A stretch of DNA of 58,516 nucleotides from Frankia sp. R82 (GTDB lineage Bacteria > Actinomycetota > Actinomycetes > Frankiales > Frankiaceae), in assembly GCF_023716925.1 (NCBI RefSeq), contig NZ_JAMQQG010000215.1:1-58516 (forward strand), given 5' to 3'. Numbering within the stretch: the stretch's first letter is position 1; every line of letters begins with the position of its first letter. The position numbers were made by a program, and so were the translations under genes. A model generated the notes under the pieces. The model saw nothing but the letters and a program-made list of their open reading frames with translations, did not search any database and was not told the origin of the DNA. Below are positions 1 to 58,516 of the stretch, one piece after another.

Positions 1-298
1 TCTCCAGCTCGACCTGCTCCGCCGACTTCCCCGGCTTTCTCTCCGGAGCACCCGCCGGAGAGCCTGCTCTTCCCAGAGCTCCCGCGTCACGCGCCCGGGT
101 CCACTCCACCACATGCGAGGAGAACAATCCCTCCCGCCGCAGGACCGCGCCTTTCTCGCCGTGCGGGGCGTTCTCATACTCCGCGACGATCCGCAGCTTG
201 TACTCCGCGGTGAACACCCGCCGCGACGGACGCGGCGCCGGATCACGCGACGCCGGCGACCCGCCGGGATCCTCCTGCGACTCAGACTCCACGAACAT
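1..298 (-). CDS. IS3-family transposase OrfA, N-terminal part (incomplete at window edge)
   Basis: Translation from ATG 298 on the minus strand gives a protein still open at base 1, so only about 99 residues are visible. After a Pro/Ser-rich leader of about 30 residues comes RRVFTAEYKLRIVAEYENA, followed by a stretch with VLRREGLFSSHVVEW. This is the typical N-terminal helix-turn-helix of IS3/IS911 OrfA proteins (HTH_Tnp_1), which bind the element ends and make the OrfAB transposase by frameshifting with OrfB. OrfB is expected to the left, outside the window. The reading overlaps the last 17 bases of the truncated P-loop gene. The family call is good; the exact group is not determined. Confidence 0.75.
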   Translation of the reverse strand, partial: MFVESESQEDPGGSPASRDPAPRPSRRVFTAEYKLRIVAEYENAPHGEKGAVLRREGLFSSHVVEWTRARDAGALGRAGSPAGAPERKPGKSAEQVELE

Positions 299-365
299 CA
301 GGATCTCCGATCACGCCCTCCATAGCCAGCTCACACCCGCGAGGGTGTCTCACTCGACTCTGACA
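1..365 (-). mobile_element. IS3-family-like insertion sequence, one end (runs off the window)
   Basis: The minus strand carries the first part of an IS3-type OrfA. About 35 bases upstream of its start codon is a short inverted repeat (ACACCC, 4-base loop, GGGTGT, 333-348). The element end is placed near 365 because there the frame of the neighbouring P-loop gene changes from normal-looking protein to sequence that continues into the transposase leader. The exact terminal repeat cannot be verified because the other end lies outside the window. The boundary is an inference. Confidence 0.6.
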
Positions 366-1151
366 GAGAGGGTCCGGCCGAGTCATCGTGGCGCGAAGAG
401 CTCTGATCTCCGCCGTAAGCGACCGGTCTATCTGCTCCGATGCCGTGACAGCGAGCCACGCCTCATTTTCCCGCACGGCGTGCATAAGATCAACTAGTCT
501 CTCGACGTTGTCACGGGTGAGGTTTTGAGCCAGAGTGAGATCTAGCCGGAGGCATTCTCCCCGCGCGATGCCATCAACCAGCGGCCAGCTGTGAACCGTG
601 AATCCGGAGTGCCCCGGACCCGGCAGATCCCGGATCCGGCCTACCGTTATGTCGACCGGTGTCCCTGCCTGCTCGCTGCTGCGCCCACTCTCCGCAGCGG
701 CTGCCCCGGTGCTCGCCGCTGCGGTGCTAGCGGCGTCAAGGATCATGAGTGCGGCCGATGACCGTCCACTCCCGGCGGAGCCGGTCAACAGAACGAAGTG
801 GTTCCGGGTGAGGATCTCCACCGCCGAGGGAAAGCCACCCGGAGACACGAAACGTGGGCCAAGCCAACGGGGGTCGCGCCAACGCGCCTGGTGTCGGCCA
901 GGCAACAGACTCCGGGTAACGGCATCAAAACTAGCCTCGGTTACCAAATACTGGTTGTATACGCCGATCTCCCTGGCCATGGGTCCAATGTTATTTCCCC
1001 CGGCCACGTTTGAGTGATCACCCACGTTTTTGACGCCGGCAACCCGGAGAGATTTGCGCTTGTTCCCCGTCGGGTCGTCGGAATATCCATCCATCTCGTT
1101 CGGTTCGTCCTCGAAGCGGTTCGCACTGCGGTCGGAGCCCCGCTTTGTCAT
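282..1151 (-). CDS. P-loop NTPase-like protein, 3' end replaced by IS insertion
   Basis: The frame encodes 289 residues, of which roughly the last 25-28 (below base 365) are read from the IS element, so the native protein is truncated. ATG 1151 overlaps the cyclase stop by four bases (ATGA), which indicates translational coupling in one operon. Residues 39-58 form a Gly/Asn/Val-rich tag (GVKNVGDHSNVAGGNNIGPM) matching the C-terminal tail of the upstream cyclase. Residues 118-132 contain FVLLTGSAGSGRSS, a Walker A-like loop after a hydrophobic strand. A Walker B cannot be assigned with confidence, and sensor regions, if any, are lost. The protein could be a STAND-type or other signalling NTPase tied to the cyclase system; I do not recognise a named family. 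It is probably non-functional as it stands. Confidence 0.55.
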   Translation of the reverse strand: MTKRGSDRSANRFEDEPNEMDGYSDDPTGNKRKSLRVAGVKNVGDHSNVAGGNNIGPMAREIGVYNQYLVTEASFDAVTRSLLPGRHQARWRDPRWLGPRFVSPGGFPSAVEILTRNHFVLLTGSAGSGRSSAALMILDAASTAAASTGAAAAESGRSSEQAGTPVDITVGRIRDLPGPGHSGFTVHSWPLVDGIARGECLRLDLTLAQNLTRDNVERLVDLMHAVRENEAWLAVTASEQIDRSLTAEIRALRATMTRPDPLCQSRVRHPRGCELAMEGVIGDPDVRGV

Positions 1152-2068
1152 CGGCTCTGGCCCCGGGGAGGCTGGCCGGAGCGTCGTGGCCGATCGCGGC
1201 GCCCGCCGAAATCACGCGAGTTCGCGACCATTGGCCCTACGTGGTCACCACCAACCACGTTGGACCCGCTGCCGACGCTGCCCACCCCTCCGATACGAAT
1301 GCTGCGAAAAGTGGAGGCGTCGCGGTTTTCGGAGCTGCCGGGGAGATCCACGGGGTCGCCGGCCGAGGCTACACCCGGTACAGGGAAGCCCTCGGTCAGC
1401 AATTGCCCGGACGATCGAGGTACATGAATATATGCAACAGATTGGTATGACTTGACCGTGATGTCCATGCGGTGGAACAGGCTCTCGGGCAGCGCCGCAT
1501 ATCCGGAAACAACCGTATCTTCATAGGCCCGTGCCGACACGACCGCGACAACGTGGGTTGCGGCCGGATCAGACCGGTCAAGAATCCGTCGTGCCGGTTC
1601 GCTGTCCACCAGCCGGTGCACGGCGACGCGTGCGTCGCCGCTACCGTCCTCAGGGAGGTTCTGCCCTGAATCTTCCACCGGGCCTACATGTAGGCTCACC
1701 CGCATCCGCAGGTTGTGTGTAGGGACATGGCCCGGTGATGCCTGCCGGTCGCGTTCGGCGAGTTCCTCCTCCAGCGCGCGAAGAAAAGGATTTACAAGCA
1801 GTGGCGCGACGGCCGGCTTGTAGCCGCGCACCCAGCCATCTCCGGTCGAATGGTCGAACCGGGATCGGCCGACTGATCCATCAATCCCGGCACGCCGAAG
1901 TGCGGCGTCCAGAATAGCCGGAATTGACGCTGTGACGGACTGGTGATAGACGCCGCGCCTACCGCTGAAGTCTTCGAGGTCGACCACGAGCAACGCTGTG
2001 TACGGTGGTAGTTTCCGTGGCTCGCCGGGAACTGGTGCGCCATATTTCCCCCGCAAATTCGCGCTCAT
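1148..2068 (-). CDS. Class III nucleotidyl-cyclase-like protein (Pycsar-type candidate)
   Basis: The 306-residue protein has the hallmarks of a class III cyclase fold: a strand with LLVVDLEDFSG (residues 26-35; D30 is the likely first metal ligand) and STGDGW (74-79; D77 the likely second), with 'RMRVSLHVGP' at 121-130 as a later core strand. Such small stand-alone cyclases beside a membrane effector are the arrangement of Pycsar antiphage systems, where the cyclase makes cCMP or cUMP after phage sensing. The nucleotide cannot be read from sequence. Residues 260-280 are a Gly/Val/Asn-rich tag shared with the next gene. ATG 2068 has the ribosome site GAGAGGGTGGA. The stop overlaps the following start by 4 bases. 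A plain adenylate/guanylate cyclase feeding the nearby Crp protein is the main alternative. Confidence 0.7.
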   Translation of the reverse strand: MSANLRGKYGAPVPGEPRKLPPYTALLVVDLEDFSGRRGVYHQSVTASIPAILDAALRRAGIDGSVGRSRFDHSTGDGWVRGYKPAVAPLLVNPFLRALEEELAERDRQASPGHVPTHNLRMRVSLHVGPVEDSGQNLPEDGSGDARVAVHRLVDSEPARRILDRSDPAATHVVAVVSARAYEDTVVSGYAALPESLFHRMDITVKSYQSVAYIHVPRSSGQLLTEGFPVPGVASAGDPVDLPGSSENRDASTFRSIRIGGVGSVGSGSNVVGGDHVGPMVANSRDFGGRRDRPRRSGQPPRGQSR

Positions 2069-2201
2069 TCCACCCTCTCATTGTTCAGATATACTCCGAG
2101 CAGCCTCAGGCTGCCAGCATCCGTGCACTGCCCAGCCGTGGATCGTCTCGGCGTGCCGTGAATCACACCGAAGGCGTCCGGCGGGTCGACCGTCCGCTCG
2201 G

Positions 2202-2732
2202 TCAGAGCCCTCTGGTCAGCCAGGCCGCGAGCTCGAGGACGACCGACGCCAGCAGCGCCCACAATGCGACCCGGATCAGCACATACTTACGTTCGGCCAG
2301 CTGAGACATCATCCGGAGCTGACGGCTGCGGCCAGCGAAGTCGCCCTCGGCGGATCGGCGTAGTGAGTCCTGCAGGTCGGTGAGGCTCGGCTGCCGGTTG
2401 ACTTCCAAGAAGTTCACGACGGTGGTGTCCCACGGCTCGGAGGGACCTGGCCCCAACCGCGGATAGACCGCCGCTGCCAGTAGAGCAACCCCGCAGGTCA
2501 GCGCGGCGGCCCCGAGCCACCAGAGCGCCGCGCCCGCAGGCGTGAGCCGTGTTGGCGTCCATGAGCCCGCCAGCACGGCACCAGTCCCCACACTGATGGC
2601 AACCCCGATCGTTGCCAGCAGCAGAGAGGCTTTGCTGTCGGCGAGAGCTCGCTCCTCCCGCGCAGCTTCGAGAAGCTCCCGCGCGTATTCGGCCACGGCT
2701 CGGTCAGTGGCCGGTGCACCGGGGGGCGACAT
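2202..2732 (-). CDS. Pycsar effector-like membrane protein (DUF5706-type)
   Basis: The 176-residue protein has a charged N-terminal helix with ADSKASLLLATIG (residues 31-43), then three hydrophobic segments at about 36-56, 68-90 and 152-172. Between segments 2 and 3 is a soluble stretch ending in 'LAERKYVLIRVAL' (146-157). The D-x-K-A motif leading into the first membrane helix and the K-Y motif before the last one match the Pycsar effector domain (formerly DUF5706, PycTM type), which binds a cyclic pyrimidine nucleotide and damages the inner membrane of infected cells. It lies 133 bases upstream of the cyclase gene on the same strand, the expected partner arrangement. Assignment is by motif and context only; the family is divergent. 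Confidence 0.65.
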   Translation of the reverse strand: MSPPGAPATDRAVAEYARELLEAAREERALADSKASLLLATIGVAISVGTGAVLAGSWTPTRLTPAGAALWWLGAAALTCGVALLAAAVYPRLGPGPSEPWDTTVVNFLEVNRQPSLTDLQDSLRRSAEGDFAGRSRQLRMMSQLAERKYVLIRVALWALLASVVLELAAWLTRGL

Positions 2733-2785
2733 CAGCGGGTCTTCCAGGCATCGACGGAACGGGCTGGCACGGCAGGTTCACGCAT

Positions 2786-2811
2786 GACTCACTCCTGACG
2801 AAGGGTGAGTC
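2786..2811. promoter_or_regulatory. Inverted repeat upstream of the effector gene
   Basis: GACTCAC (2786-2792) and GTGAGTC (2805-2811) form a perfect 7-base inverted repeat with a 12-base spacer, starting 54 bases upstream of the effector start codon and inside the 171-base gap to the Crp/Fnr gene. It could be an operator for the Crp/Fnr protein or a transcript hairpin; the arm spacing is longer than in the classical CRP dyad. Confidence 0.35.
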
Positions 2812-2903
2812 CATGATTTAGCCGAGGCCGCGGCCAAACCCGCCAGAAGTCGCGGATCGCGGCTCCTGGATGCATGGCGGCGGTCACATCAATGGACAGC
2901 ACT

Positions 2904-3596
2904 TCACCCGACCGGTGCAGCCCGGCGCGTCAGCTCGGCCGGGTCTAGGATGACGTAGCGGCGATAGCCCGTCGCCAGAACGGACGCCTCGCGCAGCTCC
3001 TTGAGAATCTCGCGCAGCAGCGCCTCACTGCAGCCAGCTGCCCCGGCTAGCTCTGCCTGAGTGAGCGCCACGTCGATTCGAAGCCCACGGCCGTCCGGGC
3101 GACCGTAGGCGCTGGTCAGTTCGGCCAGAATCCGAACCACTCGCACGGCAGGCCGGTCACCGCTCAGCTCAACCTGACGTCGCGTCGCGGTGGCGAGCCG
3201 GTCAGCGAGAACCCCGGCCAACGCCGTGCGCGCGGGCGGATTGCGCTGCAAGAAGGCCTCCCAGGCAGTGATGGATATCCGTCGGGTGACCACCACGTGG
3301 CAGGCGACCACCGTGGCGATCCGAACGGTGTTACCCAGCCCGGCCAACTCGCCGATGACGTCCCCGGCCACCCGAAGCGCGAGGAGGACGTCCCCCGAGC
3401 TGGACCCACCGAGCACCTTCACCATGCCACCAAGGACCAACAGCACATGGTCGCTGGTCTCGCCTTCCTGAAGCAGGTGCTCCGCGGAATCGAACCGGCG
3501 CGGGCTGCCCAGCCCAACCGCCTCGGCCGCAACCGCCTCCTCCAAACGGCCGAGGAAAGTGTGCCCCGGCCATCGTGGATGTCTGGGCATCCTCAC
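2904..3596 (-). CDS. Crp/Fnr-family cNMP-binding transcriptional regulator
   Basis: The 230-residue protein has the usual CRP length and order. A cyclic-nucleotide-binding beta barrel spans about residues 20-120; it includes GDVIGELAGLG and 'RIATVVA', which match the phosphate-binding cassette pattern GE(L/A)...R-x-AT. A dimerisation helix follows, then a C-terminal winged helix with ALTQAELAGAAGCSEALLRE near 175-195. The cassette looks intact, so nucleotide binding is plausible. GTG 3596 is the longest start; ATG 3590 is also possible and sits about 8 bases after GGAGGGGG. It heads the same-strand set with the effector and cyclase genes, which suggests it senses the cyclase product or regulates the locus. 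That link is inference. Confidence 0.8.
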   Translation of the reverse strand: MRMPRHPRWPGHTFLGRLEEAVAAEAVGLGSPRRFDSAEHLLQEGETSDHVLLVLGGMVKVLGGSSSGDVLLALRVAGDVIGELAGLGNTVRIATVVACHVVVTRRISITAWEAFLQRNPPARTALAGVLADRLATATRRQVELSGDRPAVRVVRILAELTSAYGRPDGRGLRIDVALTQAELAGAAGCSEALLREILKELREASVLATGYRRYVILDPAELTRRAAPVG

Positions 3597-4191
3597 GACC
3601 CCCTCCTCGTCGCCCGGACGAATCTCGACTGCTGAGGATAATGGAGAGCGGCTTAGTCTTGATAGCTGGATCAGCCGTCCAGCCTACGCGCTGGCCCAAT
3701 CCGTTCCCGTGATCGCGGCCATGATTCCGGGAGCAAGTCGATTCGCCGTCGCCACGCACGGCGCAGATATTTCAGTAGACAGCCTTGATGGAGAAAATTT
3801 TCGCGTGACGCCAGATAGCCCTACCCGTTTACCTGCCGATTCGTTAGTAGTCGAGTTCTGAGCTTTTTCTAACGTCGTTCCCAGTCGTGTCGCTGTAGCA
3901 TCGGCCGGCCGTAATAATATTCCCCGACTGCGAAGGCCATTAGGTGTGAGATCATGCCGCCACTTGCCGACTGAGATCGTGGTGGGTAGTTGGAGCAGGA
4001 GGGAGGCCCGGTGCACCCCGATCTGCAAGACCGCCAGGCCTCGCCTGATCAACACGGCGATCAGCTGACAGCGCCCGCGTTACCACCCGATCGCGTCGCC
4101 CGTATGCGAACCGCCTGATCTTGCCGAGATTTTCGGCGAACTTGGTGGAGAGGGAATTCGCCGCAACGGACCTGGTCGTCGCTATGCACAT
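3597..4191. other. Non-coding or decayed stretch, locally AT-richer
   Basis: This 595-base stretch separates the defence-like operon from the recombinase module. Part of it (about 3640-3920) is visibly richer in A and T than its neighbours. Open frames exist on both strands (for example 3559-3861 + and 3684-4055 -), but none has a good ribosome site, recognisable domain or consistent codon use. I see no reliable gene, repeat or RNA in it. It may be the edge of an integrated element. Confidence 0.4.
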
Positions 4192-4620
4192 GTGCCCGCG
4201 TTATTGATGGCCACGCGGGCGGTGGTGGGCGATGCTCGGATGTTCCTGATGACGGCTGCGATGGCTTCGGTGAGGGCTGGGGCGATGTCTCGGTTGTCGA
4301 AGCTGCCCGTTATGCCAACGTCAGAGGCCCCACTACCGCCTGCCGCAGTGTCGTCGGTTTCCAGCATGCCGAGATCCGCGGTAGACCGGACTCGAGCCGA
4401 GGGAGAGAAGGGCGAGGGGCCCATCGAGGGTTCCTCGTCGGACGCGGACGGTGCGCCAGCTGGCGGGGGGCCGCTTCGGGTGATCTCACCGGACACCATG
4501 CCTGTGATCACGCCAGATGTCGCGCGGCTTCTGTTGCGTATCCTGTATACAACGCAGGCTTACCGCTCCGCCGCCGGTAACGAAGCGAGCAGCGGGCAGC
4601 CCCGTGATACGTCATCCTGA
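4192..4620 (+). CDS. Possible small protein upstream of the serine recombinase
   Basis: The frame from GTG 4192 gives 142 residues and ends 36 bases before the recombinase start. No family is recognised. The middle is low-complexity and rich in Ser, Pro and Gly. The most protein-like part is the C-terminus, with an amphipathic segment TPDVARLLLRILYTT (about residues 108-122). A competing frame on the other strand (4182-4511, 109 residues) has comparable third-position GC, so strand choice is uncertain. Small accessory proteins encoded just before large serine recombinases are common in actinobacterial integrative elements, which is the only contextual support. Confidence 0.3.
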   Translation: MPALLMATRAVVGDARMFLMTAAMASVRAGAMSRLSKLPVMPTSEAPLPPAAVSSVSSMPRSAVDRTRAEGEKGEGPIEGSSSDADGAPAGGGPLRVISPDTMPVITPDVARLLLRILYTTQAYRSAAGNEASSGQPRDTSS

Positions 4621-4656
4621 TCAGTTTGCGCGCAACTACCTCAAAGGACGGCGCCC

Positions 4657-6624
4657 ATGATCCGGTTTGCCTTCTATGGTCGGGTATCGACCGAGGACCA
4701 GCAGGACCCGGAAGCGTCCCGTAACTGGCAACTCGCCCGAGCCCGCGCTCTGATCGAGGGACACGGACAGATCACAACCGAATATTTTGACGTCGGTAAG
4801 TCTCGTTCCCTGCCCTGGAAGCGACGCCCCCAGGCCGCGCTGCTGCTACAGGCACTCCCGGATGCTGACCGTGGTTTCGAAGCGGTGGTGATTGGTGAGC
4901 CCCATCGGGCGTTTTACGGCAATCAGTTCGGCCTGACCATGCCCGTCCTCGACCATTACAAGGTCGACCTGTGGGTGCCGGAAGTCGGCGGATGTATCGA
5001 CCCGACCTCCGAAGCCCACGACATGATCATGTCCGTGTTCGGGGGCATGTCGAAGGCCGAACGGAACCGGATCAAGGTTCGGGTCCGGTCGGCGATGAAG
5101 TCCCAGGCCAAAGTCGAAGGCCGCTTCCTCGGCGGCCGGCCACCCTATGGCTACCGGCTCGCCGATGCCGGGCCCCACCCCAACCCGGCCAAGGCCGCCG
5201 ACGGGAAGCGTCTGCACGTTCTGGAGAAGGACCCGGTCACGGCACCCGTCGTCGAACGGATCTTCCGGTTGTATCTCAACGGTATGGGAATCTTCCTGAT
5301 CGCCCAGACACTGACCGGCGAGGGCATCCTCTCACCCTCCGGCCACGACCGGCCGCGGAACTCCCACCGCGAAGGCATCGGATGGTCCAAGAGCGCTGTG
5401 CGCGCGATCCTGGACAACCCGCGGTACACCGGCCGGCAGGTGTGGAACAAGCAGCGCAAGGAAGAAGTCCTGCTCGACGTCGACGACGTCGCCCTCGGCC
5501 ACGAGACCAAGCTTGCCTGGAACCAGCGGGACCAGTGGGTCTGGTCCGACCGTCCCGCCCATCCGGCGATCATCAGCGAAGCGACGTTCCTCTCCGCCCA
5601 GCAGCGGATCAAGCACCGTGGCCCGGCAGCCGAGCGCATCGGCAGTCCCGACACCCGCCATCCCTACGCGCTGCGCAGCCTGCTGTTCCACGAACAGTGC
5701 GGCCGGCGGATGCAGGGCAACTGGAACCACGGCCATGCCCACTACCGCTGCCGGTACCCGCAGGAGTACGCCCTGGCCAACCACATCGACCATCCCCTGA
5801 CCGTCTACGTCCGCGAGGACAGCGTGGTCCCCGCACTCGACGACTGGCTCGCCTCCGCTTTCGACCCCGACCGGGTCGAGGCCACCCTCGCCGCACTGGA
5901 ACAGGCCCAGCCCGACGACACCCCCGCCGCGGACCCGTTGCGCCAGGCGGTCGCCGCCTGCGACCGGAAGCTCACCCGCCACCGGGCGGCGCTCGAAGCC
6001 GGGGCCGACCCGGTCATCGTCACGGGCTGGATCGCCGAGGTCCAAGCCGAACGGGCCGCTGCCATAGCCGCCCTCGAACGCCAAGGCCGCCGCACCCCAG
6101 CCCGACCACGACTCACCCGCCCCCAGATCAAGAGCCTGATCGACGGACTTGGCGGGCTGCTGAAGGTCCTACGCGAGGCCGACCCGGCGGACAAGGCGGA
6201 GATCTACCGTGAGCTTGGCCTGAAGCTGACCTATGATCATGAAACCGAGATGATCACGGCCGAGGCCGCACCGAGATCATCGGTGTGCGTAGTGTCTGTG
6301 TCCGAGGGGGGAGTCGAACCATTACCCCACCACCGGTCACCCTCTCCGATGAGCTCATTCTCGCAGGTCACGTGGGAGCCCAGTGAACGACGTGTCTGCC
6401 TCTTCACCGGCGAGCCAGCAGACAGGGCCGCCCGACCCCGAACCTACGGAACCAGCTTCGGCCACGGCGTCTTCGTCCATGGCGCTTCTCCGCGGTCTCG
6501 TCGCTACTCGGCCGGCTCGGCGGACAGCTGCTGCGCGGACTGCTTGGCCCAGCGCAGGTCGACCTTGCCGGTCGGGGTCCGGGTGAGCGTGTCGACGATG
6601 TGGATCTCCCTCGGCACCTTGTAG
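4657..6624 (+). CDS. Large serine recombinase (integrase) with att-derived C-terminal extension
   Basis: The protein opens with FAFYGRVSTEDQQDP, the resolvase catalytic motif (nucleophile Ser10). The recombinase domain follows, with FLGGRPPYGYRL near 158-170. A zinc-ribbon-like stretch near 345-370 (HEQCGRRMQGNWNHGHAHYR) keeps only part of the Cys set. A coiled-coil region lies near 430-500. ATG 4657 follows AAAGGACG. These enzymes integrate and excise DNA by double-strand cleavage at attB and attP. Conserved protein ends near residue 548 (about base 6300). Beyond that the frame reads through a tRNA-3'-end-like sequence and then antisense to the acyl-CoA ligase gene, to a stop at 6622-6624. 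The last 100 or so residues are therefore probably junction-derived. Confidence 0.85.
   Translation: MIRFAFYGRVSTEDQQDPEASRNWQLARARALIEGHGQITTEYFDVGKSRSLPWKRRPQAALLLQALPDADRGFEAVVIGEPHRAFYGNQFGLTMPVLDHYKVDLWVPEVGGCIDPTSEAHDMIMSVFGGMSKAERNRIKVRVRSAMKSQAKVEGRFLGGRPPYGYRLADAGPHPNPAKAADGKRLHVLEKDPVTAPVVERIFRLYLNGMGIFLIAQTLTGEGILSPSGHDRPRNSHREGIGWSKSAVRAILDNPRYTGRQVWNKQRKEEVLLDVDDVALGHETKLAWNQRDQWVWSDRPAHPAIISEATFLSAQQRIKHRGPAAERIGSPDTRHPYALRSLLFHEQCGRRMQGNWNHGHAHYRCRYPQEYALANHIDHPLTVYVREDSVVPALDDWLASAFDPDRVEATLAALEQAQPDDTPAADPLRQAVAACDRKLTRHRAALEAGADPVIVTGWIAEVQAERAAAIAALERQGRRTPARPRLTRPQIKSLIDGLGGLLKVLREADPADKAEIYRELGLKLTYDHETEMITAEAAPRSSVCVVSVSEGGVEPLPHHRSPSPMSSFSQVTWEPSERRVCLFTGEPADRAARPRTYGTSFGHGVFVHGASPRSRRYSAGSADSCCADCLAQRRSTLPVGVRVSVSTMWISLGTL
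6298..6320 (-). other. tRNA 3'-end-like sequence, candidate attachment-site remnant
   Basis: Read on the minus strand this is GGTTCGACTC, a run of C, then CTCGGACAC: it looks like the T-loop, 3' T-stem strand and acceptor end of a tRNA. No D arm, anticodon arm or 5' acceptor strand is present in the following 80 bases, so it is not a gene. Integrases often use exactly this tRNA segment as crossover core. Its place at the very end of the conserved recombinase reading frame makes an att remnant likely. Confidence 0.5.
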
Positions 6625-8108
6625 CCGGCCACGAGGGCGACGACCCGCTCACCGTAGCGCGGGTCGGGTGCCCCGACGACCACGGCGTCCGCGACGGCGC
6701 TGTGGTCGGTGAGCGCGTTCTCGACCTCCTCGGGGAAGACCTTCTCCCCGCCGGTGTTGACGACCGAGTTCGCCCGGCCCAGCAGCACGGCCGTGCCGTC
6801 CGCCGCGATGGTGGCCAGGTCGCCCGGCAGGACCCAACGCACGCCGTCGGCGTCGGTGCGGAACGTGGCCGCCGTCTTGACCGGGTCGTTGTAGTAGCCG
6901 AGTGGGATCCGGCCGCGCCGGGCGATGCGCCCGATGGCGCCGGACCCGGGGACGACCGGACGCAGGTCGGTGTCGTCGAGAACCGCGGCGTCCTCGGCGA
7001 GGCGGAACGTGCGCGACCGACGGGACCCGCCGGTCTCGGTGCCGGTGTGGGCCGTCTCCGAACCACCGAAGACGTTGAAGATCCGCACACCGGGCAGCAG
7101 CTCACCGATCCGGTCGCGCGTCGGCTCCGACAACGGGGTGCCGCTGTTGACCAGTACGGTCAGCGCGGACAGGTCGTAGCAGTCGTGGCCGCGATCGTAG
7201 GCGTCCAGGACCGGGGCCGCCATCGCGTCGCCGACCATGGCGATGGGGTTGACCTGCTCGGCGGCGGCGATCGTCAGGATCAGGGTGGCGTCGAAGCGGC
7301 GGCCGGTCCACAGCACCACCGTGCCCGCGGCCGTGAAGGCGGTGAGGATGGCCATCGCGGCGGTGCCGTGCATCAGCGGCCCGAGCACGAAGCTGCGGGT
7401 GGGCGGCGCGGCCACGTGCCGGGTCAGGAACTCCTCGAGCGGCTCCGGGATCGACCCGTCCGGCAGTGGGCGGCGACAGCCGGCGAAGAACATGTCCTCG
7501 CCGCGCCAGATCACGCCCTCGGGCATCCCGGTCGTGCCGCCGGTGTAGATGATGAACTGGTCGTCCCCCGAGCGCGGGATGCGCACCGGTGCGGTGTCGG
7601 CGGGCTCCCGCTCGTACGCGAGCAGCGTGTACCCGGCCAGGCCGGTCCCGGTGGCGGTGGCCCCGCCTCCCTCACCCCCCTCACCCGCGGGAGCCCCGTC
7701 CTCGAGCACGACGGAGCGCACGCTGGAGACGTCCGGCAGCACGTCGGTCAGGGTGGGCAGGTAACGCCGTTCGACGACGACGCTGACCAGGTCGGCGTCG
7801 TCGAGCAGGTGACGCAGCTCCGCGGCGACGTAGCGGAAGTTGACGTTGACCGGGACCGCCCGCAGCTTCAGGCAGGCGATCATGGCCTCGACCCATTCCG
7901 CCCGGTTCATCGCGTACAGGCCGACGTGGTCGCCCGGCCCGGCCCCGGCCCCGCGCAGCAGACGCGCGGCCCGGTCGGCCCGCGCGTCCAGCTCGGCGTA
8001 GGTCAGCCGCACGTCCCCGGCCACGAGGAAGAGCTGCTCGGGCACGGCGTCGGCGACGAACTCGAAAATGTCCGCGAAGTTGACCGTCAGATCTCCGGCG
8101 TCGCTCAT
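6504..8108 (-). CDS. Acyl-CoA synthetase (AMP-dependent, FadD type)
   Basis: The 534-residue protein is an ANL-superfamily adenylating enzyme that activates a carboxylic acid to acyl-AMP and then acyl-CoA. Motifs in order are the phosphate loop IIYTGGTTGMPEGV (near residue 190), 'NVFGGSETA' near 335, the hinge-region 'VLPGDLATI' and 'GRANSVVNTGGEKVFPEEVE', and the C-terminal TRTPTGKVDLRWAK, which contains the catalytic lysine. Length is normal. ATG 8108 was preferred to the upstream ATG 8126 because AGGGGGCTT precedes it. Loci with Ltp/DUF35 partners often carry steroid or isoprenoid acid ligases (FadD17/FadD19-like), so a cyclic or branched acid substrate is suggested but not shown. It is the last gene of the long minus-strand operon, 69 bases after the Rieske gene. 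Confidence 0.85.
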   Translation of the reverse strand: MSDAGDLTVNFADIFEFVADAVPEQLFLVAGDVRLTYAELDARADRAARLLRGAGAGPGDHVGLYAMNRAEWVEAMIACLKLRAVPVNVNFRYVAAELRHLLDDADLVSVVVERRYLPTLTDVLPDVSSVRSVVLEDGAPAGEGGEGGGATATGTGLAGYTLLAYEREPADTAPVRIPRSGDDQFIIYTGGTTGMPEGVIWRGEDMFFAGCRRPLPDGSIPEPLEEFLTRHVAAPPTRSFVLGPLMHGTAAMAILTAFTAAGTVVLWTGRRFDATLILTIAAAEQVNPIAMVGDAMAAPVLDAYDRGHDCYDLSALTVLVNSGTPLSEPTRDRIGELLPGVRIFNVFGGSETAHTGTETGGSRRSRTFRLAEDAAVLDDTDLRPVVPGSGAIGRIARRGRIPLGYYNDPVKTAATFRTDADGVRWVLPGDLATIAADGTAVLLGRANSVVNTGGEKVFPEEVENALTDHSAVADAVVVGAPDPRYGERVVALVAGYKVPREIHIVDTLTRTPTGKVDLRWAKQSAQQLSAEPAE

Positions 8109-8177
8109 AAGCCCCCTGGTGGTCATGACGCACGGTGTCCGCCGGCTCCCGACAGCCGGCGACGGGCACCACGACGC

Positions 8178-9374
8178 TCAGCCGCTCGTAGTGGAGGTGA
8201 GGGTGCGCTGGGCCGCCGTCTCCTTTTCCGACGGGTGGGCGTCGGCGAGGTCGGCGAGGATCTGGCGGTGCGCGGCCTGACAGCCGATCTCGTTGCGGCC
8301 GAGCACGACATCGGAGTAGCCCGCGACGATGCCCTTCCCGGAGCGTTCCAGGACGACCGCGTCCTCGTCCCGGACGACGGCCTGAATCTGCGGGGTGTAA
8401 TCCTTGAAGAAGGCAGCCACCTCGTCGTCGGCCAGCGGGAACCGGGACAGGACGGTGTGGCGGATGGTGCTGCTCGCCGGGCTCGGTCCGGGATAGAACT
8501 GCAGCAGCTCGCCGCCGAGCGGCGACGTGGCGATCACCGAGCACGGGTGGATGTAGTAGATGCAGGTCAGATTCTCACCGGGAAGCGGTTCCGGTTCCGC
8601 ACCGAGCATCTTCAGCGGCACTCCCAGCCGGTGATGGCGGCCGAACTGGTCGAACGTCACGATGTTGGCGACGGTGCCATGGCCGACGAGTGACTGGGCA
8701 TGGACATACGGGAAGTGGTACGTCTCCTGGAACGCCTCCAGGGCGCATTTCCAGTTCGCCTCGACCTTCATCTCCATCGTCGCTACGACGTCGTGGTGCT
8801 CGTAGTCCCAGCGCGCGAGCTCGGCATCCAGCGGTCCGAGCTGCCGGTGCACGTGGATCACCCCGTGCGGATCACGGACGGCCCAGACGAAACCGTTGCG
8901 TTCCTCGCTCGGGAGTTCGACGAGCCCGCGGGCGGCGGGGTCGAGGTTGTCGAACCCCTTGCGCCGGTCGGGTATCCCGACGAGGGAGCCGTCGCTGTCA
9001 TAGGACCAGCCGTGGTAGGGGCAGGTGAAGCGGCGGGTACAGCCCGATCCCTCGGCAACCGTCGCGCCCCGGTGTCGGCAGGCGTTGACCAGCACGCGGA
9101 CCCGCCCGTCGCCACCTCGGGAGACGATCACCGGCGTGCCCATCAGGTCGAGCGTGAGAAAGCTGCCCGGTTCGCGGACTGCCCCGCTCGGCGTCACCAG
9201 CAGCGGCGCGGAGAACGTCGTGCGCAGCTCCGCCGCCGCGATCTGCGGATCGGTGTAGTTCGCGTTCGGGATGCGCATCGTCGTCGGGGCGCGATCCCCC
9301 ACTCCGGCGAGAACGGCGGCGTGCACCCGCGGGGTGAGTTCCAGGATCGGAGCCGGAATCGCGCTGGCATTCAT
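8178..9374 (-). CDS. Rieske [2Fe-2S] ring-hydroxylating oxygenase, large subunit
   Basis: The 398-residue protein has an intact Rieske centre: NACRHRGATVAEGSGC at 97-112 gives C99 and H101, and TCPYHGW gives C118 and H121. The catalytic domain follows, with ALEAFQETYHFPYVH (the His pair for mononuclear iron). This is the architecture of oxygenase alpha subunits that insert oxygen into an unactivated C-H or aromatic ring using electrons from a separate reductase; no reductase or small subunit lies in the window. ATG 9374 was chosen (GAAAGGTGCAGCC upstream) rather than the longer frame from 9440, which would overlap the thiolase-like gene. A paralogue missing key features lies at 16856-17611. 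The substrate is unknown; the context suggests a steroid- or terpenoid-like acid. Confidence 0.85.
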   Translation of the reverse strand: MNASAIPAPILELTPRVHAAVLAGVGDRAPTTMRIPNANYTDPQIAAAELRTTFSAPLLVTPSGAVREPGSFLTLDLMGTPVIVSRGGDGRVRVLVNACRHRGATVAEGSGCTRRFTCPYHGWSYDSDGSLVGIPDRRKGFDNLDPAARGLVELPSEERNGFVWAVRDPHGVIHVHRQLGPLDAELARWDYEHHDVVATMEMKVEANWKCALEAFQETYHFPYVHAQSLVGHGTVANIVTFDQFGRHHRLGVPLKMLGAEPEPLPGENLTCIYYIHPCSVIATSPLGGELLQFYPGPSPASSTIRHTVLSRFPLADDEVAAFFKDYTPQIQAVVRDEDAVVLERSGKGIVAGYSDVVLGRNEIGCQAAHRQILADLADAHPSEKETAAQRTLTSTTSG

Positions 9375-9403
9375 GGCTGCACCTTTCGGGGCTGGCAACC
9401 TTC

Positions 9404-10564
9404 CTAGCCGAAGGGCTGGAGGTTGTTGGCGACGATCCACATGGAGAAGTACTGGCTCTGCGCGCCGTAGGCCATTCCCAGCGCGACCCTGGCGCCGTCG
9501 ACCTGATGCTCACCGGCAGCGCCTCGCACCTGGTTGGCCGCCTCGGCGAACCGCAGCAGGCCCGAGGCGCCGATCGGGTTGGTCGAAAGCACCCCGCCGG
9601 AGGGGTTGATCGGGAACGACCCGCCGAGCTCGGTCTGGCCCTTGTCGACCAGCTGCCAGCCCGCTCCCTCGTCGGCGAGGTGGTGGGCCTCCAGCCACAG
9701 CGGCTCGTGCCAGGAGAACGGGACGTAGAGCTCGGCGGTGTCGATCTGCTCGCGCGGATTCGTGATGCCGGCCTCCTGGTACACGTCCTGCGCGCACTGC
9801 AGGCAGGCCTGCGGGCGCACCGGGTCACGCCCGGGGAAGCCACCGGCCTCGCTGCGCGAGGACATGCCGAGGATCCACGCCGGCGGGCGGCCGTCGGCCG
9901 CGGCGGCCCGGCCACCCTCCTCGTCGGTGATGACGACCGCGCAGGCCCCGTCGGAGGACGGGCAGGACTCCAGGTAGCGGATCGGGTCCCACATCATCGG
10001 CGAGTCGCGGACCTTGTCGATCGAGATGTCGGCGATCTTCAGGTGCGCGTAGGGGTTCTTCAGCGCGTTGAGCCGGTCCTTGACCGCCACCGTCCAGCCG
10101 ATGTGCTCGGGCGCCCCGCTGCGGTGGATGTACGCGCGGACGAAGGGGGCGAAGGAGCCGCCGGCCCCCAGCGACGCACCCCGCCCACTGCCCAGGGCGA
10201 ACTGGGCGTTGCCCTCGGACTGCTTCTCGAAGGCCACCGCGAGCACGGTGCGGTGCTTGCCGGCCCGCACGTGTGAGGCCGCGACCAGTCCGGTCGTGCC
10301 GCCCACGGAGCCGGCGGTGTGCACCCGGAACATCGGCTTGCCCACCGCGCCGAGCGCGTCGGACAGGTACAGCTCCGGCTTCATCACCCCCTCGAACAGG
10401 TCCGGCGCCTTGCCGAGGACGACCGCGTCGATGTCGGCCATCGTCATCCGGGCGTCGTCGAGGGCGCGGAACACCGCCTCGCGCACCAGGCCGCCGAACG
10501 ACACGTCGCGCCGCTTCGACCTGTGATGGGTCTGGCCGACGCCGACCACCGCGCAGGGAATCAT
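9404..10564 (-). CDS. Thiolase-fold lipid-transfer protein (Ltp/SCPx-like), copy 2
   Basis: The 386-residue protein has the thiolase fold (start MIPCAVVGVGQT, C-terminal INPSGGVLSTNPIGASG). The position of the thiolase nucleophilic cysteine reads VHTAGSVGG, and the GHP histidine of true thiolases is replaced by Asn. It is therefore unlikely to be a classical thiolase and fits the Ltp group, which includes retro-aldolases acting on beta-hydroxyacyl-CoA side chains together with DUF35 proteins (Ltp2-ChsH2 in cholesterol catabolism). ATG 10564 overlaps the stop of the preceding Ltp gene by 4 bases (ATGA), so the two are translationally coupled. The longer frame to 10906 only reads across the neighbour. 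Confidence 0.8.
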   Translation of the reverse strand: MIPCAVVGVGQTHHRSKRRDVSFGGLVREAVFRALDDARMTMADIDAVVLGKAPDLFEGVMKPELYLSDALGAVGKPMFRVHTAGSVGGTTGLVAASHVRAGKHRTVLAVAFEKQSEGNAQFALGSGRGASLGAGGSFAPFVRAYIHRSGAPEHIGWTVAVKDRLNALKNPYAHLKIADISIDKVRDSPMMWDPIRYLESCPSSDGACAVVITDEEGGRAAAADGRPPAWILGMSSRSEAGGFPGRDPVRPQACLQCAQDVYQEAGITNPREQIDTAELYVPFSWHEPLWLEAHHLADEGAGWQLVDKGQTELGGSFPINPSGGVLSTNPIGASGLLRFAEAANQVRGAAGEHQVDGARVALGMAYGAQSQYFSMWIVANNLQPFG

Positions 10565-11616
10565 GACCGGCCCTCCAGCACACAGATCAGGTTTTGTTGC
10601 AGACACGGCCCGCTCGTCGCGTGAGCCAGCGCCCGGGTACCGCCGGCGAAGACGTGGTCGGCCGCATAGCCGATGCGGGCGAGCCCCGTGGCCATGATCG
10701 GGTTGGCCCGCAGGGCGCCGCCCGACGGGTTGACCGCCACCTCGTCGCCCAGCTCCAGCACGTGGCGCAGCAGCAGCTCCTCGTGCGTGAACGAGGCCTG
10801 CAGTTCGGCGACCTCGATCGGGGCACCCGTACCGAGCCCGGCCTCCCGGGCCGCGATCCGGGTGGACGGAGAGTCGTCGAGGCGGCGAAACGCCGGGTTG
10901 TGGCATTCGGTCCGGTGGTCGAAACCGGTGATGTAGGCGGGACGCTCGACGAGCTGGCGGGCCCGCTCCCCGGTCGCCAGCACCATGGCCACCGCACCGT
11001 CGGTGATGGGCGGCAGGTCATGGCGGCGCAACGGCTCGCGGACGTACTCGCCGGCCAGCAGCTCCTCGACGCTGCCCTTGCCCCGGCTGCGCACCGCCAC
11101 CTCGGCCATGGCCTTCTCGTCAGCCAGACCCGCGGAGATCACCGCCCGGGCCTGCAACGCGGCGAAGGTGACCAGGTCGGCCCCCAGCGGCGCCAGGACG
11201 TAGGGATCCATCTCCATCGGGTAGATCAGCGACGGGTCGCCGGTGGACGTGCGACCCGAGCCGGTCACGACCGCGATCTCGATGTCACCCTCGTGCAGGC
11301 GCAGCCACGCCTCGTAGAGCGCCCAGGCGCCGTCCATCTCGACGTGCGAGTCGCGCTTGGGCGGCCAGGCGCCGATCGCGTCGAGGTTCGCGACGAACGA
11401 GAACGCCTGCCCGGTGATGTAGTCGCACGACCCCAGGCAGGTGAAGTCGACATCGGACCGGGTCAGGCCCAACGGCGTCAACGCGTCGGTGATGGAGGTC
11501 ATGAGCATCTGGGTCTCGGTCTGGTCGGTCCGCCGCGAGATCGCGGCCTGCGCCCATCCGATGACGGCGATGTCCGTGCTCGTCCTCGCCGTTGTGGTCG
11601 TCAGCCCTGTGGTCAT
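10561..11616 (-). CDS. Thiolase-fold lipid-transfer protein (Ltp/SCPx-like), copy 1
   Basis: The 351-residue protein has a thiolase fold, with 'IAVIGWAQA' near the start and NPSGGALRANPIMATGL near residue 300. As in the downstream copy, no Cys is seen in the nucleophile segment (around DSHVEMDGAWAL) and the C-terminal GHP motif is ANP. Pairs of such divergent proteins next to a DUF35 gene are typical of side-chain-shortening loci, where they form heteromeric complexes. The start codon ATG 11616 shares one base with the DUF35 stop (TGATG), and its stop overlaps the next gene. It could be an aldolase or a non-catalytic partner; which one cannot be told from sequence. Confidence 0.75.
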   Translation of the reverse strand: MTTGLTTTTARTSTDIAVIGWAQAAISRRTDQTETQMLMTSITDALTPLGLTRSDVDFTCLGSCDYITGQAFSFVANLDAIGAWPPKRDSHVEMDGAWALYEAWLRLHEGDIEIAVVTGSGRTSTGDPSLIYPMEMDPYVLAPLGADLVTFAALQARAVISAGLADEKAMAEVAVRSRGKGSVEELLAGEYVREPLRRHDLPPITDGAVAMVLATGERARQLVERPAYITGFDHRTECHNPAFRRLDDSPSTRIAAREAGLGTGAPIEVAELQASFTHEELLLRHVLELGDEVAVNPSGGALRANPIMATGLARIGYAADHVFAGGTRALAHATSGPCLQQNLICVLEGRS

Positions 11617-12605
11617 CAGTAGATCCGATTCACGAGGTCGGGGTCGTGGACGTCCGACTCACCACTCGGGGTCCACCCGAGCAGGCTGCCCATCGGACGG
11701 CCGATGCCACTGAACGTGTCGACCGGTGTGTCCCTGGGCGCCCACACGGCCGAGACCCGGACGCCCACGTGGATGTCGCCGACTGGCAGATCGATCACGG
11801 GCTGGTAGGTGAGCACCACATCGGTGCCGTCGAGCAGGACGAACACCCGCGCGAACTGCTCGGTGACGGTCTGCCCCGGATACTGCACCGGTTCGACCAC
11901 GATGAAGTTGGTGATGGTTCCCGCGTTCGGCAGCTCGACCTCCGCGTCCGCACCGAGCTCGAGGGCGTCGACCGGGCAGTACGGCCGGTCACCTCCCACG
12001 TACACCCGGTCGCAGGTCGGGCAGCGCAGGCCGATCAACCGGTGCTCCCGGGTCGCCGCCAGGGCGTGGTCGGCCATCGCCAGCACCGGCGTGCTGTAGG
12101 TGATCGCGGCCGTGTAGTCCATCAGCTCGACCGGCTGCCCCGGCCCGCCGACATCGGTGCCGTCGACCTCGGACCGCACACCGGGCACGAAGCACGCGAT
12201 GTCGGTGATGTGGCCGATGCGCTCCTCCCGCCAGCGCGGCGCCACGCGCATCCCCGCGGACACCGCTGCGGGCGATCCGGCGTCCAGCGCATGCAGCAGC
12301 GGGTTGGCGGCGCCGTCAAGGCGGATGAACGCGAACGCGAACGGCCGGTCGAGCGGATGCTGCTCGGTCGGCTCCGGTACCCAGGTCCACGACTCGACGG
12401 TGCCCGCCGGCCCGACCTCCACCAGATCCGCGGCCAGCTCGGCGCCGGTGGCGGGATCCCACTCCATCGGCGGCACCAGCACATCCGTACCGTTGCGGAC
12501 GCCCAGAATGCGCTTGTCCGCGAGCGCGGTCATGAACGCACCCGTCACGGGCCCCAGCGATCGCTTGTACGGGAACGTGATGGTGCTCTCGACAAACCTG
12601 GTCAC
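11616..12605 (-). CDS. DUF35 zinc-ribbon/OB-fold protein (acyl-CoA associated), tandem domains
   Basis: The 329-residue protein looks like two DUF35 units. The N-terminal half (about 15-150) has OB-fold strands (VESWTWV, FAFAFIRLDGAANPLLH) but no obvious zinc cysteines. The C-terminal half has a zinc ribbon, LRCPTCDRVYVGGDRPYCP (about 194-212), followed by an OB fold ending near 300. DUF35 proteins bind acyl-CoA and dock on Ltp-type aldolases or thiolases; in cholesterol degradation ChsH2 carries such a domain. The gene directly precedes and overlaps the two Ltp genes, matching that partnership. It starts with GTG 12605 after GGAGTTCT. Tandem fusion of DUF35 units makes it about twice the usual length. 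Confidence 0.8.
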   Translation of the reverse strand: MTRFVESTITFPYKRSLGPVTGAFMTALADKRILGVRNGTDVLVPPMEWDPATGAELAADLVEVGPAGTVESWTWVPEPTEQHPLDRPFAFAFIRLDGAANPLLHALDAGSPAAVSAGMRVAPRWREERIGHITDIACFVPGVRSEVDGTDVGGPGQPVELMDYTAAITYSTPVLAMADHALAATREHRLIGLRCPTCDRVYVGGDRPYCPVDALELGADAEVELPNAGTITNFIVVEPVQYPGQTVTEQFARVFVLLDGTDVVLTYQPVIDLPVGDIHVGVRVSAVWAPRDTPVDTFSGIGRPMGSLLGWTPSGESDVHDPDLVNRIY

Positions 12606-12678
12606 AGAACTCCTCGACCATCGACGGCGAGACGAAAAAGGCCCCGCGAAATCATTGGCTTAGCCCACCGGGTTCCGC

Positions 12679-14127
12679 TCAGCCCATCGGCGGAATGATG
12701 GTCTGGGTCTCGAGGAACGCCTCAAGGCCCTCGCGGCCGAGCTCACGGCCGAGCCCCGACTGCTTGAAACCGCCGAACGGGTTCAACAGGTCGAGCACCG
12801 CCCCGGAGTTGATCGCGAAGGACCCGGTCCGGATGCGCCGGCCCAGGGCGATGCCGTGCTTCACGTCGCCGGTCCAGACCGAGCCGGAAAGCCCGTAGTC
12901 CGAGTCGTTGGCGATGCGGACGGCCTCGTCCTCACCGTCGTAGGGGAGCACGGCCAACACCGGGCCGAAGACCTCCTCGCGGGCGATCCGCATCTGGTTG
13001 TCGACGTCGGCGAACAGGGTCGGCTCGACATACCAGCCCCGGTCGAGGTCAGCGGGTCGGCCACCGCCGCGGACCAGCCGGGCGCCCTCGCCGACACCGG
13101 CCTCGATGAGCCCCTCGACCCGGGTTCGCTGACGTTCGGCCACGAGCGGTCCGACGAACGTCTCCGGATCCGCGGGATCGCCGACCCTGAGCGCGCCGAT
13201 CGCCGCGTCGAGCGCCGCCACCATCTCGTCATGGCGGTGGCGGGGCACGAGCACCCGGGTCTGCGCGACGCAGGCCTGGCCGCTGTTCATGAACGCCGCC
13301 GGCAGCAGACCGGGGATGGCCGTGGCCAAGTCGGCGTCGTCGAGCAGGATCGACGCCGACTTGCCGCCGAGTTCGAGCGTGCACCGCTTGAGCTGCTCGC
13401 CGCAGATCGCCCCGATCCGGCGGCCCACGGCGGTGCTGCCTGTGAACGACACCTTGTCGACTCCAGGGTGGCGGACCAGCGCCTCGCTCGCCTCCCGGTC
13501 GGCGGCGATCACGCTGACGACGCCGGGGGGCAGCCCGACCGAGTCGAGGATCTCGGCCAACAGATAGCCGGTGAGCGGCGCCTCGGGCGCCGACTTGATG
13601 ACCAGGGTGGCGCCGGCGGCCAGAGCGGCACCGAGCTTCATCGCGATGATGAACAGCGGCACGTTCCACGGCGCGATGGCGGCGGCCACCCCGACCGGCT
13701 GCTTCACGACCCGGCAGGTCCGTCCGCCGAAGCCCGGCCGTCCCTCCTCGAAGGCGAAGCCGTCGGTCAGGGTGGCGAACCCGTCCAGCACGAGCGCGGA
13801 CGCGTAGGTGTTGCCCGCCAGGGCGAAGCTGCGCGGCGCCCCCATCTCGGCGGTCGTCGTGTCGGCGATCTCCTGCGCCCGCGCCTTGATGGCCGCGCTG
13901 ACGGCGCGGAGCACCTCGGCGCGGTCCTTGGGCGACGTATGCGGCCACGGGCCCTCGTCGAAGGCCCGGCGGGCGGCGGCGACGGCGCGGTCGACGTCGC
14001 CGCTGTCGGCCGCCGGCACTGTTGCGAGCAGGTTCTCGGTGTGCGGGGAGATGACGTCGATCGTGCGGGAACTGTGCGGGTGCACCCACGCGCCGCCGAT
14101 GTACAGGGTGTCCTTCGTGATGGTCAT
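12679..14127 (-). CDS. NAD(P)+-dependent aldehyde dehydrogenase
   Basis: The 482-residue protein is a standard-length ALDH. Visible motifs are the general base region TLELGGKSASILL (near 250), the catalytic cysteine in NSGQACVAQTR (near 285), 'EEVFGPVLAVLPY' (near 385) and the C-terminal 'NPFGGFKQSGLGRE'. It oxidises an aldehyde to a carboxylate in the cytosol. In this operon it could process the aldehyde released by retro-aldol cleavage or by P450/Rieske oxidation, handing an acid to the acyl-CoA ligase encoded 64 bases upstream; this role is inferred. GGAGGAAGT precedes ATG 14127. Confidence 0.88.
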   Translation of the reverse strand: MTITKDTLYIGGAWVHPHSSRTIDVISPHTENLLATVPAADSGDVDRAVAAARRAFDEGPWPHTSPKDRAEVLRAVSAAIKARAQEIADTTTAEMGAPRSFALAGNTYASALVLDGFATLTDGFAFEEGRPGFGGRTCRVVKQPVGVAAAIAPWNVPLFIIAMKLGAALAAGATLVIKSAPEAPLTGYLLAEILDSVGLPPGVVSVIAADREASEALVRHPGVDKVSFTGSTAVGRRIGAICGEQLKRCTLELGGKSASILLDDADLATAIPGLLPAAFMNSGQACVAQTRVLVPRHRHDEMVAALDAAIGALRVGDPADPETFVGPLVAERQRTRVEGLIEAGVGEGARLVRGGGRPADLDRGWYVEPTLFADVDNQMRIAREEVFGPVLAVLPYDGEDEAVRIANDSDYGLSGSVWTGDVKHGIALGRRIRTGSFAINSGAVLDLLNPFGGFKQSGLGRELGREGLEAFLETQTIIPPMG

Positions 14128-14191
14128 ACTTCCTCCTTCACCGAGCGCGCGGGCGCCGGCGGGACGCGGTTGGCCTCAGCGGTGGTCGTTC

Positions 14192-15751
14192 TCAGTGGAC
14201 AAGCCGGTCGGCACCGGCCCAGTACTGTGCGCGCAGCGCCTTCTTGTCCGGCTTGCCCAACGGGCTGACCGGAATCGCCTCGACGAGGTCGATCGACTTG
14301 GGCGCGTGGTGCGAGCCCTTGTGCTGCTTCACCAGCGCGATGAGCTCCGCGGTATCCACAGTCTGCCCCGGCCGGGGCACCACGACGGCCTTCACCGCCT
14401 CGCCCCACTTGTCGTCCGGGACGCCGACGACGGCCACCGCGGCCACCGCGGGGTGCCGGGAGATCACATCCTCGATCTCGCGCGGGAACAGGTTGAACCC
14501 ACCCGAGACGATCATGTCCTTCTTGCGGTCGACGATGGTCAAAAAACCCTGCTCGTCCTCGCGGCACACGTCCCCGGTGTGCAGCCACCCGCCCTCGAGC
14601 GCCTGCGCTGTCTCGTCCGGCTTGTTCCAGTAGCCCCGCATCACCAGCGGACCGCGCACGCACAGCTCACCGGGCTCGCCTCGGGCCACCTCGTGGCCGT
14701 CGTCGTCGAGCAGCGCGACCCGCGCCCAGGGGACGGACCGGCCGCAGGAGGCCAGCCTCGCCAGATCGTCGCTGAGATGCTCCTCCTTACGCAGCACGGA
14801 GACGGTCATCGGACATTCCGTCTGCCCGAAGAACTGGACGAAGATCGGGCCGAACTTCTCGATCGCCTCCCGCAGCCGGGAGGGCGACATCGCCGACCCC
14901 CCGTAGTAGATCGACTCCAGGCTTGACAGGTCCGTCTCGGCGAACCGCGGATGATCGAGCAGTGCGTAGATCATCGAGGGGACGAACATCGCGGTCGTGA
15001 TGCGGTGGCGCTCGATCGCCTCGAGCACGACACCTGCCTCGAACGTCGGCAGCACGAACATCGCCGCGCCCTGCAGCTGCAACGGCACGAAGATCGACGA
15101 ACCGGCGTGACTCAGCGGGGTGCACACCAGATGGCGGACCTCGTCGGGCCACTGCCACTCCGTCATCATGATCTGCGCCATCGCGGCGCTGCTGCGGTAG
15201 GTGGCCATCACGCCCTTGGGCCGACCGGTGGTGCCACCGGTGTAGGCCAGCGCCGAGATGTCCTCGGCGTCCACCTCCGGTGCCACGAGTGGCTCCGGTT
15301 CGAACGCCGCCGCGAGGCTCAGCAGGTCCTCACCGACGGCCGCCTCGCCGTAGGAGAGCAACCGCAGATCGGGCAGGCGCTCGCCAAGCGCGCGCACATG
15401 CTCGGTGAAGGACGGGTCGAACAGCAACGCCTCGATACCGGCATCGGCGAGAACATAGGCATGGTCGGCAAGCGAGCCGAGGGGATGCAGTGCGGTGTTA
15501 CGGCACCCGGACACCATCACCGCACCCATCGAGAACAGCACCTCGACGCGGTTCTTCGACAGCGTCGCCACACCGGTGCCCCGCACCATCCCCCGGGACC
15601 GGAATGCCTGCACGTAGCGGCTGATCTCATCGCGCATCTGGTGGGAGGACAGCATCTCCCCACCGATGTACACCGCCGGTCGGCGGCCGTTTCTCTCCAG
15701 GGCCCTGATCAGGAGATCAGGCAGAAACATGGGACGGTACAGGTCTGTCAT
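14192..15751 (-). CDS. Acyl-CoA synthetase (AMP-dependent), second copy
   Basis: The 519-residue ligase has the ANL signature ALAYTGGTTGRPKGVMATY (near residue 165), 'FFGQTECPM' near 305, 'LHTGDVCREDEQGFLTIVDR' near 405, and the catalytic-lysine tail 'IPVSPLGKPDKKALRAQYW'. It is distinct from the ligase at 6504-8108, so the operon carries two activating enzymes, perhaps for the starting acid and for a shortened intermediate. ATG 15751 was chosen; the upstream ATG 15784 would add only 11 unlikely residues. The region 15752-15855 to the SDR gene shows nothing notable. Confidence 0.85.
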   Translation of the reverse strand: MTDLYRPMFLPDLLIRALERNGRRPAVYIGGEMLSSHQMRDEISRYVQAFRSRGMVRGTGVATLSKNRVEVLFSMGAVMVSGCRNTALHPLGSLADHAYVLADAGIEALLFDPSFTEHVRALGERLPDLRLLSYGEAAVGEDLLSLAAAFEPEPLVAPEVDAEDISALAYTGGTTGRPKGVMATYRSSAAMAQIMMTEWQWPDEVRHLVCTPLSHAGSSIFVPLQLQGAAMFVLPTFEAGVVLEAIERHRITTAMFVPSMIYALLDHPRFAETDLSSLESIYYGGSAMSPSRLREAIEKFGPIFVQFFGQTECPMTVSVLRKEEHLSDDLARLASCGRSVPWARVALLDDDGHEVARGEPGELCVRGPLVMRGYWNKPDETAQALEGGWLHTGDVCREDEQGFLTIVDRKKDMIVSGGFNLFPREIEDVISRHPAVAAVAVVGVPDDKWGEAVKAVVVPRPGQTVDTAELIALVKQHKGSHHAPKSIDLVEAIPVSPLGKPDKKALRAQYWAGADRLVH

Positions 15752-15855
15752 GGCGCGGCATCCTCCCGGCGGCGACGACATCAACGCACCCGAAGGTGCA
15801 GGTCATGCGGGTCGGGAGCCGCGAACCGGCCACCGCCCGCGGCTCCCGGAAACCG

Positions 15856-16755
15856 TCAACCGAGCAGGTGGCCGGGGACGAACTGGTCGAGCTCCTCCAG
15901 AGACCACGGCGGGGACGTCCGGGCGTCGCCGCGGTAGATCGCGCGGATCTCCTCGTAGTCCGACCACACGCTGATCTTGCCGCCCCGGGCGTTGAACACC
16001 CGGCCGGTGACGTTCGCGGCGGCATCCGTGCACAGCCACGTCACGATCGGTGGCACATGTGTCACCGGACCCGGGCCCGCCTTGGCACCCTCGAACACCT
16101 CATCGCTGATCTTTCCCTCCCGATGCGCCTGCTCCAGCTGGGGGACGATCACCTGGGACAGTCGCGTGGTCGCGCCGGGTGCCAGGCAGTTGGCGGTGAC
16201 GCCGGCGCCCCGGTAGTCGTTCGCGATCCCCTTGACCAGGGAGACCACACCGCCCATCGCCGCCGCGAAGATCGGGTTGCCGACGGTGCCTCGCGCGCCC
16301 TCGGACGTGGCGGCGATGAACCGCCCCCATCCACGCTCGGCCATGCCCGGAACGGTTGCCCGCGCCAGCCAGAACTTCTGGGACAGGAACAGGTCGATGA
16401 ACCTGTGGTAGGACTCGTCCGACGCGTGAAGATCACCGGGCAGGATCGCCCCCGCGCAGCCGACGACGATGTCGACCGGGCCGAACGCCTGCTCGGCGAT
16501 ACTCACCGCGTTCGCCACCCCGACCGAGCTCGCCACCGAGTCGTAGCTGGGCTCCGCCCGGCCACCCGCGGACCGGATCTCCTGCGCCGTCGCGTCCGCG
16601 GCGGACGTGCTCTCACCCTGGGCGAACTCGCTGGTCCCCAGATCGTTCACGACCACCGAGGCACCCTCGGCCGCCAGCGCGAGCGCACAGGCCTTTCCCA
16701 CCCCGTTACCGGCCCCCGTCACCAGGGCGACCCTGCCCTTCAACCGGTCACTCAT
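15856..16755 (-). CDS. Short-chain dehydrogenase/reductase-like protein lacking catalytic Tyr and Lys
   Basis: The 299-residue protein has a clear SDR N-terminus: GRVALVTGAGNGVGKACAL (Gly-rich NAD(P) loop, 8-26), NDLG (38-41) and GCAGA in place of the NNAG motif. The catalytic segment is degenerate. Ser is present in 'IAATSEGARG', but 12 residues later, where YxxxK is expected, the sequence reads IFAAAMGGVV: the Tyr is Phe and the Lys is Met. The bases there are unambiguous (ATCTTCGCG and GCGATGGGC). It may be a non-catalytic partner, may use other chemistry, or may be decaying. The start ATG 16755 follows GGCGAGGAGATATGA. Related full-length SDRs in such operons act on hydroxyacyl-CoA or sterol hydroxyls. 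Confidence 0.75.
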   Translation of the reverse strand: MSDRLKGRVALVTGAGNGVGKACALALAAEGASVVVNDLGTSEFAQGESTSAADATAQEIRSAGGRAEPSYDSVASSVGVANAVSIAEQAFGPVDIVVGCAGAILPGDLHASDESYHRFIDLFLSQKFWLARATVPGMAERGWGRFIAATSEGARGTVGNPIFAAAMGGVVSLVKGIANDYRGAGVTANCLAPGATTRLSQVIVPQLEQAHREGKISDEVFEGAKAGPGPVTHVPPIVTWLCTDAAANVTGRVFNARGGKISVWSDYEEIRAIYRGDARTSPPWSLEELDQFVPGHLLG

Positions 16756-16855
16756 TCATATCTCCTCGCCATTGCGGGCCGCGAGCGAGCGCCACCCGTT
16801 TCGACATTGATCTGCATTGAGTTTCCTTCGGCCCGCCCGGCAGCGCACGCGCGTG

Positions 16856-17611
16856 TCAGCCGGAATGGGCGCTGAAGGCGTCGAACGACACGATGTTGCC
16901 GATCGAACCCTGCCCCACCATCGAGTTTCCGTGCACGAACGGGAAATGGTACGTCTCGAAGAAGGCCTCGAGCAGACACTTCCAGTTGGCCGCCAGCTCC
17001 ACCTCCATCGGCGGGTTGGCCTGGAAGGAGGCGTAGTCGTAGCTCGCGAGCGGCTCCGCGAAACCACCCAGATGCGCCGTGACTCCCGGCGAACCGGCTG
17101 GCACCAGCCAGACGAAGCCGAAGCTCTCCGCGCTGGGCAGCTCGGCCAGGCTGAGATCGGCTGTCTGGACGTCGTCGAAACCCGGCCGGCCGGGCTGACC
17201 GACGAGCGCGCCCGCGGTGTCGTAGCTCCAGCCGTGGTAGGCGCAGGTGAACCGGCGGGTGCAGCCCGAGCCCTCGGCCACGCGGGCTCCGCGGTATCGA
17301 CAGGTGTTCACCAGGACGCGGACGGTGCCGTCCTTGCCGTGGGAGATGATGACCGACCGCCCGTCGGGTAGCTGCCGGGTGAGATAGGCGCCTTCGCCAC
17401 GTATGGCGGCGCTCGGGGCGAGTACGAGCGGGCTGGCACCGAGGACGTGCTGCAGCTCGGCCTGGAGAACCTCGGGGTCGCGATAGTTCCGCATGGGAAT
17501 CTTCATCGTCGACTCGGCGAATTCCGTGCGACGTGCTCTCACCAGTGCGGATACCCGCGGAAAAAGCTCGGACACCGGCTTCGACGAGGTGGTCAACATG
17601 GACATAAGCAT
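16856..17611 (-). pseudogene. Truncated Rieske oxygenase paralogue with a lost cluster ligand
   Basis: The frame gives 251 residues, against 398 in the homologous Rieske protein at 8178-9374, and stops soon after FETYHFPFVHGNSMVGQG. It therefore keeps the Rieske domain and the His pair but loses about 140 residues of the catalytic domain. The Rieske motif is also altered: NTCRYRGARVAEGSGC has Tyr106 where the first His ligand should be; C104, C123 and H126 remain. Both changes argue for decay, although expression within the operon is possible. ATG 17611 is the first of three close Met codons; the third (17605) has better spacing from GGGGCG. The 100 bases to the SDR start contain no further homologous sequence that I can see. 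Confidence 0.7.
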
Positions 17612-17693
17612 CGCCCCGTGATGTTGTGGCAGATTGTCTGCACCCGAGGAACTCCGGACCTGTGCCGCTTGCCGGTCATGGTGATGGCCTCTG

Positions 17694-18491
17694 TCATCGG
17701 CGTTGAAAAGTCGGTGTGCGCTTCTCGGCGAACGCCCGCGGGCCCTCTTTGGCATCCTCGGAGGCGAACACCGCGCGGCTTCGCTCCAGCTCCCTGGCGA
17801 AGCCCTCGTCTTCGGTCAGACCCGACGACTCCCGGATCGTCGCCAGGATCGCCTCGACGGCCAGGGGACCGTTCGCGCTGATCTGGTCGGCGATCTCGCG
17901 CGCTGCGGCGAGTGCCTCGCCGTCCTCGACGACGCGCCCGATCAGCCCGATGCGTTCGGCCTCCTCGGCGTGGAGGTGCCGGCCGGTCAGCAGGATCTCG
18001 GCTGCTCTGGTGTAGGAGATCTGCCGTGGCAGGCGGACCGGTGAGCCCATGTTCGGATACAGCGACCAGCGGGCCTCGGACAGGCCGAAGCGGGCGCTGC
18101 GGCCGGCCACCCGAATGTCGGTGCCGAGCAGGATCTCGGTTCCGCCGGCGATGCACACGCCCTCGACCGCCGCGATGATCGGCTTGGGTGGCCGGCCGAT
18201 CTTCAGGAAGCCCCGTTCGACGTACCGCGAGTCGGTGATCCGCCGCTGGGCGAGGTCGGCGGCGCCCTCGTCGTCGGGATCGCCCGCCATCGCCCGCAGG
18301 TCGGCGCCCGCGGAGAAGTTCCCCTCGGCCCCGGTGATCACGATGCAGCGGATGGCGTCGTCGGCGGCGGCCTCGGTACACGCGTCGACGATGGTGGCGA
18401 GCATCGTGCTGGTGATGGCGTTGAGCCGTCGGGGGCGGTTCAACGTGAGCTGCATGACCGCACCGTCACGCTCGACGAGCACCTGCGCCAT
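17694..18491 (-). CDS. Enoyl-CoA hydratase/isomerase (crotonase family)
   Basis: The 265-residue protein has the crotonase fold: 'LNRPRRLNAITSTML' near residue 20, GNFSAGADLRAMAG (about 60-73, oxyanion-hole region), AVEGVCIAGGTEILLGTDIR near 105-124, then FGLSEARWSLYPNMGSPVRL, which holds the residue (E of GLSEA) corresponding to one catalytic Glu. It hydrates a trans-2-enoyl-CoA or acts on a related CoA ester, a beta-oxidation step in line with the ligases and Ltp proteins. ATG 18491 (GAGAGGGGACTGCC upstream) was chosen; the longer frame to 18548 has no better site. It lies 75 bases downstream of the P450 gene. Confidence 0.85.
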   Translation of the reverse strand: MAQVLVERDGAVMQLTLNRPRRLNAITSTMLATIVDACTEAAADDAIRCIVITGAEGNFSAGADLRAMAGDPDDEGAADLAQRRITDSRYVERGFLKIGRPPKPIIAAVEGVCIAGGTEILLGTDIRVAGRSARFGLSEARWSLYPNMGSPVRLPRQISYTRAAEILLTGRHLHAEEAERIGLIGRVVEDGEALAAAREIADQISANGPLAVEAILATIRESSGLTEDEGFARELERSRAVFASEDAKEGPRAFAEKRTPTFQRR

Positions 18492-18566
18492 GGCAGTCCC
18501 CTCTCGGAATCTGGTCGACCTCGGGTTCGCGAATGCTGACGGCGCCACTCGCCGTGCCGGGTCCGG

Positions 18567-19781
18567 TCATGGACGGACCTCCTGGGCCCCGATCGGCCGG
18601 GTGGGGGTGAAGCGCACCGGCACACTCTCGTAGCCACTGACGAAGTTCGCGGCCCGGTGCTTCGGCTCCTCGGTGCCGACCAGCGTGAGATCGGGCAGGC
18701 GGTCGAGGAGCCGATCGAGCACCGAGCGCAGCTCGAGGCGGGCAAGGCTCGTGCCGAGGCAGTAATGGGGACCGAAGCCGAAGGCCACATGTTCGTTCGG
18801 GCTGCGCCGGATGTCGAACGTGAACGGGTCCTCGAACGCGGTCTCGTCCCGGTTGGCCGACGGGTAGAGCAGCAGGAGCTTGTCCCCGGCGGCGATCTGC
18901 TGACCGGCGAGCTCGACGTCGGTGGTCGCGGTCCGGGCCATGTTCCTGATCGGGCTGACCCAGCGCAGCATCTCCTCGATGGCCGAGGGGATCAGGTCCC
19001 GGTCGCGGCGCAGCGCCGCCCAGGTCTCGGGCGTGCGCAGCAGCTCGTAGACGCCGCCGGAGATGACGTGCCGCGTCGTCTCGTCACCGCCGTTGAGGAT
19101 CAGCAGGGACTCGCTGATGATCCCGGCGTCGTCGAGGCGGTCGCCGTCGACCTCGGCATGCACCAGGATGCTCATCAGGTCGTCGGTCGGGCGCTCACGC
19201 CGGGCGTTGATGACCCGCTGAGCATAGGCGTAGTACCCGCCGCCCGCCGCGGCAGCGATCTTCATCGCCTCCTCGTCGGCCTGCCCGAGCGCCCCCATCA
19301 TGGCCTCGCTCCACCGCAGCAGCTGCTCGCGATCGGCCGGGTCGACGCCCAGCTCGTTAGCGATGACGATCAACGGCAGCCAGGCCGCGATGTCCCAGAC
19401 CAGGTCGCACTCGCCGCGCTCGCACACCCGGTCGAGAATCGTGTCGACGATGTTGCGGATCGACGTTTCCTTCTCCCGCACCCGCCTGGGCGTGAACCCC
19501 TTGTTCACCACCTTGCGCCGCTGCCAGTGCTCCGGATCGTCCATGTCGATCATCATGGGCATGGCCGCGTGGTCCGGCCGGATCCCGCCTGCACTGCTGA
19601 ACAGCTGCGGATGGGTGGCCACGTGCTTGACCAGGTCGTAGGTGGCCACCCCCCACACCCCGGTGCGCGGGTCGCGCCACACCGGCGCGTTCGCCCGTAA
19701 CCAGGTCAGCTCCTCATGCGGGTTGCGCCCCCAGAAGAAACCATCCACAAGATCAATGCGCGCTTCGATGCTGCTGCCCAT
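18567..19781 (-). CDS. Cytochrome P450 (bacterial class I)
   Basis: The 404-residue soluble P450 has the I-helix LILNGGDETTRH (227-238), the ExxR pair E270/R273, and the heme-binding loop AFGFGPHYCLGTSLAR (Cys341). No membrane anchor is present. Such enzymes need a ferredoxin and reductase, which are not encoded nearby. The sequence type and the Ltp/DUF35/ligase context recall the CYP125/CYP142 sterol side-chain oxidases, but the exact family cannot be assigned by eye. ATG 19781 follows GGAGGCTCC. As the first gene of the minus-strand operon, divergent from a TetR gene, it is probably controlled by that regulator. Confidence 0.88.
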   Translation of the reverse strand: MGSSIEARIDLVDGFFWGRNPHEELTWLRANAPVWRDPRTGVWGVATYDLVKHVATHPQLFSSAGGIRPDHAAMPMMIDMDDPEHWQRRKVVNKGFTPRRVREKETSIRNIVDTILDRVCERGECDLVWDIAAWLPLIVIANELGVDPADREQLLRWSEAMMGALGQADEEAMKIAAAAGGGYYAYAQRVINARRERPTDDLMSILVHAEVDGDRLDDAGIISESLLILNGGDETTRHVISGGVYELLRTPETWAALRRDRDLIPSAIEEMLRWVSPIRNMARTATTDVELAGQQIAAGDKLLLLYPSANRDETAFEDPFTFDIRRSPNEHVAFGFGPHYCLGTSLARLELRSVLDRLLDRLPDLTLVGTEEPKHRAANFVSGYESVPVRFTPTRPIGAQEVRP

Positions 19782-19852
19782 GGAGCCTCCGGGTGGGTCT
19801 GGGCCGCCAGGGTGAGTCGCGATGTCGGACGTTGGGTCCGAGCTCACCTGAT

Positions 19853-19875
19853 TACACACATGCTCACTTCGTGTA
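19853..19875. promoter_or_regulatory. Candidate TetR operator in the P450/TetR divergent promoter
   Basis: TACAC (19853-19857) and GTGTA (19871-19875) are inverted with a 13-base spacer in the AT-richer middle of the 139-base divergent region. The position suits an operator that controls both directions. The arms are short, so this is tentative. Confidence 0.3.
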
Positions 19876-19920
19876 TCTTGAGATAGGATTAGACCATGGA
19901 TCAGCGAAAGTCAACCGGCG

Positions 19921-20574
19921 TTGGGGCGTAGGGGCTGGGGTGGTTCGCCGCCCAGGGACGACAGCGACGCGCGACAGCGGATCCTCGCAGCGGCCATCCG
20001 GTGCATCGAGCAGCAGGGGCCGGCCGGGACCACGCTGTCCGGCGTCGCCCTGGAGCTCGGCATCACCCGTAGGACCATCTACCGCTACTTCACCAGCACC
20101 GAGGACCTGTTCGGTGGCGTCACGGACCTCGTGCTCGACGACTGGGTTGAGCGCACGCGTGCCGTTGCCGAGCAGGCCGGCAACCCGGCCGACGTGGTGG
20201 TCGAGTCGGTGGCCTTCGTCATCGAGGGGCTGCCGAGCGAGGTCTTTCTGACGCTCCTGCTCGGCAGCGGACGGGCGGAGCTGTTCAGCCGGCGGATGTT
20301 GACGCCCACGGTCATCGTGCGATGCCGGAGGATCCTCCTGGGTGGTCGCGTCGACTGGGCCGCTCTCGGCTACGACGACGTGGCGCTCGACGAGTTCGTC
20401 GAGTTCCTGCTGCGGATCATCCAGTCCATGGTCGTGGCCCCACCCGAGCGACCTCGTTCCGGCGATGACCTACGCAGGTATCTCCGACGCTGGGTCGCGC
20501 CGGCGCTGTACGGCGCTGCGACGGACGCACCGGCCGACGGCTCGACGCGGAGTCCGGCTGAACCCCGCGGGTAG
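19921..20574 (+). CDS. TetR/AcrR-family transcriptional regulator
   Basis: The 217-residue protein has an N-terminal TetR DNA-binding domain ([18 protein letters not shown], then '[19 protein letters not shown]', residues about 17-65) and an alpha-helical ligand-binding C-terminus. The only in-frame start near the domain is TTG 19921, with a poor ribosome site. A better ATG at 19896 is in another frame and meets TAG after 11 codons, so either a rare start is used or one base is missing or extra near 19920-19930. It is divergent from the P450 operon and 29 bases upstream of the racemase gene; it probably controls the acyl-CoA degradation cluster in response to a CoA ester or hydrophobic acid. 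Confidence 0.8.
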
Positions 20575-20603
20575 CACCACGAGAGCACGAGAGAAGGGTG
20601 ACC

Positions 20604-21752
20604 ATGACCGAAGCCCCGCAGCAGGCGACCGTCTCCGCAGGTGTCCCACCAGGTGGAGGGACGGCGCGGTCCGGTCAGGGGCCGCTTGCCGGGCTGCGGG
20701 TCGTCGAGCTGGCGGGCATCGGGCCGGGGCCGCACGCCGCCATGGTGCTCGCCGACCTCGGTGCCGACGTCGTGCGGGTGGAACGGCCGGGGACGGGGCA
20801 GCCGACGGACCAAACGCTGCGTAACCGGCGTTGGATCCGTGTGGATCTCAAGGATCCGGCCGGTCGCACGACCGTGCTGGACCTGCTAGACCGTGCGGAC
20901 GTGCTGCTGGAGGGCTACCGGCCCGGTGTCGCCGAGCGGCTCGGGCTTGGGCCGCCCATCTGCCTGGCCCGTAACCCACGCCTGGTGTACGGACGCATGA
21001 CCGGGTGGGGCCAGGCCGGGCCGCTCGCCGACCGGGCGGGGCATGACATCAACTACCTCTCCCTGACGGGACTGCTGCACGCCATCGGCCCGGCGGACCG
21101 GCCCCCGGTGCCGCCGCTCAACCTCGTGGGCGACTTCGGGGGCGGATCGATGTTGCTGGTGTGCGGGGTGCTCGCGGCGTTGTGGCAGCGATCGGTCTCC
21201 GGGGTCGGGCAGGTGGTCGACGCGGCCATGGTCGACGGTGCCAGCGTCCTCGCGCAGCCGATGTGGGCCTTGCGGGGAACGGGCCTCTGGACTGACGACC
21301 GGGAGGCGAACACCCTCGACGGCGCCGCCCCCTTCTACTCGACCTACACCTGCTCCGACAGCCGGTATGTCGCCGTGGGGGCCCTCGAACCGCAGTTCTA
21401 CGCACTGCTGCTGGCGGGCCTCGACCTGGTTGGCGAAACCCTTCCGGGTCAGTACGACCGGGCCGGCTGGCCCGTGCTCCGAGCCCGGTTCGCCGGGGCC
21501 TTCGCCAGCCGGACCCGCGACGAGTGGGCGGCGGTCTTCGACGGTACCGATGCCTGCGTCACCCCCGTCCTGACGTTCGCCGAAGCGGGTAGTCATCCGC
21601 ACCTGGCCGCCCGGTCGACGATCGTGACCGTCGGTGGGGTCGAGCAGGCGGCGCCGGCACCCAGGTTCTCCAGAACACCTTCGGCGCCGCCCCGCGCACC
21701 CGATCCCGGTGCCACCGACGCTTCGGCGGTCCTGCGCGCCTGGGCTTCATGA
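20604..21752 (+). CDS. Alpha-methylacyl-CoA racemase (CaiB/BaiF family)
   Basis: The 382-residue protein belongs to the family III CoA-transferase fold. It shows [19 protein letters not shown] near 31-49, [13 protein letters not shown] (51-63) and [18 protein letters not shown] (146-163), the signature of alpha-methylacyl-CoA racemases, with catalytic H147 and D148. These enzymes interconvert R- and S-2-methylacyl-CoA so that beta-oxidation can proceed, as needed for sterol or isoprenoid side chains. This supports the view that the divergent operon degrades a branched side chain. ATG 20604 follows GAGAAGGG; GTG 20598 is an alternative. A CoA-transferase activity cannot be excluded. Confidence 0.85.
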
Positions 21753-21882
21753 CCAGGCTTTCCGCATGGAGGTCTACCGGCTTTCGTCGCAGGGTCGGCC
21801 GTGTACGATTTCGCCTCGCGATGCCATGCGCCTCGCGCCTGTGGCAGGCCGAGGCTGGCGTCGTGTCCTGGGTTGCCCGCGA

Positions 21883-23325
21883 TCAGGTCTCATAGGAGGC
21901 GGCTGCGGCGCGGTACTGCTCGAGGACCGCGCGGCGGGGTTCGGCGGTGTGGGTGATCGTGTCCGGCTCGGGCCAGGCCGGTGGTCGACCCCCGCCCAGC
22001 AGGACGGTCGCAGCCTGTCGCGCGGCGCCGTCGGCGACGTACTCGCCGGGCGCCGGCGCCGCCACGGGCACACCGAGCAGGGCTGGCGCGAGGGCGCGGA
22101 CCGCGGGGGAGCGTGCACCGCCGCCGACGAGGGTGACCTGGTCGATGGGCGGCCCCTGGACGCGGACCGCGGCCAGGCATCCGGCCATGAGGCACAGCAC
22201 GCCCTCGACCGCAGCGCGGGCCAGGTTCGGACGTGTCATGGACGCGAGCGTCAGGCCGTGGAGCGAGCCGGTCGCGGTGGGCAGGTTGGGGGTCCGTTCA
22301 CCGTCCAGGTAGGGCACGAGGACCAGGCCCTGCGCGCCTGGTCGCGCGATCAGGGCCAGGCGGCTGAGCTCGTTGTGGTCGACGCCGAGGAGCCTGCGGG
22401 TCGCGTCGAGGACGCGGCTGGCGTTGAGGGTGCAGGCGAGGGGGAGGTGGTGTCCCGTCGCGTCGGCGAAGCCGGCGACGGCCCCGGTGGCGTCGTGGGT
22501 GCCCACGGGGGAGACCACCGCGACGACACCGGAGGTCCCGAGTGAGACAAGAGCCCCGCCCGGTCGCAGGTGCAGGCCCAGTGCGGCGCCCGCGTTGTCG
22601 CCGCAGCCAGGGCCCAGGACGATGTGGCCCCAGCCGGCGGTGGGGTCACCGGACCCGATCGCCTCGTCGGGCGCCGCGACCCGCGGAAGAACGATGCCGT
22701 CGACGTCGGTGGGGTCCCGGCGCAGCGCGAGCGCAAGCAGGTCGCGGCGGTAGGTGTTGGTCCCGGCGTCGAAGTAGCCGGTGCCGGAGGCATCGGAGCG
22801 GTCGGTGCGCAGCGTGGCCAACGACGCCGCGCCGGACAGGCGCCACGTCAGCCAGTCGTGCGGCAGGGCGACCGCCGCGATGCGGGCGGCCGCGGCCGGT
22901 TCGTGTTCGGCGAGCCAGCGCAGTTTGGTGACGGTGAACGAGGCGACCGGCACCGAGCCGACCGCGGTCGCCCACCGGCGGGCTCCCTGGCCGCGGTCGC
23001 CGTCGCCGAGGTCGGCGACGAGATCGTCGGCCGCCCGGGCCGATCGGGTGTCGTTCCAGAGCAGTGCCGGTCGGATGACGTGTCCGTCGCCGTCGAGGGC
23101 GATCATGGCGTGCTGCTGGCCGGCGACCGCGACGGCCTCGACGTCAGCGAGGCCACCGGCCCGTTCGAGTGCGGTCCGCAGGGCCGTCCACCAGTGTTCG
23201 GGGTCGATCTCGGTTCCGCCGGGATGTGGCGCGGATCCCCGGCGTACGAGTGCGCCGGTGTCGGCGTCCCGGATGACGACCTTGCATGACTGGGTGGAGG
23301 AGTCGATACCCGCGACGAGTGCCAT
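21883..23325 (-). CDS. xylB: Xylulokinase
   Basis: The 480-residue protein is a FGGY-family sugar kinase of normal xylulokinase length: [15 protein letters not shown] (4-18, phosphate loop), [11 protein letters not shown] near 75 (substrate region), LWNDTRSA near 95, '[14 protein letters not shown]' near 235, and [14 protein letters not shown] near 405. It phosphorylates D-xylulose to xylulose 5-phosphate for the pentose phosphate pathway. ATG 23325 sits 13 bases after the xylose isomerase stop, so the two genes form an operon. Much longer frames through this region (to 23730) only read across xylA. Confidence 0.92.
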
Positions 23326-23338
23326 GGCGGTGGCCGGC

Positions 23339-24517
23339 TCAGCCGATGAGGTGCTCGATGGCCAGTTGTTGGAGCGCGACGAACCCGAAGTCCCGTTCGG
23401 CGGCCTTGTCGGGGTCGAACGGGTCGTCCGAGGCGAGCAGGTCCGCAGCGGTCTCCCCGGGGTCGAGGGTGGGTTCGGCCAGCTCGAACACGCCGGCGTA
23501 GGCCAGTGCCGCCCGCACGCGGGGGTCGGCACGAAACGCGGCCGCCTTTTCGGCCAGCAGCAGGTAACTGGACATGCAGGCCTGGGCCGATGCCCAGACT
23601 CCGGCCATGCCCTCCGTGCGGGATGGCTTGTAGTCGAAGTGGCGCGGCCCGGTGTAGCGGGGGCCGTCCGGGTAGCCGGGGAAGCCGTTCTCGAGCAGGT
23701 CGACGGTGAAGAACGCCGAGACGAGGTCACCGTGTCCGAAGACGAGGTCCTGGTCGTACTTCAGGCCCCGTTGGCCGTTCAGGTCGAGATGGAACAGTTT
23801 TCCGCTCCACAGGGCCTGCCCCAAGGCGTGGGTGTAGTTGAGATTGGCCATCTGCTCGTGCCCGGTCTCCGGGTTGAGCCCGACGATGTCGCCGTGCTCG
23901 AGCTGCGCGATCAGCGCCAGCGCATGCCCGACGGTGGGCAGGAAGATATCCCCGCGCGGCTCGTTCGGCTTCGGCTCGAGCCCGATCCGCAGATCATAGC
24001 CTTGGGCCTTGATATGGCCGGCGACGGTGTCGATGCCTTCCCGGTAGCGCTCCAGCGCGGCGAAGACGTCCTTCGACCCGTCGTACTCGCTGCCCTCCCG
24101 GCCGCCCCACATCACGAAGGTGGTCGCGCCGAGCTCGGCGGCGAGGTCGACCGCCCGCAGCACCTTGCGCAGACCGAACCGGCGTACGCCCCGGTCGTTC
24201 GAGGTCAGTCCGCCGTCCTTGAAGACCGGATGGGTGAACGTGTTGGTGGTGACCATCTCGATGACGAGACCGGCCGCGTCGGTGGCGTCCTTCAACCGGC
24301 GGCACCGGCCTCGCGCGGTGGCGTCATCGGCGTCGAAGGGGAAGACGTCGTTGTCGTGCAGGGTGATGCCCCAGGCGCCGATCTCGGCGAGCCGGTCGGC
24401 GTACTCCCATGGGTCCAGGGCCGCTCGGGTGGCGAGCCCGAACGGGTCGGTCCCGGTCCAGCCCACCGTCCACAGCCCGAAGGAGAACCTGTCGTCGCGG
24501 CTCGGCTGACGCGGCAT
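23339..24517 (-). CDS. xylA: Xylose isomerase
   Basis: The 392-residue protein is a class I xylose isomerase, the short form usual in actinobacteria. Motifs are [12 protein letters not shown] (catalytic His region), [14 protein letters not shown] near 130-145, '[14 protein letters not shown]' (Glu and Lys metal/substrate ligands), '[10 protein letters not shown]', and [16 protein letters not shown] (metal-2 site). It converts D-xylose to D-xylulose in the cytosol. ATG 24517 was chosen with GGAGCATGGA upstream. It is divergent from a ROK repressor gene with 75 bases between them, and xylB follows after 13 bases. Confidence 0.95.
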
Positions 24518-24543
24518 TCCATGCTCCGATCTTCGTTTTCCCC

Positions 24544-24565
24544 ATTTTGTATTTTCATAAAACAT
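24544..24565. promoter_or_regulatory. AT-rich inverted repeat between xylA and the ROK repressor
   Basis: ATTTTGTAT (24544-24552), a 4-base spacer, and ATAAAACAT (24557-24565) form an imperfect inverted repeat (7 of 9 positions pair) in a strikingly AT-rich 25 bases of otherwise GC-rich DNA. This suits a promoter plus operator bound by the divergently encoded ROK protein. Confidence 0.5.
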
Positions 24566-24592
24566 AATCACGCTGGTCGGTAGTGTCAACGT

Positions 24593-25867
24593 GTGTCCAC
24601 CGTGCCGCCGCATGCCGGGCCCGCCCGTCCCGTGGCGCCGCGCCTCGCGCTGACCGGGCCTTCGTCGCCTGGCGGGGCACCGGGCGGCGCCCGCCAGGCG
24701 ACGCTACGAAGGAGCAACCTGGCCCTGGTCGCCCGCACCGTTCATGCCCGCGAGGAGCCCCCGTCGCGAGCTGATGTCGCCGCGGCGACCTCGATGACCC
24801 GGGCCACCGCGTCCCGCCTGGTCGACGAACTGATCGCCGGGGGTGTCGTGGACGAGAGCGCGCGCCCGGCGACGGCCCGTCGGGGCCGACCCGCGACCCC
24901 GCTCGTCCCCGGCGCCCGGATCGCGGCGCTGGGCCTGCAGATCGATGTCGCCTTTCTGGCCGCCCGACTGGTCAACCTGCGGGGGGACGTGCTCGCGGAA
25001 CAGGTCGTGCCCGGCGACTTCGTGGCCAGCGAGCCGGTGGCGACGTTGCGCCGCCTGGGAGCGGCCGGCAACCGTGTGCTGTCCGAGGTGCCGGGCGGGG
25101 TGCGGGTCGTCGGAGCCGGTCTGGCCCTGCCCGGCATCGTGTCGCGCGACGAGGGGCTGCTGCTACGGGCGCCGAACCTGGGCTGGACCGATATCCGTCC
25201 CGCGCCCTTGCTGGGCGCGCAGTCCCTGCGCGGTCTCCCGTTGACGATCGGAAACGAAGCCGATCTGGCCGCCGGCACGATCGCTGCGGTGGCGCCGGGC
25301 CGACCGGGACCGCAGACCGACTTTCTCTACGTGTCGGGTGAGATCGGCATCGGCGGAGCCGTGGTGCGGGCCGGAGACGTCGTGGGCGGCCGGCACGGGT
25401 GGGCCGGCGAGATCGGGCACGTCTGTGTGGACCCCGCCGGTCCGACCTGCCGGTGCGGTTCCACCGGCTGTCTCGAGCAGTACGCCGGCCGTCGCGCCCT
25501 GCTCGCTGCCGCCGGACTGCCGGTCACCGCCCCACCGGAACGGCTGCGCCAACGCGCGCAGGCGCGGGATCCCGCGGCCCGCCAGGCCATCTCCACCGCA
25601 TCCTGGGCGCTGGCAGTCGCGCTGGCCAGCGTGATCAACGTCTTCGACATTCCCACGGTCGTCCTCGGCGGCCATCTGGCGCAGCTCGTCCCCTGGCTAC
25701 AGCCGGACCTGGAGGACCAGCTGCGGAGGCGGGTGCTCTCGGCGCGTTGGTCCCCGCCCCGGATCGTCGCCGCCGAACTCCGCGCCGCGCCGGGTGCGAC
25801 GGGTGCGGCCTTCGCGGAACTGGCCGCGGTGATCGCCGACCCGGCCCGCTGGATCGGGGGCACCTGA
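24593..25867 (+). CDS. xylR: ROK-family transcriptional repressor (XylR-like)
   Basis: The 424-residue protein starts with a winged helix (about 35-95: [16 protein letters not shown]...[20 protein letters not shown]). The ROK sugar-binding/kinase-like domain follows, with [10 protein letters not shown] near 180, '[13 protein letters not shown]' near 245 and the zinc motif [12 protein letters not shown] near 283-294. ROK repressors of the XylR type bind xylose or glucose and release xylAB promoters. The start is GTG 24593 (GTG 24591 is out of frame). No kinase-type catalytic Asp was checked. The product name rests on its divergent position to xylAB. Confidence 0.85.
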
Positions 25868-25968
25868 CGCGACCGCTGGCGCGTCGACGCCGGACGAGCC
25901 GACCGCGCGGGACTGTCACCCGCACGGGCCAAGCAGCTGCGGGCTGGACTGGTCGGGAACCCGCGGGT

Positions 25969-28159
25969 TCAGCCGACGGCCGGTCTGCCCGTGCTCGGTC
26001 CGCCTGCGCTCGGTTGGGCGGCGTGGGTGAGGGCGGTGCCTTCCAGGTCGAGGTTGGGCAGGCGTCGGTCCAGCCAGTGGGGCAGGGCCCAGGCGGAGTG
26101 CCCGAGCAGGGTCAGGACGGCCGGCACGAGTGTAATCCGTACGACGAAGGCGTCGACGAGCACCCCGAACGCCAACGCGAACCCCAGAGATCTGATCACG
26201 GTGTCGGAACCGAAGAGAAGCCGCCGAACACCCCGAACATGATGAGCGCTGCCGCGGTGACGACTCGGGCACTGTTGGCCATGCCGCGGCGCACGGCCCG
26301 GTCCGGATCGTGACCACGGATGTAGTCCTCGTGGATACGGGAGACGAGAAAGACCTCGTAGTCCATGGCAAGGCCGAAGAGGATGCCGACGATGAGGATC
26401 GGCAGGAAGCTGACGATGGGGCCGGGCGTCTGGACGTCGAACAGGCTTCCCAGGTGGCCCTGTTCGAAGATCCACACGATGCTGCCGAACGAGGCGCCGA
26501 TGGACAGCAGGAACCCGACCACGGCCTTGACCGGTACCAGGATCGATCGGAAGACCAGCAGCAGCAGCGCCAGGCCGACGATGACGATCAGAAACACCGG
26601 CAGCGCCGAGGTGAGCTTGCTGGACACGTCGATGTTGACGGCCGTCGAGCCGGTCACATAGGCGCTCACGCCGGACTGCTGCCGGGCCTGGGCCGCGGCG
26701 TCCCGGATGGTGGAGACCAACGCCCTGGTCTGCGCGGAGGAGGGGCGTGAGTCGGGTGTCACCGACAGGATGACGACGTCCCCGTCCTTGTTCGCGACGG
26801 GGGTGGACACCGAGGCGACGTTGGCGGCCTTCTGGAGATCGCTGCTGGCCTGCCCCGCGAGGGTGGCGGCGTCGGTGTGGCCGGGGGCGTAGATGACCAG
26901 GGTGAGGGGGCCGTTGAAACCGGCCCCGAACCCGTCGGTGAGCAGGTCGTAGGCACGCCGTTCGGTGGTGGAGGTCGGTTTGCTGCTGCTGTCGGGGAGA
27001 CCGAGGCTCAGCTGCAGCAGTGGCAGCGCGATGACGCCGATGCCGACGACACACGTGATGACAGTCAGCCATGGCTTCGCGGTGACCACGGCCTCCCAGC
27101 GTTCGCCCCCGGTGGGCCGGCCCACCGCGCGCTGCTGGCGTCGGGTCAGGAAGCCGAGCTGGCCCCGGGTGACGCGCGTTCCGAGCAGCGACAGCACCGC
27201 CGGGAGCAGGGTCAGTGACAGCAGCACCGTCACGGCCACGGTGCCGGCCGCCGCCAGGCCCATCACCGTCAGGAACGGGACTCCCACGACTGCGAGGGCG
27301 CACAGCGCGATGATCACAGTGAGTCCGGCGAACACCACCGCGCCGCCGGCCGTCGCGGTGGCCAGCGCGATCGACTCCGGCACCGCCATCCCGTCGTGTA
27401 GCTGCTGGCGGTGCCGGGACAGGATGAACAGGGTGTAGTCGATGCCGGCGGCGAGGCCGAGCATCAGGGCCAGCGTCGGTGCCGTGCTGTTCAGCGACAC
27501 CGCACCGGACAGTGCCGTGATTCCGAGCAGCCCCGCTCCCACCCCGAACAGCGCCATGAGCAGGGGCATCCCGGCCGAGACGAGGGAACCGAAGGCGATC
27601 GCGAGGACCACGAAGGCGATGATCACCCCGTACAGCTCGGTGTTGCTGTTCTTGGTTGTGGTGGAGACGACGCCACCCGAGTACTCGACCTGGAGCCCGG
27701 CATCGGTGGCCGGCTTCGCCGCCGCCTGAAGCGCGTCCTTGGCCTCCTGGCTGACCTGATCGGCTGACACCGCGTACGCGACGTCGACGAAGGCGATCCG
27801 GCCGTCCTGGCTCACGGTCGCCCTGTCGTACGGCGTGACCCCGATGACCTCGGGGCCTTCGCGATCTGCGCGAGCGAGGCCTTCGCCGCCGCGGTATAGG
27901 CGGTGTCGGTGACCTTGTGGCTCGGCGGGGCGGCGACGACGATGCGTGCGCTGGCACCGCCGGTGCCGAGAAACTTCCCGGCCAGCAGATCGAGGGCCTG
28001 CTGGGACTCGGTCCCCGGGATCAAGAGCGAGCTGCTTGTGGGGCCGGAGAGGGCCCCGGCGAGCCCGCCCAGAACGGCCAGCAACAGGACCCAGACGGCG
28101 AGCATCGCACGCCGATTTCGGGCGCTCCACGTGCCGAGCCTGTACAGCAGGTTGGTCAT
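25969..28159 (-). pseudogene. MMPL/RND-family membrane transporter with two frameshifts
   Basis: Three frames together spell one MMPL transporter of about 730 residues. The first piece starts at ATG 28159 (MTNLLYRLGTWSARNRRAM, first membrane helix) and runs to about 27857. The second carries 'LYGVIIAFVVLAIAFGSLVS', GLAAGIDYTLFILSRHR and FGLAMDYEVFLVSRI, and runs to about 26217. The third ends with GFALAFGVLVDAFVVRITLV at 25969. The frames join if one G is restored in 27850-27857 and one C in 26212-26220. MMPL proteins export lipids or drugs by proton motive force. Both lesions are single-base losses beside short G or C runs, so sequencing error is as likely as true decay. It is divergent from the hydrolase at 28369. 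Confidence 0.8.
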
Positions 28160-28291
28160 GACGGGACTCCGGGTGTCGGACCTGGGTGAGGCGTTGGACA
28201 CGGTTGCCCTTATGCGCCTGCCCGTCGGCGCCCGATGGCCTGGCCGGCCGGCGCGGATGGGCACCGCCTTCGCCAGCGGAGCCTAGCCTAT

Positions 28292-28309
28292 ATTTCCCGC
28301 CCGAGAAAT
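28292..28309. promoter_or_regulatory. Palindromic operator candidate, site 1 (MMPL/hydrolase divergent region)
   Basis: ATTTCCCGCCCGAGAAAT is a near-palindrome (7 of 9 half-site positions) inside a wider symmetric sequence flanked by GCCTA and TAGGC. It lies 60 bases upstream of the hydrolase start and about 130 bases upstream of the MMPL start. Related sites occur at 31969-31995 and 44217-44238. Confidence 0.5.
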
Positions 28310-28368
28310 TTCGTCTAGGCTCCGGCGGGTGCGCCGCACTGCCCACATCCATCGAGTAGGAGTCGCGC

Positions 28369-29253
28369 ATGGCAGGACGTTTCCGTCGTGGTCACACCGG
28401 GACGGTCGACCACGACGTGGAGATCCGCGACATCGACGTTCCGGTCGGTGACGCGTCGATTCGGACGAGGCTGTACCGGCCGACCGCGGCGGCGGGCACG
28501 ACGGCGCTGCTCTGGATGCACGGTGGCGGTTTCTCCGGCGGATCGATCGACATGCCGGAAGGGGACGCGGTGTCCCGGGCGTTCGCGCGCGGGGGGGTGA
28601 CCGTGCTCAGTGTCGACTACCGACGGGTGCCGCCGCTGAGCCGGGTGCGACGGTGGCGCGGCGCGGCGGCGGTGCGGTTCCCGACCCCCGTACTCGACTG
28701 CCTCGCCGCCTGGCACCGGCTCGCGGCCGAAGCGGAGTCGCTGGGGCTTGCGGCCGAGCGGATCTTCGTGGGCGGGGCGAGCGCCGGTGCCAACCTCGCC
28801 GTCATGAGCACGCTACGGGCCGCGACCGAGGGGCTGGCGGCACCGGCCGGGCTGCTGTTGGCCTACCCGCTGCTGCATCCCGTGCTGCCGGCCGGGCCGC
28901 CCGCGGCCGGCCAGGGTCTGCGTACCCGGTTGCTGGGCCGTGTCGGGCAACGCGCGGTTCGGATGATGGCAGCCAACTTCGTCGGGGCGGCGAACCTAGC
29001 CCGCGTCGCTGAGGCGTTCGCGCGACCGGCGGACCTCGACGGCCTCCCACCCACGGTGATAGTCACCGGCGAGCACGACCCGCTGCGCCCGTCGGGGGAG
29101 GCCTTCGCCGACGCGCTGCGTTCCCACCGGGTCGAGGTCGACTGTCAGCTGGAGCCGGACGTGCGTCACGGCCACCTCAACCATCCCGCCACGGTGCCCT
29201 TCGACCACACGATGTCGACCTTCAGTACCTGGCTGGCCGCACACGGCGGGTGA
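28369..29253 (+). CDS. Alpha/beta hydrolase, hormone-sensitive-lipase type
   Basis: The 294-residue protein has the HSL/acetyl-hydrolase signature: oxyanion-hole motif HGGG (51-54, LLWMHGGGFSGGS), nucleophile elbow GGASAGAN (Ser138), the Asp in GEHDPLRPS near 230, and the His in 'VRHGHLNHPA' near 270. No signal peptide is seen, so it acts in the cytosol on a short-chain ester, possibly an acetylated sugar or a drug. It is divergent from the MMPL transporter gene and carries operator-like site 1 in its promoter. The next gene, galK, is convergent 25 bases downstream. Confidence 0.82.
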   Translation: MAGRFRRGHTGTVDHDVEIRDIDVPVGDASIRTRLYRPTAAAGTTALLWMHGGGFSGGSIDMPEGDAVSRAFARGGVTVLSVDYRRVPPLSRVRRWRGAAAVRFPTPVLDCLAAWHRLAAEAESLGLAAERIFVGGASAGANLAVMSTLRAATEGLAAPAGLLLAYPLLHPVLPAGPPAAGQGLRTRLLGRVGQRAVRMMAANFVGAANLARVAEAFARPADLDGLPPTVIVTGEHDPLRPSGEAFADALRSHRVEVDCQLEPDVRHGHLNHPATVPFDHTMSTFSTWLAAHGG

Positions 29254-29278
29254 CGGCGCAGAGCAGGTGAACGTGCGG

Positions 29279-30430
29279 TCAGCAGACGCGGGTCGCGCCG
29301 TGGGATGGGCGGGTTTCGAAGGCTCGTGGCGGGGTGAGGCCGTGGGTCTTGAAGGCTGCTGTCACCGCGGTGGTTGCGGTGGGGACGGCTGCGTCGGGTA
29401 GTAGGGCGATTGTGCAGCCGCCGAAGCCGCCGCCGGTCATGCGGGCGGCGTGGGCGCCGGCGTCGAGCAGGGTGTCGACGGCGAGGTCGAGCTCGGGGCA
29501 GGAGATCTGGAAGTCGTCGCGCATGGATGCCTGTGATGCGGCGAAGGTCTCGCCGAGGCCGGTCAGGTCGTTGTGGCGCAGCGCGGTCACCGTCGTCCGG
29601 ACGCGGTCGATCTCGGTGACCACATGCCGGGCGATGCGCTGTTGCTCACCGACCAGTGTGGTTTCCACCGCGGTGAGGGTGGTGTCGCGCAGGGCCTGGA
29701 CGCCGAGGGTGCGGGCGGCGTCTTCGCAGGTGGTGCGCCGGCGGGCGTAGGCGCCGTGGGCGTGGGTGTGGCTGATGCGGGTGTCGACGACCAGCAGGGC
29801 CAGGCCTGTGTCCTGGCCGGGTAGTGGTACGGGTTCGAAGGTCAGTGATCGGCAGTCGAGTAGTAGTGCGTGGTCGGTCTGGCCGTGCATGGCGGCCATC
29901 TGGTCCATGATGCCGACGGGGGCGCCGACCATGTCCGTTTCGGCTCGGCGGGCCGCGGCTGCCAGGGTGGTGCGGTCGGGTTCCAGGCCGGTGAGTTCGG
30001 CTGCGGCCAGTGTGACGGCGCAGGTGAGTGCCGCCGAGGAGGACAGTCCGGCTCCGGGTGGGACCTGTGAGGTGACGACGATGTCCAGGCCGGGCTGCCT
30101 GGTCTGTGGCCAGCCCAGTGCCCACAGTGCGCCCAGGACGTAGGCGGGCCAGCCGGTCACGGCGCCGGGCCGCAGGTCGTCTGTGTGTAGGGCGGCTCCG
30201 CCTGGGCGGTCCAGGGACAGGCAGGTGAGCAGGTCGTCGTCGCGCGGCGCCACCGCGACCAGCGTGGCGGAGTCGAGGGCGAAGGGGAGGACCAGGCCGT
30301 CGTTGTAGTCGGTGTGTTCACCCATCAGGTTGACCCGGCCCGGGGCGGCCCACACCCCTGCCGGGGGGCGGCCCAGGCGCGCGCGGAACTCGGTGGCGAG
30401 CCGGGCCGCGAGGGCGTCGCGGTCGTTCAT
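29279..30430 (-). CDS. galK: Galactokinase
   Basis: The 383-residue GHMP kinase shows all family motifs: the galactokinase signature APGRVNLMGEHTDYNDGL (residues 29-46), the ATP loop PPGAGLSSSAAL near 125-136, and the C-terminal ARMTGGGFGGCTIAL near 335. It makes galactose 1-phosphate in the Leloir pathway. ATG 30430 overlaps the galT stop (ATGA), so translation is coupled. No galE or galM is found in this window; UDP-galactose recycling must use a gene elsewhere. Confidence 0.95.
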   Translation of the reverse strand: MNDRDALAARLATEFRARLGRPPAGVWAAPGRVNLMGEHTDYNDGLVLPFALDSATLVAVAPRDDDLLTCLSLDRPGGAALHTDDLRPGAVTGWPAYVLGALWALGWPQTRQPGLDIVVTSQVPPGAGLSSSAALTCAVTLAAAELTGLEPDRTTLAAAARRAETDMVGAPVGIMDQMAAMHGQTDHALLLDCRSLTFEPVPLPGQDTGLALLVVDTRISHTHAHGAYARRRTTCEDAARTLGVQALRDTTLTAVETTLVGEQQRIARHVVTEIDRVRTTVTALRHNDLTGLGETFAASQASMRDDFQISCPELDLAVDTLLDAGAHAARMTGGGFGGCTIALLPDAAVPTATTAVTAAFKTHGLTPPRAFETRPSHGATRVC

Positions 30431-31401
30431 GTCAGCACCGCCCGCAGGGCGGCGGCGGCCTGCTCGGGTGCCACGTCGGCCAGGAACGCGCCGCCGGCGA
30501 GCTCCGAGCCGGCCAGGTACTTGAGTCTGGTCGCGGACCGGTGCGGTGGTGCGAACTCGATGTGCAGGTGGGAGATCGGGTCCCAGTCGCGTTCGTCGTC
30601 GGTCGGCCGGGCGTGCATGGCCATCACGTAGGGCAGTGAGAAACCGAACAGCAGGTCGTAGCCCCGGGTCAGCCGTGACAGCAGGTCGGCGAGGTCGGCC
30701 CGCTCGTCCTCGCGAAGCGAGCCCAGGTCCGGTCGGTGGGTGCGCGGGACCACATGCACCTCGTAGGGGAACCGGGCCCAGAACGGGACGAACGCGATCG
30801 CGGTCGGGGCCGCCAGGACACACCGTGGACCGGCCATCTCCGCCGCGACGACATCGCATTCCACGCACCGGCCGGTGCGGTCGCGGTAGGCGATGGCGGC
30901 CCGCAGCTCGCGGGCGGGTCGGGGCGGTACCTCCGGATAGGCGTAGATCTGACCATGCGGATGGGCCAGGGTCACCCCGATGACCTCACCCTTGTTCTCG
31001 AACGGCATGACATAGGAGACGCCGGGCGTCGCGCCGAGAACGGCGACCCGGTCGGCCCAGACGTCGACAAGCATCCGCACGCGGTCGGTCGGCAGGTCGG
31101 CGAAGGTCGTGTCGTGGTCGTCGGAGTAGACCACCACCTCGCAGCGGCCGAACGCCGGCGCCACCGGGTACAACTCGGTCCCCGCCACCTCGGGCACCGG
31201 GGGGTGGGGTGACAGCGACGGGAAGCGGTTGTCGAACGTCACCACCTCGTAGGCCGCGAGCGGCACCTCGGTCAGCCGGCCGCCGGGACGGGTCGGGCAC
31301 AACGGACAGCCGTCGGTTGGTGGCTTGTACAGCCGATCCTGGCGGTGGGTCGCGAACGTCACCCACTCGTCGGCGGTCGGGTCGTACCGGCGCTCGGCCA
31401 T
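30427..31401 (-). CDS. galT: Galactose-1-phosphate uridylyltransferase
   Basis: The 324-residue HIT-superfamily enzyme has the zinc/substrate N-terminal region CPLCPTRPGG near 31-40, 'VMPFENKGEVIGVTLAHPHGQ' near 135-155 with the active-site HPH-G-Q, ECDVVAAE near 185, and C-terminal 'HLHIEFAPPHRS'. It exchanges UMP between UDP-glucose and galactose 1-phosphate. ATG 31401 overlaps the stop of a small upstream reading frame (TGATG), and the galT stop overlaps galK, so three genes are coupled. The longer frame to 31752 overlaps that small gene in another frame and was rejected. Confidence 0.93.
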   Translation of the reverse strand: MAERRYDPTADEWVTFATHRQDRLYKPPTDGCPLCPTRPGGRLTEVPLAAYEVVTFDNRFPSLSPHPPVPEVAGTELYPVAPAFGRCEVVVYSDDHDTTFADLPTDRVRMLVDVWADRVAVLGATPGVSYVMPFENKGEVIGVTLAHPHGQIYAYPEVPPRPARELRAAIAYRDRTGRCVECDVVAAEMAGPRCVLAAPTAIAFVPFWARFPYEVHVVPRTHRPDLGSLREDERADLADLLSRLTRGYDLLFGFSLPYVMAMHARPTDDERDWDPISHLHIEFAPPHRSATRLKYLAGSELAGGAFLADVAPEQAAAALRAVLT

Positions 31402-31691
31402 CACGCGCCGTCCACACCACGGCGAGCCTCGGCCGGGGAATCCGGACCGGCCGCCGGGAGCTGGCCAGCTGCCGGGAGGCGGTAGTAGGTGATCCGCCGA
31501 CCGTCCGGGAGGGCTGCCACCCGCCGCAGCAGGCCCGTCCGGGTGCCCGGGACCTGCACGACCGATCCGGAGACACCGTCGTCCGGACCGCCGGACACCC
31601 GCGGCCTGTCCGGGCTCAGCTCGTCCGGCCGGCCCCACTCGCCTGGCCGGTCCGGCCCACGGGGCGCTTCGATGGCCTCGGGTCCCTGCAC
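31401..31691 (-). CDS. Small protein of unknown function leading the gal operon
   Basis: From GTG 31691 the frame gives 96 residues. The first half is Pro/Gly/Asp-rich and probably disordered; the second half, from VVQVPGTRTGLLRRVAALP through GRRITYYRLPAAGQL, looks like a short folded unit. GAGGAGA lies 8 bases before the GTG, and the stop overlaps the galT start as TGATG. Both features support real translation. No family is recognised. It might be a regulator or a coupling leader for galT; there is no direct evidence for either. Confidence 0.5.
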   Translation of the reverse strand: MQGPEAIEAPRGPDRPGEWGRPDELSPDRPRVSGGPDDGVSGSVVQVPGTRTGLLRRVAALPDGRRITYYRLPAAGQLPAAGPDSPAEARRGVDGA

Positions 31692-31945
31692 ATCGTCTCC
31701 TCTGTTCCGGCCGCCTGCTCTGTGGGGCTCCGGGCGCTCGCGCGACCGGCACCGCTGCGGTCCGTCGGGTCCGCCGCCGGAGTTCGGGATCCGCTGCTGT
31801 TGACCTGCGCGCTCGGCAGCTGAGGGGGCGCCAGACGAGCAGGAGGTGAACCTGTGGCCCTGGGACCGTCTACAGCGGTGATCCCACAACGTCCAACGAC
31901 TGCGGTCCGGACGCGCCGGGCCTGCCAACAGCCCATCGCCGTGAC

Positions 31946-31995
31946 TTGACCGCCGGGATACTCGCTAGTATTTTCTCCCGCAAGGGAGATATTAG
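31946..31995. promoter_or_regulatory. Promoter with palindromic operator, site 2 (gal/GH2 divergent region)
   Basis: TTGACC (31946-31951) and TATTTT (31969-31974) with a 17-base spacer look like a vegetative promoter toward the GH2 gene. Directly on and after the -10 lies a palindrome: GCTAGTATTTT, CTCCC (31975-31979), GCAA, GGGAG (31984-31988), ATATTAGC. Its right half GGGAGATATTAG matches GGGAAATATTAG of site 3. The rest of the gene-free stretch 31692-32206 shows nothing else I can name. The same operator could also act on the divergent gal operon. Confidence 0.55.
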
Positions 31996-32206
31996 CTGCC
32001 AGAGGCGCGTTGCGGGTGGTGTTCGGCATCACAGCGAAGCGCACCCGGGGGGCGGGCGCCTGGCTGGTCCGCGGGAAGAGGGTCGCCACGGGCTCCGAGG
32101 GGCGCCACCGCAGGCGGCCGAACCGATTCTCGATCATGGTCGCCGGCTGATCCGGGGCCATCCGCCGTACGGCCCCGGCCGGCGGGCCGCGTGTGTAGGA
32201 GGCTGC

Positions 32207-34693
32207 ATGATCCGCGAGTCGTTCAACCAGGGCTGGCGCATCAGCAGAAAGCGCGGTGACGGCTCGGAGGTGTCGGTCGGCCCGGTGACGGTTCCTTACG
32301 ATGCCATGTTGTTCGAACAGCGGGACCCGAAGACCGTCAACAGTTATAACACCGGATACTTTCCCGGAGGCGTCTACCGGTATTCAAAGACGTTCCGAGC
32401 GGCGCAGGAGTGGCGTGGCCGCAGCATCACCCTGGAGTTCGAGGGTGTGTACCTGCGCTCGGAGGTGTTCGTCAACGGCCGCCTCGCCGGCGGCCGCCCG
32501 TCCGGCTACGCGATATTCCAGGTCGTGTTGGATGATTTTCTTGGCTACGGCGCCGACAACCTGGTCGAAGTCGTCGCGCACAACGACCGCGGGCCGAACG
32601 GCCGCTGGTATACCGGTAGTGGTATCTACCGGCCGGTGCATCTGCTCGTCGGCGACCGCCTGCGGATCACCCCCGACGGTCTCCGGATCAGCACGACGTC
32701 GATCGAGCGCGCCGAGGCGATTGTCGACGTCGCGATCGAGATCGTCAACGACGGTACCGAGGGCCGCACGGTGACGGCCACCACCACTCTGCGCGGCCCG
32801 AGTGCCAGCACCGGGCCGATCGAGGAGCGGCTGTCGGTCGAATCCGGCGAGACGAAGACGTTGCGCCAGCGCGTCGCGGTGCCGGCGCCGGCGCTGTGGT
32901 CACCGGAGAGCCCGCAGCTTTACACCGCGAGCGTTGCCCTGTCCGACGGCGACCAAGTCGTCGACGAGGCCGTCGCCGATTTCGGAATCCGCACGCTGGC
33001 CGTGGACGCCCGCCGCGGCCTGCGCATCAACGGCCAGCCGGTGAAACTGCGCGGGGCGGCCATCCACCATGACAACGGCGTCATCGGTGCGCACACGTTG
33101 GATGCGGCCGAGGAGCGCCGGGTCCGCATCCTGTGGGAAAGCGGCTTCAACGCGATCCGCAGCGCGCACAACCCGGTGTCCCGGGCGACCCTGCGCGCCT
33201 GCGACCGGTATGGCGTACTCGTCATGGACGAGCTCACCGACGTGTGGTGGGGGCCAAAGAGCAGCGCCGACTACTCCGCGGAGTTCGAGCAGTGGTGGGA
33301 GCGGGATCTCGAGTCGCTCGTCGCGAAGGATTTCAACCACCCGTCGGTGATTCTCTACTCCATCGGCAACGAGATCCCCGAGACCGCGACCGCGCGGGGC
33401 ATCCAGCGCAACCGTGAGATGGCCGAACGCACTCGCGAGCTCGATCCGACCCGTCTCGTGACCAACTGCATCAACGGATTCCTCAACCTGATCTTTCGCA
33501 AGAAGAAGAACGAGAAATCCGAGCCGGCCGTCGCCGACCGTACGGGTGGCGACGCCCCGAACAAGAACCTCATCGCCGTGCTCAACCTCCTCATGGGGGT
33601 CCTGCATCCGGCGCTTCGCCACATCGTCCGGCTGCCGGCGGTCGATCGGCGCACCCGTGACTCCTTCGCCGCCCTCGACGTCGCCGGGTACAACTACATG
33701 GTCGGCCGCTATCGAAAAGACGCGAAGCTTCACCCCGAGCGGGTGATCGTCGGCAGTGAGACCGGGCCGACGGAGACGGTCTCGATCTGGCGCGAGATCG
33801 AGACCATGCCGCACGTCATCGGTGACTTCACCTGGACCGGCTGGGACTACATCGGAGAGGCCGAAATCGCGGTGCTCCCGTACAGCCGGCGACCGACCCT
33901 GTTCGGCCCCTGGCCGGCGCTGCTGGCGGGCGAGCCGGTGATCGACATCACCGGGCATCGCCAGACCCAGTCCTACCTCAACGAGATCGCCTGGCAGCTG
34001 CGCAAGGCCCCCTACCTCGCCGTGCAGCCGGTGAACCACTCCGGCGAGAAGCAGTACTCCAACGCCTGGCGAAGCACCAACTCCATCCACAGCTGGAGCT
34101 GGGAGGGCCACGAGGGGCGGACCGCGGTGGTCGAGGTGTACGCCGATGCCGACCGGGTGGACCTGCTGCTCAACGGGGACCTGGTCGGGAGCGCGCCAGC
34201 GGGGCCGGACAAGGACTATCTGGCCACGTTCTCCGTCTCGTACCGGCCCGGGACCCTCACCGCTGTCGCCTATAACGCGGCCGGCAAGGAACTCGGGCGG
34301 GACACTCTTATCAGTGCCGGCGTGGAGCTGCGGCTACAGGTGCGGCCCGAAAGCAGCGAGCTGCACGCCGACGGCGCCGACCTTGCCTACCTCCCGATCG
34401 CGCTCACGGACGCCGCGGGAACAGTGCGTCCCCTGGCCGACCGCACGGTCACGGTCGAGGTGACCGGTGCCGGCACGCTACTCGGGTTCGGGAGTGCCCG
34501 ACCCGTCACCGAGGAGGGCTTCTCGACCGGTCGGCACTCGACCTACTGGGGACGGGCGCTCGCGGTCGTCCGGGCCGGACACGAGGCCGGCGACGTCACG
34601 GTCACCGTGACCGCCGACGGCTGCGAGCCGATGACGGTCGTCATCCCGGTGACGGCCGTGGGTCGCGCCGTCCCCGCGAAGTCCGGTGCGTGA
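32207..34693 (+). CDS. Glycoside hydrolase family 2 (beta-galactosidase/beta-glucuronidase-like)
   Basis: The 828-residue protein has the GH2 layout: N-terminal sugar-binding jelly roll (about 40-170, with 'YFPGGVYRYSKTF' and GSGIYRPVHL), an Ig-like domain (about 180-280), then the TIM barrel beginning near LRGAAIHHDNG. The acid/base is Glu389 in YSIGNEIPE and the nucleophile Glu518 in 'IVGSETGPTE'. C-terminal Ig-like domains end at 828. No signal peptide is seen, so it cleaves imported oligosaccharides in the cytosol. ATG 32207 follows AGGAGGCTGC. The neighbouring galT-galK genes make galactosides an attractive substrate, but this is inference. A decayed copy of its 3' end lies at 39625-39798. 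Confidence 0.88.
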   Translation: MIRESFNQGWRISRKRGDGSEVSVGPVTVPYDAMLFEQRDPKTVNSYNTGYFPGGVYRYSKTFRAAQEWRGRSITLEFEGVYLRSEVFVNGRLAGGRPSGYAIFQVVLDDFLGYGADNLVEVVAHNDRGPNGRWYTGSGIYRPVHLLVGDRLRITPDGLRISTTSIERAEAIVDVAIEIVNDGTEGRTVTATTTLRGPSASTGPIEERLSVESGETKTLRQRVAVPAPALWSPESPQLYTASVALSDGDQVVDEAVADFGIRTLAVDARRGLRINGQPVKLRGAAIHHDNGVIGAHTLDAAEERRVRILWESGFNAIRSAHNPVSRATLRACDRYGVLVMDELTDVWWGPKSSADYSAEFEQWWERDLESLVAKDFNHPSVILYSIGNEIPETATARGIQRNREMAERTRELDPTRLVTNCINGFLNLIFRKKKNEKSEPAVADRTGGDAPNKNLIAVLNLLMGVLHPALRHIVRLPAVDRRTRDSFAALDVAGYNYMVGRYRKDAKLHPERVIVGSETGPTETVSIWREIETMPHVIGDFTWTGWDYIGEAEIAVLPYSRRPTLFGPWPALLAGEPVIDITGHRQTQSYLNEIAWQLRKAPYLAVQPVNHSGEKQYSNAWRSTNSIHSWSWEGHEGRTAVVEVYADADRVDLLLNGDLVGSAPAGPDKDYLATFSVSYRPGTLTAVAYNAAGKELGRDTLISAGVELRLQVRPESSELHADGADLAYLPIALTDAAGTVRPLADRTVTVEVTGAGTLLGFGSARPVTEEGFSTGRHSTYWGRALAVVRAGHEAGDVTVTVTADGCEPMTVVIPVTAVGRAVPAKSGA

Positions 34694-34715
34694 CCGGGGC
34701 GGCAGCCGGCCCCGG
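34694..34715 (+). terminator. Hairpin after the GH2 gene
   Basis: CCGGGGC (34694-34700) and GCCCCGG (34709-34715) form a perfect 7-base stem with an 8-base loop immediately after the GH2 stop codon. No T-run follows, as is usual in high-GC actinobacteria. It may end the GH2 transcript or reduce readthrough into the solute-binding-protein gene. Confidence 0.45.
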
Positions 34716-34819
34716 CCCGTCTCGTCGTGGGGCCCAGGCCGCCGCGGCGATCCATGTAACCCCTGCCTCGCCGCCCATCGATCGGCGCACGGGGAAGAAC
34801 TTCTGAGAGGACAACCCAG

Positions 34820-36088
34820 ATGCGCCGAGACATGGTGCGGAGAACAAGCCGGATGCGCCTGCGGATGTTATCGGCCGGTGTGGTGGCGCTGGCCGTCGCC
34901 GTCGTGGCGGCGAGCTGCTCATCGAGCTCCGGCGGGCCCAGCGGCAGCGGCGGTACCCGCGCGGGCGGGTCGACCTGGAAGCTGGGCAGTGACCTGACGT
35001 GTAGCGGTCCGCTCGCTTCGTCTGCCGGCCCGTACTGCGACGCGATAAAGGCGTGGGCGAAGTCGGTCAACGCCAGCGGCGGCATCAACGGGCACCAGAT
35101 CGACCTGATCGTCAAGGACGACGCCGGCAACCCGGCCAGCGGGCTCAGGAACGTCCGGGAGCTGGTCGAGAAAGATCACGTCATCGCGTTGGTCGGCCTC
35201 CCGCCCGCCTATACGTTCAGTGCCTACCTCAAGGCAAAGAAGATCCCCGCGATCGGTATCATCGGCAATGCCGACTACCGGAACCCCTCGTTTTTCAACG
35301 TGGGTCTCAACCCGTTCGCCAGCGTCTTCGCGGTCAGCCAGGAGACGAGCCGGGCCGGCGTCAAGAACTTCGGCTTCGCCTACTGCGCGGAATCCGCGGG
35401 GTGCGCCCAGTCGCTGCCGATCATCCAGGCGGCGGCCGGCGGGTTCGGGCAGACCACGACGGCGGTCAAGGTCTCCTCGTCCGCTGCCGACTACACCGCA
35501 CCATGTCTGCAGCTGAAGAACGCCGGAGTGCAGGCGATGCTCATCGGCGCGGGTTCCGACGTCGTTCTGCGTGTGCTGGACTCGTGTGTCGCGCAGGGTC
35601 TGAAGGCCCGGGTCGCCGTCCCGGCCCAGGCGATCGAGCCGGCTGACTGGCTCAAGGACAAGAACACAGAAGGCATGATTGGTATCAGCGGCTACGCGCC
35701 GTGGTACGACACCACGATCCCGGGCATCAAGGCCTTCCAGGCGAGCATGGCGAAGTTCGCCCCCGGCGCCGGGACCGGGGCGGCCGCCTCGGCTGCCTGG
35801 TCGATTGCCGAGGTGTTCAAGGGAGCCGCGCAGGCCGCCCACCTCGGCGACAACCCCACTTCCGCGCAGGTGACCCAAGCGTTGCACGGACTCCAAGGTT
35901 ACACCGCCGATGGACTTCTTCCGCCGCTGAGCTACCCGCAGGGGGCGGAGCAGAATCTGGCCGTGTCCAACTGCTACTTCACTTTCACCATCAGGAACGC
36001 CGCGTTCGCCTCGTCGAACGGCGGTAAGTCCGAGTGCATCGACCAGCAGAAGCTGGCCCCGTTCGTGAAGCTGCTCCCAGCCAGCTGA
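34820..36088 (+). CDS. Solute-binding lipoprotein of a Liv-type ABC transporter (SBP 1)
   Basis: The 422-residue protein starts with a basic segment, a hydrophobic helix and a lipobox, 'VALAVAVVAASC' (Cys about residue 33), and is predicted to be anchored outside the membrane. The mature part is a type I periplasmic-binding fold of the Leu/Ile/Val (HAAT) class: CSGPLASSAGPYCDAIKAW, GGINGHQIDLIVKDDAGNP, 'VIALVGLPPAYTFSAYLKA'. It delivers a solute to the permease encoded next. A strong hairpin separates the two genes, consistent with higher expression of the binding protein. Although the family is named for branched amino acids, the surrounding glycosidase genes leave the substrate open. Confidence 0.87.
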   Translation: MRRDMVRRTSRMRLRMLSAGVVALAVAVVAASCSSSSGGPSGSGGTRAGGSTWKLGSDLTCSGPLASSAGPYCDAIKAWAKSVNASGGINGHQIDLIVKDDAGNPASGLRNVRELVEKDHVIALVGLPPAYTFSAYLKAKKIPAIGIIGNADYRNPSFFNVGLNPFASVFAVSQETSRAGVKNFGFAYCAESAGCAQSLPIIQAAAGGFGQTTTAVKVSSSAADYTAPCLQLKNAGVQAMLIGAGSDVVLRVLDSCVAQGLKARVAVPAQAIEPADWLKDKNTEGMIGISGYAPWYDTTIPGIKAFQASMAKFAPGAGTGAAASAAWSIAEVFKGAAQAAHLGDNPTSAQVTQALHGLQGYTADGLLPPLSYPQGAEQNLAVSNCYFTFTIRNAAFASSNGGKSECIDQQKLAPFVKLLPAS

Positions 36089-36100
36089 CAGATGCCGGAC

Positions 36101-36138
36101 CGGGTGGGGCGACCGCGAGAACCGGGTCGCCCCACCCG
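36101..36138 (+). terminator. Strong stem-loop between SBP 1 and permease genes
   Basis: CGGGTGGGGCGACC (36101-36114) and GGTCGCCCCACCCG (36125-36138) are a perfect 14-base stem with a 10-base loop, ending 37 bases before the permease start codon. In such operons this kind of hairpin causes partial termination or protects the upstream mRNA, giving more binding protein than permease. Confidence 0.7.
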
Positions 36139-36175
36139 CGATATTCGCTGCCGTGAGCACGAAAGGGTCATAGAA

Positions 36176-38893
36176 GTGCTGCCCTTCATCATCGCCGGAC
36201 TGGTGACCGGCGCGGTCTATGGTCTCGCGGGCGCCGGTCTGGTTCTGACGTACAAGACCTCGGGCGTGTTCAACTTCGCCCATGGAGCCCTCGCCACCAT
36301 CGCCGCGTACGCTTTTTACTTCCTCCACGTCCAGCACGGAGTGCCGTGGTCGCTGGCCGCCGCTCTGGTGCTGGTCGTTCTCGGCCCGCTCGGCGGGGTG
36401 GCGTTCGCCCGTTTCGCCAAGGCCCTCGCCGGCGCGAGCCTCGCGCTGCGGGTCACAGCGACGGTCGGTGTCCTGCTGCTGGTGCAGACCGGATTCCAGC
36501 TCATCTACGGGACCCAGTCCCGCAAGGTTGCTTCTTTTCTGCCGACGAACGTGGTCACGATCTTCGGCACCCGGGTCACTGCCGAAAAAATCATCATCTT
36601 CGTCGTCGCGGTGGCTGCCACCGTGGTGCTTTCGGTGTTCTTCCGCCGCGCGCGGCTGGGGATCGCGATGCGCGCCGTCGTGGACAACGCGGAGTTGCTC
36701 GATCTGGCCGGCACCAACCCCAACCGGGCCCGGCAGTGGGCCTGGGCCATCGGCATCGTCTTCGCGATGACCTCCGGTCTTCTGCTGGCCTCGTCCGTGC
36801 CCCTGGACCAGACGACGCTGACGCTCCTGGTCGTTCAGGCCTTCGGCGCCGCGGCCATCGGATCGTTCACCAGCCTGCCGATCACTTTCCTGGGCGGACT
36901 GGCCATCGGGCTGCTGGGCTCCCTCGGCACGAAGTACTTCACCAGCGGTTTTCTCGCGCAGGTGCCGGCGAGCCTGCCGTTCATCGTGCTGTTTCTGGCA
37001 CTGCTGCTGTTCCCGAAGCGATGGCTTCAGTCCCGCATCCCGAGCGCCCCCGACCGTCGGGCGAACTGGATGACACCGCCCGCGCTGCAGGTGGGTGCCG
37101 GCGTCGTGATTCTCGTCATCCTTGTGCTGGTGCCCAGCTTCGCGGGTTTCCATATCGGTGACTGGACGGTCGCGCTCACCATGGTGATGCTCTTCCTGTC
37201 GCTCGGACTGCTGGTTCGTACCTCAGGACAGGTATCGCTGTGCCACATCGCGTTCACCGCGATCGGAGCCGCCGCGTACTCGCACCTGGCCGTGGATCAT
37301 CACTGGCCGTGGGGCCTCGCGCTCGCCGTGGCCGGACTGGTGGCCGTTCCCGTCGGCGCCCTGCTGGCCATTCCGGCGACGCGGAACGGTGGCATCTACC
37401 TGGCCCTGGCCACCCTCGGGTTCGCCATCGCGGTGCAGCAGCTCTTCTACACCAGGAGCTTCATGTTCGGCGAGCTCAACCTCGGGCTGACGATGCCGCG
37501 CCCCGCCCTGTGGGGCCTCGACTCGGACAGGGGTTTCTACTACGTGTGCCTCGCGCTGACCGTGCTGACCGCGTTCGCGATCATCGCGCTGGACCGTGGC
37601 CGGCTCGGCCGGCTGCTGCGGGGGATGGCCGATTCGCCGGTCGCGCTGGCCACGCACGGGGTCTCGGTGAACACGACCCGGGTCCTGGTCTTCTGCCTGT
37701 CGGCCTTCATCGCCGCGGTATCGGGTGCCCTGGCCGGCATGGCACAGCTCACCGTGGCGGCGGACAACTACCAGCCGTTGACGTCCCTGACGTACCTGAC
37801 CCTCATTGTCGTCACGACCGGCACCGAACCCTGGTATGCCCTGCAGGCGGCGGCGGCGCTGACGCTGGTCCCCTCGTACATAACCCTGAACAACGTCGGA
37901 AACTACATCACCCTCCTCACGAGCGTGACCGTGATCCTCTATGCGCTGACGCCGGCCTCGAAGCGCGCCGCGCCGGTCTGGCTGCGCAAGGCGATCGACC
38001 GAGTCTTCCGGCCCGATCGATCTGCTCGCGCCGGACAGTCTGGGGCGGCGCCAGCGCGAGCCGCCTCGACAGTGGCACAGGTAGCACCGCTGTCGCTGGC
38101 CGTCGAGGGACTCCGGGTGCAGTTCGGCGGCCTGGTCGCGGTCGACAACATCGATCTCGTGGCCCGTACCGGGACCATCACCGGACTCATCGGGCCCAAC
38201 GGTGCGGGCAAGACCACGACGTTCAACGCGATCTCCGGGTTGGTCCATCCCACGAAGGGAGGCCTCCGGCTTGATCTCGCGGACGTGACGCGACGCAGCC
38301 CCGCGGCCCGGGCGCGGCGAGGGGTCGGGCGGACATTCCAGATCATGGAGCTGTTCGACACCATGACCGTGCGGCAGAACGTCGCGCTGGGGTTCGAGGC
38401 CGGACTGGCCGGCGGCAATCCGCTGCGCCAGGTCCTGCCGCGCAGGTCCGACGCGGCCCGGGTGCGCGTGGCGGCGGCCGGCGCACTGGAACTGTGCGAC
38501 CTGGTCGACCTGGCCGACCGGCAGGTGGGAACGCTGTCCACCGGGCAGCGCCGGTTGGTGGAGCTGGCTCGCTGTCTGGCCGGGGACTTCCGGATTCTGC
38601 TGCTGGACGAGCCCTCGTCCGGGCTTGATCGGGCGGAGACCGCTCGGTTCGGCGAGATTCTTCGCCAGGTGGTGAACGAACGTGGGGTGGGCATTCTGCT
38701 CGTCGAACACGACATGGCTCTTGTCGGCGAGGTCTGCGACGAGCTCTACGTGCTCGACTTCGGGAAGGTGCTGGTGTCCGGTCCCACCGCCGAGGTGTTG
38801 TCGTCCGACGTCGTGCGCGCGGCGTATCTCGGCGGAGACGTCGAAAACACGCCGGCCACGGCTTCGCGGTCAGTGAGTGAGGTTCAGCCGTGA
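36176..38893 (+). CDS. Liv-type ABC transporter: LivH-LivM-LivG three-domain fusion
   Basis: The 905-residue protein fuses both permeases and one ATPase of a Liv/HAAT importer. Residues 1-285 are LivH-like (FIIAGLVTGAVYGLAGAGLV, 'FNFAHGALATIAAY'). About 305-600 are LivM-like (LVRTSGQVSLCHIAFTAIGA, 'IPATRNGGIYLALATLGFA'). About 635-905 are LivG-like: Walker A GPNGAGKTTTFNAISG near 674, signature LSTGQRRLVELARCL near 785, Walker B 'ILLLDEPSSGLD' near 805, and the switch His in VEHDMAL near 843. The start is GTG 36176 after GAAAGG. The stop overlaps the LivF start (GTGA). H-M fusions are common in actinobacteria; adding G is less usual. Confidence 0.9.
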   Translation: MLPFIIAGLVTGAVYGLAGAGLVLTYKTSGVFNFAHGALATIAAYAFYFLHVQHGVPWSLAAALVLVVLGPLGGVAFARFAKALAGASLALRVTATVGVLLLVQTGFQLIYGTQSRKVASFLPTNVVTIFGTRVTAEKIIIFVVAVAATVVLSVFFRRARLGIAMRAVVDNAELLDLAGTNPNRARQWAWAIGIVFAMTSGLLLASSVPLDQTTLTLLVVQAFGAAAIGSFTSLPITFLGGLAIGLLGSLGTKYFTSGFLAQVPASLPFIVLFLALLLFPKRWLQSRIPSAPDRRANWMTPPALQVGAGVVILVILVLVPSFAGFHIGDWTVALTMVMLFLSLGLLVRTSGQVSLCHIAFTAIGAAAYSHLAVDHHWPWGLALAVAGLVAVPVGALLAIPATRNGGIYLALATLGFAIAVQQLFYTRSFMFGELNLGLTMPRPALWGLDSDRGFYYVCLALTVLTAFAIIALDRGRLGRLLRGMADSPVALATHGVSVNTTRVLVFCLSAFIAAVSGALAGMAQLTVAADNYQPLTSLTYLTLIVVTTGTEPWYALQAAAALTLVPSYITLNNVGNYITLLTSVTVILYALTPASKRAAPVWLRKAIDRVFRPDRSARAGQSGAAPARAASTVAQVAPLSLAVEGLRVQFGGLVAVDNIDLVARTGTITGLIGPNGAGKTTTFNAISGLVHPTKGGLRLDLADVTRRSPAARARRGVGRTFQIMELFDTMTVRQNVALGFEAGLAGGNPLRQVLPRRSDAARVRVAAAGALELCDLVDLADRQVGTLSTGQRRLVELARCLAGDFRILLLDEPSSGLDRAETARFGEILRQVVNERGVGILLVEHDMALVGEVCDELYVLDFGKVLVSGPTAEVLSSDVVRAAYLGGDVENTPATASRSVSEVQP

Positions 38894-39618
38894 CCGGCCC
38901 GCAGCTACGGCTTGAGGGTGTCAGCGCGGGGTACGGCCGCACAACGGTCCTGCGCGACATCGACCTGGAGATTCCCGCCGCCTCGGTGGTGGCACTGCTG
39001 GGTTCCAACGGCGCGGGCAAGACGACGCTTCTGCGGGTGGCCTCCGGCCTCACGCGTCCCAGCGCGGGCCGCATCCTGGTCGGCGACCGGGATGTGACCC
39101 GCGAGGCGCCCAACGAGCGGCGTCGCCATGGGGTGTGCCTGATTCCGGAAGGCCGCGGAATCTTCCGGTCGCTGACCGTCCGAGAGAACCTCGTCCTGCA
39201 GATCCCGCCGTGGGAGAAGGACACCTCGCTCGATTCCGCCCTGGACATGTTCCCGGCCCTCAAAACCCGCCTCGGCGACATCGCGGGCCGGCTCTCGGGC
39301 GGCCAACAGCAGATGGTGGCGCTCGCCCGCGCCTTCTTCGGGTCGCCGTCGCTCGTACTGCTCGACGAGGTCTCCATGGGCCTGGCCCCGATCGTGGTCG
39401 ACACGATCTTCGAGGCACTGCACGTCCTGGCAGCCCGCGGTACCGCTCTGCTGATCGTCGAGCAGTATGTGAACCGGGCGCTCGACGTGGCGGACCACGT
39501 CTACCTGATCAGCCGCGGCAGCATCACGTTCCAGGGCAGCTCGGCTGACCTGGACCAGACCGAGGTGATGCGCCACTATCTCAGTCACGATCTGACGTCC
39601 GACCGCAGTCCGACCTGA
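38890..39618 (+). CDS. Liv-type ABC transporter ATP-binding protein (LivF-like)
   Basis: The 242-residue ATPase has Walker A LLGSNGAGKTTLLRVASG (about 36-53), Q-loop region 'GVCLIPEGRGIFRSLTVREN', signature RLSGGQQQMVALARAFFG near 135-152, Walker B 'LVLLDEVSMGLAP' near 155 and H-loop region. The H-loop His seems to be Gln (IVEQYVNRALDVADH), as in many LivF proteins. It pairs with the LivG domain of the upstream fusion; GTG 38890 overlaps its stop codon by 4 bases. A GH2 gene remnant begins within about ten bases after its stop. Confidence 0.9.
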   Translation: MTGPQLRLEGVSAGYGRTTVLRDIDLEIPAASVVALLGSNGAGKTTLLRVASGLTRPSAGRILVGDRDVTREAPNERRRHGVCLIPEGRGIFRSLTVRENLVLQIPPWEKDTSLDSALDMFPALKTRLGDIAGRLSGGQQQMVALARAFFGSPSLVLLDEVSMGLAPIVVDTIFEALHVLAARGTALLIVEQYVNRALDVADHVYLISRGSITFQGSSADLDQTEVMRHYLSHDLTSDRSPT

Positions 39619-39624
39619 CCAGAC

Positions 39625-39798
39625 GCGGCTGGGGTTCGGGGACGCGGAACCCACCATCGAGGACGACTTCTCGGTCCATGGGCACTCGACCTGCTGGGGA
39701 CGAGCGCTCACGGTCGTCCGAGCCGAACGCGAGGCCCGCGACGCCACCGTCACCGCGCCCGGCCACGGGCTCACACCGTGGTCGTCTCGGTGACGGGT
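39625..39798 (+). pseudogene. Decayed 3' fragment of a GH2 glycosidase gene
   Basis: This stretch aligns with the last part of the GH2 gene (about 34483-34663). Shared stretches include GGGGTTCGGG..., the HSTCWGRALTVVRAE reading (HSTYWGRALAVVRAG in the intact gene) and the final GTCTCGGTGACGG. Stop codons, substitutions and small deletions prevent translation as a unit. It sits just upstream of SBP 2, mirroring the order GH2-SBP 1, so a GH2-SBP unit was probably duplicated and then eroded. No other part of the second GH2 gene is present. Confidence 0.8.
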
Positions 39799-39881
39799 GC
39801 CGATCAGTCCGGACAGCAGCGTCCAACGATGCACAAAAAATGTGACCTGCGTTGAGGATCCTAACCCGGGAAGGCCCTGCC

Positions 39882-41111
39882 GTGAGAGTTCGCTCGCTGT
39901 CGGCATTATCTGCCGCGGTATTATTCCTGGCGCCGGTGGCGGGCTGCCACAGCAGTTCGGCCACCTCGGCCTCGGCCTGCAACGATCCCGGGGTTTCGAA
40001 GAACGAGGTCCGGGTCGGCCTCATCTATCCGGACAGTGGGGCACTTGCCAGAACTTTCCAGCCGATGCGCTCGGGACTGAACGCCAGGCTGGGCGTCGTA
40101 AACGAATCCGGCGGCGTGAACAGCCGCCAGGTCCACTACACCTGGGCGGATGACCGGGGCCGGGTGGACACCAATGCCGTGGTCAGTCGAAGCATTGTGG
40201 AGAAGGACCAGGCCTTCGCCGTCATCGAGGCCACCGCCGCATCCTCTGGTGGAGCCGGCTATCTCGCCGCAGAGAACATCCCGGTGGTCGGCGTCGGGGT
40301 GGAGGCCGCATGGTCGCAGTACCGGAACATGTTCACCTACGCCCTTTCCAGCAGCGCCACCCCCGCTGCGGACGTTGTGACCACCCTCGGTAAATACGCG
40401 CGCGTACAGGGCGGATCCCGTGCCCTCGTCGTCGGCGATCCCACCGGCCTCGGTGTCTCGGACAACATCACTGAACAGATGCGCGCCAGCTTTGCGTCCG
40501 TCGGTATTCCGGTTCTCTCGGCGAACGCGGACGAATCGCCCACGAACGGCCAGATCAACGAGATCATCCGCCTGATCGGCACCGAACGGGTGGACATTCT
40601 GGCCAGCACCCTGACGACCGAGACCTTCGCGCGCATCGTCGCCGCGGTCCGGCAGGCCGGGGCGCCACTCAAGGTCATCCTCGGCAACAACCAACCACCC
40701 AACGAAGCACTGCTGACACAGTACGGCCCGCTGCTCGCCGGGCTGACCACCTACGTCATAGTGTCGCCGGCATCAACCTCGCCGGCTGCCGCTGCCTACC
40801 GGGCCGCCGCAGCCCGTTTCGCCCCCGAACTGGGGGACAGTCGCGACGTTCTCGCCGAGGTCGGGTATCTCCTGGGGGATATGATCATCCGTGGCCTCGA
40901 GGCCGCCGGCCCCTGCCCCACCCGGCAGAGCTTCATCACCGGCCTGCGCGCCGTGAAGAACTACACCGCCGGTGGCCTCGTCCCGAGCGTCGACTTCGAG
41001 AAAGACTTTGGCAGGACACCCGTCTGCTACCCGTTCGCTGCGGTCAACGCTACCGGCACGGGCCTGACCATCGTCTCTCCCGATTTCTGCGGAGAACGCA
41101 TCGCCCACTGA
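39882..41111 (+). CDS. Solute-binding lipoprotein of Liv type (SBP 2)
   Basis: From GTG 39882 the protein has 409 residues, with signal peptide and lipobox LFLAPVAGC (Cys about 24). The mature sequence has the Leu/Ile/Val-binding fold: VRVGLIYPDSGALARTFQPM, 'LGVVNESGGVNSRQVHYTW' and IVEKDQAFAVIEATAASSGG. It is distinct from SBP 1 and SBP 3. It lies after the permease/ATPase genes and behind the GH2 remnant, so it is probably a second ligand-recognition subunit for the same transporter, arisen by duplication. The ribosome site is weak (GGGAAGG about 12 bases upstream); ATG 39852 is an alternative but gives a less typical signal peptide. Confidence 0.82.
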   Translation: MRVRSLSALSAAVLFLAPVAGCHSSSATSASACNDPGVSKNEVRVGLIYPDSGALARTFQPMRSGLNARLGVVNESGGVNSRQVHYTWADDRGRVDTNAVVSRSIVEKDQAFAVIEATAASSGGAGYLAAENIPVVGVGVEAAWSQYRNMFTYALSSSATPAADVVTTLGKYARVQGGSRALVVGDPTGLGVSDNITEQMRASFASVGIPVLSANADESPTNGQINEIIRLIGTERVDILASTLTTETFARIVAAVRQAGAPLKVILGNNQPPNEALLTQYGPLLAGLTTYVIVSPASTSPAAAAYRAAAARFAPELGDSRDVLAEVGYLLGDMIIRGLEAAGPCPTRQSFITGLRAVKNYTAGGLVPSVDFEKDFGRTPVCYPFAAVNATGTGLTIVSPDFCGERIAH

Positions 41112-41182
41112 CAGCGCCCCTGACACGGCTGATCCCTGCCGGATGGAAGGGGTGATGGCGGCGCCGAGCAGTCGGAACCGAA

Positions 41183-41300
41183 GCGGATGCCGACCGCCAG
41201 GTACTCCCGGCGGGTTATGTCCGCAGAATACTCGGCCAGCTCCTCTGCCCCGCCGCGGCGAATCCGAGCCGCTCCAGCCACCGTGAGAACAGAACGGCCA
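41183..41300 (-). pseudogene. Decayed fragment of a GH3 glycosidase gene
   Basis: Translated on the minus strand with one frame change, the fragment reads FSRWLERLGFAAAGAEELAE then YSADITRREYLAVGIR. This matches FSQWPEPLGFAAIGSAELVE and FADVTRREYLAVGIR of the intact GH3 protein at 44389. Flanking sequence on either side does not continue the match. It is a small remnant of a third GH3 gene in the opposite orientation. Confidence 0.75.
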
Positions 41301-41931
41301 GAAGGAAACCGCGGGGCTGCCGGTAATCGAACTGGTTGATGTGCAGGCCGGAAATCCTTCACATCAAAGGTTTTCCAAAAGGTCAGGACGTCGAAAAATT
41401 CCCCCCGAGTCATCGCTGTCGAAGTTGGGATCGACGTCAACACAAATGGTCACGTCCGGCCTGATCGCTGTGATCGATGCCTGCTGGCCTGCGCCCGGGC
41501 CGCCACCCGGATCGGGACGCCGCGGGTGCGGAATGCCGAAACAACCCTTGCCGGTGGAGATACTTCAGTCGTAACGTGGCATCACATGTCGTTCCTCGCG
41601 GGACGCAGGTGGCATCGTGAAGTCCGAGGAGTCGTGAAGGTGGAGCTGACTACTGGCACGCCAGCCATGGCGATGATGATCGGGCAATCGAGGCCCGGGG
41701 AAATTTGCCGTCCGGGCGCCGTCCACGGCATTATTGCCGCGGCCGACGCGAAGTCTGCAGGAAACAGCCAGTGCGTGAGCCGGGACAGCCGGACATGTGC
41801 CCGGTCACTCTCCACGGGGTCGGACCGGTCGCCGACAGTGCAGTGCGGTTGGTTCCGGCCACAGGTCCTCCCGCCGCCAGCATCTTCTTTTGGCGACGGC
41901 AGAACAACCAACACAGAAACGAGACAGGTGC
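41301..41931. other. Gene-free stretch upstream of SBP 3
   Basis: About 630 bases separate the GH3 remnant from the SBP 3 start. Open frames cover parts of both strands (41526-42248 +, 41582-41914 -), but none has a ribosome site with a convincing protein, and GC in third positions is not consistently high. It may hold decayed sequence and the SBP 3 promoter; no motif stands out. Confidence 0.4.
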
Positions 41932-43239
41932 ATGAGAAAATCGGGTTTTCTGCCGGGCCAGGCGCTTCGAGGGCAGTTATGCAGGCGTCCGTCAGGCCGT
42001 CGTTTCGGTGCCCTGGCGGGTGTGACGACCGCCCTGGTAATCCTCGTCGCGGCCTGCGGCAGCGGGGGCAGCACGCCGGCCAGCCCGCAGGCCTCCGCGA
42101 GTTCCGCCGACCTGCTGGGGCCGGTCGCCCGGGCGTCCGGCGCGCCGGTGCGGATCGGGCTGGTCTCGGACGGCAAGAACCAGGTCGCCGACAACTCGAT
42201 CGAGTTCGCTGTTGCCAAGGCTACCGTCAAGTACCTGAACGAGCGTAAGTCGGGGATCGCCGGCCGGCCTATCGAGCTGGTGACCTGCGAGTCCGGGGCC
42301 GACCCGAGCAAGGCCTCCGACTGCGGGAACCGCATGATCGAACAGAAGGTCGTCGCTGTGATCGTCGGCGGGTCTCCGGTGCTCGCGAGCATCTGGGAGC
42401 CGTTGCACGCGGCCCATGTACCCACGCTGGTTTACAGCGGGGTCAACAAGGCGATGACGAGCGACACGGAGTCGACCTTCACGATTTCGGACGGCAACTT
42501 CGGCGCGATCACCCTGCCGCTCCAGCAGGCGAAGGACGCCGGCCTGAAGAAGGTCCACGTCGTGGTGATCGACGTTCCGGCCGCGTTGGACGGCCTGAAG
42601 AACACCGCGCCCGCGTTGTACAGGAAGGCCGGTATCGGTCTTGACGTCATCGCCGTCCCGCCGGGGACCGCGGACATGACTCCGCAGATGCAGAAAATCG
42701 CCAACGACCCCGGTCTCGTCTTCATCCTGGGGAACGACTCGTTCTGCATCAGCGCCCTGAACGGGCTGCGGGCGGTCGGGTACACCGGACCGATCTCCGC
42801 CATCTCGTCGTGCATCACGGACGCGACCCGTAAGGCGGTGTCCGGCGGCCAGCTCAAGGGAATCACGATTTCCGCGAATGTGCCCATCGGGCAGGACAAT
42901 CCCTCGACGCGGCTGTACGAGGCCGTGGTGAACACGTATGGCAGTGGTATCGACACGACCCGGGCCATCGGCATGACCGCGTTCACCGAGGTTGCCGCCT
43001 TCCAGACCGCGCTGCAGGGAATCAGCGGCGACGTCACCTCGCGGTCCGTGATCGCCGCGTTCAAGGCGATGCCCGAGCGCGAGATTCCCGGCGCGCTGGG
43101 ACTCAAGTTCCGCTGCAACGGCAAGGCCGATCCCACGGCCCCGTCGACCTGCGTCCGCGGCGGCATCGTGTCCGTCCTCGACGCCAAGGGCGACCCGGGG
43201 ACCTACAAGCTCGTGGGCACGTCGCCGATCGGCAACTGA
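41932..43239 (+). CDS. Solute-binding lipoprotein of Liv type (SBP 3)
   Basis: From ATG 41932 (GAGACAGGTGC upstream) the protein has 435 residues. The N-terminus is unusually long and basic before the hydrophobic helix and lipobox 'LVILVAACGSGG' (Cys about 40). A type I binding fold follows: VRIGLVSDGKNQVADNSIEF, 'GIAGRPIELVTCESGADPS' and VAVIVGGSPVLASIWEPLHA. It is followed by a strong terminator, so it is transcribed alone. It is the third binding protein of the same class within 9 kb and may serve the Liv-type transporter encoded at 36176-39618 with another ligand. Confidence 0.85.
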   Translation: MRKSGFLPGQALRGQLCRRPSGRRFGALAGVTTALVILVAACGSGGSTPASPQASASSADLLGPVARASGAPVRIGLVSDGKNQVADNSIEFAVAKATVKYLNERKSGIAGRPIELVTCESGADPSKASDCGNRMIEQKVVAVIVGGSPVLASIWEPLHAAHVPTLVYSGVNKAMTSDTESTFTISDGNFGAITLPLQQAKDAGLKKVHVVVIDVPAALDGLKNTAPALYRKAGIGLDVIAVPPGTADMTPQMQKIANDPGLVFILGNDSFCISALNGLRAVGYTGPISAISSCITDATRKAVSGGQLKGITISANVPIGQDNPSTRLYEAVVNTYGSGIDTTRAIGMTAFTEVAAFQTALQGISGDVTSRSVIAAFKAMPEREIPGALGLKFRCNGKADPTAPSTCVRGGIVSVLDAKGDPGTYKLVGTSPIGN

Positions 43240-43267
43240 TCCGGACACCGGCGATCTGACCGGAGCC

Positions 43268-43301
43268 GGTGGGGGCAGGGCCAGACAGCGCTGCCCCCAC
43301 C
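43268..43301 (+). terminator. Terminator after SBP 3
   Basis: GGTGGGGGCAG (43268-43278) and CTGCCCCCACC (43291-43301) form a perfect 11-base stem with a 12-base loop, 29 bases after the SBP 3 stop and before the convergent TetR gene. It has no T-run; it could act for both directions. Confidence 0.75.
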
Positions 43302-43387
43302 ACTCCAGGTCCTCTGCCGGTCTGGACACAGGTCATCGCCTCGCGGGGGATGGCCGAGCAGAGGCGGCCCGGAAAATCTCTCGTGCT

Positions 43388-43978
43388 TCAGTCCGGCCGG
43401 GCCGCGCCGATCAGCGCACGCAGGTAGCGGATGAACTGGTCGTGCGTGCCCCGCGCGCCCCCGGAGGCCAGTACGGCGGCGATGTACTCGATGATGGCTG
43501 CGCTCACCGCCGCGTACACGATGGCGACCAGTGGGTTGTCTGCGGCCAGACCAAGCTGTGCCACGAGCGCGGGCCTGGTGAGACCTGCGGCCTCCATGAC
43601 GTGCGACGTCGATACCGCGCGCAGGGCGGGATTGGTCTCGAACATCGCGATCATCGACGCGGCCAGATCCACCTCGAGAGACTCGGCCTCGCCGGCAAGC
43701 CACACCTCGATGATATCGACGAAACAGAGCTCGGGATTGGCCCGGAACGTGGCGGTCAGCCGGGCGGACATGTCATTGGACGTCGACATGGCGATATCGA
43801 TCTTGTTTGGGAAGTACATCGACACGGTCCGTGGGGCCACCTCGGCCGCCTCGCCGATGTCCGCGATCGTGGTGCCCTCGTACCCACGCTCGGCGAACAG
43901 ACGCATCGCGGCGCGTTGGATGGCGTTGCGCCGCTTGGCCTTCGAGCGCTCGCGCAGGGACAATGTCGCCGTCTCCAT
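43388..43978 (-). CDS. TetR-family transcriptional regulator
   Basis: The 196-residue protein has a typical N-terminal TetR helix-turn-helix (RNAIQRAAMRLFAERGYEGT, then 'IADIGEAAEVAPRTVSMYFPNK', residues 17-60) and a helical C-terminal sensor domain. It is divergent from the GH3 gene at 44389; the 410 bases between them carry a promoter with palindrome site 3. That position makes it the best candidate to bind the palindrome and its relatives at 28292 and 31969. The ligand is unknown. Confidence 0.85.
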   Translation of the reverse strand: METATLSLRERSKAKRRNAIQRAAMRLFAERGYEGTTIADIGEAAEVAPRTVSMYFPNKIDIAMSTSNDMSARLTATFRANPELCFVDIIEVWLAGEAESLEVDLAASMIAMFETNPALRAVSTSHVMEAAGLTRPALVAQLGLAADNPLVAIVYAAVSAAIIEYIAAVLASGGARGTHDQFIRYLRALIGAARPD

Positions 43979-44189
43979 CAGGCGAGTATCACCAGCAGCA
44001 ATGTGGCCGTCAACAGCAAAATTGCCGGACGTGGCGCCTCCAGGGGTGCTGTACCCCGGTGGCCCCAGCGCCCCCGACGGCGCGCACCGGCGGGCCTGCG
44101 TCGATCACGTCACGGTGCGATCGGCGCCGGTTCGAGGCGAGGCGCGGCGGGGTGGCGCCAGTCGCGGTCAGCGTCGCCTCGGGAGTCCG

Positions 44190-44240
44190 TTGACCGCGCC
44201 GAGGCTCTCATGTGATTATTTCCGGGCGGGAAATATTAGG
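44190..44240. promoter_or_regulatory. Promoter with palindromic operator, site 3 (TetR/GH3 divergent region)
   Basis: TTGACC (44190-44195) and GATTAT (44214-44219) with an 18-base spacer resemble a vegetative promoter toward the GH3 gene. Over the -10 lies TATTTCC (44217-44223), a 5-base spacer, and GGAAATA (44229-44235), then TTAG. The layout, TTGACC with a palindrome on the -10, is the same as at site 2. The rest of 43979-44388 shows nothing further. Confidence 0.55.
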
Positions 44241-44388
44241 CGCGACCGACCGGGCCATCCAGGCGGAGATCAGACGGTCGGCCAACCGCCGCGCCCCTGA
44301 GCCCTGCACGTTGATGGTCATCCCGCAAGCCCCGGGCTCGGCCGCGGCGCGCTGAGGCGCAGGTTCACCTGCCACGGAGGGACAGATC

Positions 44389-46125
44389 GTGACTCGTGCC
44401 GCTGTGCGGTTCCCTTACCAGGACGCCGCCCTGTCCATCGACCGGCGTGTCGAGGACCTGCTCGCGCGGATGGACGTCAGGGACAAGGCCGGGCTGCTGT
44501 TCCAGCCGATGGCGCAGATCGGCGAGTTCGACGCGCCGGGTCCGTTTGGCAAACCGCCGACGCGTTCGCTGCTCGACCGCCGCATCAACCATGTCAACAT
44601 CCTGTTCGTGCCCTCCGCCCGCGAGATCGCGCAGTGGCACAACGCCATCCAGCAACACGCCCTTCAGGACGGCCTCGGCATCCCCATCACCATCTCCAGC
44701 GACCCCCGGCATTCCTTTACCAACAACCCGGCGATGGCGCTGCTGGCCGGCCCCTTCTCCCAGTGGCCCGAGCCGCTGGGTTTCGCGGCCATCGGGTCGG
44801 CGGAACTGGTCGAGCAGTTCGCCGACGTGACCCGCCGGGAGTATCTGGCGGTCGGTATCCGCACCGCGCTGCATCCCCAGCTCGATCTGGCCACCGAGCC
44901 ACGGTGGTCTCGCATCTTCGGTACCTTCGGGGCGGACGCCGACCTGGCCGCCAGGCTGGGGGTCGCCTACGTCCGGGGTCTGCAGGGCGAGCAGGTCGGA
45001 CCGCGGTCCGTCTCGGCGATGGCCAAGCACTTCCCCGGCGGCGGTCCCCAGAAGGACGGTGAGGACCCGCACTTCCCCTACGGTCGGGAGCAGATCTACC
45101 CCGGCGGCCAGTTCGATCTGCACCTTGAGCCCTTCCGGACGGTCATCGCCGCCGGAGTCTCGCAGATCATGCCGTACTACGGCATGCCGGTCGGCACGCA
45201 GTACGAGGAGGTCGGCTTCAGCTTCAACCAGGGGGTCGTGACGGGGCTGCTGCGCGACCAGCTTGGCTTCGACGGCATCGTGTGCAGCGACTGGGGCATC
45301 ATCTCCCACACCTACTGGGGAGTGGAGCATCTGGGCCCCGCCGAACGCCTGGCCAGGGCCCTGGACGCGGGCATCGACCAGTTCGGCGGCGAGGACGACG
45401 TCGACCTCCTGCTGGGTCTGATCGCGAACGGCACCATCAGCGAACAGCGGATCGACACCTCGGCGCGCCGCCTGCTGCGCGAGAAGTTCCGGCTCGGGCT
45501 GTTCGAGCAGCGGTTCGTGGACGCGGGCCAAGCCGATGCGATCGTGGGCGGCCCCGCGGCGCGGGCCGCGGGTCTGGCCGCCCAGGCGAGCGCGCACACC
45601 CTGCTCAAGAACGCCGAGAGCGGTCCTGCCCGGCTGCCCCTGCGCGGTTCGCCCCGTCTGTACGTCGAGGGCCTTTCGCCCGAGGCGATCGGTGAGCGGG
45701 CCCAGGTCGTCGCGACTGTCGCCGAGGCCGACGTCGCCGTGCTGCGCCTGGTCACCCCCTGGGAGCAGCGGGGCGAGCCCGGCACCTACGAGACGTTCTT
45801 CCATGCCGGCTCCCTGGCGTTTCCCGCCGAGGAAATGGCTCGGATCCAGTCGATCTGCTGGGAGATCCCGACGGTGATCGACATCTATCTCGAACGCCCC
45901 GCGATCCTCGCGGACCTCACCGACGCCACCGCGTCCCTCATCGCCAACTTCGGCGCCTCGCCGGAGGCGTTCGTGCAGGTCCTGTTCGGGGAGGCCGAGC
46001 CGCGGGGGCGGTTGCCCTTCGACCTTCCCTCCTCGATGGCCGCGGTCGAGGCAGGCCACAGCGACGTCCCCTTCGACGCGGTGAACCCGACCTTCGGCTT
46101 CGGATTCGGCCTGCGGTACACCTGA
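44389..46125 (+). CDS. Glycoside hydrolase family 3 (beta-glucosidase/xylosidase-like), short form
   Basis: The 578-residue protein has a GH3 (alpha/beta)8 barrel: 'ATEPRWSRIFGTFGADADL' near 165-183, MAKHFPGGGPQ near 213-223, and the nucleophile Asp301 in GIVCSDWG. A second alpha/beta sandwich follows, with HTLLKNAES near 405 and ending FGFGFGLRYT. It lacks the fibronectin-III-like C-terminal domain found in the larger GH3 at 47178. No signal peptide is visible; a cytosolic exo-glycosidase is likely, acting on imported beta-linked sugars. GTG 44389 follows GGAGGGACA. It is followed after 28 bases by a small gene and then a TetR gene on the same strand. Confidence 0.87.
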   Translation: MTRAAVRFPYQDAALSIDRRVEDLLARMDVRDKAGLLFQPMAQIGEFDAPGPFGKPPTRSLLDRRINHVNILFVPSAREIAQWHNAIQQHALQDGLGIPITISSDPRHSFTNNPAMALLAGPFSQWPEPLGFAAIGSAELVEQFADVTRREYLAVGIRTALHPQLDLATEPRWSRIFGTFGADADLAARLGVAYVRGLQGEQVGPRSVSAMAKHFPGGGPQKDGEDPHFPYGREQIYPGGQFDLHLEPFRTVIAAGVSQIMPYYGMPVGTQYEEVGFSFNQGVVTGLLRDQLGFDGIVCSDWGIISHTYWGVEHLGPAERLARALDAGIDQFGGEDDVDLLLGLIANGTISEQRIDTSARRLLREKFRLGLFEQRFVDAGQADAIVGGPAARAAGLAAQASAHTLLKNAESGPARLPLRGSPRLYVEGLSPEAIGERAQVVATVAEADVAVLRLVTPWEQRGEPGTYETFFHAGSLAFPAEEMARIQSICWEIPTVIDIYLERPAILADLTDATASLIANFGASPEAFVQVLFGEAEPRGRLPFDLPSSMAAVEAGHSDVPFDAVNPTFGFGFGLRYT

Positions 46126-46153
46126 CCGAGGCGAGCAGAAGAGAGCGCGAACG

Positions 46154-46363
46154 ATGAGCCTGCGCGGTCGCGGCCTCAGGGCGATGAGGAGACCCTTCGC
46201 GCGGATACGATCCACGCAGGTGGCCGCGTTCGGCGCCGCACCGGGCGGCGTGGTCGTTCTAAGGGACAGCCTTGCGGCCAGCGGCAACTGGGAGGAGTGG
46301 TTCGCGGGTGTTCCCGTGTACGGCCTCGGGATCGACGCCTTGCTGATCGGGGAGTGCGTGTGA
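46154..46363 (+). CDS. Small protein of unknown function between GH3 and TetR genes
   Basis: This 69-residue frame starts at ATG 46154 and ends by overlapping the GTG start of the following TetR gene (GTGA), which suggests coupled translation. The first 40 residues are basic and Ala/Arg-rich; the rest reads GNWEEWFAGVPVYGLGIDAL, compact and hydrophobic. It could be the C-terminal relic of a larger flavin- or radical-type enzyme, but I cannot place it in a family. Confidence 0.45.
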   Translation: MSLRGRGLRAMRRPFARIRSTQVAAFGAAPGGVVVLRDSLAASGNWEEWFAGVPVYGLGIDALLIGECV

Positions 46364-47082
46364 GCACGTCATCTCCGCCACCCGGTGCGGGTGCACGCCC
46401 CCCGGTCGCGCGGGCCCAGATCGCCCGGGCCGAGGGCCGCCGTGGACCGGGACGGCCGCCCCGCCTGAACCGCGAGCTCATCGTCGCGACCGCCGCCGAG
46501 ATCGCCCCGGAGGCCCTGACGCTGCAGGCCGTGGCCGACCGGCTCGGCGTGGACCGCAAGGCCATCAACTACCACATCCCCGGCCGCGACGAGCTGCTGG
46601 CGCTGGTCGCCGAACGGACGCTGGTCGCCGAGCTCGGACAGCTTGTTCTCCCGCCGGGCGACTGGCCGCAGGCGATCCGCGTCTTCGCCGCCGGCCTGCG
46701 GGCGGCGCTCCTGCACAGGAGCGCCCTGTCTCTGTACGTCACCACGCTGCCCAGTGCCGGGGTCCTGCGCCCCGCGGACCAACTGCTCCACGCCCTGCTC
46801 GACGCGGGGTTCGACGACGCCGCCGCAAGCCGCGCGCTGACCCTCATCTGCGCGGCGGTCTTCGAGGATGCCCGGGCCGAACTGCTGGCCGAGCGCTTCG
46901 GCGAGCACCCCACCCTGACCGCGAGCAGACGTGTCCTCGCCGAGCTGCCCGACGAAGCGCTGCCCGCGATTCGCCGCGTGTTCGCCGAAAGCCACTCGTT
47001 CGGGCCGGACAGTCTTGGCTTCTATCTTGAGACCATCATCTCCGGGCTCACCCGGTGGCTCGAACAGCACCGTCAGGACTGA
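46360..47082 (+). CDS. TetR-family transcriptional regulator with disordered N-terminus
   Basis: From GTG 46360 the protein has 240 residues. The first 30 are Pro/Ala/Arg-rich, ending in GRRGPGRPPRLNRELIVATA, which leads into a TetR helix-turn-helix (about 35-80, 'LQAVADRLGVDRKAINYHIPGRDEL'). The C-terminal region resembles the TetR_C-type helical sensor, with RAALLHRSALSLYVTTLPSA near 120-139. It is the third gene of the GH3 transcript and could regulate it. The start overlaps the preceding small gene; an earlier frame start at 46297 would overlap it further. Confidence 0.8.
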   Translation: MSTSSPPPGAGARPPVARAQIARAEGRRGPGRPPRLNRELIVATAAEIAPEALTLQAVADRLGVDRKAINYHIPGRDELLALVAERTLVAELGQLVLPPGDWPQAIRVFAAGLRAALLHRSALSLYVTTLPSAGVLRPADQLLHALLDAGFDDAAASRALTLICAAVFEDARAELLAERFGEHPTLTASRRVLAELPDEALPAIRRVFAESHSFGPDSLGFYLETIISGLTRWLEQHRQD

Positions 47083-47177
47083 GACGACCACCGGCGCCGC
47101 CCCGCCCCGCGGTCGGGGCTCGCCGCGGCAACCCCGGCAGGGCGTGGGCGCCCCGAGCACCTGGACCATCGCTGGGG

Positions 47178-49592
47178 CTACGAGCCCTGACTCACCTCGA
47201 GCGGTGTGACGGCAACGGTGGGCAGGAAGGTCCGCTTTTCGGGCCGAAGAATCCGGCGATCCCCGACGATCCGTAGCGATCCCTCAAGTCGCCGGTCGTC
47301 GGAGGAGACACCGGTGAACAGGTCGACGACGGCGGGTTCGACCGCGACCCGGTGGTCGATGCCGCTGAAGGCGAACAGGTCGGCCGAGAGCCCGAAGACC
47401 ACCCGGGAGGAGTGCCCCGGCTCCAGCTCGACCCGGGCGAAGCCACCGAGCTGCTGCGCGGGCCGGGTGACCACCCCCGCGTTGACCCGGAGGTAGAGCT
47501 GGACGACCTCGGCACCGGACCGGTCGCCGACGTTGGTCACGGTCAGCCCCACCGTGGCGGTACCGCCGGTGCTGATCTGCGCGGTGACCTCGAGGTCGGA
47601 CAGCTCGAACCTGGTGTAGCTGCGGCCGAAGCCGAAGGGGTACTGCGGCGTGGCCGACAGGTCGCGGTAGTGCAGGCCACGGATCATGGCCGGCCGGCGA
47701 TAGCCGCTGTCGGCGCGCTGGTAGTGGTAGAGGGGGAACTGCCCGCCGTGCCGGGGAATGGTGTAGGGCAGTTTGCCGCCGGGGTTCACCTCGCCGAACA
47801 GCGCCCGGGCCAGCGCCCGCGGGCCCGCCTGGCCGGCGAAGGTCGCCACCACCAGCGCGGCGGACTCGAGCACCGCCGGGGGCAGGGGGTAAGGCCGGCC
47901 CTGGATCAGAACGGTCACCCGCGGGGTGCCGGCTGCGGCCACGGCGGCGGCCAGCTCACGCTGGACGGCCGGCAGTTCGATGTCGGCGGTGTCGGTGCCC
48001 TCGCCCTCAGTGCCGCCGCCGATCGCGGCACTGTGGCCGCCCAGGGCAAGAACGACGACATCGGCATCCCGAACCGCCGCAACCGCCCGCGCGATCGCCT
48101 CGCCGTCGAGGTGGTCGGTCAGCCCGGTGCCGGGTTCCACGACGACCTGCGCGGCGTGCTCGGCGATCTCCTCGGCCAGTGAGCGGGTGCCGTAACGGAA
48201 CCGGATGTAGCCCTCGGAGTCCAGGTCACGCGTCTGTTCGCCCTCGGGGTCGGCTTTGAAGAAGTCCATGCCGGCGAGGTTCCCCAGGCCACCGGACTCC
48301 ATGAACCGGTACATGTCCCGGCCCACCGGGTAGGTGTAGGTCGCGAACTGCTGGCGGGCCTCATGCCCCAGCGGTCCGACGACGGCGACCTTCAGCCCCG
48401 GCCGTAACGGCAGAATGCTGTTGTTCTCGAGCAGGACCACGCTGCGTTCGGCCAGCTCGAGGGCCAGGTCGGCGCCTTCGGCCGTGGTCGGGGCGATCTC
48501 CACCGGGCCCTCGGGCGCGTACGGCTGCTCGAACAGGCCGAGTTCGAACTTGACCGTCAGCAGGCGCAGCACGGCGGCGTCCAGCTCGGCGACCGGAACC
48601 CGGCCGGCCTCGACCTCCGCCGCCAGTGTCTCGCCGTAGGCGAAGATGAACGGTGCCTCGAGGTCCAGGCCGGCGTGCAGCGCGTAGCGGGCGATCTCGG
48701 CTTTGTCGGTGGCGACCCGCTGGCGGTCGAGCGCGTGCTGCAGCGCCATGTAGTCGGCGACGACGAAGCCGTCGAAGCCCATCTGTTCGCGCAGCAGATC
48801 GTGCAACAGCTCGCGGGACACTCCGGCGGGGATGCCGTCCACGTCGCCGTAGGACGTCATCACCGACCGCAGCCCGGCCGCGTTGATCGCGGCCTCGACC
48901 GGGAACGCGACCACATCCCGGGTGAACCGGCTGCCCGCCTCGTAGGACGACGCGTTCAGGCCGCCCTGGCCCAGACCGAAGCCGAGGAAGTGCTTGGCGG
49001 TGGCCACCACGCCCGTTGACAGGTCCTCGCCCTGCAGTCCCTGGACGAACGCGACTCCGAACGTTGCGGCCAGCAGCGGGTCCTCGCCGTAGGTCTCGTG
49101 CACCCGCCCCCACCGCGGGTCGAAGGCGATGTCGAGCACCGGCGACAGCGCGTGCCGCAGGCCCAGCCTGATCATCTGCCGACGGATGACGTCGGTCATC
49201 TGACGGACGAGCTCGGGACTCCACGTCGAGGCCAGCCCGATCGCCGTCGGAAAGACCGGATGCCGTGGCGTCACGACGCCGCTGAGCGCCTCCACCTGGA
49301 ACAGGGTCGGGATGCCCAGGCGGGTGCGCTCGACCAGGAACCGCTGGATCTCGTTGACCCCCGTCACGACGCGAGACGGGTCCTCGGTGTGCAGGGCCAC
49401 TACCGCTCCGAGGCCGGTGGTCAGCATCTTCGTCGCGGCGTCCTCGAGCAGATGCCCCTCGCGCAGCAGCAGCATCGGCATCAGGCACGTCAGCTGCCGG
49501 GACTTTTCCGGGACCGTCATCTGCGCCAACAGTAAGCGGGCCCGCTCCTGGGGAGTTCTGGTCGGATCCAGATGGTCGGCGGCGCCGATCAT
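47178..49592 (-). CDS. Glycoside hydrolase family 3 beta-glucosidase/beta-xylosidase, full length
   Basis: The 804-residue protein shows the complete GH3 layout: barrel (1-310) with FDPRWGRVHETYGEDPLL (158-175), ATAKHFLGFG (198-207) and nucleophile Asp280 in GFDGFVVADY; alpha/beta sandwich with LLENNSILPLRPG and 'LALGGHSAAIGGGTEGEG'; and a C-terminal fibronectin-III-like domain with VTNVGDRSGAEVVQLYLR. There is no signal peptide. ATG 49592 follows AAGGAGGACG. It is downstream of, and in the same direction as, the lactonase gene (99 bases), but an AT-rich inverted repeat in the gap suggests its own promoter. It is convergent with the TetR gene at 46360. Confidence 0.9.
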   Translation of the reverse strand: MIGAADHLDPTRTPQERARLLLAQMTVPEKSRQLTCLMPMLLLREGHLLEDAATKMLTTGLGAVVALHTEDPSRVVTGVNEIQRFLVERTRLGIPTLFQVEALSGVVTPRHPVFPTAIGLASTWSPELVRQMTDVIRRQMIRLGLRHALSPVLDIAFDPRWGRVHETYGEDPLLAATFGVAFVQGLQGEDLSTGVVATAKHFLGFGLGQGGLNASSYEAGSRFTRDVVAFPVEAAINAAGLRSVMTSYGDVDGIPAGVSRELLHDLLREQMGFDGFVVADYMALQHALDRQRVATDKAEIARYALHAGLDLEAPFIFAYGETLAAEVEAGRVPVAELDAAVLRLLTVKFELGLFEQPYAPEGPVEIAPTTAEGADLALELAERSVVLLENNSILPLRPGLKVAVVGPLGHEARQQFATYTYPVGRDMYRFMESGGLGNLAGMDFFKADPEGEQTRDLDSEGYIRFRYGTRSLAEEIAEHAAQVVVEPGTGLTDHLDGEAIARAVAAVRDADVVVLALGGHSAAIGGGTEGEGTDTADIELPAVQRELAAAVAAAGTPRVTVLIQGRPYPLPPAVLESAALVVATFAGQAGPRALARALFGEVNPGGKLPYTIPRHGGQFPLYHYQRADSGYRRPAMIRGLHYRDLSATPQYPFGFGRSYTRFELSDLEVTAQISTGGTATVGLTVTNVGDRSGAEVVQLYLRVNAGVVTRPAQQLGGFARVELEPGHSSRVVFGLSADLFAFSGIDHRVAVEPAVVDLFTGVSSDDRRLEGSLRIVGDRRILRPEKRTFLPTVAVTPLEVSQGS

Positions 49593-49639
49593 GGCGTCCT
49601 CCTTCGTGGCGCAGGGCATCCTTATTTTTAGCATGGAAA

Positions 49640-49669
49640 GCATATTTGCTGCTAATGGCAATAATATGC
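49640..49669. promoter_or_regulatory. AT-rich inverted repeat upstream of the large GH3 gene
   Basis: GCATATT (49640-49646) and AATATGC (49663-49669) are a perfect 7-base inverted repeat with a 16-base spacer, in a strongly AT-rich 60-base stretch between the lactonase stop and the GH3 start. It is a probable promoter/operator region and differs in sequence from the ATTTCC-type palindromes. Confidence 0.45.
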
Positions 49670-49691
49670 GGTGGGTGGACCGCGGTGGTCG

Positions 49692-50678
49692 TCAGCCGGC
49701 GAAGGGAAGGGCGGGCAGGCCGCGGACGCCGGCGTCGATCGCGAAGATTGCTCCGGCGCCGGGGTGGCGGTCGGTGTCGGTGGCGAGCCGGGAGGTCGTG
49801 ACATACAGCGTGCCCAGGTCGGGGCCGCCGAAGGCACAGGCGGTGGTCCGTGGCACGGGCAGCTCGATGACTTGGTCGAGGCTTCCGCTCCCGGTGAACC
49901 GGCAGACCGCGCCGCCGCCCCACAGCGCTGTCCAGACGCCGCCGTCCGCGTCGACGGCCAGACCGTCGGGCTGGCCCGGCCCCTGCGGGACCACCGCGAA
50001 GGGGCGCCGGCCGGTGAGTCCACCAGCGGGGTCGTAGTCGAACACGTCGATCCGGCTGGTGGGCGTGTCGACGTAGTAGGCCCGGGTGCCGTCTGGACTC
50101 CAGGCCAGGCCGTTGGAGATGGTGACCCCGCCTAGGACGACAGTGGTCGTGGCGTCGGGATCCAGGCGGTGCAGGGAGCCGGCGCCGGGTGTCTCGTCGT
50201 AGGCCATCGAGCCGCAGTAGAAACGGCCGTCCGGGTCGCAGCCGCCGTCGTTCATCCGCAGCCCGCGCGCCGCCGGCCACAGGCTTGGCAACACCCGCCA
50301 GGACACCGAACCGACCGCACCCGACCGGAAGGGCGACCCGGCGATCATACCGGCTGCGGACGTGGCTCCCGGTGCCGGCCCGGCGGCGAGGCCATCGTCG
50401 GGAGGAGGCGTGTCGGGCCTGGGCACATGGGGGAGAGGCGGATCGAGCAGGGCGAAGCCGCGTTCCAGGGCGACGACCGCCCCGCCGTTCGTTCGCGGCC
50501 GGACCGTCGCCGCGATCGTCCCGAGGTGGTGGCGCTCGACGGCACCGGTCCTCGCGTCAAGGGCGAGGACGTCGCCCGCGAGGAGGTCGACGAGGTGCAG
50601 GCCGCCCCAGGCCGGCACCCACAGCGGCCCCTCCCCGTGGGTCGTCATGGGCCCGGTTACCTGGTCAACCGTGGTCAC
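49692..50678 (-). CDS. SMP-30/gluconolactonase family lactonase
   Basis: The 328-residue protein has a six-bladed propeller pattern: GEGPLWVPAWGGLHLVDL (16-33, with the metal-binding Glu), LRMNDGGCDPDGRFYCGSMA near 140 (Asn ligand), ISNGLAWSPDGTRAYYVD near 180 (Asn ligand) and PDGLAVDADGGVW near 230 (Asp ligand). These enzymes open sugar lactones to aldonic acids. An insert of about 45 residues, Pro/Gly/Ala-rich, lies between 'GFALLDP' and LRMNDG. ATG 50678 overlaps the dehydrogenase stop by 4 bases. It is the last gene of the LacI-type operon and would follow the sugar dehydrogenase step. Confidence 0.87.
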   Translation of the reverse strand: MTTVDQVTGPMTTHGEGPLWVPAWGGLHLVDLLAGDVLALDARTGAVERHHLGTIAATVRPRTNGGAVVALERGFALLDPPLPHVPRPDTPPPDDGLAAGPAPGATSAAGMIAGSPFRSGAVGSVSWRVLPSLWPAARGLRMNDGGCDPDGRFYCGSMAYDETPGAGSLHRLDPDATTTVVLGGVTISNGLAWSPDGTRAYYVDTPTSRIDVFDYDPAGGLTGRRPFAVVPQGPGQPDGLAVDADGGVWTALWGGGAVCRFTGSGSLDQVIELPVPRTTACAFGGPDLGTLYVTTSRLATDTDRHPGAGAIFAIDAGVRGLPALPFAG

Positions 50679-52234
50679 GGCGGGGACACCGGTACCACGC
50701 TCATGGTGTCGGGCACGTCGGGCACGTCGGGCGTGTCGGTGGCGTCAGGTTGGACGAGTCGGCCGTCGAGGCGCCGCGGCAGTCGCCACGGGTTGGCGTC
50801 GCGCAGCGCCTCGGGCAGCAGGTCGTCCGCCAGGTTCTGGTACGTGACGGGGCGCAGAAACCGGCCGATGGAACTCGTCCCGACCGAGGTGAACAGCGAC
50901 GTGGCCGCCGGGTAGGGGCCACCGTGCGTCATCGCGTGGGTCACCGCGACGCCGGTGGGCCAGCCGTTCCAGAGCACCCGCCCGGCCCGCTCGGACAGTT
51001 CCTGCAGCAGCGCGCGGACCAGCGCGGCGTCCTGGGGATCGTCGGCCTCGCCGTGGACGGTCGCCGTCAGCTGGCCCTCGAGCACCCGGGCGGCGTCGAG
51101 CAGCTCGGCCGGGTCGGTGTAGGTGACCAGAACGGAGGCCGGTCCGAAGACCTCGGCGGCCAGCGCGTCCGGGTCAGCGACCAGGGCCGACACCGTCGCC
51201 GTCACCAGCGACGGTCCGACCGGTGCTGGCGCGTCCGGTGCGCTCGCCGTCCTGGCTGTCGGCGCGCTGACCAGGACGGTCGCGGCCGGGTGGGCGGTCA
51301 ACGCGGCCAGGCTCCGGTCATATCCGGTGTGGATGCGGTCGTTGAGCAGCGCCGCGCCCGGGCGGCCGGTCGTGGCGTCGACCAGAGCCTGCTCGGCGGC
51401 ACCCGCCGGGGCGAGCAGCAGTCCGGGCTTGGTGCAGAACTGGCCGGCGCCCAGGGTGAAGGACTCGACGAAGCCGGCCCAGATCTGCGGGCCGCGGGCG
51501 CGGGCGGCTGCCGGCGTCACGAACACCGGGTTGACGCTGCCCAGCTCGCCGTAGAACGGGATCGGGTCGGGGCGGCGTGCGGCCAGGTCGAACAGCAGCC
51601 GGCCGACCCGGGCGGATCCGGTGAACGCCGCGGCCCGGATCCGTGGATCGACGAGCGCGGCCCGTCCGGTGTCGTCGCCTTCCATCAGGGCGAAGACGCC
51701 GCCCGGCGCGCCCGCGCCCGCGAGCGCCGCGCCCACCAGCCGCGCGGTGTGCCGGGACAGCTCCAGATGGCCGTGATGAGCCTTGAGTAGGACCGGGCAG
51801 CCGGCGGCGAGGGCTGCGGCGGTGTCGCCGCCGGCGACGCTGAAGGCGAACGGGAAGTTCGACGCGGCGAAGACGAGGACCGGGCCGACCGGGACCATCA
51901 TCCGACGCAGGTCCGGACGTGGTCCGGTCGGCCAGGCCGGATCGGCGGTGTCCACGGCCACCTCCAGGTAACCGCCGTCGTCGAGCAGGTCCGCGAACAG
52001 CCGCAGCTGGAAGGTCGTGCGCACGAGCTCGCCACGCAGCCGCGGCTCGGCCAGGTGGGTTTCCGCGTGTGCCAGTGCGACCAGGCGGTCGGCATCCGCG
52101 TCCAGCGTGGCGGCTATCGCGCGCAGGATGTCCGCGCGCCGGCTCGGTGCCAGCGCGGCGAACGGCCGGGCGGCGGCCCGGGCCGCCGCGAGCGGATCGG
52201 TACCGGCTGGCGGCACGAGGGTCGATGGGGTCAA
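50675..52234 (-). CDS. Aldehyde dehydrogenase, 2,5-dioxopentanoate (2-oxoglutarate semialdehyde) type
   Basis: The 519-residue ALDH has Glu230 in FYGELGSVNPVFV and catalytic Cys267 in FTLGAGQFCTKPGLLL. The ELGSxNP and GQFCTKPG variants are characteristic of 2-oxoglutarate semialdehyde dehydrogenases, which make 2-oxoglutarate in the last step of Weimberg-type pentose and hexarate pathways. The extreme C-terminus contains a small repeat (DTPDVPDVPDT), probably disordered. ATG 52234 is 43 bases after the alcohol dehydrogenase gene, and its stop overlaps the lactonase start. A general ALDH role is less likely given the motif set and neighbours. Confidence 0.87.
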   Translation of the reverse strand: MTPSTLVPPAGTDPLAAARAAARPFAALAPSRRADILRAIAATLDADADRLVALAHAETHLAEPRLRGELVRTTFQLRLFADLLDDGGYLEVAVDTADPAWPTGPRPDLRRMMVPVGPVLVFAASNFPFAFSVAGGDTAAALAAGCPVLLKAHHGHLELSRHTARLVGAALAGAGAPGGVFALMEGDDTGRAALVDPRIRAAAFTGSARVGRLLFDLAARRPDPIPFYGELGSVNPVFVTPAAARARGPQIWAGFVESFTLGAGQFCTKPGLLLAPAGAAEQALVDATTGRPGAALLNDRIHTGYDRSLAALTAHPAATVLVSAPTARTASAPDAPAPVGPSLVTATVSALVADPDALAAEVFGPASVLVTYTDPAELLDAARVLEGQLTATVHGEADDPQDAALVRALLQELSERAGRVLWNGWPTGVAVTHAMTHGGPYPAATSLFTSVGTSSIGRFLRPVTYQNLADDLLPEALRDANPWRLPRRLDGRLVQPDATDTPDVPDVPDTMSVVPVSPP

Positions 52235-52277
52235 CGGGTACTCCAGGTCTGGGTCTGTCCGGGCCCGCGGTCCGGTC

Positions 52278-53339
52278 TCACGGGTGGAGCAGGATCTTGG
52301 TGGCGTCGGAGGCTGGCGTGTCCAGGAGCGCGAACGCCTGCCCGGCGTCGTCGAGGGCGACCTCGTGGGTGATCACCAGCCCGGGGCGCAGCACACCCGC
52401 GGCGAACGCGCGAACCGCATGCGTCCAGGCCCGCGACGGCGCGCCGAACACCGTGTGCAGGGTGATCCCCCCGACAACGAGATCGACCGGCGCCAACGGC
52501 CGGTCCTCGGCCGCGGCCAGGCCGGTCAAGACCACACGAGCGCCGCGGTGCGCGAGCGTCGTCGCCAGGTGGGCGCTGCCGGGCGCACCGGCCGCCTCCA
52601 CCACGACGTCGAAACGTCGCTGCCACCGGGTGCCCGTGGCCGCCTCGTCGGGGCTGATCAGCGTGGTCGCGCCGCAGGCGACCGCGAGATCGGCCCGGCG
52701 CGTGCGCGGGTCGACGGCGACGAGTTCGGCTGGTCCCCCCGCGGCCAGCAGCTGCGTGGCGAGCAGGCCCAGCGTTCCCGCGCCGACCATGGCGATCCGC
52801 ATGCCCGGCACGGCGGCGGCGAGCAGGCATGCGGCGGCGGCACACGCCGCCGGCTCCAGCCCGGCGGCGGCGCGCAGATCGATGCCGGCGGGCAGCGGGT
52901 GCAGCAGCGCGGCCGGCACGACCAGGTGGTCGCACCACGCCCCGGGACGGGTGAAACCGGTCTCGTCATACGGGCCGTCGCACAGGTGGGTATCCCCGCG
53001 CCGGCACGCGCCACAGATCCGACACGACCGCAGCCCCTCGGCGACGACCGGCCGTCCGATCAGGGACGGGTCGACCCCGGGCCCCACGGCTTCGACGGTG
53101 CCGGACCATTCGTGGCCGGGCAGCACCGGATACCGGACGTAGCCGGCGGGACGGGTGCCGTGCAGGATCTCCCGGTCCGACCCGCAGATGCCCGCCCACG
53201 CCACCCTGACCAGTACCTCCCCGGCCGCCGGGGGCGCGGGCACCACCGGACGAACGGTGAGCTGGCCGGGCGCGTCGATCCACACGGCCCGATCAGCCAC
53301 GCCCGCCACCAGCCCGCCCGATGAGACCCGTCCCGGCAT
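52278..53339 (-). CDS. Zinc-dependent medium-chain alcohol/sugar dehydrogenase
   Basis: The 353-residue MDR protein has the catalytic zinc site (C52 in WAGICGSDRE, H76-E77 in LPGHEWSG), the structural zinc quartet C106, C109, C112 and C120 in CRICGACRRGDTHLC, and a Rossmann domain with 'IAMVGAGTLGLLATQLLAAGG'. The family includes sorbitol, threonine and aldose dehydrogenases. As part of this operon it is the natural candidate for the first step, oxidation of an aldose to a lactone or of a sugar alcohol. ATG 53339 lies 24 bases after the dehydratase gene. Confidence 0.88.
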   Translation of the reverse strand: MPGRVSSGGLVAGVADRAVWIDAPGQLTVRPVVPAPPAAGEVLVRVAWAGICGSDREILHGTRPAGYVRYPVLPGHEWSGTVEAVGPGVDPSLIGRPVVAEGLRSCRICGACRRGDTHLCDGPYDETGFTRPGAWCDHLVVPAALLHPLPAGIDLRAAAGLEPAACAAAACLLAAAVPGMRIAMVGAGTLGLLATQLLAAGGPAELVAVDPRTRRADLAVACGATTLISPDEAATGTRWQRRFDVVVEAAGAPGSAHLATTLAHRGARVVLTGLAAAEDRPLAPVDLVVGGITLHTVFGAPSRAWTHAVRAFAAGVLRPGLVITHEVALDDAGQAFALLDTPASDATKILLHP

Positions 53340-53363
53340 CGAGCCGAACCGCGGATTGCGGCC

Positions 53364-54545
53364 TCACGTCGACGGCCTGCGGCCGGCCTTCGCCACCGGT
53401 CGGGTACCGCGCAGTTCCCAGCCGTCGGCGTACAGGTTGAAGTGGGCGCCCTGGGAGGGCCGGTCGCGGATGAAGTCGACATCGAGATCCACGCCCAGGC
53501 CCGGAGCCGTGGGCAGCGCGAAATAGCCGTCGACGACCTCGGGCAGGCCGGGTGCGGCCTGTTTGACCTCCTCGTCGGCGAAGTCGTTGAAGTGTTCCTG
53601 GATCTTGAAGTTGGGGGTGGTCGCGGCCAGGTGCAGGTTGGCGGCGGTCAGGACCGGCCCGCCGACGTTGTGCGGGGCGACGAGCATGTAGTGGGTCTCC
53701 GCGGTGGCGGCTAGCTTGCGGGTTTCGGCGATGCCGCCAAGATGGCCGATGTCGGGCTGGATGATGTCCGCGGCGCCGAGGTCGAACAGCTCGCGGTACT
53801 CGATCCGGTCGTGGATGCGTTCCCCGGTTGCGACCGGCAGCGCAATGCCGGCGGCGGCCTTCGCCAGCGCGCGCAGGTTCTCCGGCGGGACGGGTTCCTC
53901 GACCCAGGACGGCTCGAAGGGCACCAGCGCGGTGGCGATCCGGATCGCCTCGTGCGGGGAGAACCGGCCGTGCATCTCCACGAGGATCTCCACGTCCGGG
54001 CCGACCGCATCACGGACCGCCTCGACCAGACCGATCGAGCGGCGGCGCTCGGCGGGTTCGAGTTCGGCCCAGCCGGGGCCGAACGGGTCGAACTTCAACG
54101 CCCGGTAGCCCTGCTCGACCACCCGGCGGGCGGCGGCATGGAACTCCTGCGGCGTGCGTTCCACGGTGTACCAGCCGTTGGCGTAGGCCTTGATCCGGTC
54201 GCGGACCTTCCCGCCGAGCAGACGCCACACCGGCTGGCCCAGCGCCTTGCCCACGATGTCCCAGCAGGCCATCTCCACACACGCGATCCCGGACATGACG
54301 ATCTCACCGGCCCGGCCGTAGTCACCGCGTTTCATCCGCGCGACCAACGACTCGATGTCGAATGGGTCGGAACCGAGCACGTGGTTGCCGGCGGCCTCGT
54401 CGAGGTAGCCGAGCAGGGCGCGGGTGTGCCCGAGCATCCGGGTCTCCCCGACCCCGACCAGGCCGTCGTCGGTGTGCAGCCGCACGTAGGTCAGATCCCG
54501 CCACGGTGTGCCCAGCACGAACGTCTCAAGCCTGGAGATTTTCAC
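53364..54545 (-). CDS. Enolase-superfamily sugar-acid dehydratase (mandelate racemase subgroup)
   Basis: The 393-residue protein has the lid domain (1-110) and the barrel with metal ligands Glu190 (in ILVEMHGRFS), Glu216 (in SWVEEPVPPE) and Glu242 (in VATGERIHDR), plus QPDIGHLGGIAET (His268) and 'VAPHNVGGPV' (His292). E-x-H-G-R, EEP, GER and a barrel His are the pattern of D-galactonate/gluconate-type acid-sugar dehydratases, which remove water alpha to the carboxylate to give a 2-keto-3-deoxy acid. The exact substrate cannot be read. GTG 54545 overlaps the U32-like stop by four bases (GTGA). Confidence 0.88.
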   Translation of the reverse strand: MKISRLETFVLGTPWRDLTYVRLHTDDGLVGVGETRMLGHTRALLGYLDEAAGNHVLGSDPFDIESLVARMKRGDYGRAGEIVMSGIACVEMACWDIVGKALGQPVWRLLGGKVRDRIKAYANGWYTVERTPQEFHAAARRVVEQGYRALKFDPFGPGWAELEPAERRRSIGLVEAVRDAVGPDVEILVEMHGRFSPHEAIRIATALVPFEPSWVEEPVPPENLRALAKAAAGIALPVATGERIHDRIEYRELFDLGAADIIQPDIGHLGGIAETRKLAATAETHYMLVAPHNVGGPVLTAANLHLAATTPNFKIQEHFNDFADEEVKQAAPGLPEVVDGYFALPTAPGLGVDLDVDFIRDRPSQGAHFNLYADGWELRGTRPVAKAGRRPST

Positions 54546-55618
54546 CGGGTCACCAGCCGCGGTGCGTCCTTCGGCTCGGTCCCGGTTCGTGGTTGTGCCG
54601 TCGGTACCGGAACCGCCAGGTCGGCCGCGGGCAGGGTCGAGCCGGTGGCCGCCGGCCCGTAGCGGGCCAGGAGTTCGAGGCCGATCTCGGCGCGGCGGAC
54701 CCGTTCCCGGCCCAGCGCCACCGCCGTCGTGCTCAGATGGGTACCGGCCGGGTAGATGTTCGGGGCGTTGCGCAGCCCGAACTTCAGGTACACGGGCGCG
54801 GCGACGCGGACGATCTCCGCGATCTCGAAGTGCCGCACGAAGCCGCCCAGATCGTCGGGTGCTTCCACGTAAAGGTCGATCGGGATGTCGACGGCCGCCC
54901 GGACCGCGGCGAGCTGGGCCAGCGACAGGTCGGTCGGCACGTTGTAGGAGTCGGCGCCCAGACGGGCGGCGATCCGGATCGACGCGGGGTTCGCCAGGCC
55001 CATCTGGACGCTGGTCTTGAACCGCAGCCCGGCGGGCAGCTCGCCGACGGCGCGCATCTCGGCCGCCAGGGACAGCACCCCGAGATCGGTGACCAGGACG
55101 CCGCGGATACCTGCCTCGCAGGTGCGGCGGATGTCCTCCAGCACGTGAACCAGCTGTTCGGTGCCGCGGGCCTGGGTACCCAGGCCCGCGGCACCGGTGG
55201 CGAGCGCGGCCGCACCGGTGTCCCAGCCAGCCAGCGGTCGGGCGAACAGACTCACCTCGACCCGCGCCTCGGCGGCCGCCTGCGCGGTGTCCCGCAGCTC
55301 GCTGGCTGTCAACAGCAGGCCACCGCTGCCCTGCGAGACGCGATGCACGGTCACCCCACGCCGGCCGGCCTCGTCCAACACCGCCTCCAGCGCCGCCGGA
55401 CCCTCCACGCTTGGAATCTCGACCCGAAAGGCCCCTCCGTCGGGGAACCGCCCGGCACTGCTCGGCACCTCGTGGAGGTCCGCACCAGGAAGACCCGCGG
55501 CCCGTAGGAAATCGCGCGTTCGTTCCACTCCGATGCCCTTCTCGACACAACCGGGCACGCCGTGCACGGTGTGACCGCACACATGACGGCGATCCGCGGC
55601 TATGTACGCGCGGATCAT
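54542..55618 (-). CDS. U32-peptidase-like TIM-barrel protein of unknown activity
   Basis: The 358-residue protein has a TIM-barrel pattern: GIRGVLVTDLGVLSLAAEMR near 170-189, FKTSVQMGLANPASIRIAAR near 200-219, 'LGADSYNVPTDLSLAQLAAV', and IPIDLYVEAPDDLGGF near 245. This resembles the U32 peptidase-like family, whose known members include tRNA and quinone hydroxylation factors and many unstudied metabolic proteins. The iron-sulfur Cys set of those factors is not evident. As first gene of a sugar-acid operon, before the dehydratase and with overlapping stop and start, it more probably acts on a sugar-acid intermediate than on protein. ATG 55618 is 53 bases downstream of the LacI-type operator. 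Confidence 0.6.
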   Translation of the reverse strand: MIRAYIAADRRHVCGHTVHGVPGCVEKGIGVERTRDFLRAAGLPGADLHEVPSSAGRFPDGGAFRVEIPSVEGPAALEAVLDEAGRRGVTVHRVSQGSGGLLLTASELRDTAQAAAEARVEVSLFARPLAGWDTGAAALATGAAGLGTQARGTEQLVHVLEDIRRTCEAGIRGVLVTDLGVLSLAAEMRAVGELPAGLRFKTSVQMGLANPASIRIAARLGADSYNVPTDLSLAQLAAVRAAVDIPIDLYVEAPDDLGGFVRHFEIAEIVRVAAPVYLKFGLRNAPNIYPAGTHLSTTAVALGRERVRRAEIGLELLARYGPAATGSTLPAADLAVPVPTAQPRTGTEPKDAPRLVTR

Positions 55619-55670
55619 GGCTAGAAGAAGCTCGCTTGTGGATCATCTCTACTGATCCACTTTCGTTCGA

Positions 55671-55684
55671 TGTGAACGTTAACA
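55671..55684. promoter_or_regulatory. LacI-type operator
   Basis: TGTGAACGTTAACA is palindromic except for one position per half and matches the TGTTAACGTTAACA-type operator bound by LacI/GalR proteins with a central CG. It lies between the sugar-acid operon (start 55618, minus) and the LacI-family gene (start 55793, plus), so it may repress both. Confidence 0.75.
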
Positions 55685-55792
55685 TTCCCGTGTGCTGGTG
55701 TCCACGGGGCTGCGCGGATCCCGGCCACCAGCTGTGGCCACGGCCCGCACCGGTAGCCTGACGGCTGTCCACTGCCCGCAGGAGAGTGCGAT

Positions 55793-56917
55793 GTGGCCCC
55801 AGACCCCTCCGCCACCGGCACGCGGATGACCAGCCAGGCGCTCGGGTCCGACCCGGTGCCCGGCAGCCCACGCACCGGGTCGGTCATGCGTGACGTCGCG
55901 AGACTCGCGGGCGTCTCCCATCAGACGGTCTCCAGAGTGCTCAACGGCCACCCGAACGTGCGCGAGGCGACCCGCCAGCGCGTACTCGAGGCGGTGGAGG
56001 CACTGGGCTACCGCCGCAACCTCGCCGCCCGCGCGCTCGTCACCCGCCGGACCGGCACGCTCGGCATCGTCGGTTTCGAGACCACCCTGTTCGGACCGGC
56101 CTCCGTGCTCTACGCGCTCGAGGACGCCGCCCGCCGCGCCGGCTACTTCGTCAGCGTCACCACGATCCGCGACCTCGACCGCCGCTCGATCCTCGACGCC
56201 CTCGAACGGCTGCGCACCCAGTCGGTCGAGGCGGTCATCGCCCTCGCGCACAAACCCGCGATCACCGCCGCCCTCGCGCAGCTGCCAGACGCGTTTCCCC
56301 GCGTCGCGGTGGGCGGATCGGGAGGCGAGGACACGGTTTCGAGCGTGCGGGTGGACAACGTGACCGGCGCGGGCCTGGCCACCCGGTACCTGCTCGACCT
56401 CGGCCACCCGACCGTGCACCATGTCGCCGGGCCAGCGGACTGGCCGGAGGCGCGCCAACGCGAGGAAGGCTGGCGCGCCACGCTGGAGGACGCCGGTGCC
56501 ATGGTTCCACCGGTGCGGCCACACGACACCGCCCGTCGGGCCTGGGGGGCCGGTATCGGCTACGAGGAGGGTCGACTGCTTGCCGCGGACCCGTCGGTCA
56601 CCGCCGTCTTCTGCGCCAACGACTCCCTCGCGCTCGGAGTCCTGCGCGCCCTGCATGAGGCCGGACGACGGGTACCCGACGAGGTCAGCGTCATCGGCTT
56701 CGACGATGCCCCGGAGTCCGGCTATCTCATCCCCCCGCTGACCACCGTCCGACAGGACTTCGCGGCACTCGGCCAGCAAGGCATCGCCCTGCTGCTCGAC
56801 CAGTTCGATCACTCCGACCGTGCTGACCAGGCGAGGACACCACGCCAGGTGGTGCTCCCACCCGTCCTGATCCCACGGGCAAGTACCGCACCGCCCGGGC
56901 AACAGCCCCACGCCTGA
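55793..56917 (+). CDS. LacI/GalR-family transcriptional regulator
   Basis: The 374-residue protein has a LacI DNA-binding domain at about 31-80 (MRDVARLAGVSHQTVSRVLN, hinge-helix region 'RRNLAARALVTRRTGTLGIV') and a periplasmic-binding-like sensor domain (VEAVIALAHKPAI, 'TAVFCANDSLALGVLRAL', VSVIGFDDAPESGYLIPPLT). The N-terminal 30 residues are an unusual extension; translation could instead begin at the internal Met at about residue 32 (ATG 55886). It faces away from the sugar-acid operon across a perfect-looking LacI operator and probably represses that operon until a sugar or sugar acid binds. Confidence 0.88.
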   Translation: MAPDPSATGTRMTSQALGSDPVPGSPRTGSVMRDVARLAGVSHQTVSRVLNGHPNVREATRQRVLEAVEALGYRRNLAARALVTRRTGTLGIVGFETTLFGPASVLYALEDAARRAGYFVSVTTIRDLDRRSILDALERLRTQSVEAVIALAHKPAITAALAQLPDAFPRVAVGGSGGEDTVSSVRVDNVTGAGLATRYLLDLGHPTVHHVAGPADWPEARQREEGWRATLEDAGAMVPPVRPHDTARRAWGAGIGYEEGRLLAADPSVTAVFCANDSLALGVLRALHEAGRRVPDEVSVIGFDDAPESGYLIPPLTTVRQDFAALGQQGIALLLDQFDHSDRADQARTPRQVVLPPVLIPRASTAPPGQQPHA

Positions 56918-57171
56918 CACGTCCAGGATTCGGGCAGGCGGGCTGATCGCGCTGCTGTCGGGAGCGCGGGCTGGGACCAGGGCGAGCAGGGGCAGCTTCC
57001 TGAGCTGCCAGGCGTCGACCACCTGGTCGAGAATGTCCAGGGCCTGGCGCGGCTTCTCCCGGGAGCCGAGTCGGCCCGCCGGGTGGGCAGCTCCCGGGCA
57101 GCGCTCGTGGGCGCCGGGATCTCTGGCTGGCCGAAGCGCGCACTCGGCCTGGCGCCGACGTCACTACAGTA

Positions 57172-58424
57172 GTAGGCTGTCGTCGCTTAGTTCTGGTGTG
57201 TTTCGTGTCTGGATGAGAGGGTTGGGCCGGCAGGTCTTCCCGTCCTTCTGCCGGTCAGGACTGTGTCGTGGGTTCGCAGAAGAAGTGGCCGGTCACCTTG
57301 ACCGCGGCTGATCGTGACGCGCTGGTTCGGGTGACCTCGACGGGGGTTCATCCGGCGTCGATGATCCGGCGGGCGCGGGTCCTGCTCGCGTTGGACACCT
57401 CGGTCGGCCCGGTGGCCTCCCAGGAAGAGCTCGTGGTCCGGGTCGGGGTCTCGGGTGAGACGCTGCGGCTGGTCGCGAAGCGGTTCACCGAGACCGAGGG
57501 GGATGTGTGGGCCACGATCGGCCGGAAGGAACGGGAGCGTCCCCCGGTGCCGTCCCCGGTGACCGGTGAGGTCGAGGCCAGGCTGATCGCGCTGGCCTGC
57601 TCGCAGCCACCGGCGGGTTATGCCCGCTGGTCGCTGCGGCTGTTGGAGAAGCATGTCGCGCTGGTCGATGACATCCCGGACCTGGACCATTCCACCATCG
57701 GCCGGGTCCTAAAAAAACGAGGTTGCGTCCTCATCTGAAGAAGTGCTGGACGATCCCGCCGAAGGCGAACGCGCAGTTCGCCGCACGGATGGAAGACGTC
57801 CTGGCGGTCTACGCCCGACCCCACGACGCAGGCGTGCCCGTGGTGTGCATGGACGAGAAGCCCTACCAGCTGTTGGCCCACGCCCGCGACCCGATCCCCG
57901 CCACGCCAGGGCATGACCGGCGCGAGGACTCCGAGTACGTGCGCCACGGAACCTGTTCGATCTTCTGCTGGGTCGAGCCACTCGCCGGCTGGCGCCGCGT
58001 CCACGCCACCCCACGGCGCACCAGGATCGACTGGGCCCACCACGTCCGGCGCCTGCTCACCCTCGACTACCCCGACGCCGAACGGGTCGTGCTCGTCATG
58101 GACAACCTGAACACCCACAACATCGAATCGCTCTACGAAGCGTTCGACCCCGCTGTCGCGTTCACGCTCGCGCAACGACTCGAGATCCACCACACCCCCA
58201 AACACGGCTCCTGGCTCAACATCGCCGAGATCGAACTCGCCGCCCTGACCCGCCTAATGCCTCGACCGCCGCATCGACACCCTCGACGTCCTGAACACCG
58301 AACTCGACGCCTGGCAGACAGCCGTCAACGCCGACCAGCGCCAAGTTACCTGGCACTTCACCACCGACGACGCCCGCACCAAACTCCGCCACCTATACCC
58401 CACACATTAGCGGCGACAGTCTAC
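57172..58424 (+). mobile_element. IS630-family insertion sequence (1253 bp)
   Basis: The ends are imperfect inverted repeats: GTAGGCTGTCGTCGCTTA at the left and the complement of TTAGCGGCGACAGTCTAC at the right (three mismatches in 18). Each end is flanked by TA (57170-57171 and 58425-58426), the target duplication of IS630/Tc1-type elements. A single transposase gene fills it. Another element may begin directly to its right. Confidence 0.85.
57268..58410 (+). pseudogene. IS630-family transposase with A7 frameshift site and an extra lesion
   Basis: The first frame (57268-57738) has the helix-turn-helix part (MIRRARVLLALDTS, VGVSGETLRLVAKRF). At AAAAAAA (57711-57717) a -1 shift continues the protein as '[19 protein letters not shown]', normal IS630 sequence, so this is a programmed frameshift. 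The DDE residues are in [25 protein letters not shown] and [15 protein letters not shown]. Near 58254 an apparent extra T (CGCCTAATGCC) throws out the last 50 residues; the other frame completes the family C-terminus ([19 protein letters not shown] to TAG 58408-58410). The lesion leaves the catalytic triad but probably inactivates this copy, unless it is a sequencing error. Confidence 0.8.
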
Positions 58425-58485
58425 TAGTGGCGGTCTGCGGGGACTGTACGAGTAACGGTGTGACCCTGATCAGGGAGAACACCCG

Positions 58486-58516
58486 ATGACGATCATGACT
58501 GACATGGCGGACACTG
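58486..58516 (+). CDS. Start of a reading frame cut by the window edge
   Basis: ATG 58486 follows GGGAGAACACCC and opens a frame of ten codons to the window edge. The 60 bases between the IS630 end and this start look like the leader of another transposable element (perhaps a mutator/IS256 type), but that is only an impression. No function can be assigned from the fragment. Confidence 0.3.
   Translation, partial: MTIMTDMADT

Follow-up and report, generated by a model that had tools for sequence, protein, structure and literature searches.

An oxidative sugar operon without its usual second dehydratase

Which protein carries out the penultimate step of a Weimberg-type pathway when the operon holds none of the genes usually assigned to it? 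The question is raised by contig NZ_JAMQQG010000215.1 of the soil bacterium Frankia sp. R82, of which the whole 58,516 nucleotides were analysed (the window). The first-pass annotation had claimed five genes for this operon, encoding a U32-like protein, an MR/MLE dehydratase, a dehydrogenase, an aldehyde dehydrogenase (ALDH) and a lactonase. All five are present and open on the minus strand where it had placed them, and with their neighbours they are arranged as follows.

54542..55528, minus strand: gene for a U32-like TIM barrel, 328 aa when counted from the likely GTG start (reading frame open from ATG 55618)
53364..54545, minus strand: sugar-acid dehydratase of the MR/MLE type (enolase superfamily), resembling galactonate and gluconate dehydratases; its start overlaps the stop of U32
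52278..53339, minus strand: zinc-type MDR polyol/sugar dehydrogenase (Pfam ADH_N)
50675..52234, minus strand: member of the aldehyde dehydrogenase (NADP+) family, probably acting as 2-oxoglutarate-semialdehyde (KGSA) dehydrogenase (Pfam Aldedh)
49692..50678, minus strand: SMP-30/gluconolactonase-like lactonase (Pfam SGL)
47178..49661, minus strand: GH3 glycosidase, probable last operon gene; nearest solved relatives are beta-xylosidases
55793..56917, plus strand: LacI-family regulator, divergent, upstream of the operon
55670..55685, no strand: probable LacI operator ATGTGAACGTTAACAT

The minus-strand operon is real, tight and intact, running from the U32-like gene through the MR/MLE, zinc dehydrogenase, ALDH and SMP-30 genes to GH3. 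The translational coupling proposed between the U32-like gene and the first dehydratase is borne out by a GTGA overlap at 54545-54542, which joins the stop of one to the start of the other, and the same type of overlap (50678-50675) joins the ALDH stop to the SMP-30 start. The U32-like frame is open from the ATG at 55618, earlier taken as its start, but the gene probably begins at the GTG at 55528, because homology, like several of the homologues themselves, sets in near residue 31. The remaining products match their Pfam models at 230 (MR_MLE_C), 87.2 (ADH_N), 118.6 (Aldedh) and 240.5 (SGL) bits. The GH3 gene begins 30 bases past the lactonase gene and is probably an operon member; its nearest solved structures (7zb3 and 8c7f, 548 and 545 bits) are named beta-xylosidase or xylosidase.

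By family assignment only, one operon brings together genes for an aldose dehydrogenase, a lactonase and an aldonate dehydratase, and with the probable KGSA dehydrogenase they resemble the Weimberg pathway, including the MR/MLE-type aldonate dehydratase known from archaea (PMC9795676). The operon differs in carrying a U32-like protein in place of an FAH or DHDPS/NAL penultimate dehydratase, the two families for which a review of the pathway lists structures of this enzyme (PMC9795676). When all operon genes were checked by family, no DHDPS, FAH, IlvD or KDPG-aldolase gene was found, and the second-dehydratase step is indeed left there with no assigned gene. The U32-like gene is the sole candidate for it, but not the only leftover gene as had been supposed, GH3 probably also lying in the operon. 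Our search of the open-access literature found no paper linking a U32 protein to sugar-acid catabolism.

A U32 clade with invariant lysines and no conserved cysteine

The window protein matches Peptidase_U32 (PF01136) at 32.3 bits against a curated Pfam cut-off of 22.4, and the model matches all 46 clade members (E up to 0.001); it is the sole Pfam model reported, with no match to PF00701 (DHDPS/NAL). A profile of the clade matches E. coli UbiU/UbiV/TrhP/RlhA (probability 95.8), and E37, D148, G150, S173 and N180 are common to most of these four. In characterised bacterial U32 members, cysteines are the ligands of an Fe-S cluster. Among the 46 aligned clade members we observed no invariant or nearly invariant cysteine, and the cysteine-bearing stretches of UbiU, UbiV, TrhP and RlhA lie opposite gaps; the clade therefore has no Fe-S site of their kind. 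It also differs from them in its sugar-acid operons and in the lysine at position 171, which is histidine in three of the four (UbiU, TrhP and RlhA). This lysine and K249 are invariant in all 46 rows, as well as in a 60-row alignment with a distant Enterobacter relative, although K249 is not necessarily specific to the clade because a lysine of UbiU aligns with it. Their codons, numbered from the GTG, are:

about 55018-55016, minus strand: K171
about 54784-54782, minus strand: K249

The predicted model is a TIM barrel (pLDDT 89.9) in which K171 would lie on strand 5 and K249 on strand 8, both at C-terminal strand ends. Class II aldolases head the Foldseek ranking, yet the matches are generic to TIM barrels, hundreds of which have similar scores, and the structure search gave no functional lead. 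The solved U32 barrel Mk0906 (PDB 5d88) ranks seventh (VIA Z 14.5, rmsd 2.9 over 185 residues), a likeness that gives no function because other TIM barrels score equally. A search for sequence relatives in the PDB found only weak partial matches.

The Pfam and profile matches are what would be expected of an ordinary U32 protein, either Fe-S hydroxylase or peptidase, present in the operon as a mere hitchhiker, but the lack of any conserved cysteine and the clade's own invariant residues, such as K171, run counter to this, as does the linkage described next.

The U32-like gene accompanies MR/MLE and occupies a DHDPS slot

In a scan of 396 actinobacterial genomes, with at most four candidates scored per genome, a U32 gene was found within 3 kb of MR/MLE in 25 of 26 non-window orthologues (E up to 1e-100), and in these genomes the two form a near-obligate pair. 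The 26 are not independent, since one genus supplies 9 of them and one other family 15, together 24. U32-clade genes occur in only 18 of 146 related genomes, a total that includes R82 itself and one match that is partial and weak. Such linkage makes hitchhiking hard to accept, and together with the missing cysteines it led us to reject an ordinary U32 protein as highly improbable.

None of the 14 named MR/MLE-U32 loci, taken at an MR/MLE identity of at least 60%, yielded a DHDPS, FAH, IlvD, UxaA, PfkB or KDPG-aldolase gene when searched with one reference each. A window-type ALDH was not linked in 11 of these 14, nor in any of the 26 actinobacterial orthologue loci, several of which are on short contigs. 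The locus maps rest on reference-based labelling and heuristic gene calls, with the U32 genes of L027, L031 and the window annotated by tblastn, and some contigs are counted under two locus names (e.g. L089/L219, L096/L221 and L006/L027).

The ALDH family offers a view of the same slot. Among the best 40 of 43 non-window places, with at most three candidates scored per genome, 18 loci contained a DHDPS-family gene and 20 contained none of the three dehydratase families. Gene order was DHDPS-MR/MLE-ALDH in six of the 40 and ALDH-DHDPS-MR/MLE in two, while U32-MR/MLE-ALDH was found in the window, L026, L027 and L031; DHDPS and U32 occurred together in none of these twelve loci (eight DHDPS-type, four U32-type). 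The U32-like gene fills the slot held by a DHDPS-family gene in otherwise similar operons. Five of six tested DHDPS proteins from ALDH loci scored as 5-dehydro-4-deoxyglucarate dehydratases, those of L173 and L183 exceeding the KdgD cut-off and those of L152, L159 and L174 that of PRK03620 only; the Azospirillum protein passed no cut-off. The U32-like protein resembles KdgD and L-KDA dehydratase (DHDPS/NAL) in operon position, in its predicted TIM barrel and in having a lysine available for a Schiff base, but it has no sequence match to them and only the U32 Pfam model fits.

Also in favour of the swap, the ALDH family is represented in one sugar operon with SMP-30 and DHDPS and in two operons of the hydroxyproline type. 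Against it, in L164 and L179, MR/MLE lies 5-8 kb from ALDH with neither DHDPS nor U32, and L170 brings together U32, a window-type ALDH and two FAH-like genes. Against the GucD model, whose cut-off is 770, the window ALDH reaches 46 bits, far too few, but its relatives adjoin KdgD-type dehydratases. With the ALDH-less loci in mind, the same model was run on 12 genomes: all 12 gave ALDH matches and none reached the cut-off, the highest score being 682 bits in the L041 genome.

Other lineages and the strain's own genome

The gene is common, with relatives encoded on at least 589 genome stretches. The proposed clade spans five groups: Actinomycetota, Chloroflexota, Thermomicrobia, Bacillota and Acidobacteriota. 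Both plasmid records annotated at the match name the gene 'U32 family peptidase'.

In Bacillales, 17 loci combine U32 with a GucD-like KGSA dehydrogenase, and all 17 carry FAH (seven also carry DHDPS), so KGSA could be made there without U32. In favour of the proposed role, an IlvD-type dehydratase gene, in place of MR/MLE, is followed directly by U32 in 14 Bacillales loci; KdgK- and KdgA-like genes adjoin U32 in some. In actinobacterial genomes, FAH-ALDH pairs are unlinked to MR/MLE-U32 in the genomes of L089 and L096 (the pairs being L193 and L194) and lie some kb away in L211, L217, L225 and L227. In Acidobacteria, U32 stands behind a GHMP kinase in ten loci, and in a distant Enterobacter plasmid cluster it lies beside kinases and oxidoreductases. 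The FAH-bearing Bacillales loci, the FAH-ALDH pairs and the acidobacterial and Enterobacter settings would suit a U32-like protein that performs some other sugar-acid or keto-acid step (epimerisation, isomerisation or side-product clearing) while an unlinked FAH protein carries out the KGSA-forming dehydration.

The own genome, a 95%-complete assembly in 370 contigs, bears on this directly. The search for DHDPS and FAH genes elsewhere that had been suggested returned a lone DHDPS gene, which passes the DapA cut-off, but also three unlinked FAH genes, which lend the other-step explanation some weight. None of the three is on the window contig or reaches an NCBIfam cut-off, and members of the genus that lack U32 contain genes of similar score, a comparison by score only and not by orthology. 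The genome also has one IlvD and six HpcH/HpaI genes; a profile search found no PF01081 (KDPG aldolase). A perfect palindrome, ATGTTAGCGCTAACAT, precedes U32 in L003-L006 and L027, loci from four genomes of a Parafrankia-type genus (five of six such loci, all but L002, were compared), and the U32 operon is the single place in the own genome with an exact operator match; the three one-mismatch matches fall within or next to genes that show no obvious link. Weighing both sides, we regard a different step for the U32-like protein as rather doubtful.

Proposed pathway

The operon would encode a Weimberg-type pathway, both oxidative and non-phosphorylative, whose substrate is probably a pentose released by the GH3 beta-xylosidase-like enzyme. 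The MDR dehydrogenase would convert the sugar to its lactone, SMP-30 the lactone to the aldonate, and MR/MLE the aldonate to a 2-keto-3-deoxy-aldonate. Standing in for a DHDPS- or FAH-family dehydratase, the U32-like protein would most likely bind this compound and remove its C4 hydroxyl to give 2-oxoglutarate semialdehyde, which ALDH may then oxidise to 2-oxoglutarate. The chemistry, which like the substrate and the reaction we infer, could plausibly proceed through a Schiff base on K171 or K249 at the barrel mouth rather than by classical U32 Fe-S chemistry.

Alternatively, the U32-like protein could be a 2-keto-3-deoxy-aldonate aldolase of the Dahms or non-phosphorylative Entner-Doudoroff type, splitting the MR/MLE product into pyruvate and an aldehyde that ALDH or another enzyme then oxidises. 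This would fit the MR/MLE-U32 loci better, most of them being without a linked window-type ALDH. A TIM barrel with invariant lysines suits a class I aldolase, class II aldolases lead the (generic) Foldseek ranking, the closest models of MR/MLE are gluconate/galactonate dehydratases with hexonate-derived products, and the own genome yielded no PF01081 aldolase. Against it, the ALDH linked in the window's own clade belongs to a family that often neighbours KdgD-type dehydratases, the context of a KGSA dehydrogenase, and the KdgA- and KdgK-like genes of some Bacillales loci already adjoin U32. On balance we think an aldolase unlikely, but this or another U32 role may hold, because FAH-ALDH coexists with U32 and 11 of 14 loci are without the window-type ALDH.

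Our leading hypothesis, to which we give close to an even chance, is that the 2-keto-3-deoxy acid is the substrate of the U32-like protein, which is probably the dehydratase for it. The earlier proposal that it replaces the second dehydratase gains from the pairing, the DHDPS slot and the single operator, and loses from its coexistence with FAH sets and the many loci without ALDH. That it acts on the dehydratase product is firmer than that it is the KGSA-forming dehydratase, because the clade occurs beside FAH sets or a GHMP kinase and most loci are without a window-type ALDH. More tentatively, the Fe-S-free clade may be a lysine-using 2-keto-3-deoxy-aldonate dehydratase family across all five groups, a reading we hold at somewhat below even confidence, and it would be a third such family, unrelated to the other two. 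An operon without the usual second dehydratase and with a conserved U32-like protein makes this clade a candidate for that third family; if true, a U32 barrel without cluster ligands would serve sugar-acid catabolism, not RNA or quinone hydroxylation.

Operon layout and likely substrate

The genome is 6.9 Mb in size and 95% complete, and the window represents one entire contig of it. The operon genes reported by the first-pass annotation are real. Pfam confirms every family; the genes lie on the minus strand, with intergenic gaps of at most ~45 bases and two GTGA overlaps.

~55528 to 47178, minus strand: U32-like, MR/MLE dehydratase, Zn-MDR dehydrogenase, aldehyde dehydrogenase (ALDH), SMP-30 lactonase and GH3 genes (Pfam)
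47178-49661, minus strand: first GH3 gene, 30 bases after the lactonase gene
44389-46125: second GH3 gene, at the far end of the operon
55670-55685: LacI-type palindrome ATGTGAACGTTAACAT, between the LacI-family gene and the operon

The first 30 residues of the U32 open reading frame are probably not translated, as homology and several homologue starts fit a GTG start at 55528. Two GH3 genes at the operon end, the first adjoining the lactonase gene and resembling beta-xylosidases, make an oligosaccharide the probable starting point of the pathway. The nearest solved structures to this GH3 are beta-xylosidases (548 bits), and its top model is a xylosidase/arabinosidase, under cut-off (573 vs 1050). 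The SMP-30 protein is related to regucalcin and to the bacterial SMP-30 protein 7plb, which we take to be the Caulobacter xylonolactonase. The models nearest to the MR/MLE protein, both under cut-off, are gluconate/galactonate dehydratase (298 vs 750) and galactonate dehydratase (288 vs 311). A pentose is the likely substrate and a hexose a possible one. Elsewhere in the window (57268-58427), two ORFs of 156 and 234 aa in different frames, overlapping by 16 bases, resemble by eye a split IS630-type transposase.

The LacI-family gene is divergent from the operon. A perfect palindrome, ATGTTAGCGCTAACAT, lies upstream of U32 in five Parafrankia-type loci (L003-L006 and L027), which count as four genomes because one contig appears under both L006 and L027; L002 lay outside the comparison, and L042 has no such palindrome upstream of U32. 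Across the whole genome the operator pattern, with at most one mismatch, occurs at four places, exact only at the window site (a reversed control pattern occurs at none). Since the other three lie in or adjoin genes without visible link, the search at this sensitivity revealed no further member of the regulon. Looser matches within the window occur at about chance frequency.

A conserved MR/MLE-U32 pair

Of 84 loci carrying a U32-clade gene (L021-L104), 14 hold an MR/MLE gene at least 60% identical to that of the window. Genes that turn up repeatedly in these 14 encode regulators, sugar transporters, MDR or SDR dehydrogenases and lactonases; a window-type ALDH is present in three, and DHDPS, FAH, IlvD, UxaA, PfkB and KDPG aldolase were detected in none (E 1e-6, one reference each). 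In the reverse test across 396 genomes, a U32 gene lay within 3 kb at 25 of 26 non-window places of the MR/MLE gene, places that are not independent (nine from one genus, inferred to be Streptomyces-like, and 15 from one other family); the sole exception, L228, has an MR/MLE at 54% identity. The fetched stretches, several on short contigs, held a window-type ALDH at none of the 26, an FAH gene with a GucD-like ALDH some kb off at four, and an adjacent ALDH at one. Because U32 accompanies nearly all these places and the window-type ALDH none, the conserved unit, judged by gene neighbourhood, is the MR/MLE-U32 pair rather than the five-gene set. Quite probably, the U32-like protein takes what the MR/MLE dehydratase produces as its substrate.

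The proposal that the U32-like protein supplies an otherwise missing 2-keto-3-deoxy-acid dehydratase stood in part when the genome was searched: its only DHDPS gene scores as DapA (271 vs a cut-off of 206), and three FAH genes are present, none above an NCBIfam cut-off. None of the three looks to have been acquired with the operon, as each is paralleled by an FAH gene of similar score in the set of twelve other genus members, all carrying FAH (one to six each) and none U32. The genome also holds one IlvD-type gene and six HpcH/HpaI genes, with no PF01081 match.

DHDPS genes in the place of U32

The best PDB relatives of the window ALDH are 1eyy, an ALDH presumably from Vibrio harveyi, and 3v4c, an NADP+ ALDH; it fails the GucD-type model for 2-oxoglutarate semialdehyde (KGSA) dehydrogenase. 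Five plasmid relatives, out of 480 records, were inspected. Two sit in what we read as hydroxyproline-type operons, alongside genes of the DHDPS family, for proline racemase and for an oxidase; a third belongs to an SMP-30/DHDPS/sugar-transport operon; the remaining two have other surroundings, which in one case include a nearby FAH gene. Among 396 actinobacterial genomes the window-type ALDH (E <= 1e-60) has 43 non-window places, of which 40 were fetched and their dehydratase families labelled by tblastn with reference proteins. A DHDPS-family gene was found in 18 (once ~9 kb off) and FAH in two, one of which (L170) also has U32; the fetched stretches of another 20 gave no tblastn match to DHDPS, FAH or U32. 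The order DHDPS-MR/MLE-ALDH appears in six loci (L152, L153, L155, L157, L159, L163) and ALDH-DHDPS-MR/MLE in two (L174, L189), while in L164 and L179 the MR/MLE lies 5-8 kb from the ALDH with neither DHDPS nor U32. Six DHDPS proteins were scored: two exceed the cut-off for KdgD (5-dehydro-4-deoxyglucarate dehydratase), three pass the broader subfamily of that name only, and the Azospirillum protein passes none.

Such DHDPS/KdgD-type neighbours make the window ALDH a probable KGSA dehydrogenase, and U32 occupies the place that DHDPS holds in these other ALDH operons. The pathways are analogous rather than identical, since the MR/MLE proteins of four DHDPS operons belong to other subfamilies, all below cut-off (talarate/galactarate-like in L153, L155 and L159; glucarate-like in L174). 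That the U32-like protein is the semialdehyde-forming dehydratase has, in our estimate, close to an even chance. In eleven loci of one genus, inferred to be Streptomyces-like (L165-L167, L169, L171, L172, L176-L178, L186, L188), the window-type ALDH lies beside an IclR gene in divergent orientation and is the only pathway gene detected, a recurrent orphan KGSA-dehydrogenase-like locus.

Other contexts of the U32 clade

In Bacillales the clade lies within large sugar-acid clusters, directly after an IlvD-type dehydratase in 14 loci. Seventeen loci carry a GucD-like KGSA dehydrogenase at least 64% identical to that of L100, itself over the NCBIfam cut-off (890 bits); FAH is present in all 17 and DHDPS in seven. 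Bacillales loci among L050-L104 combine a nickel-pincer isomerase (group 22), LarB/C/E-like genes, UxaA, IlvD, FAH, KGSA dehydrogenase, a TRAP-type transporter and U32. In ten acidobacterial loci (L061, L070, L079, L084, L085, L087, L090, L091, L097, L101) U32 directly follows a GHMP kinase, preceded in eight by a GFO/IDH oxidoreductase; the one representative tested (L085) exceeds the homoserine kinase cut-off, and we read these loci as a different pathway with the same clade. An Enterobacter plasmid cluster (L024), which looks biosynthetic, places a 29%-identical relative beside a phosphotransferase, an oxidoreductase and an aminotransferase. Two holders of the MR/MLE-U32 pair (L089, L096) have FAH-ALDH pairs elsewhere in their genomes (L193, L194), and the genome of L041 has a GucD-like ALDH (L192) with no recognised partner. 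These varied contexts count against a single simple reading. A general function towards 2-keto-3-deoxy or related keto acids would account for them better than a pentose-only role. That the protein performs some step other than dehydration or aldol cleavage is doubtful in our estimate.

Anatomy of the U32 protein

AlphaFold2 (46 rows) predicts a barrel (pLDDT 89.9, pTM 0.88) with conserved motifs on its eight main strands. Foldseek and VIA-align matched very many TIM barrels, one a solved U32 protein, and indicated no specific function. All 46 clade members match the U32 Pfam model, and their profile, set against that of four U32 proteins from E. coli, gave a probability of 95.8 over 265 columns. 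E37, D148, G150, S173 and N180 are common to the clade and most of these four; the clade has K171 where UbiU, TrhP and RlhA have His, and K249 pairs with a Lys of UbiU alone, where the alignment is poor. Among the charged residues that never vary are E37, R63, K171, D218 and K249, all of which, both lysines included, persist in the distant Enterobacter relative; no cysteine is conserved across the 46 rows. The presence of two lysines and the lack of Fe-S ligands point to a possible Schiff-base enzyme. That the protein is an aldolase is improbable in our estimate.

The open-access literature searched yielded no paper that gives U32 proteins a role with sugar acids. The review PMC9795676 lists crystal structures of 2-keto-3-deoxy-acid dehydratases from two families only, FAH (D-form) and DHDPS/NAL (L-form), the latter with a lysine that forms a Schiff base. 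Set against that list, a semialdehyde-forming U32 protein would be a new, third dehydratase family.
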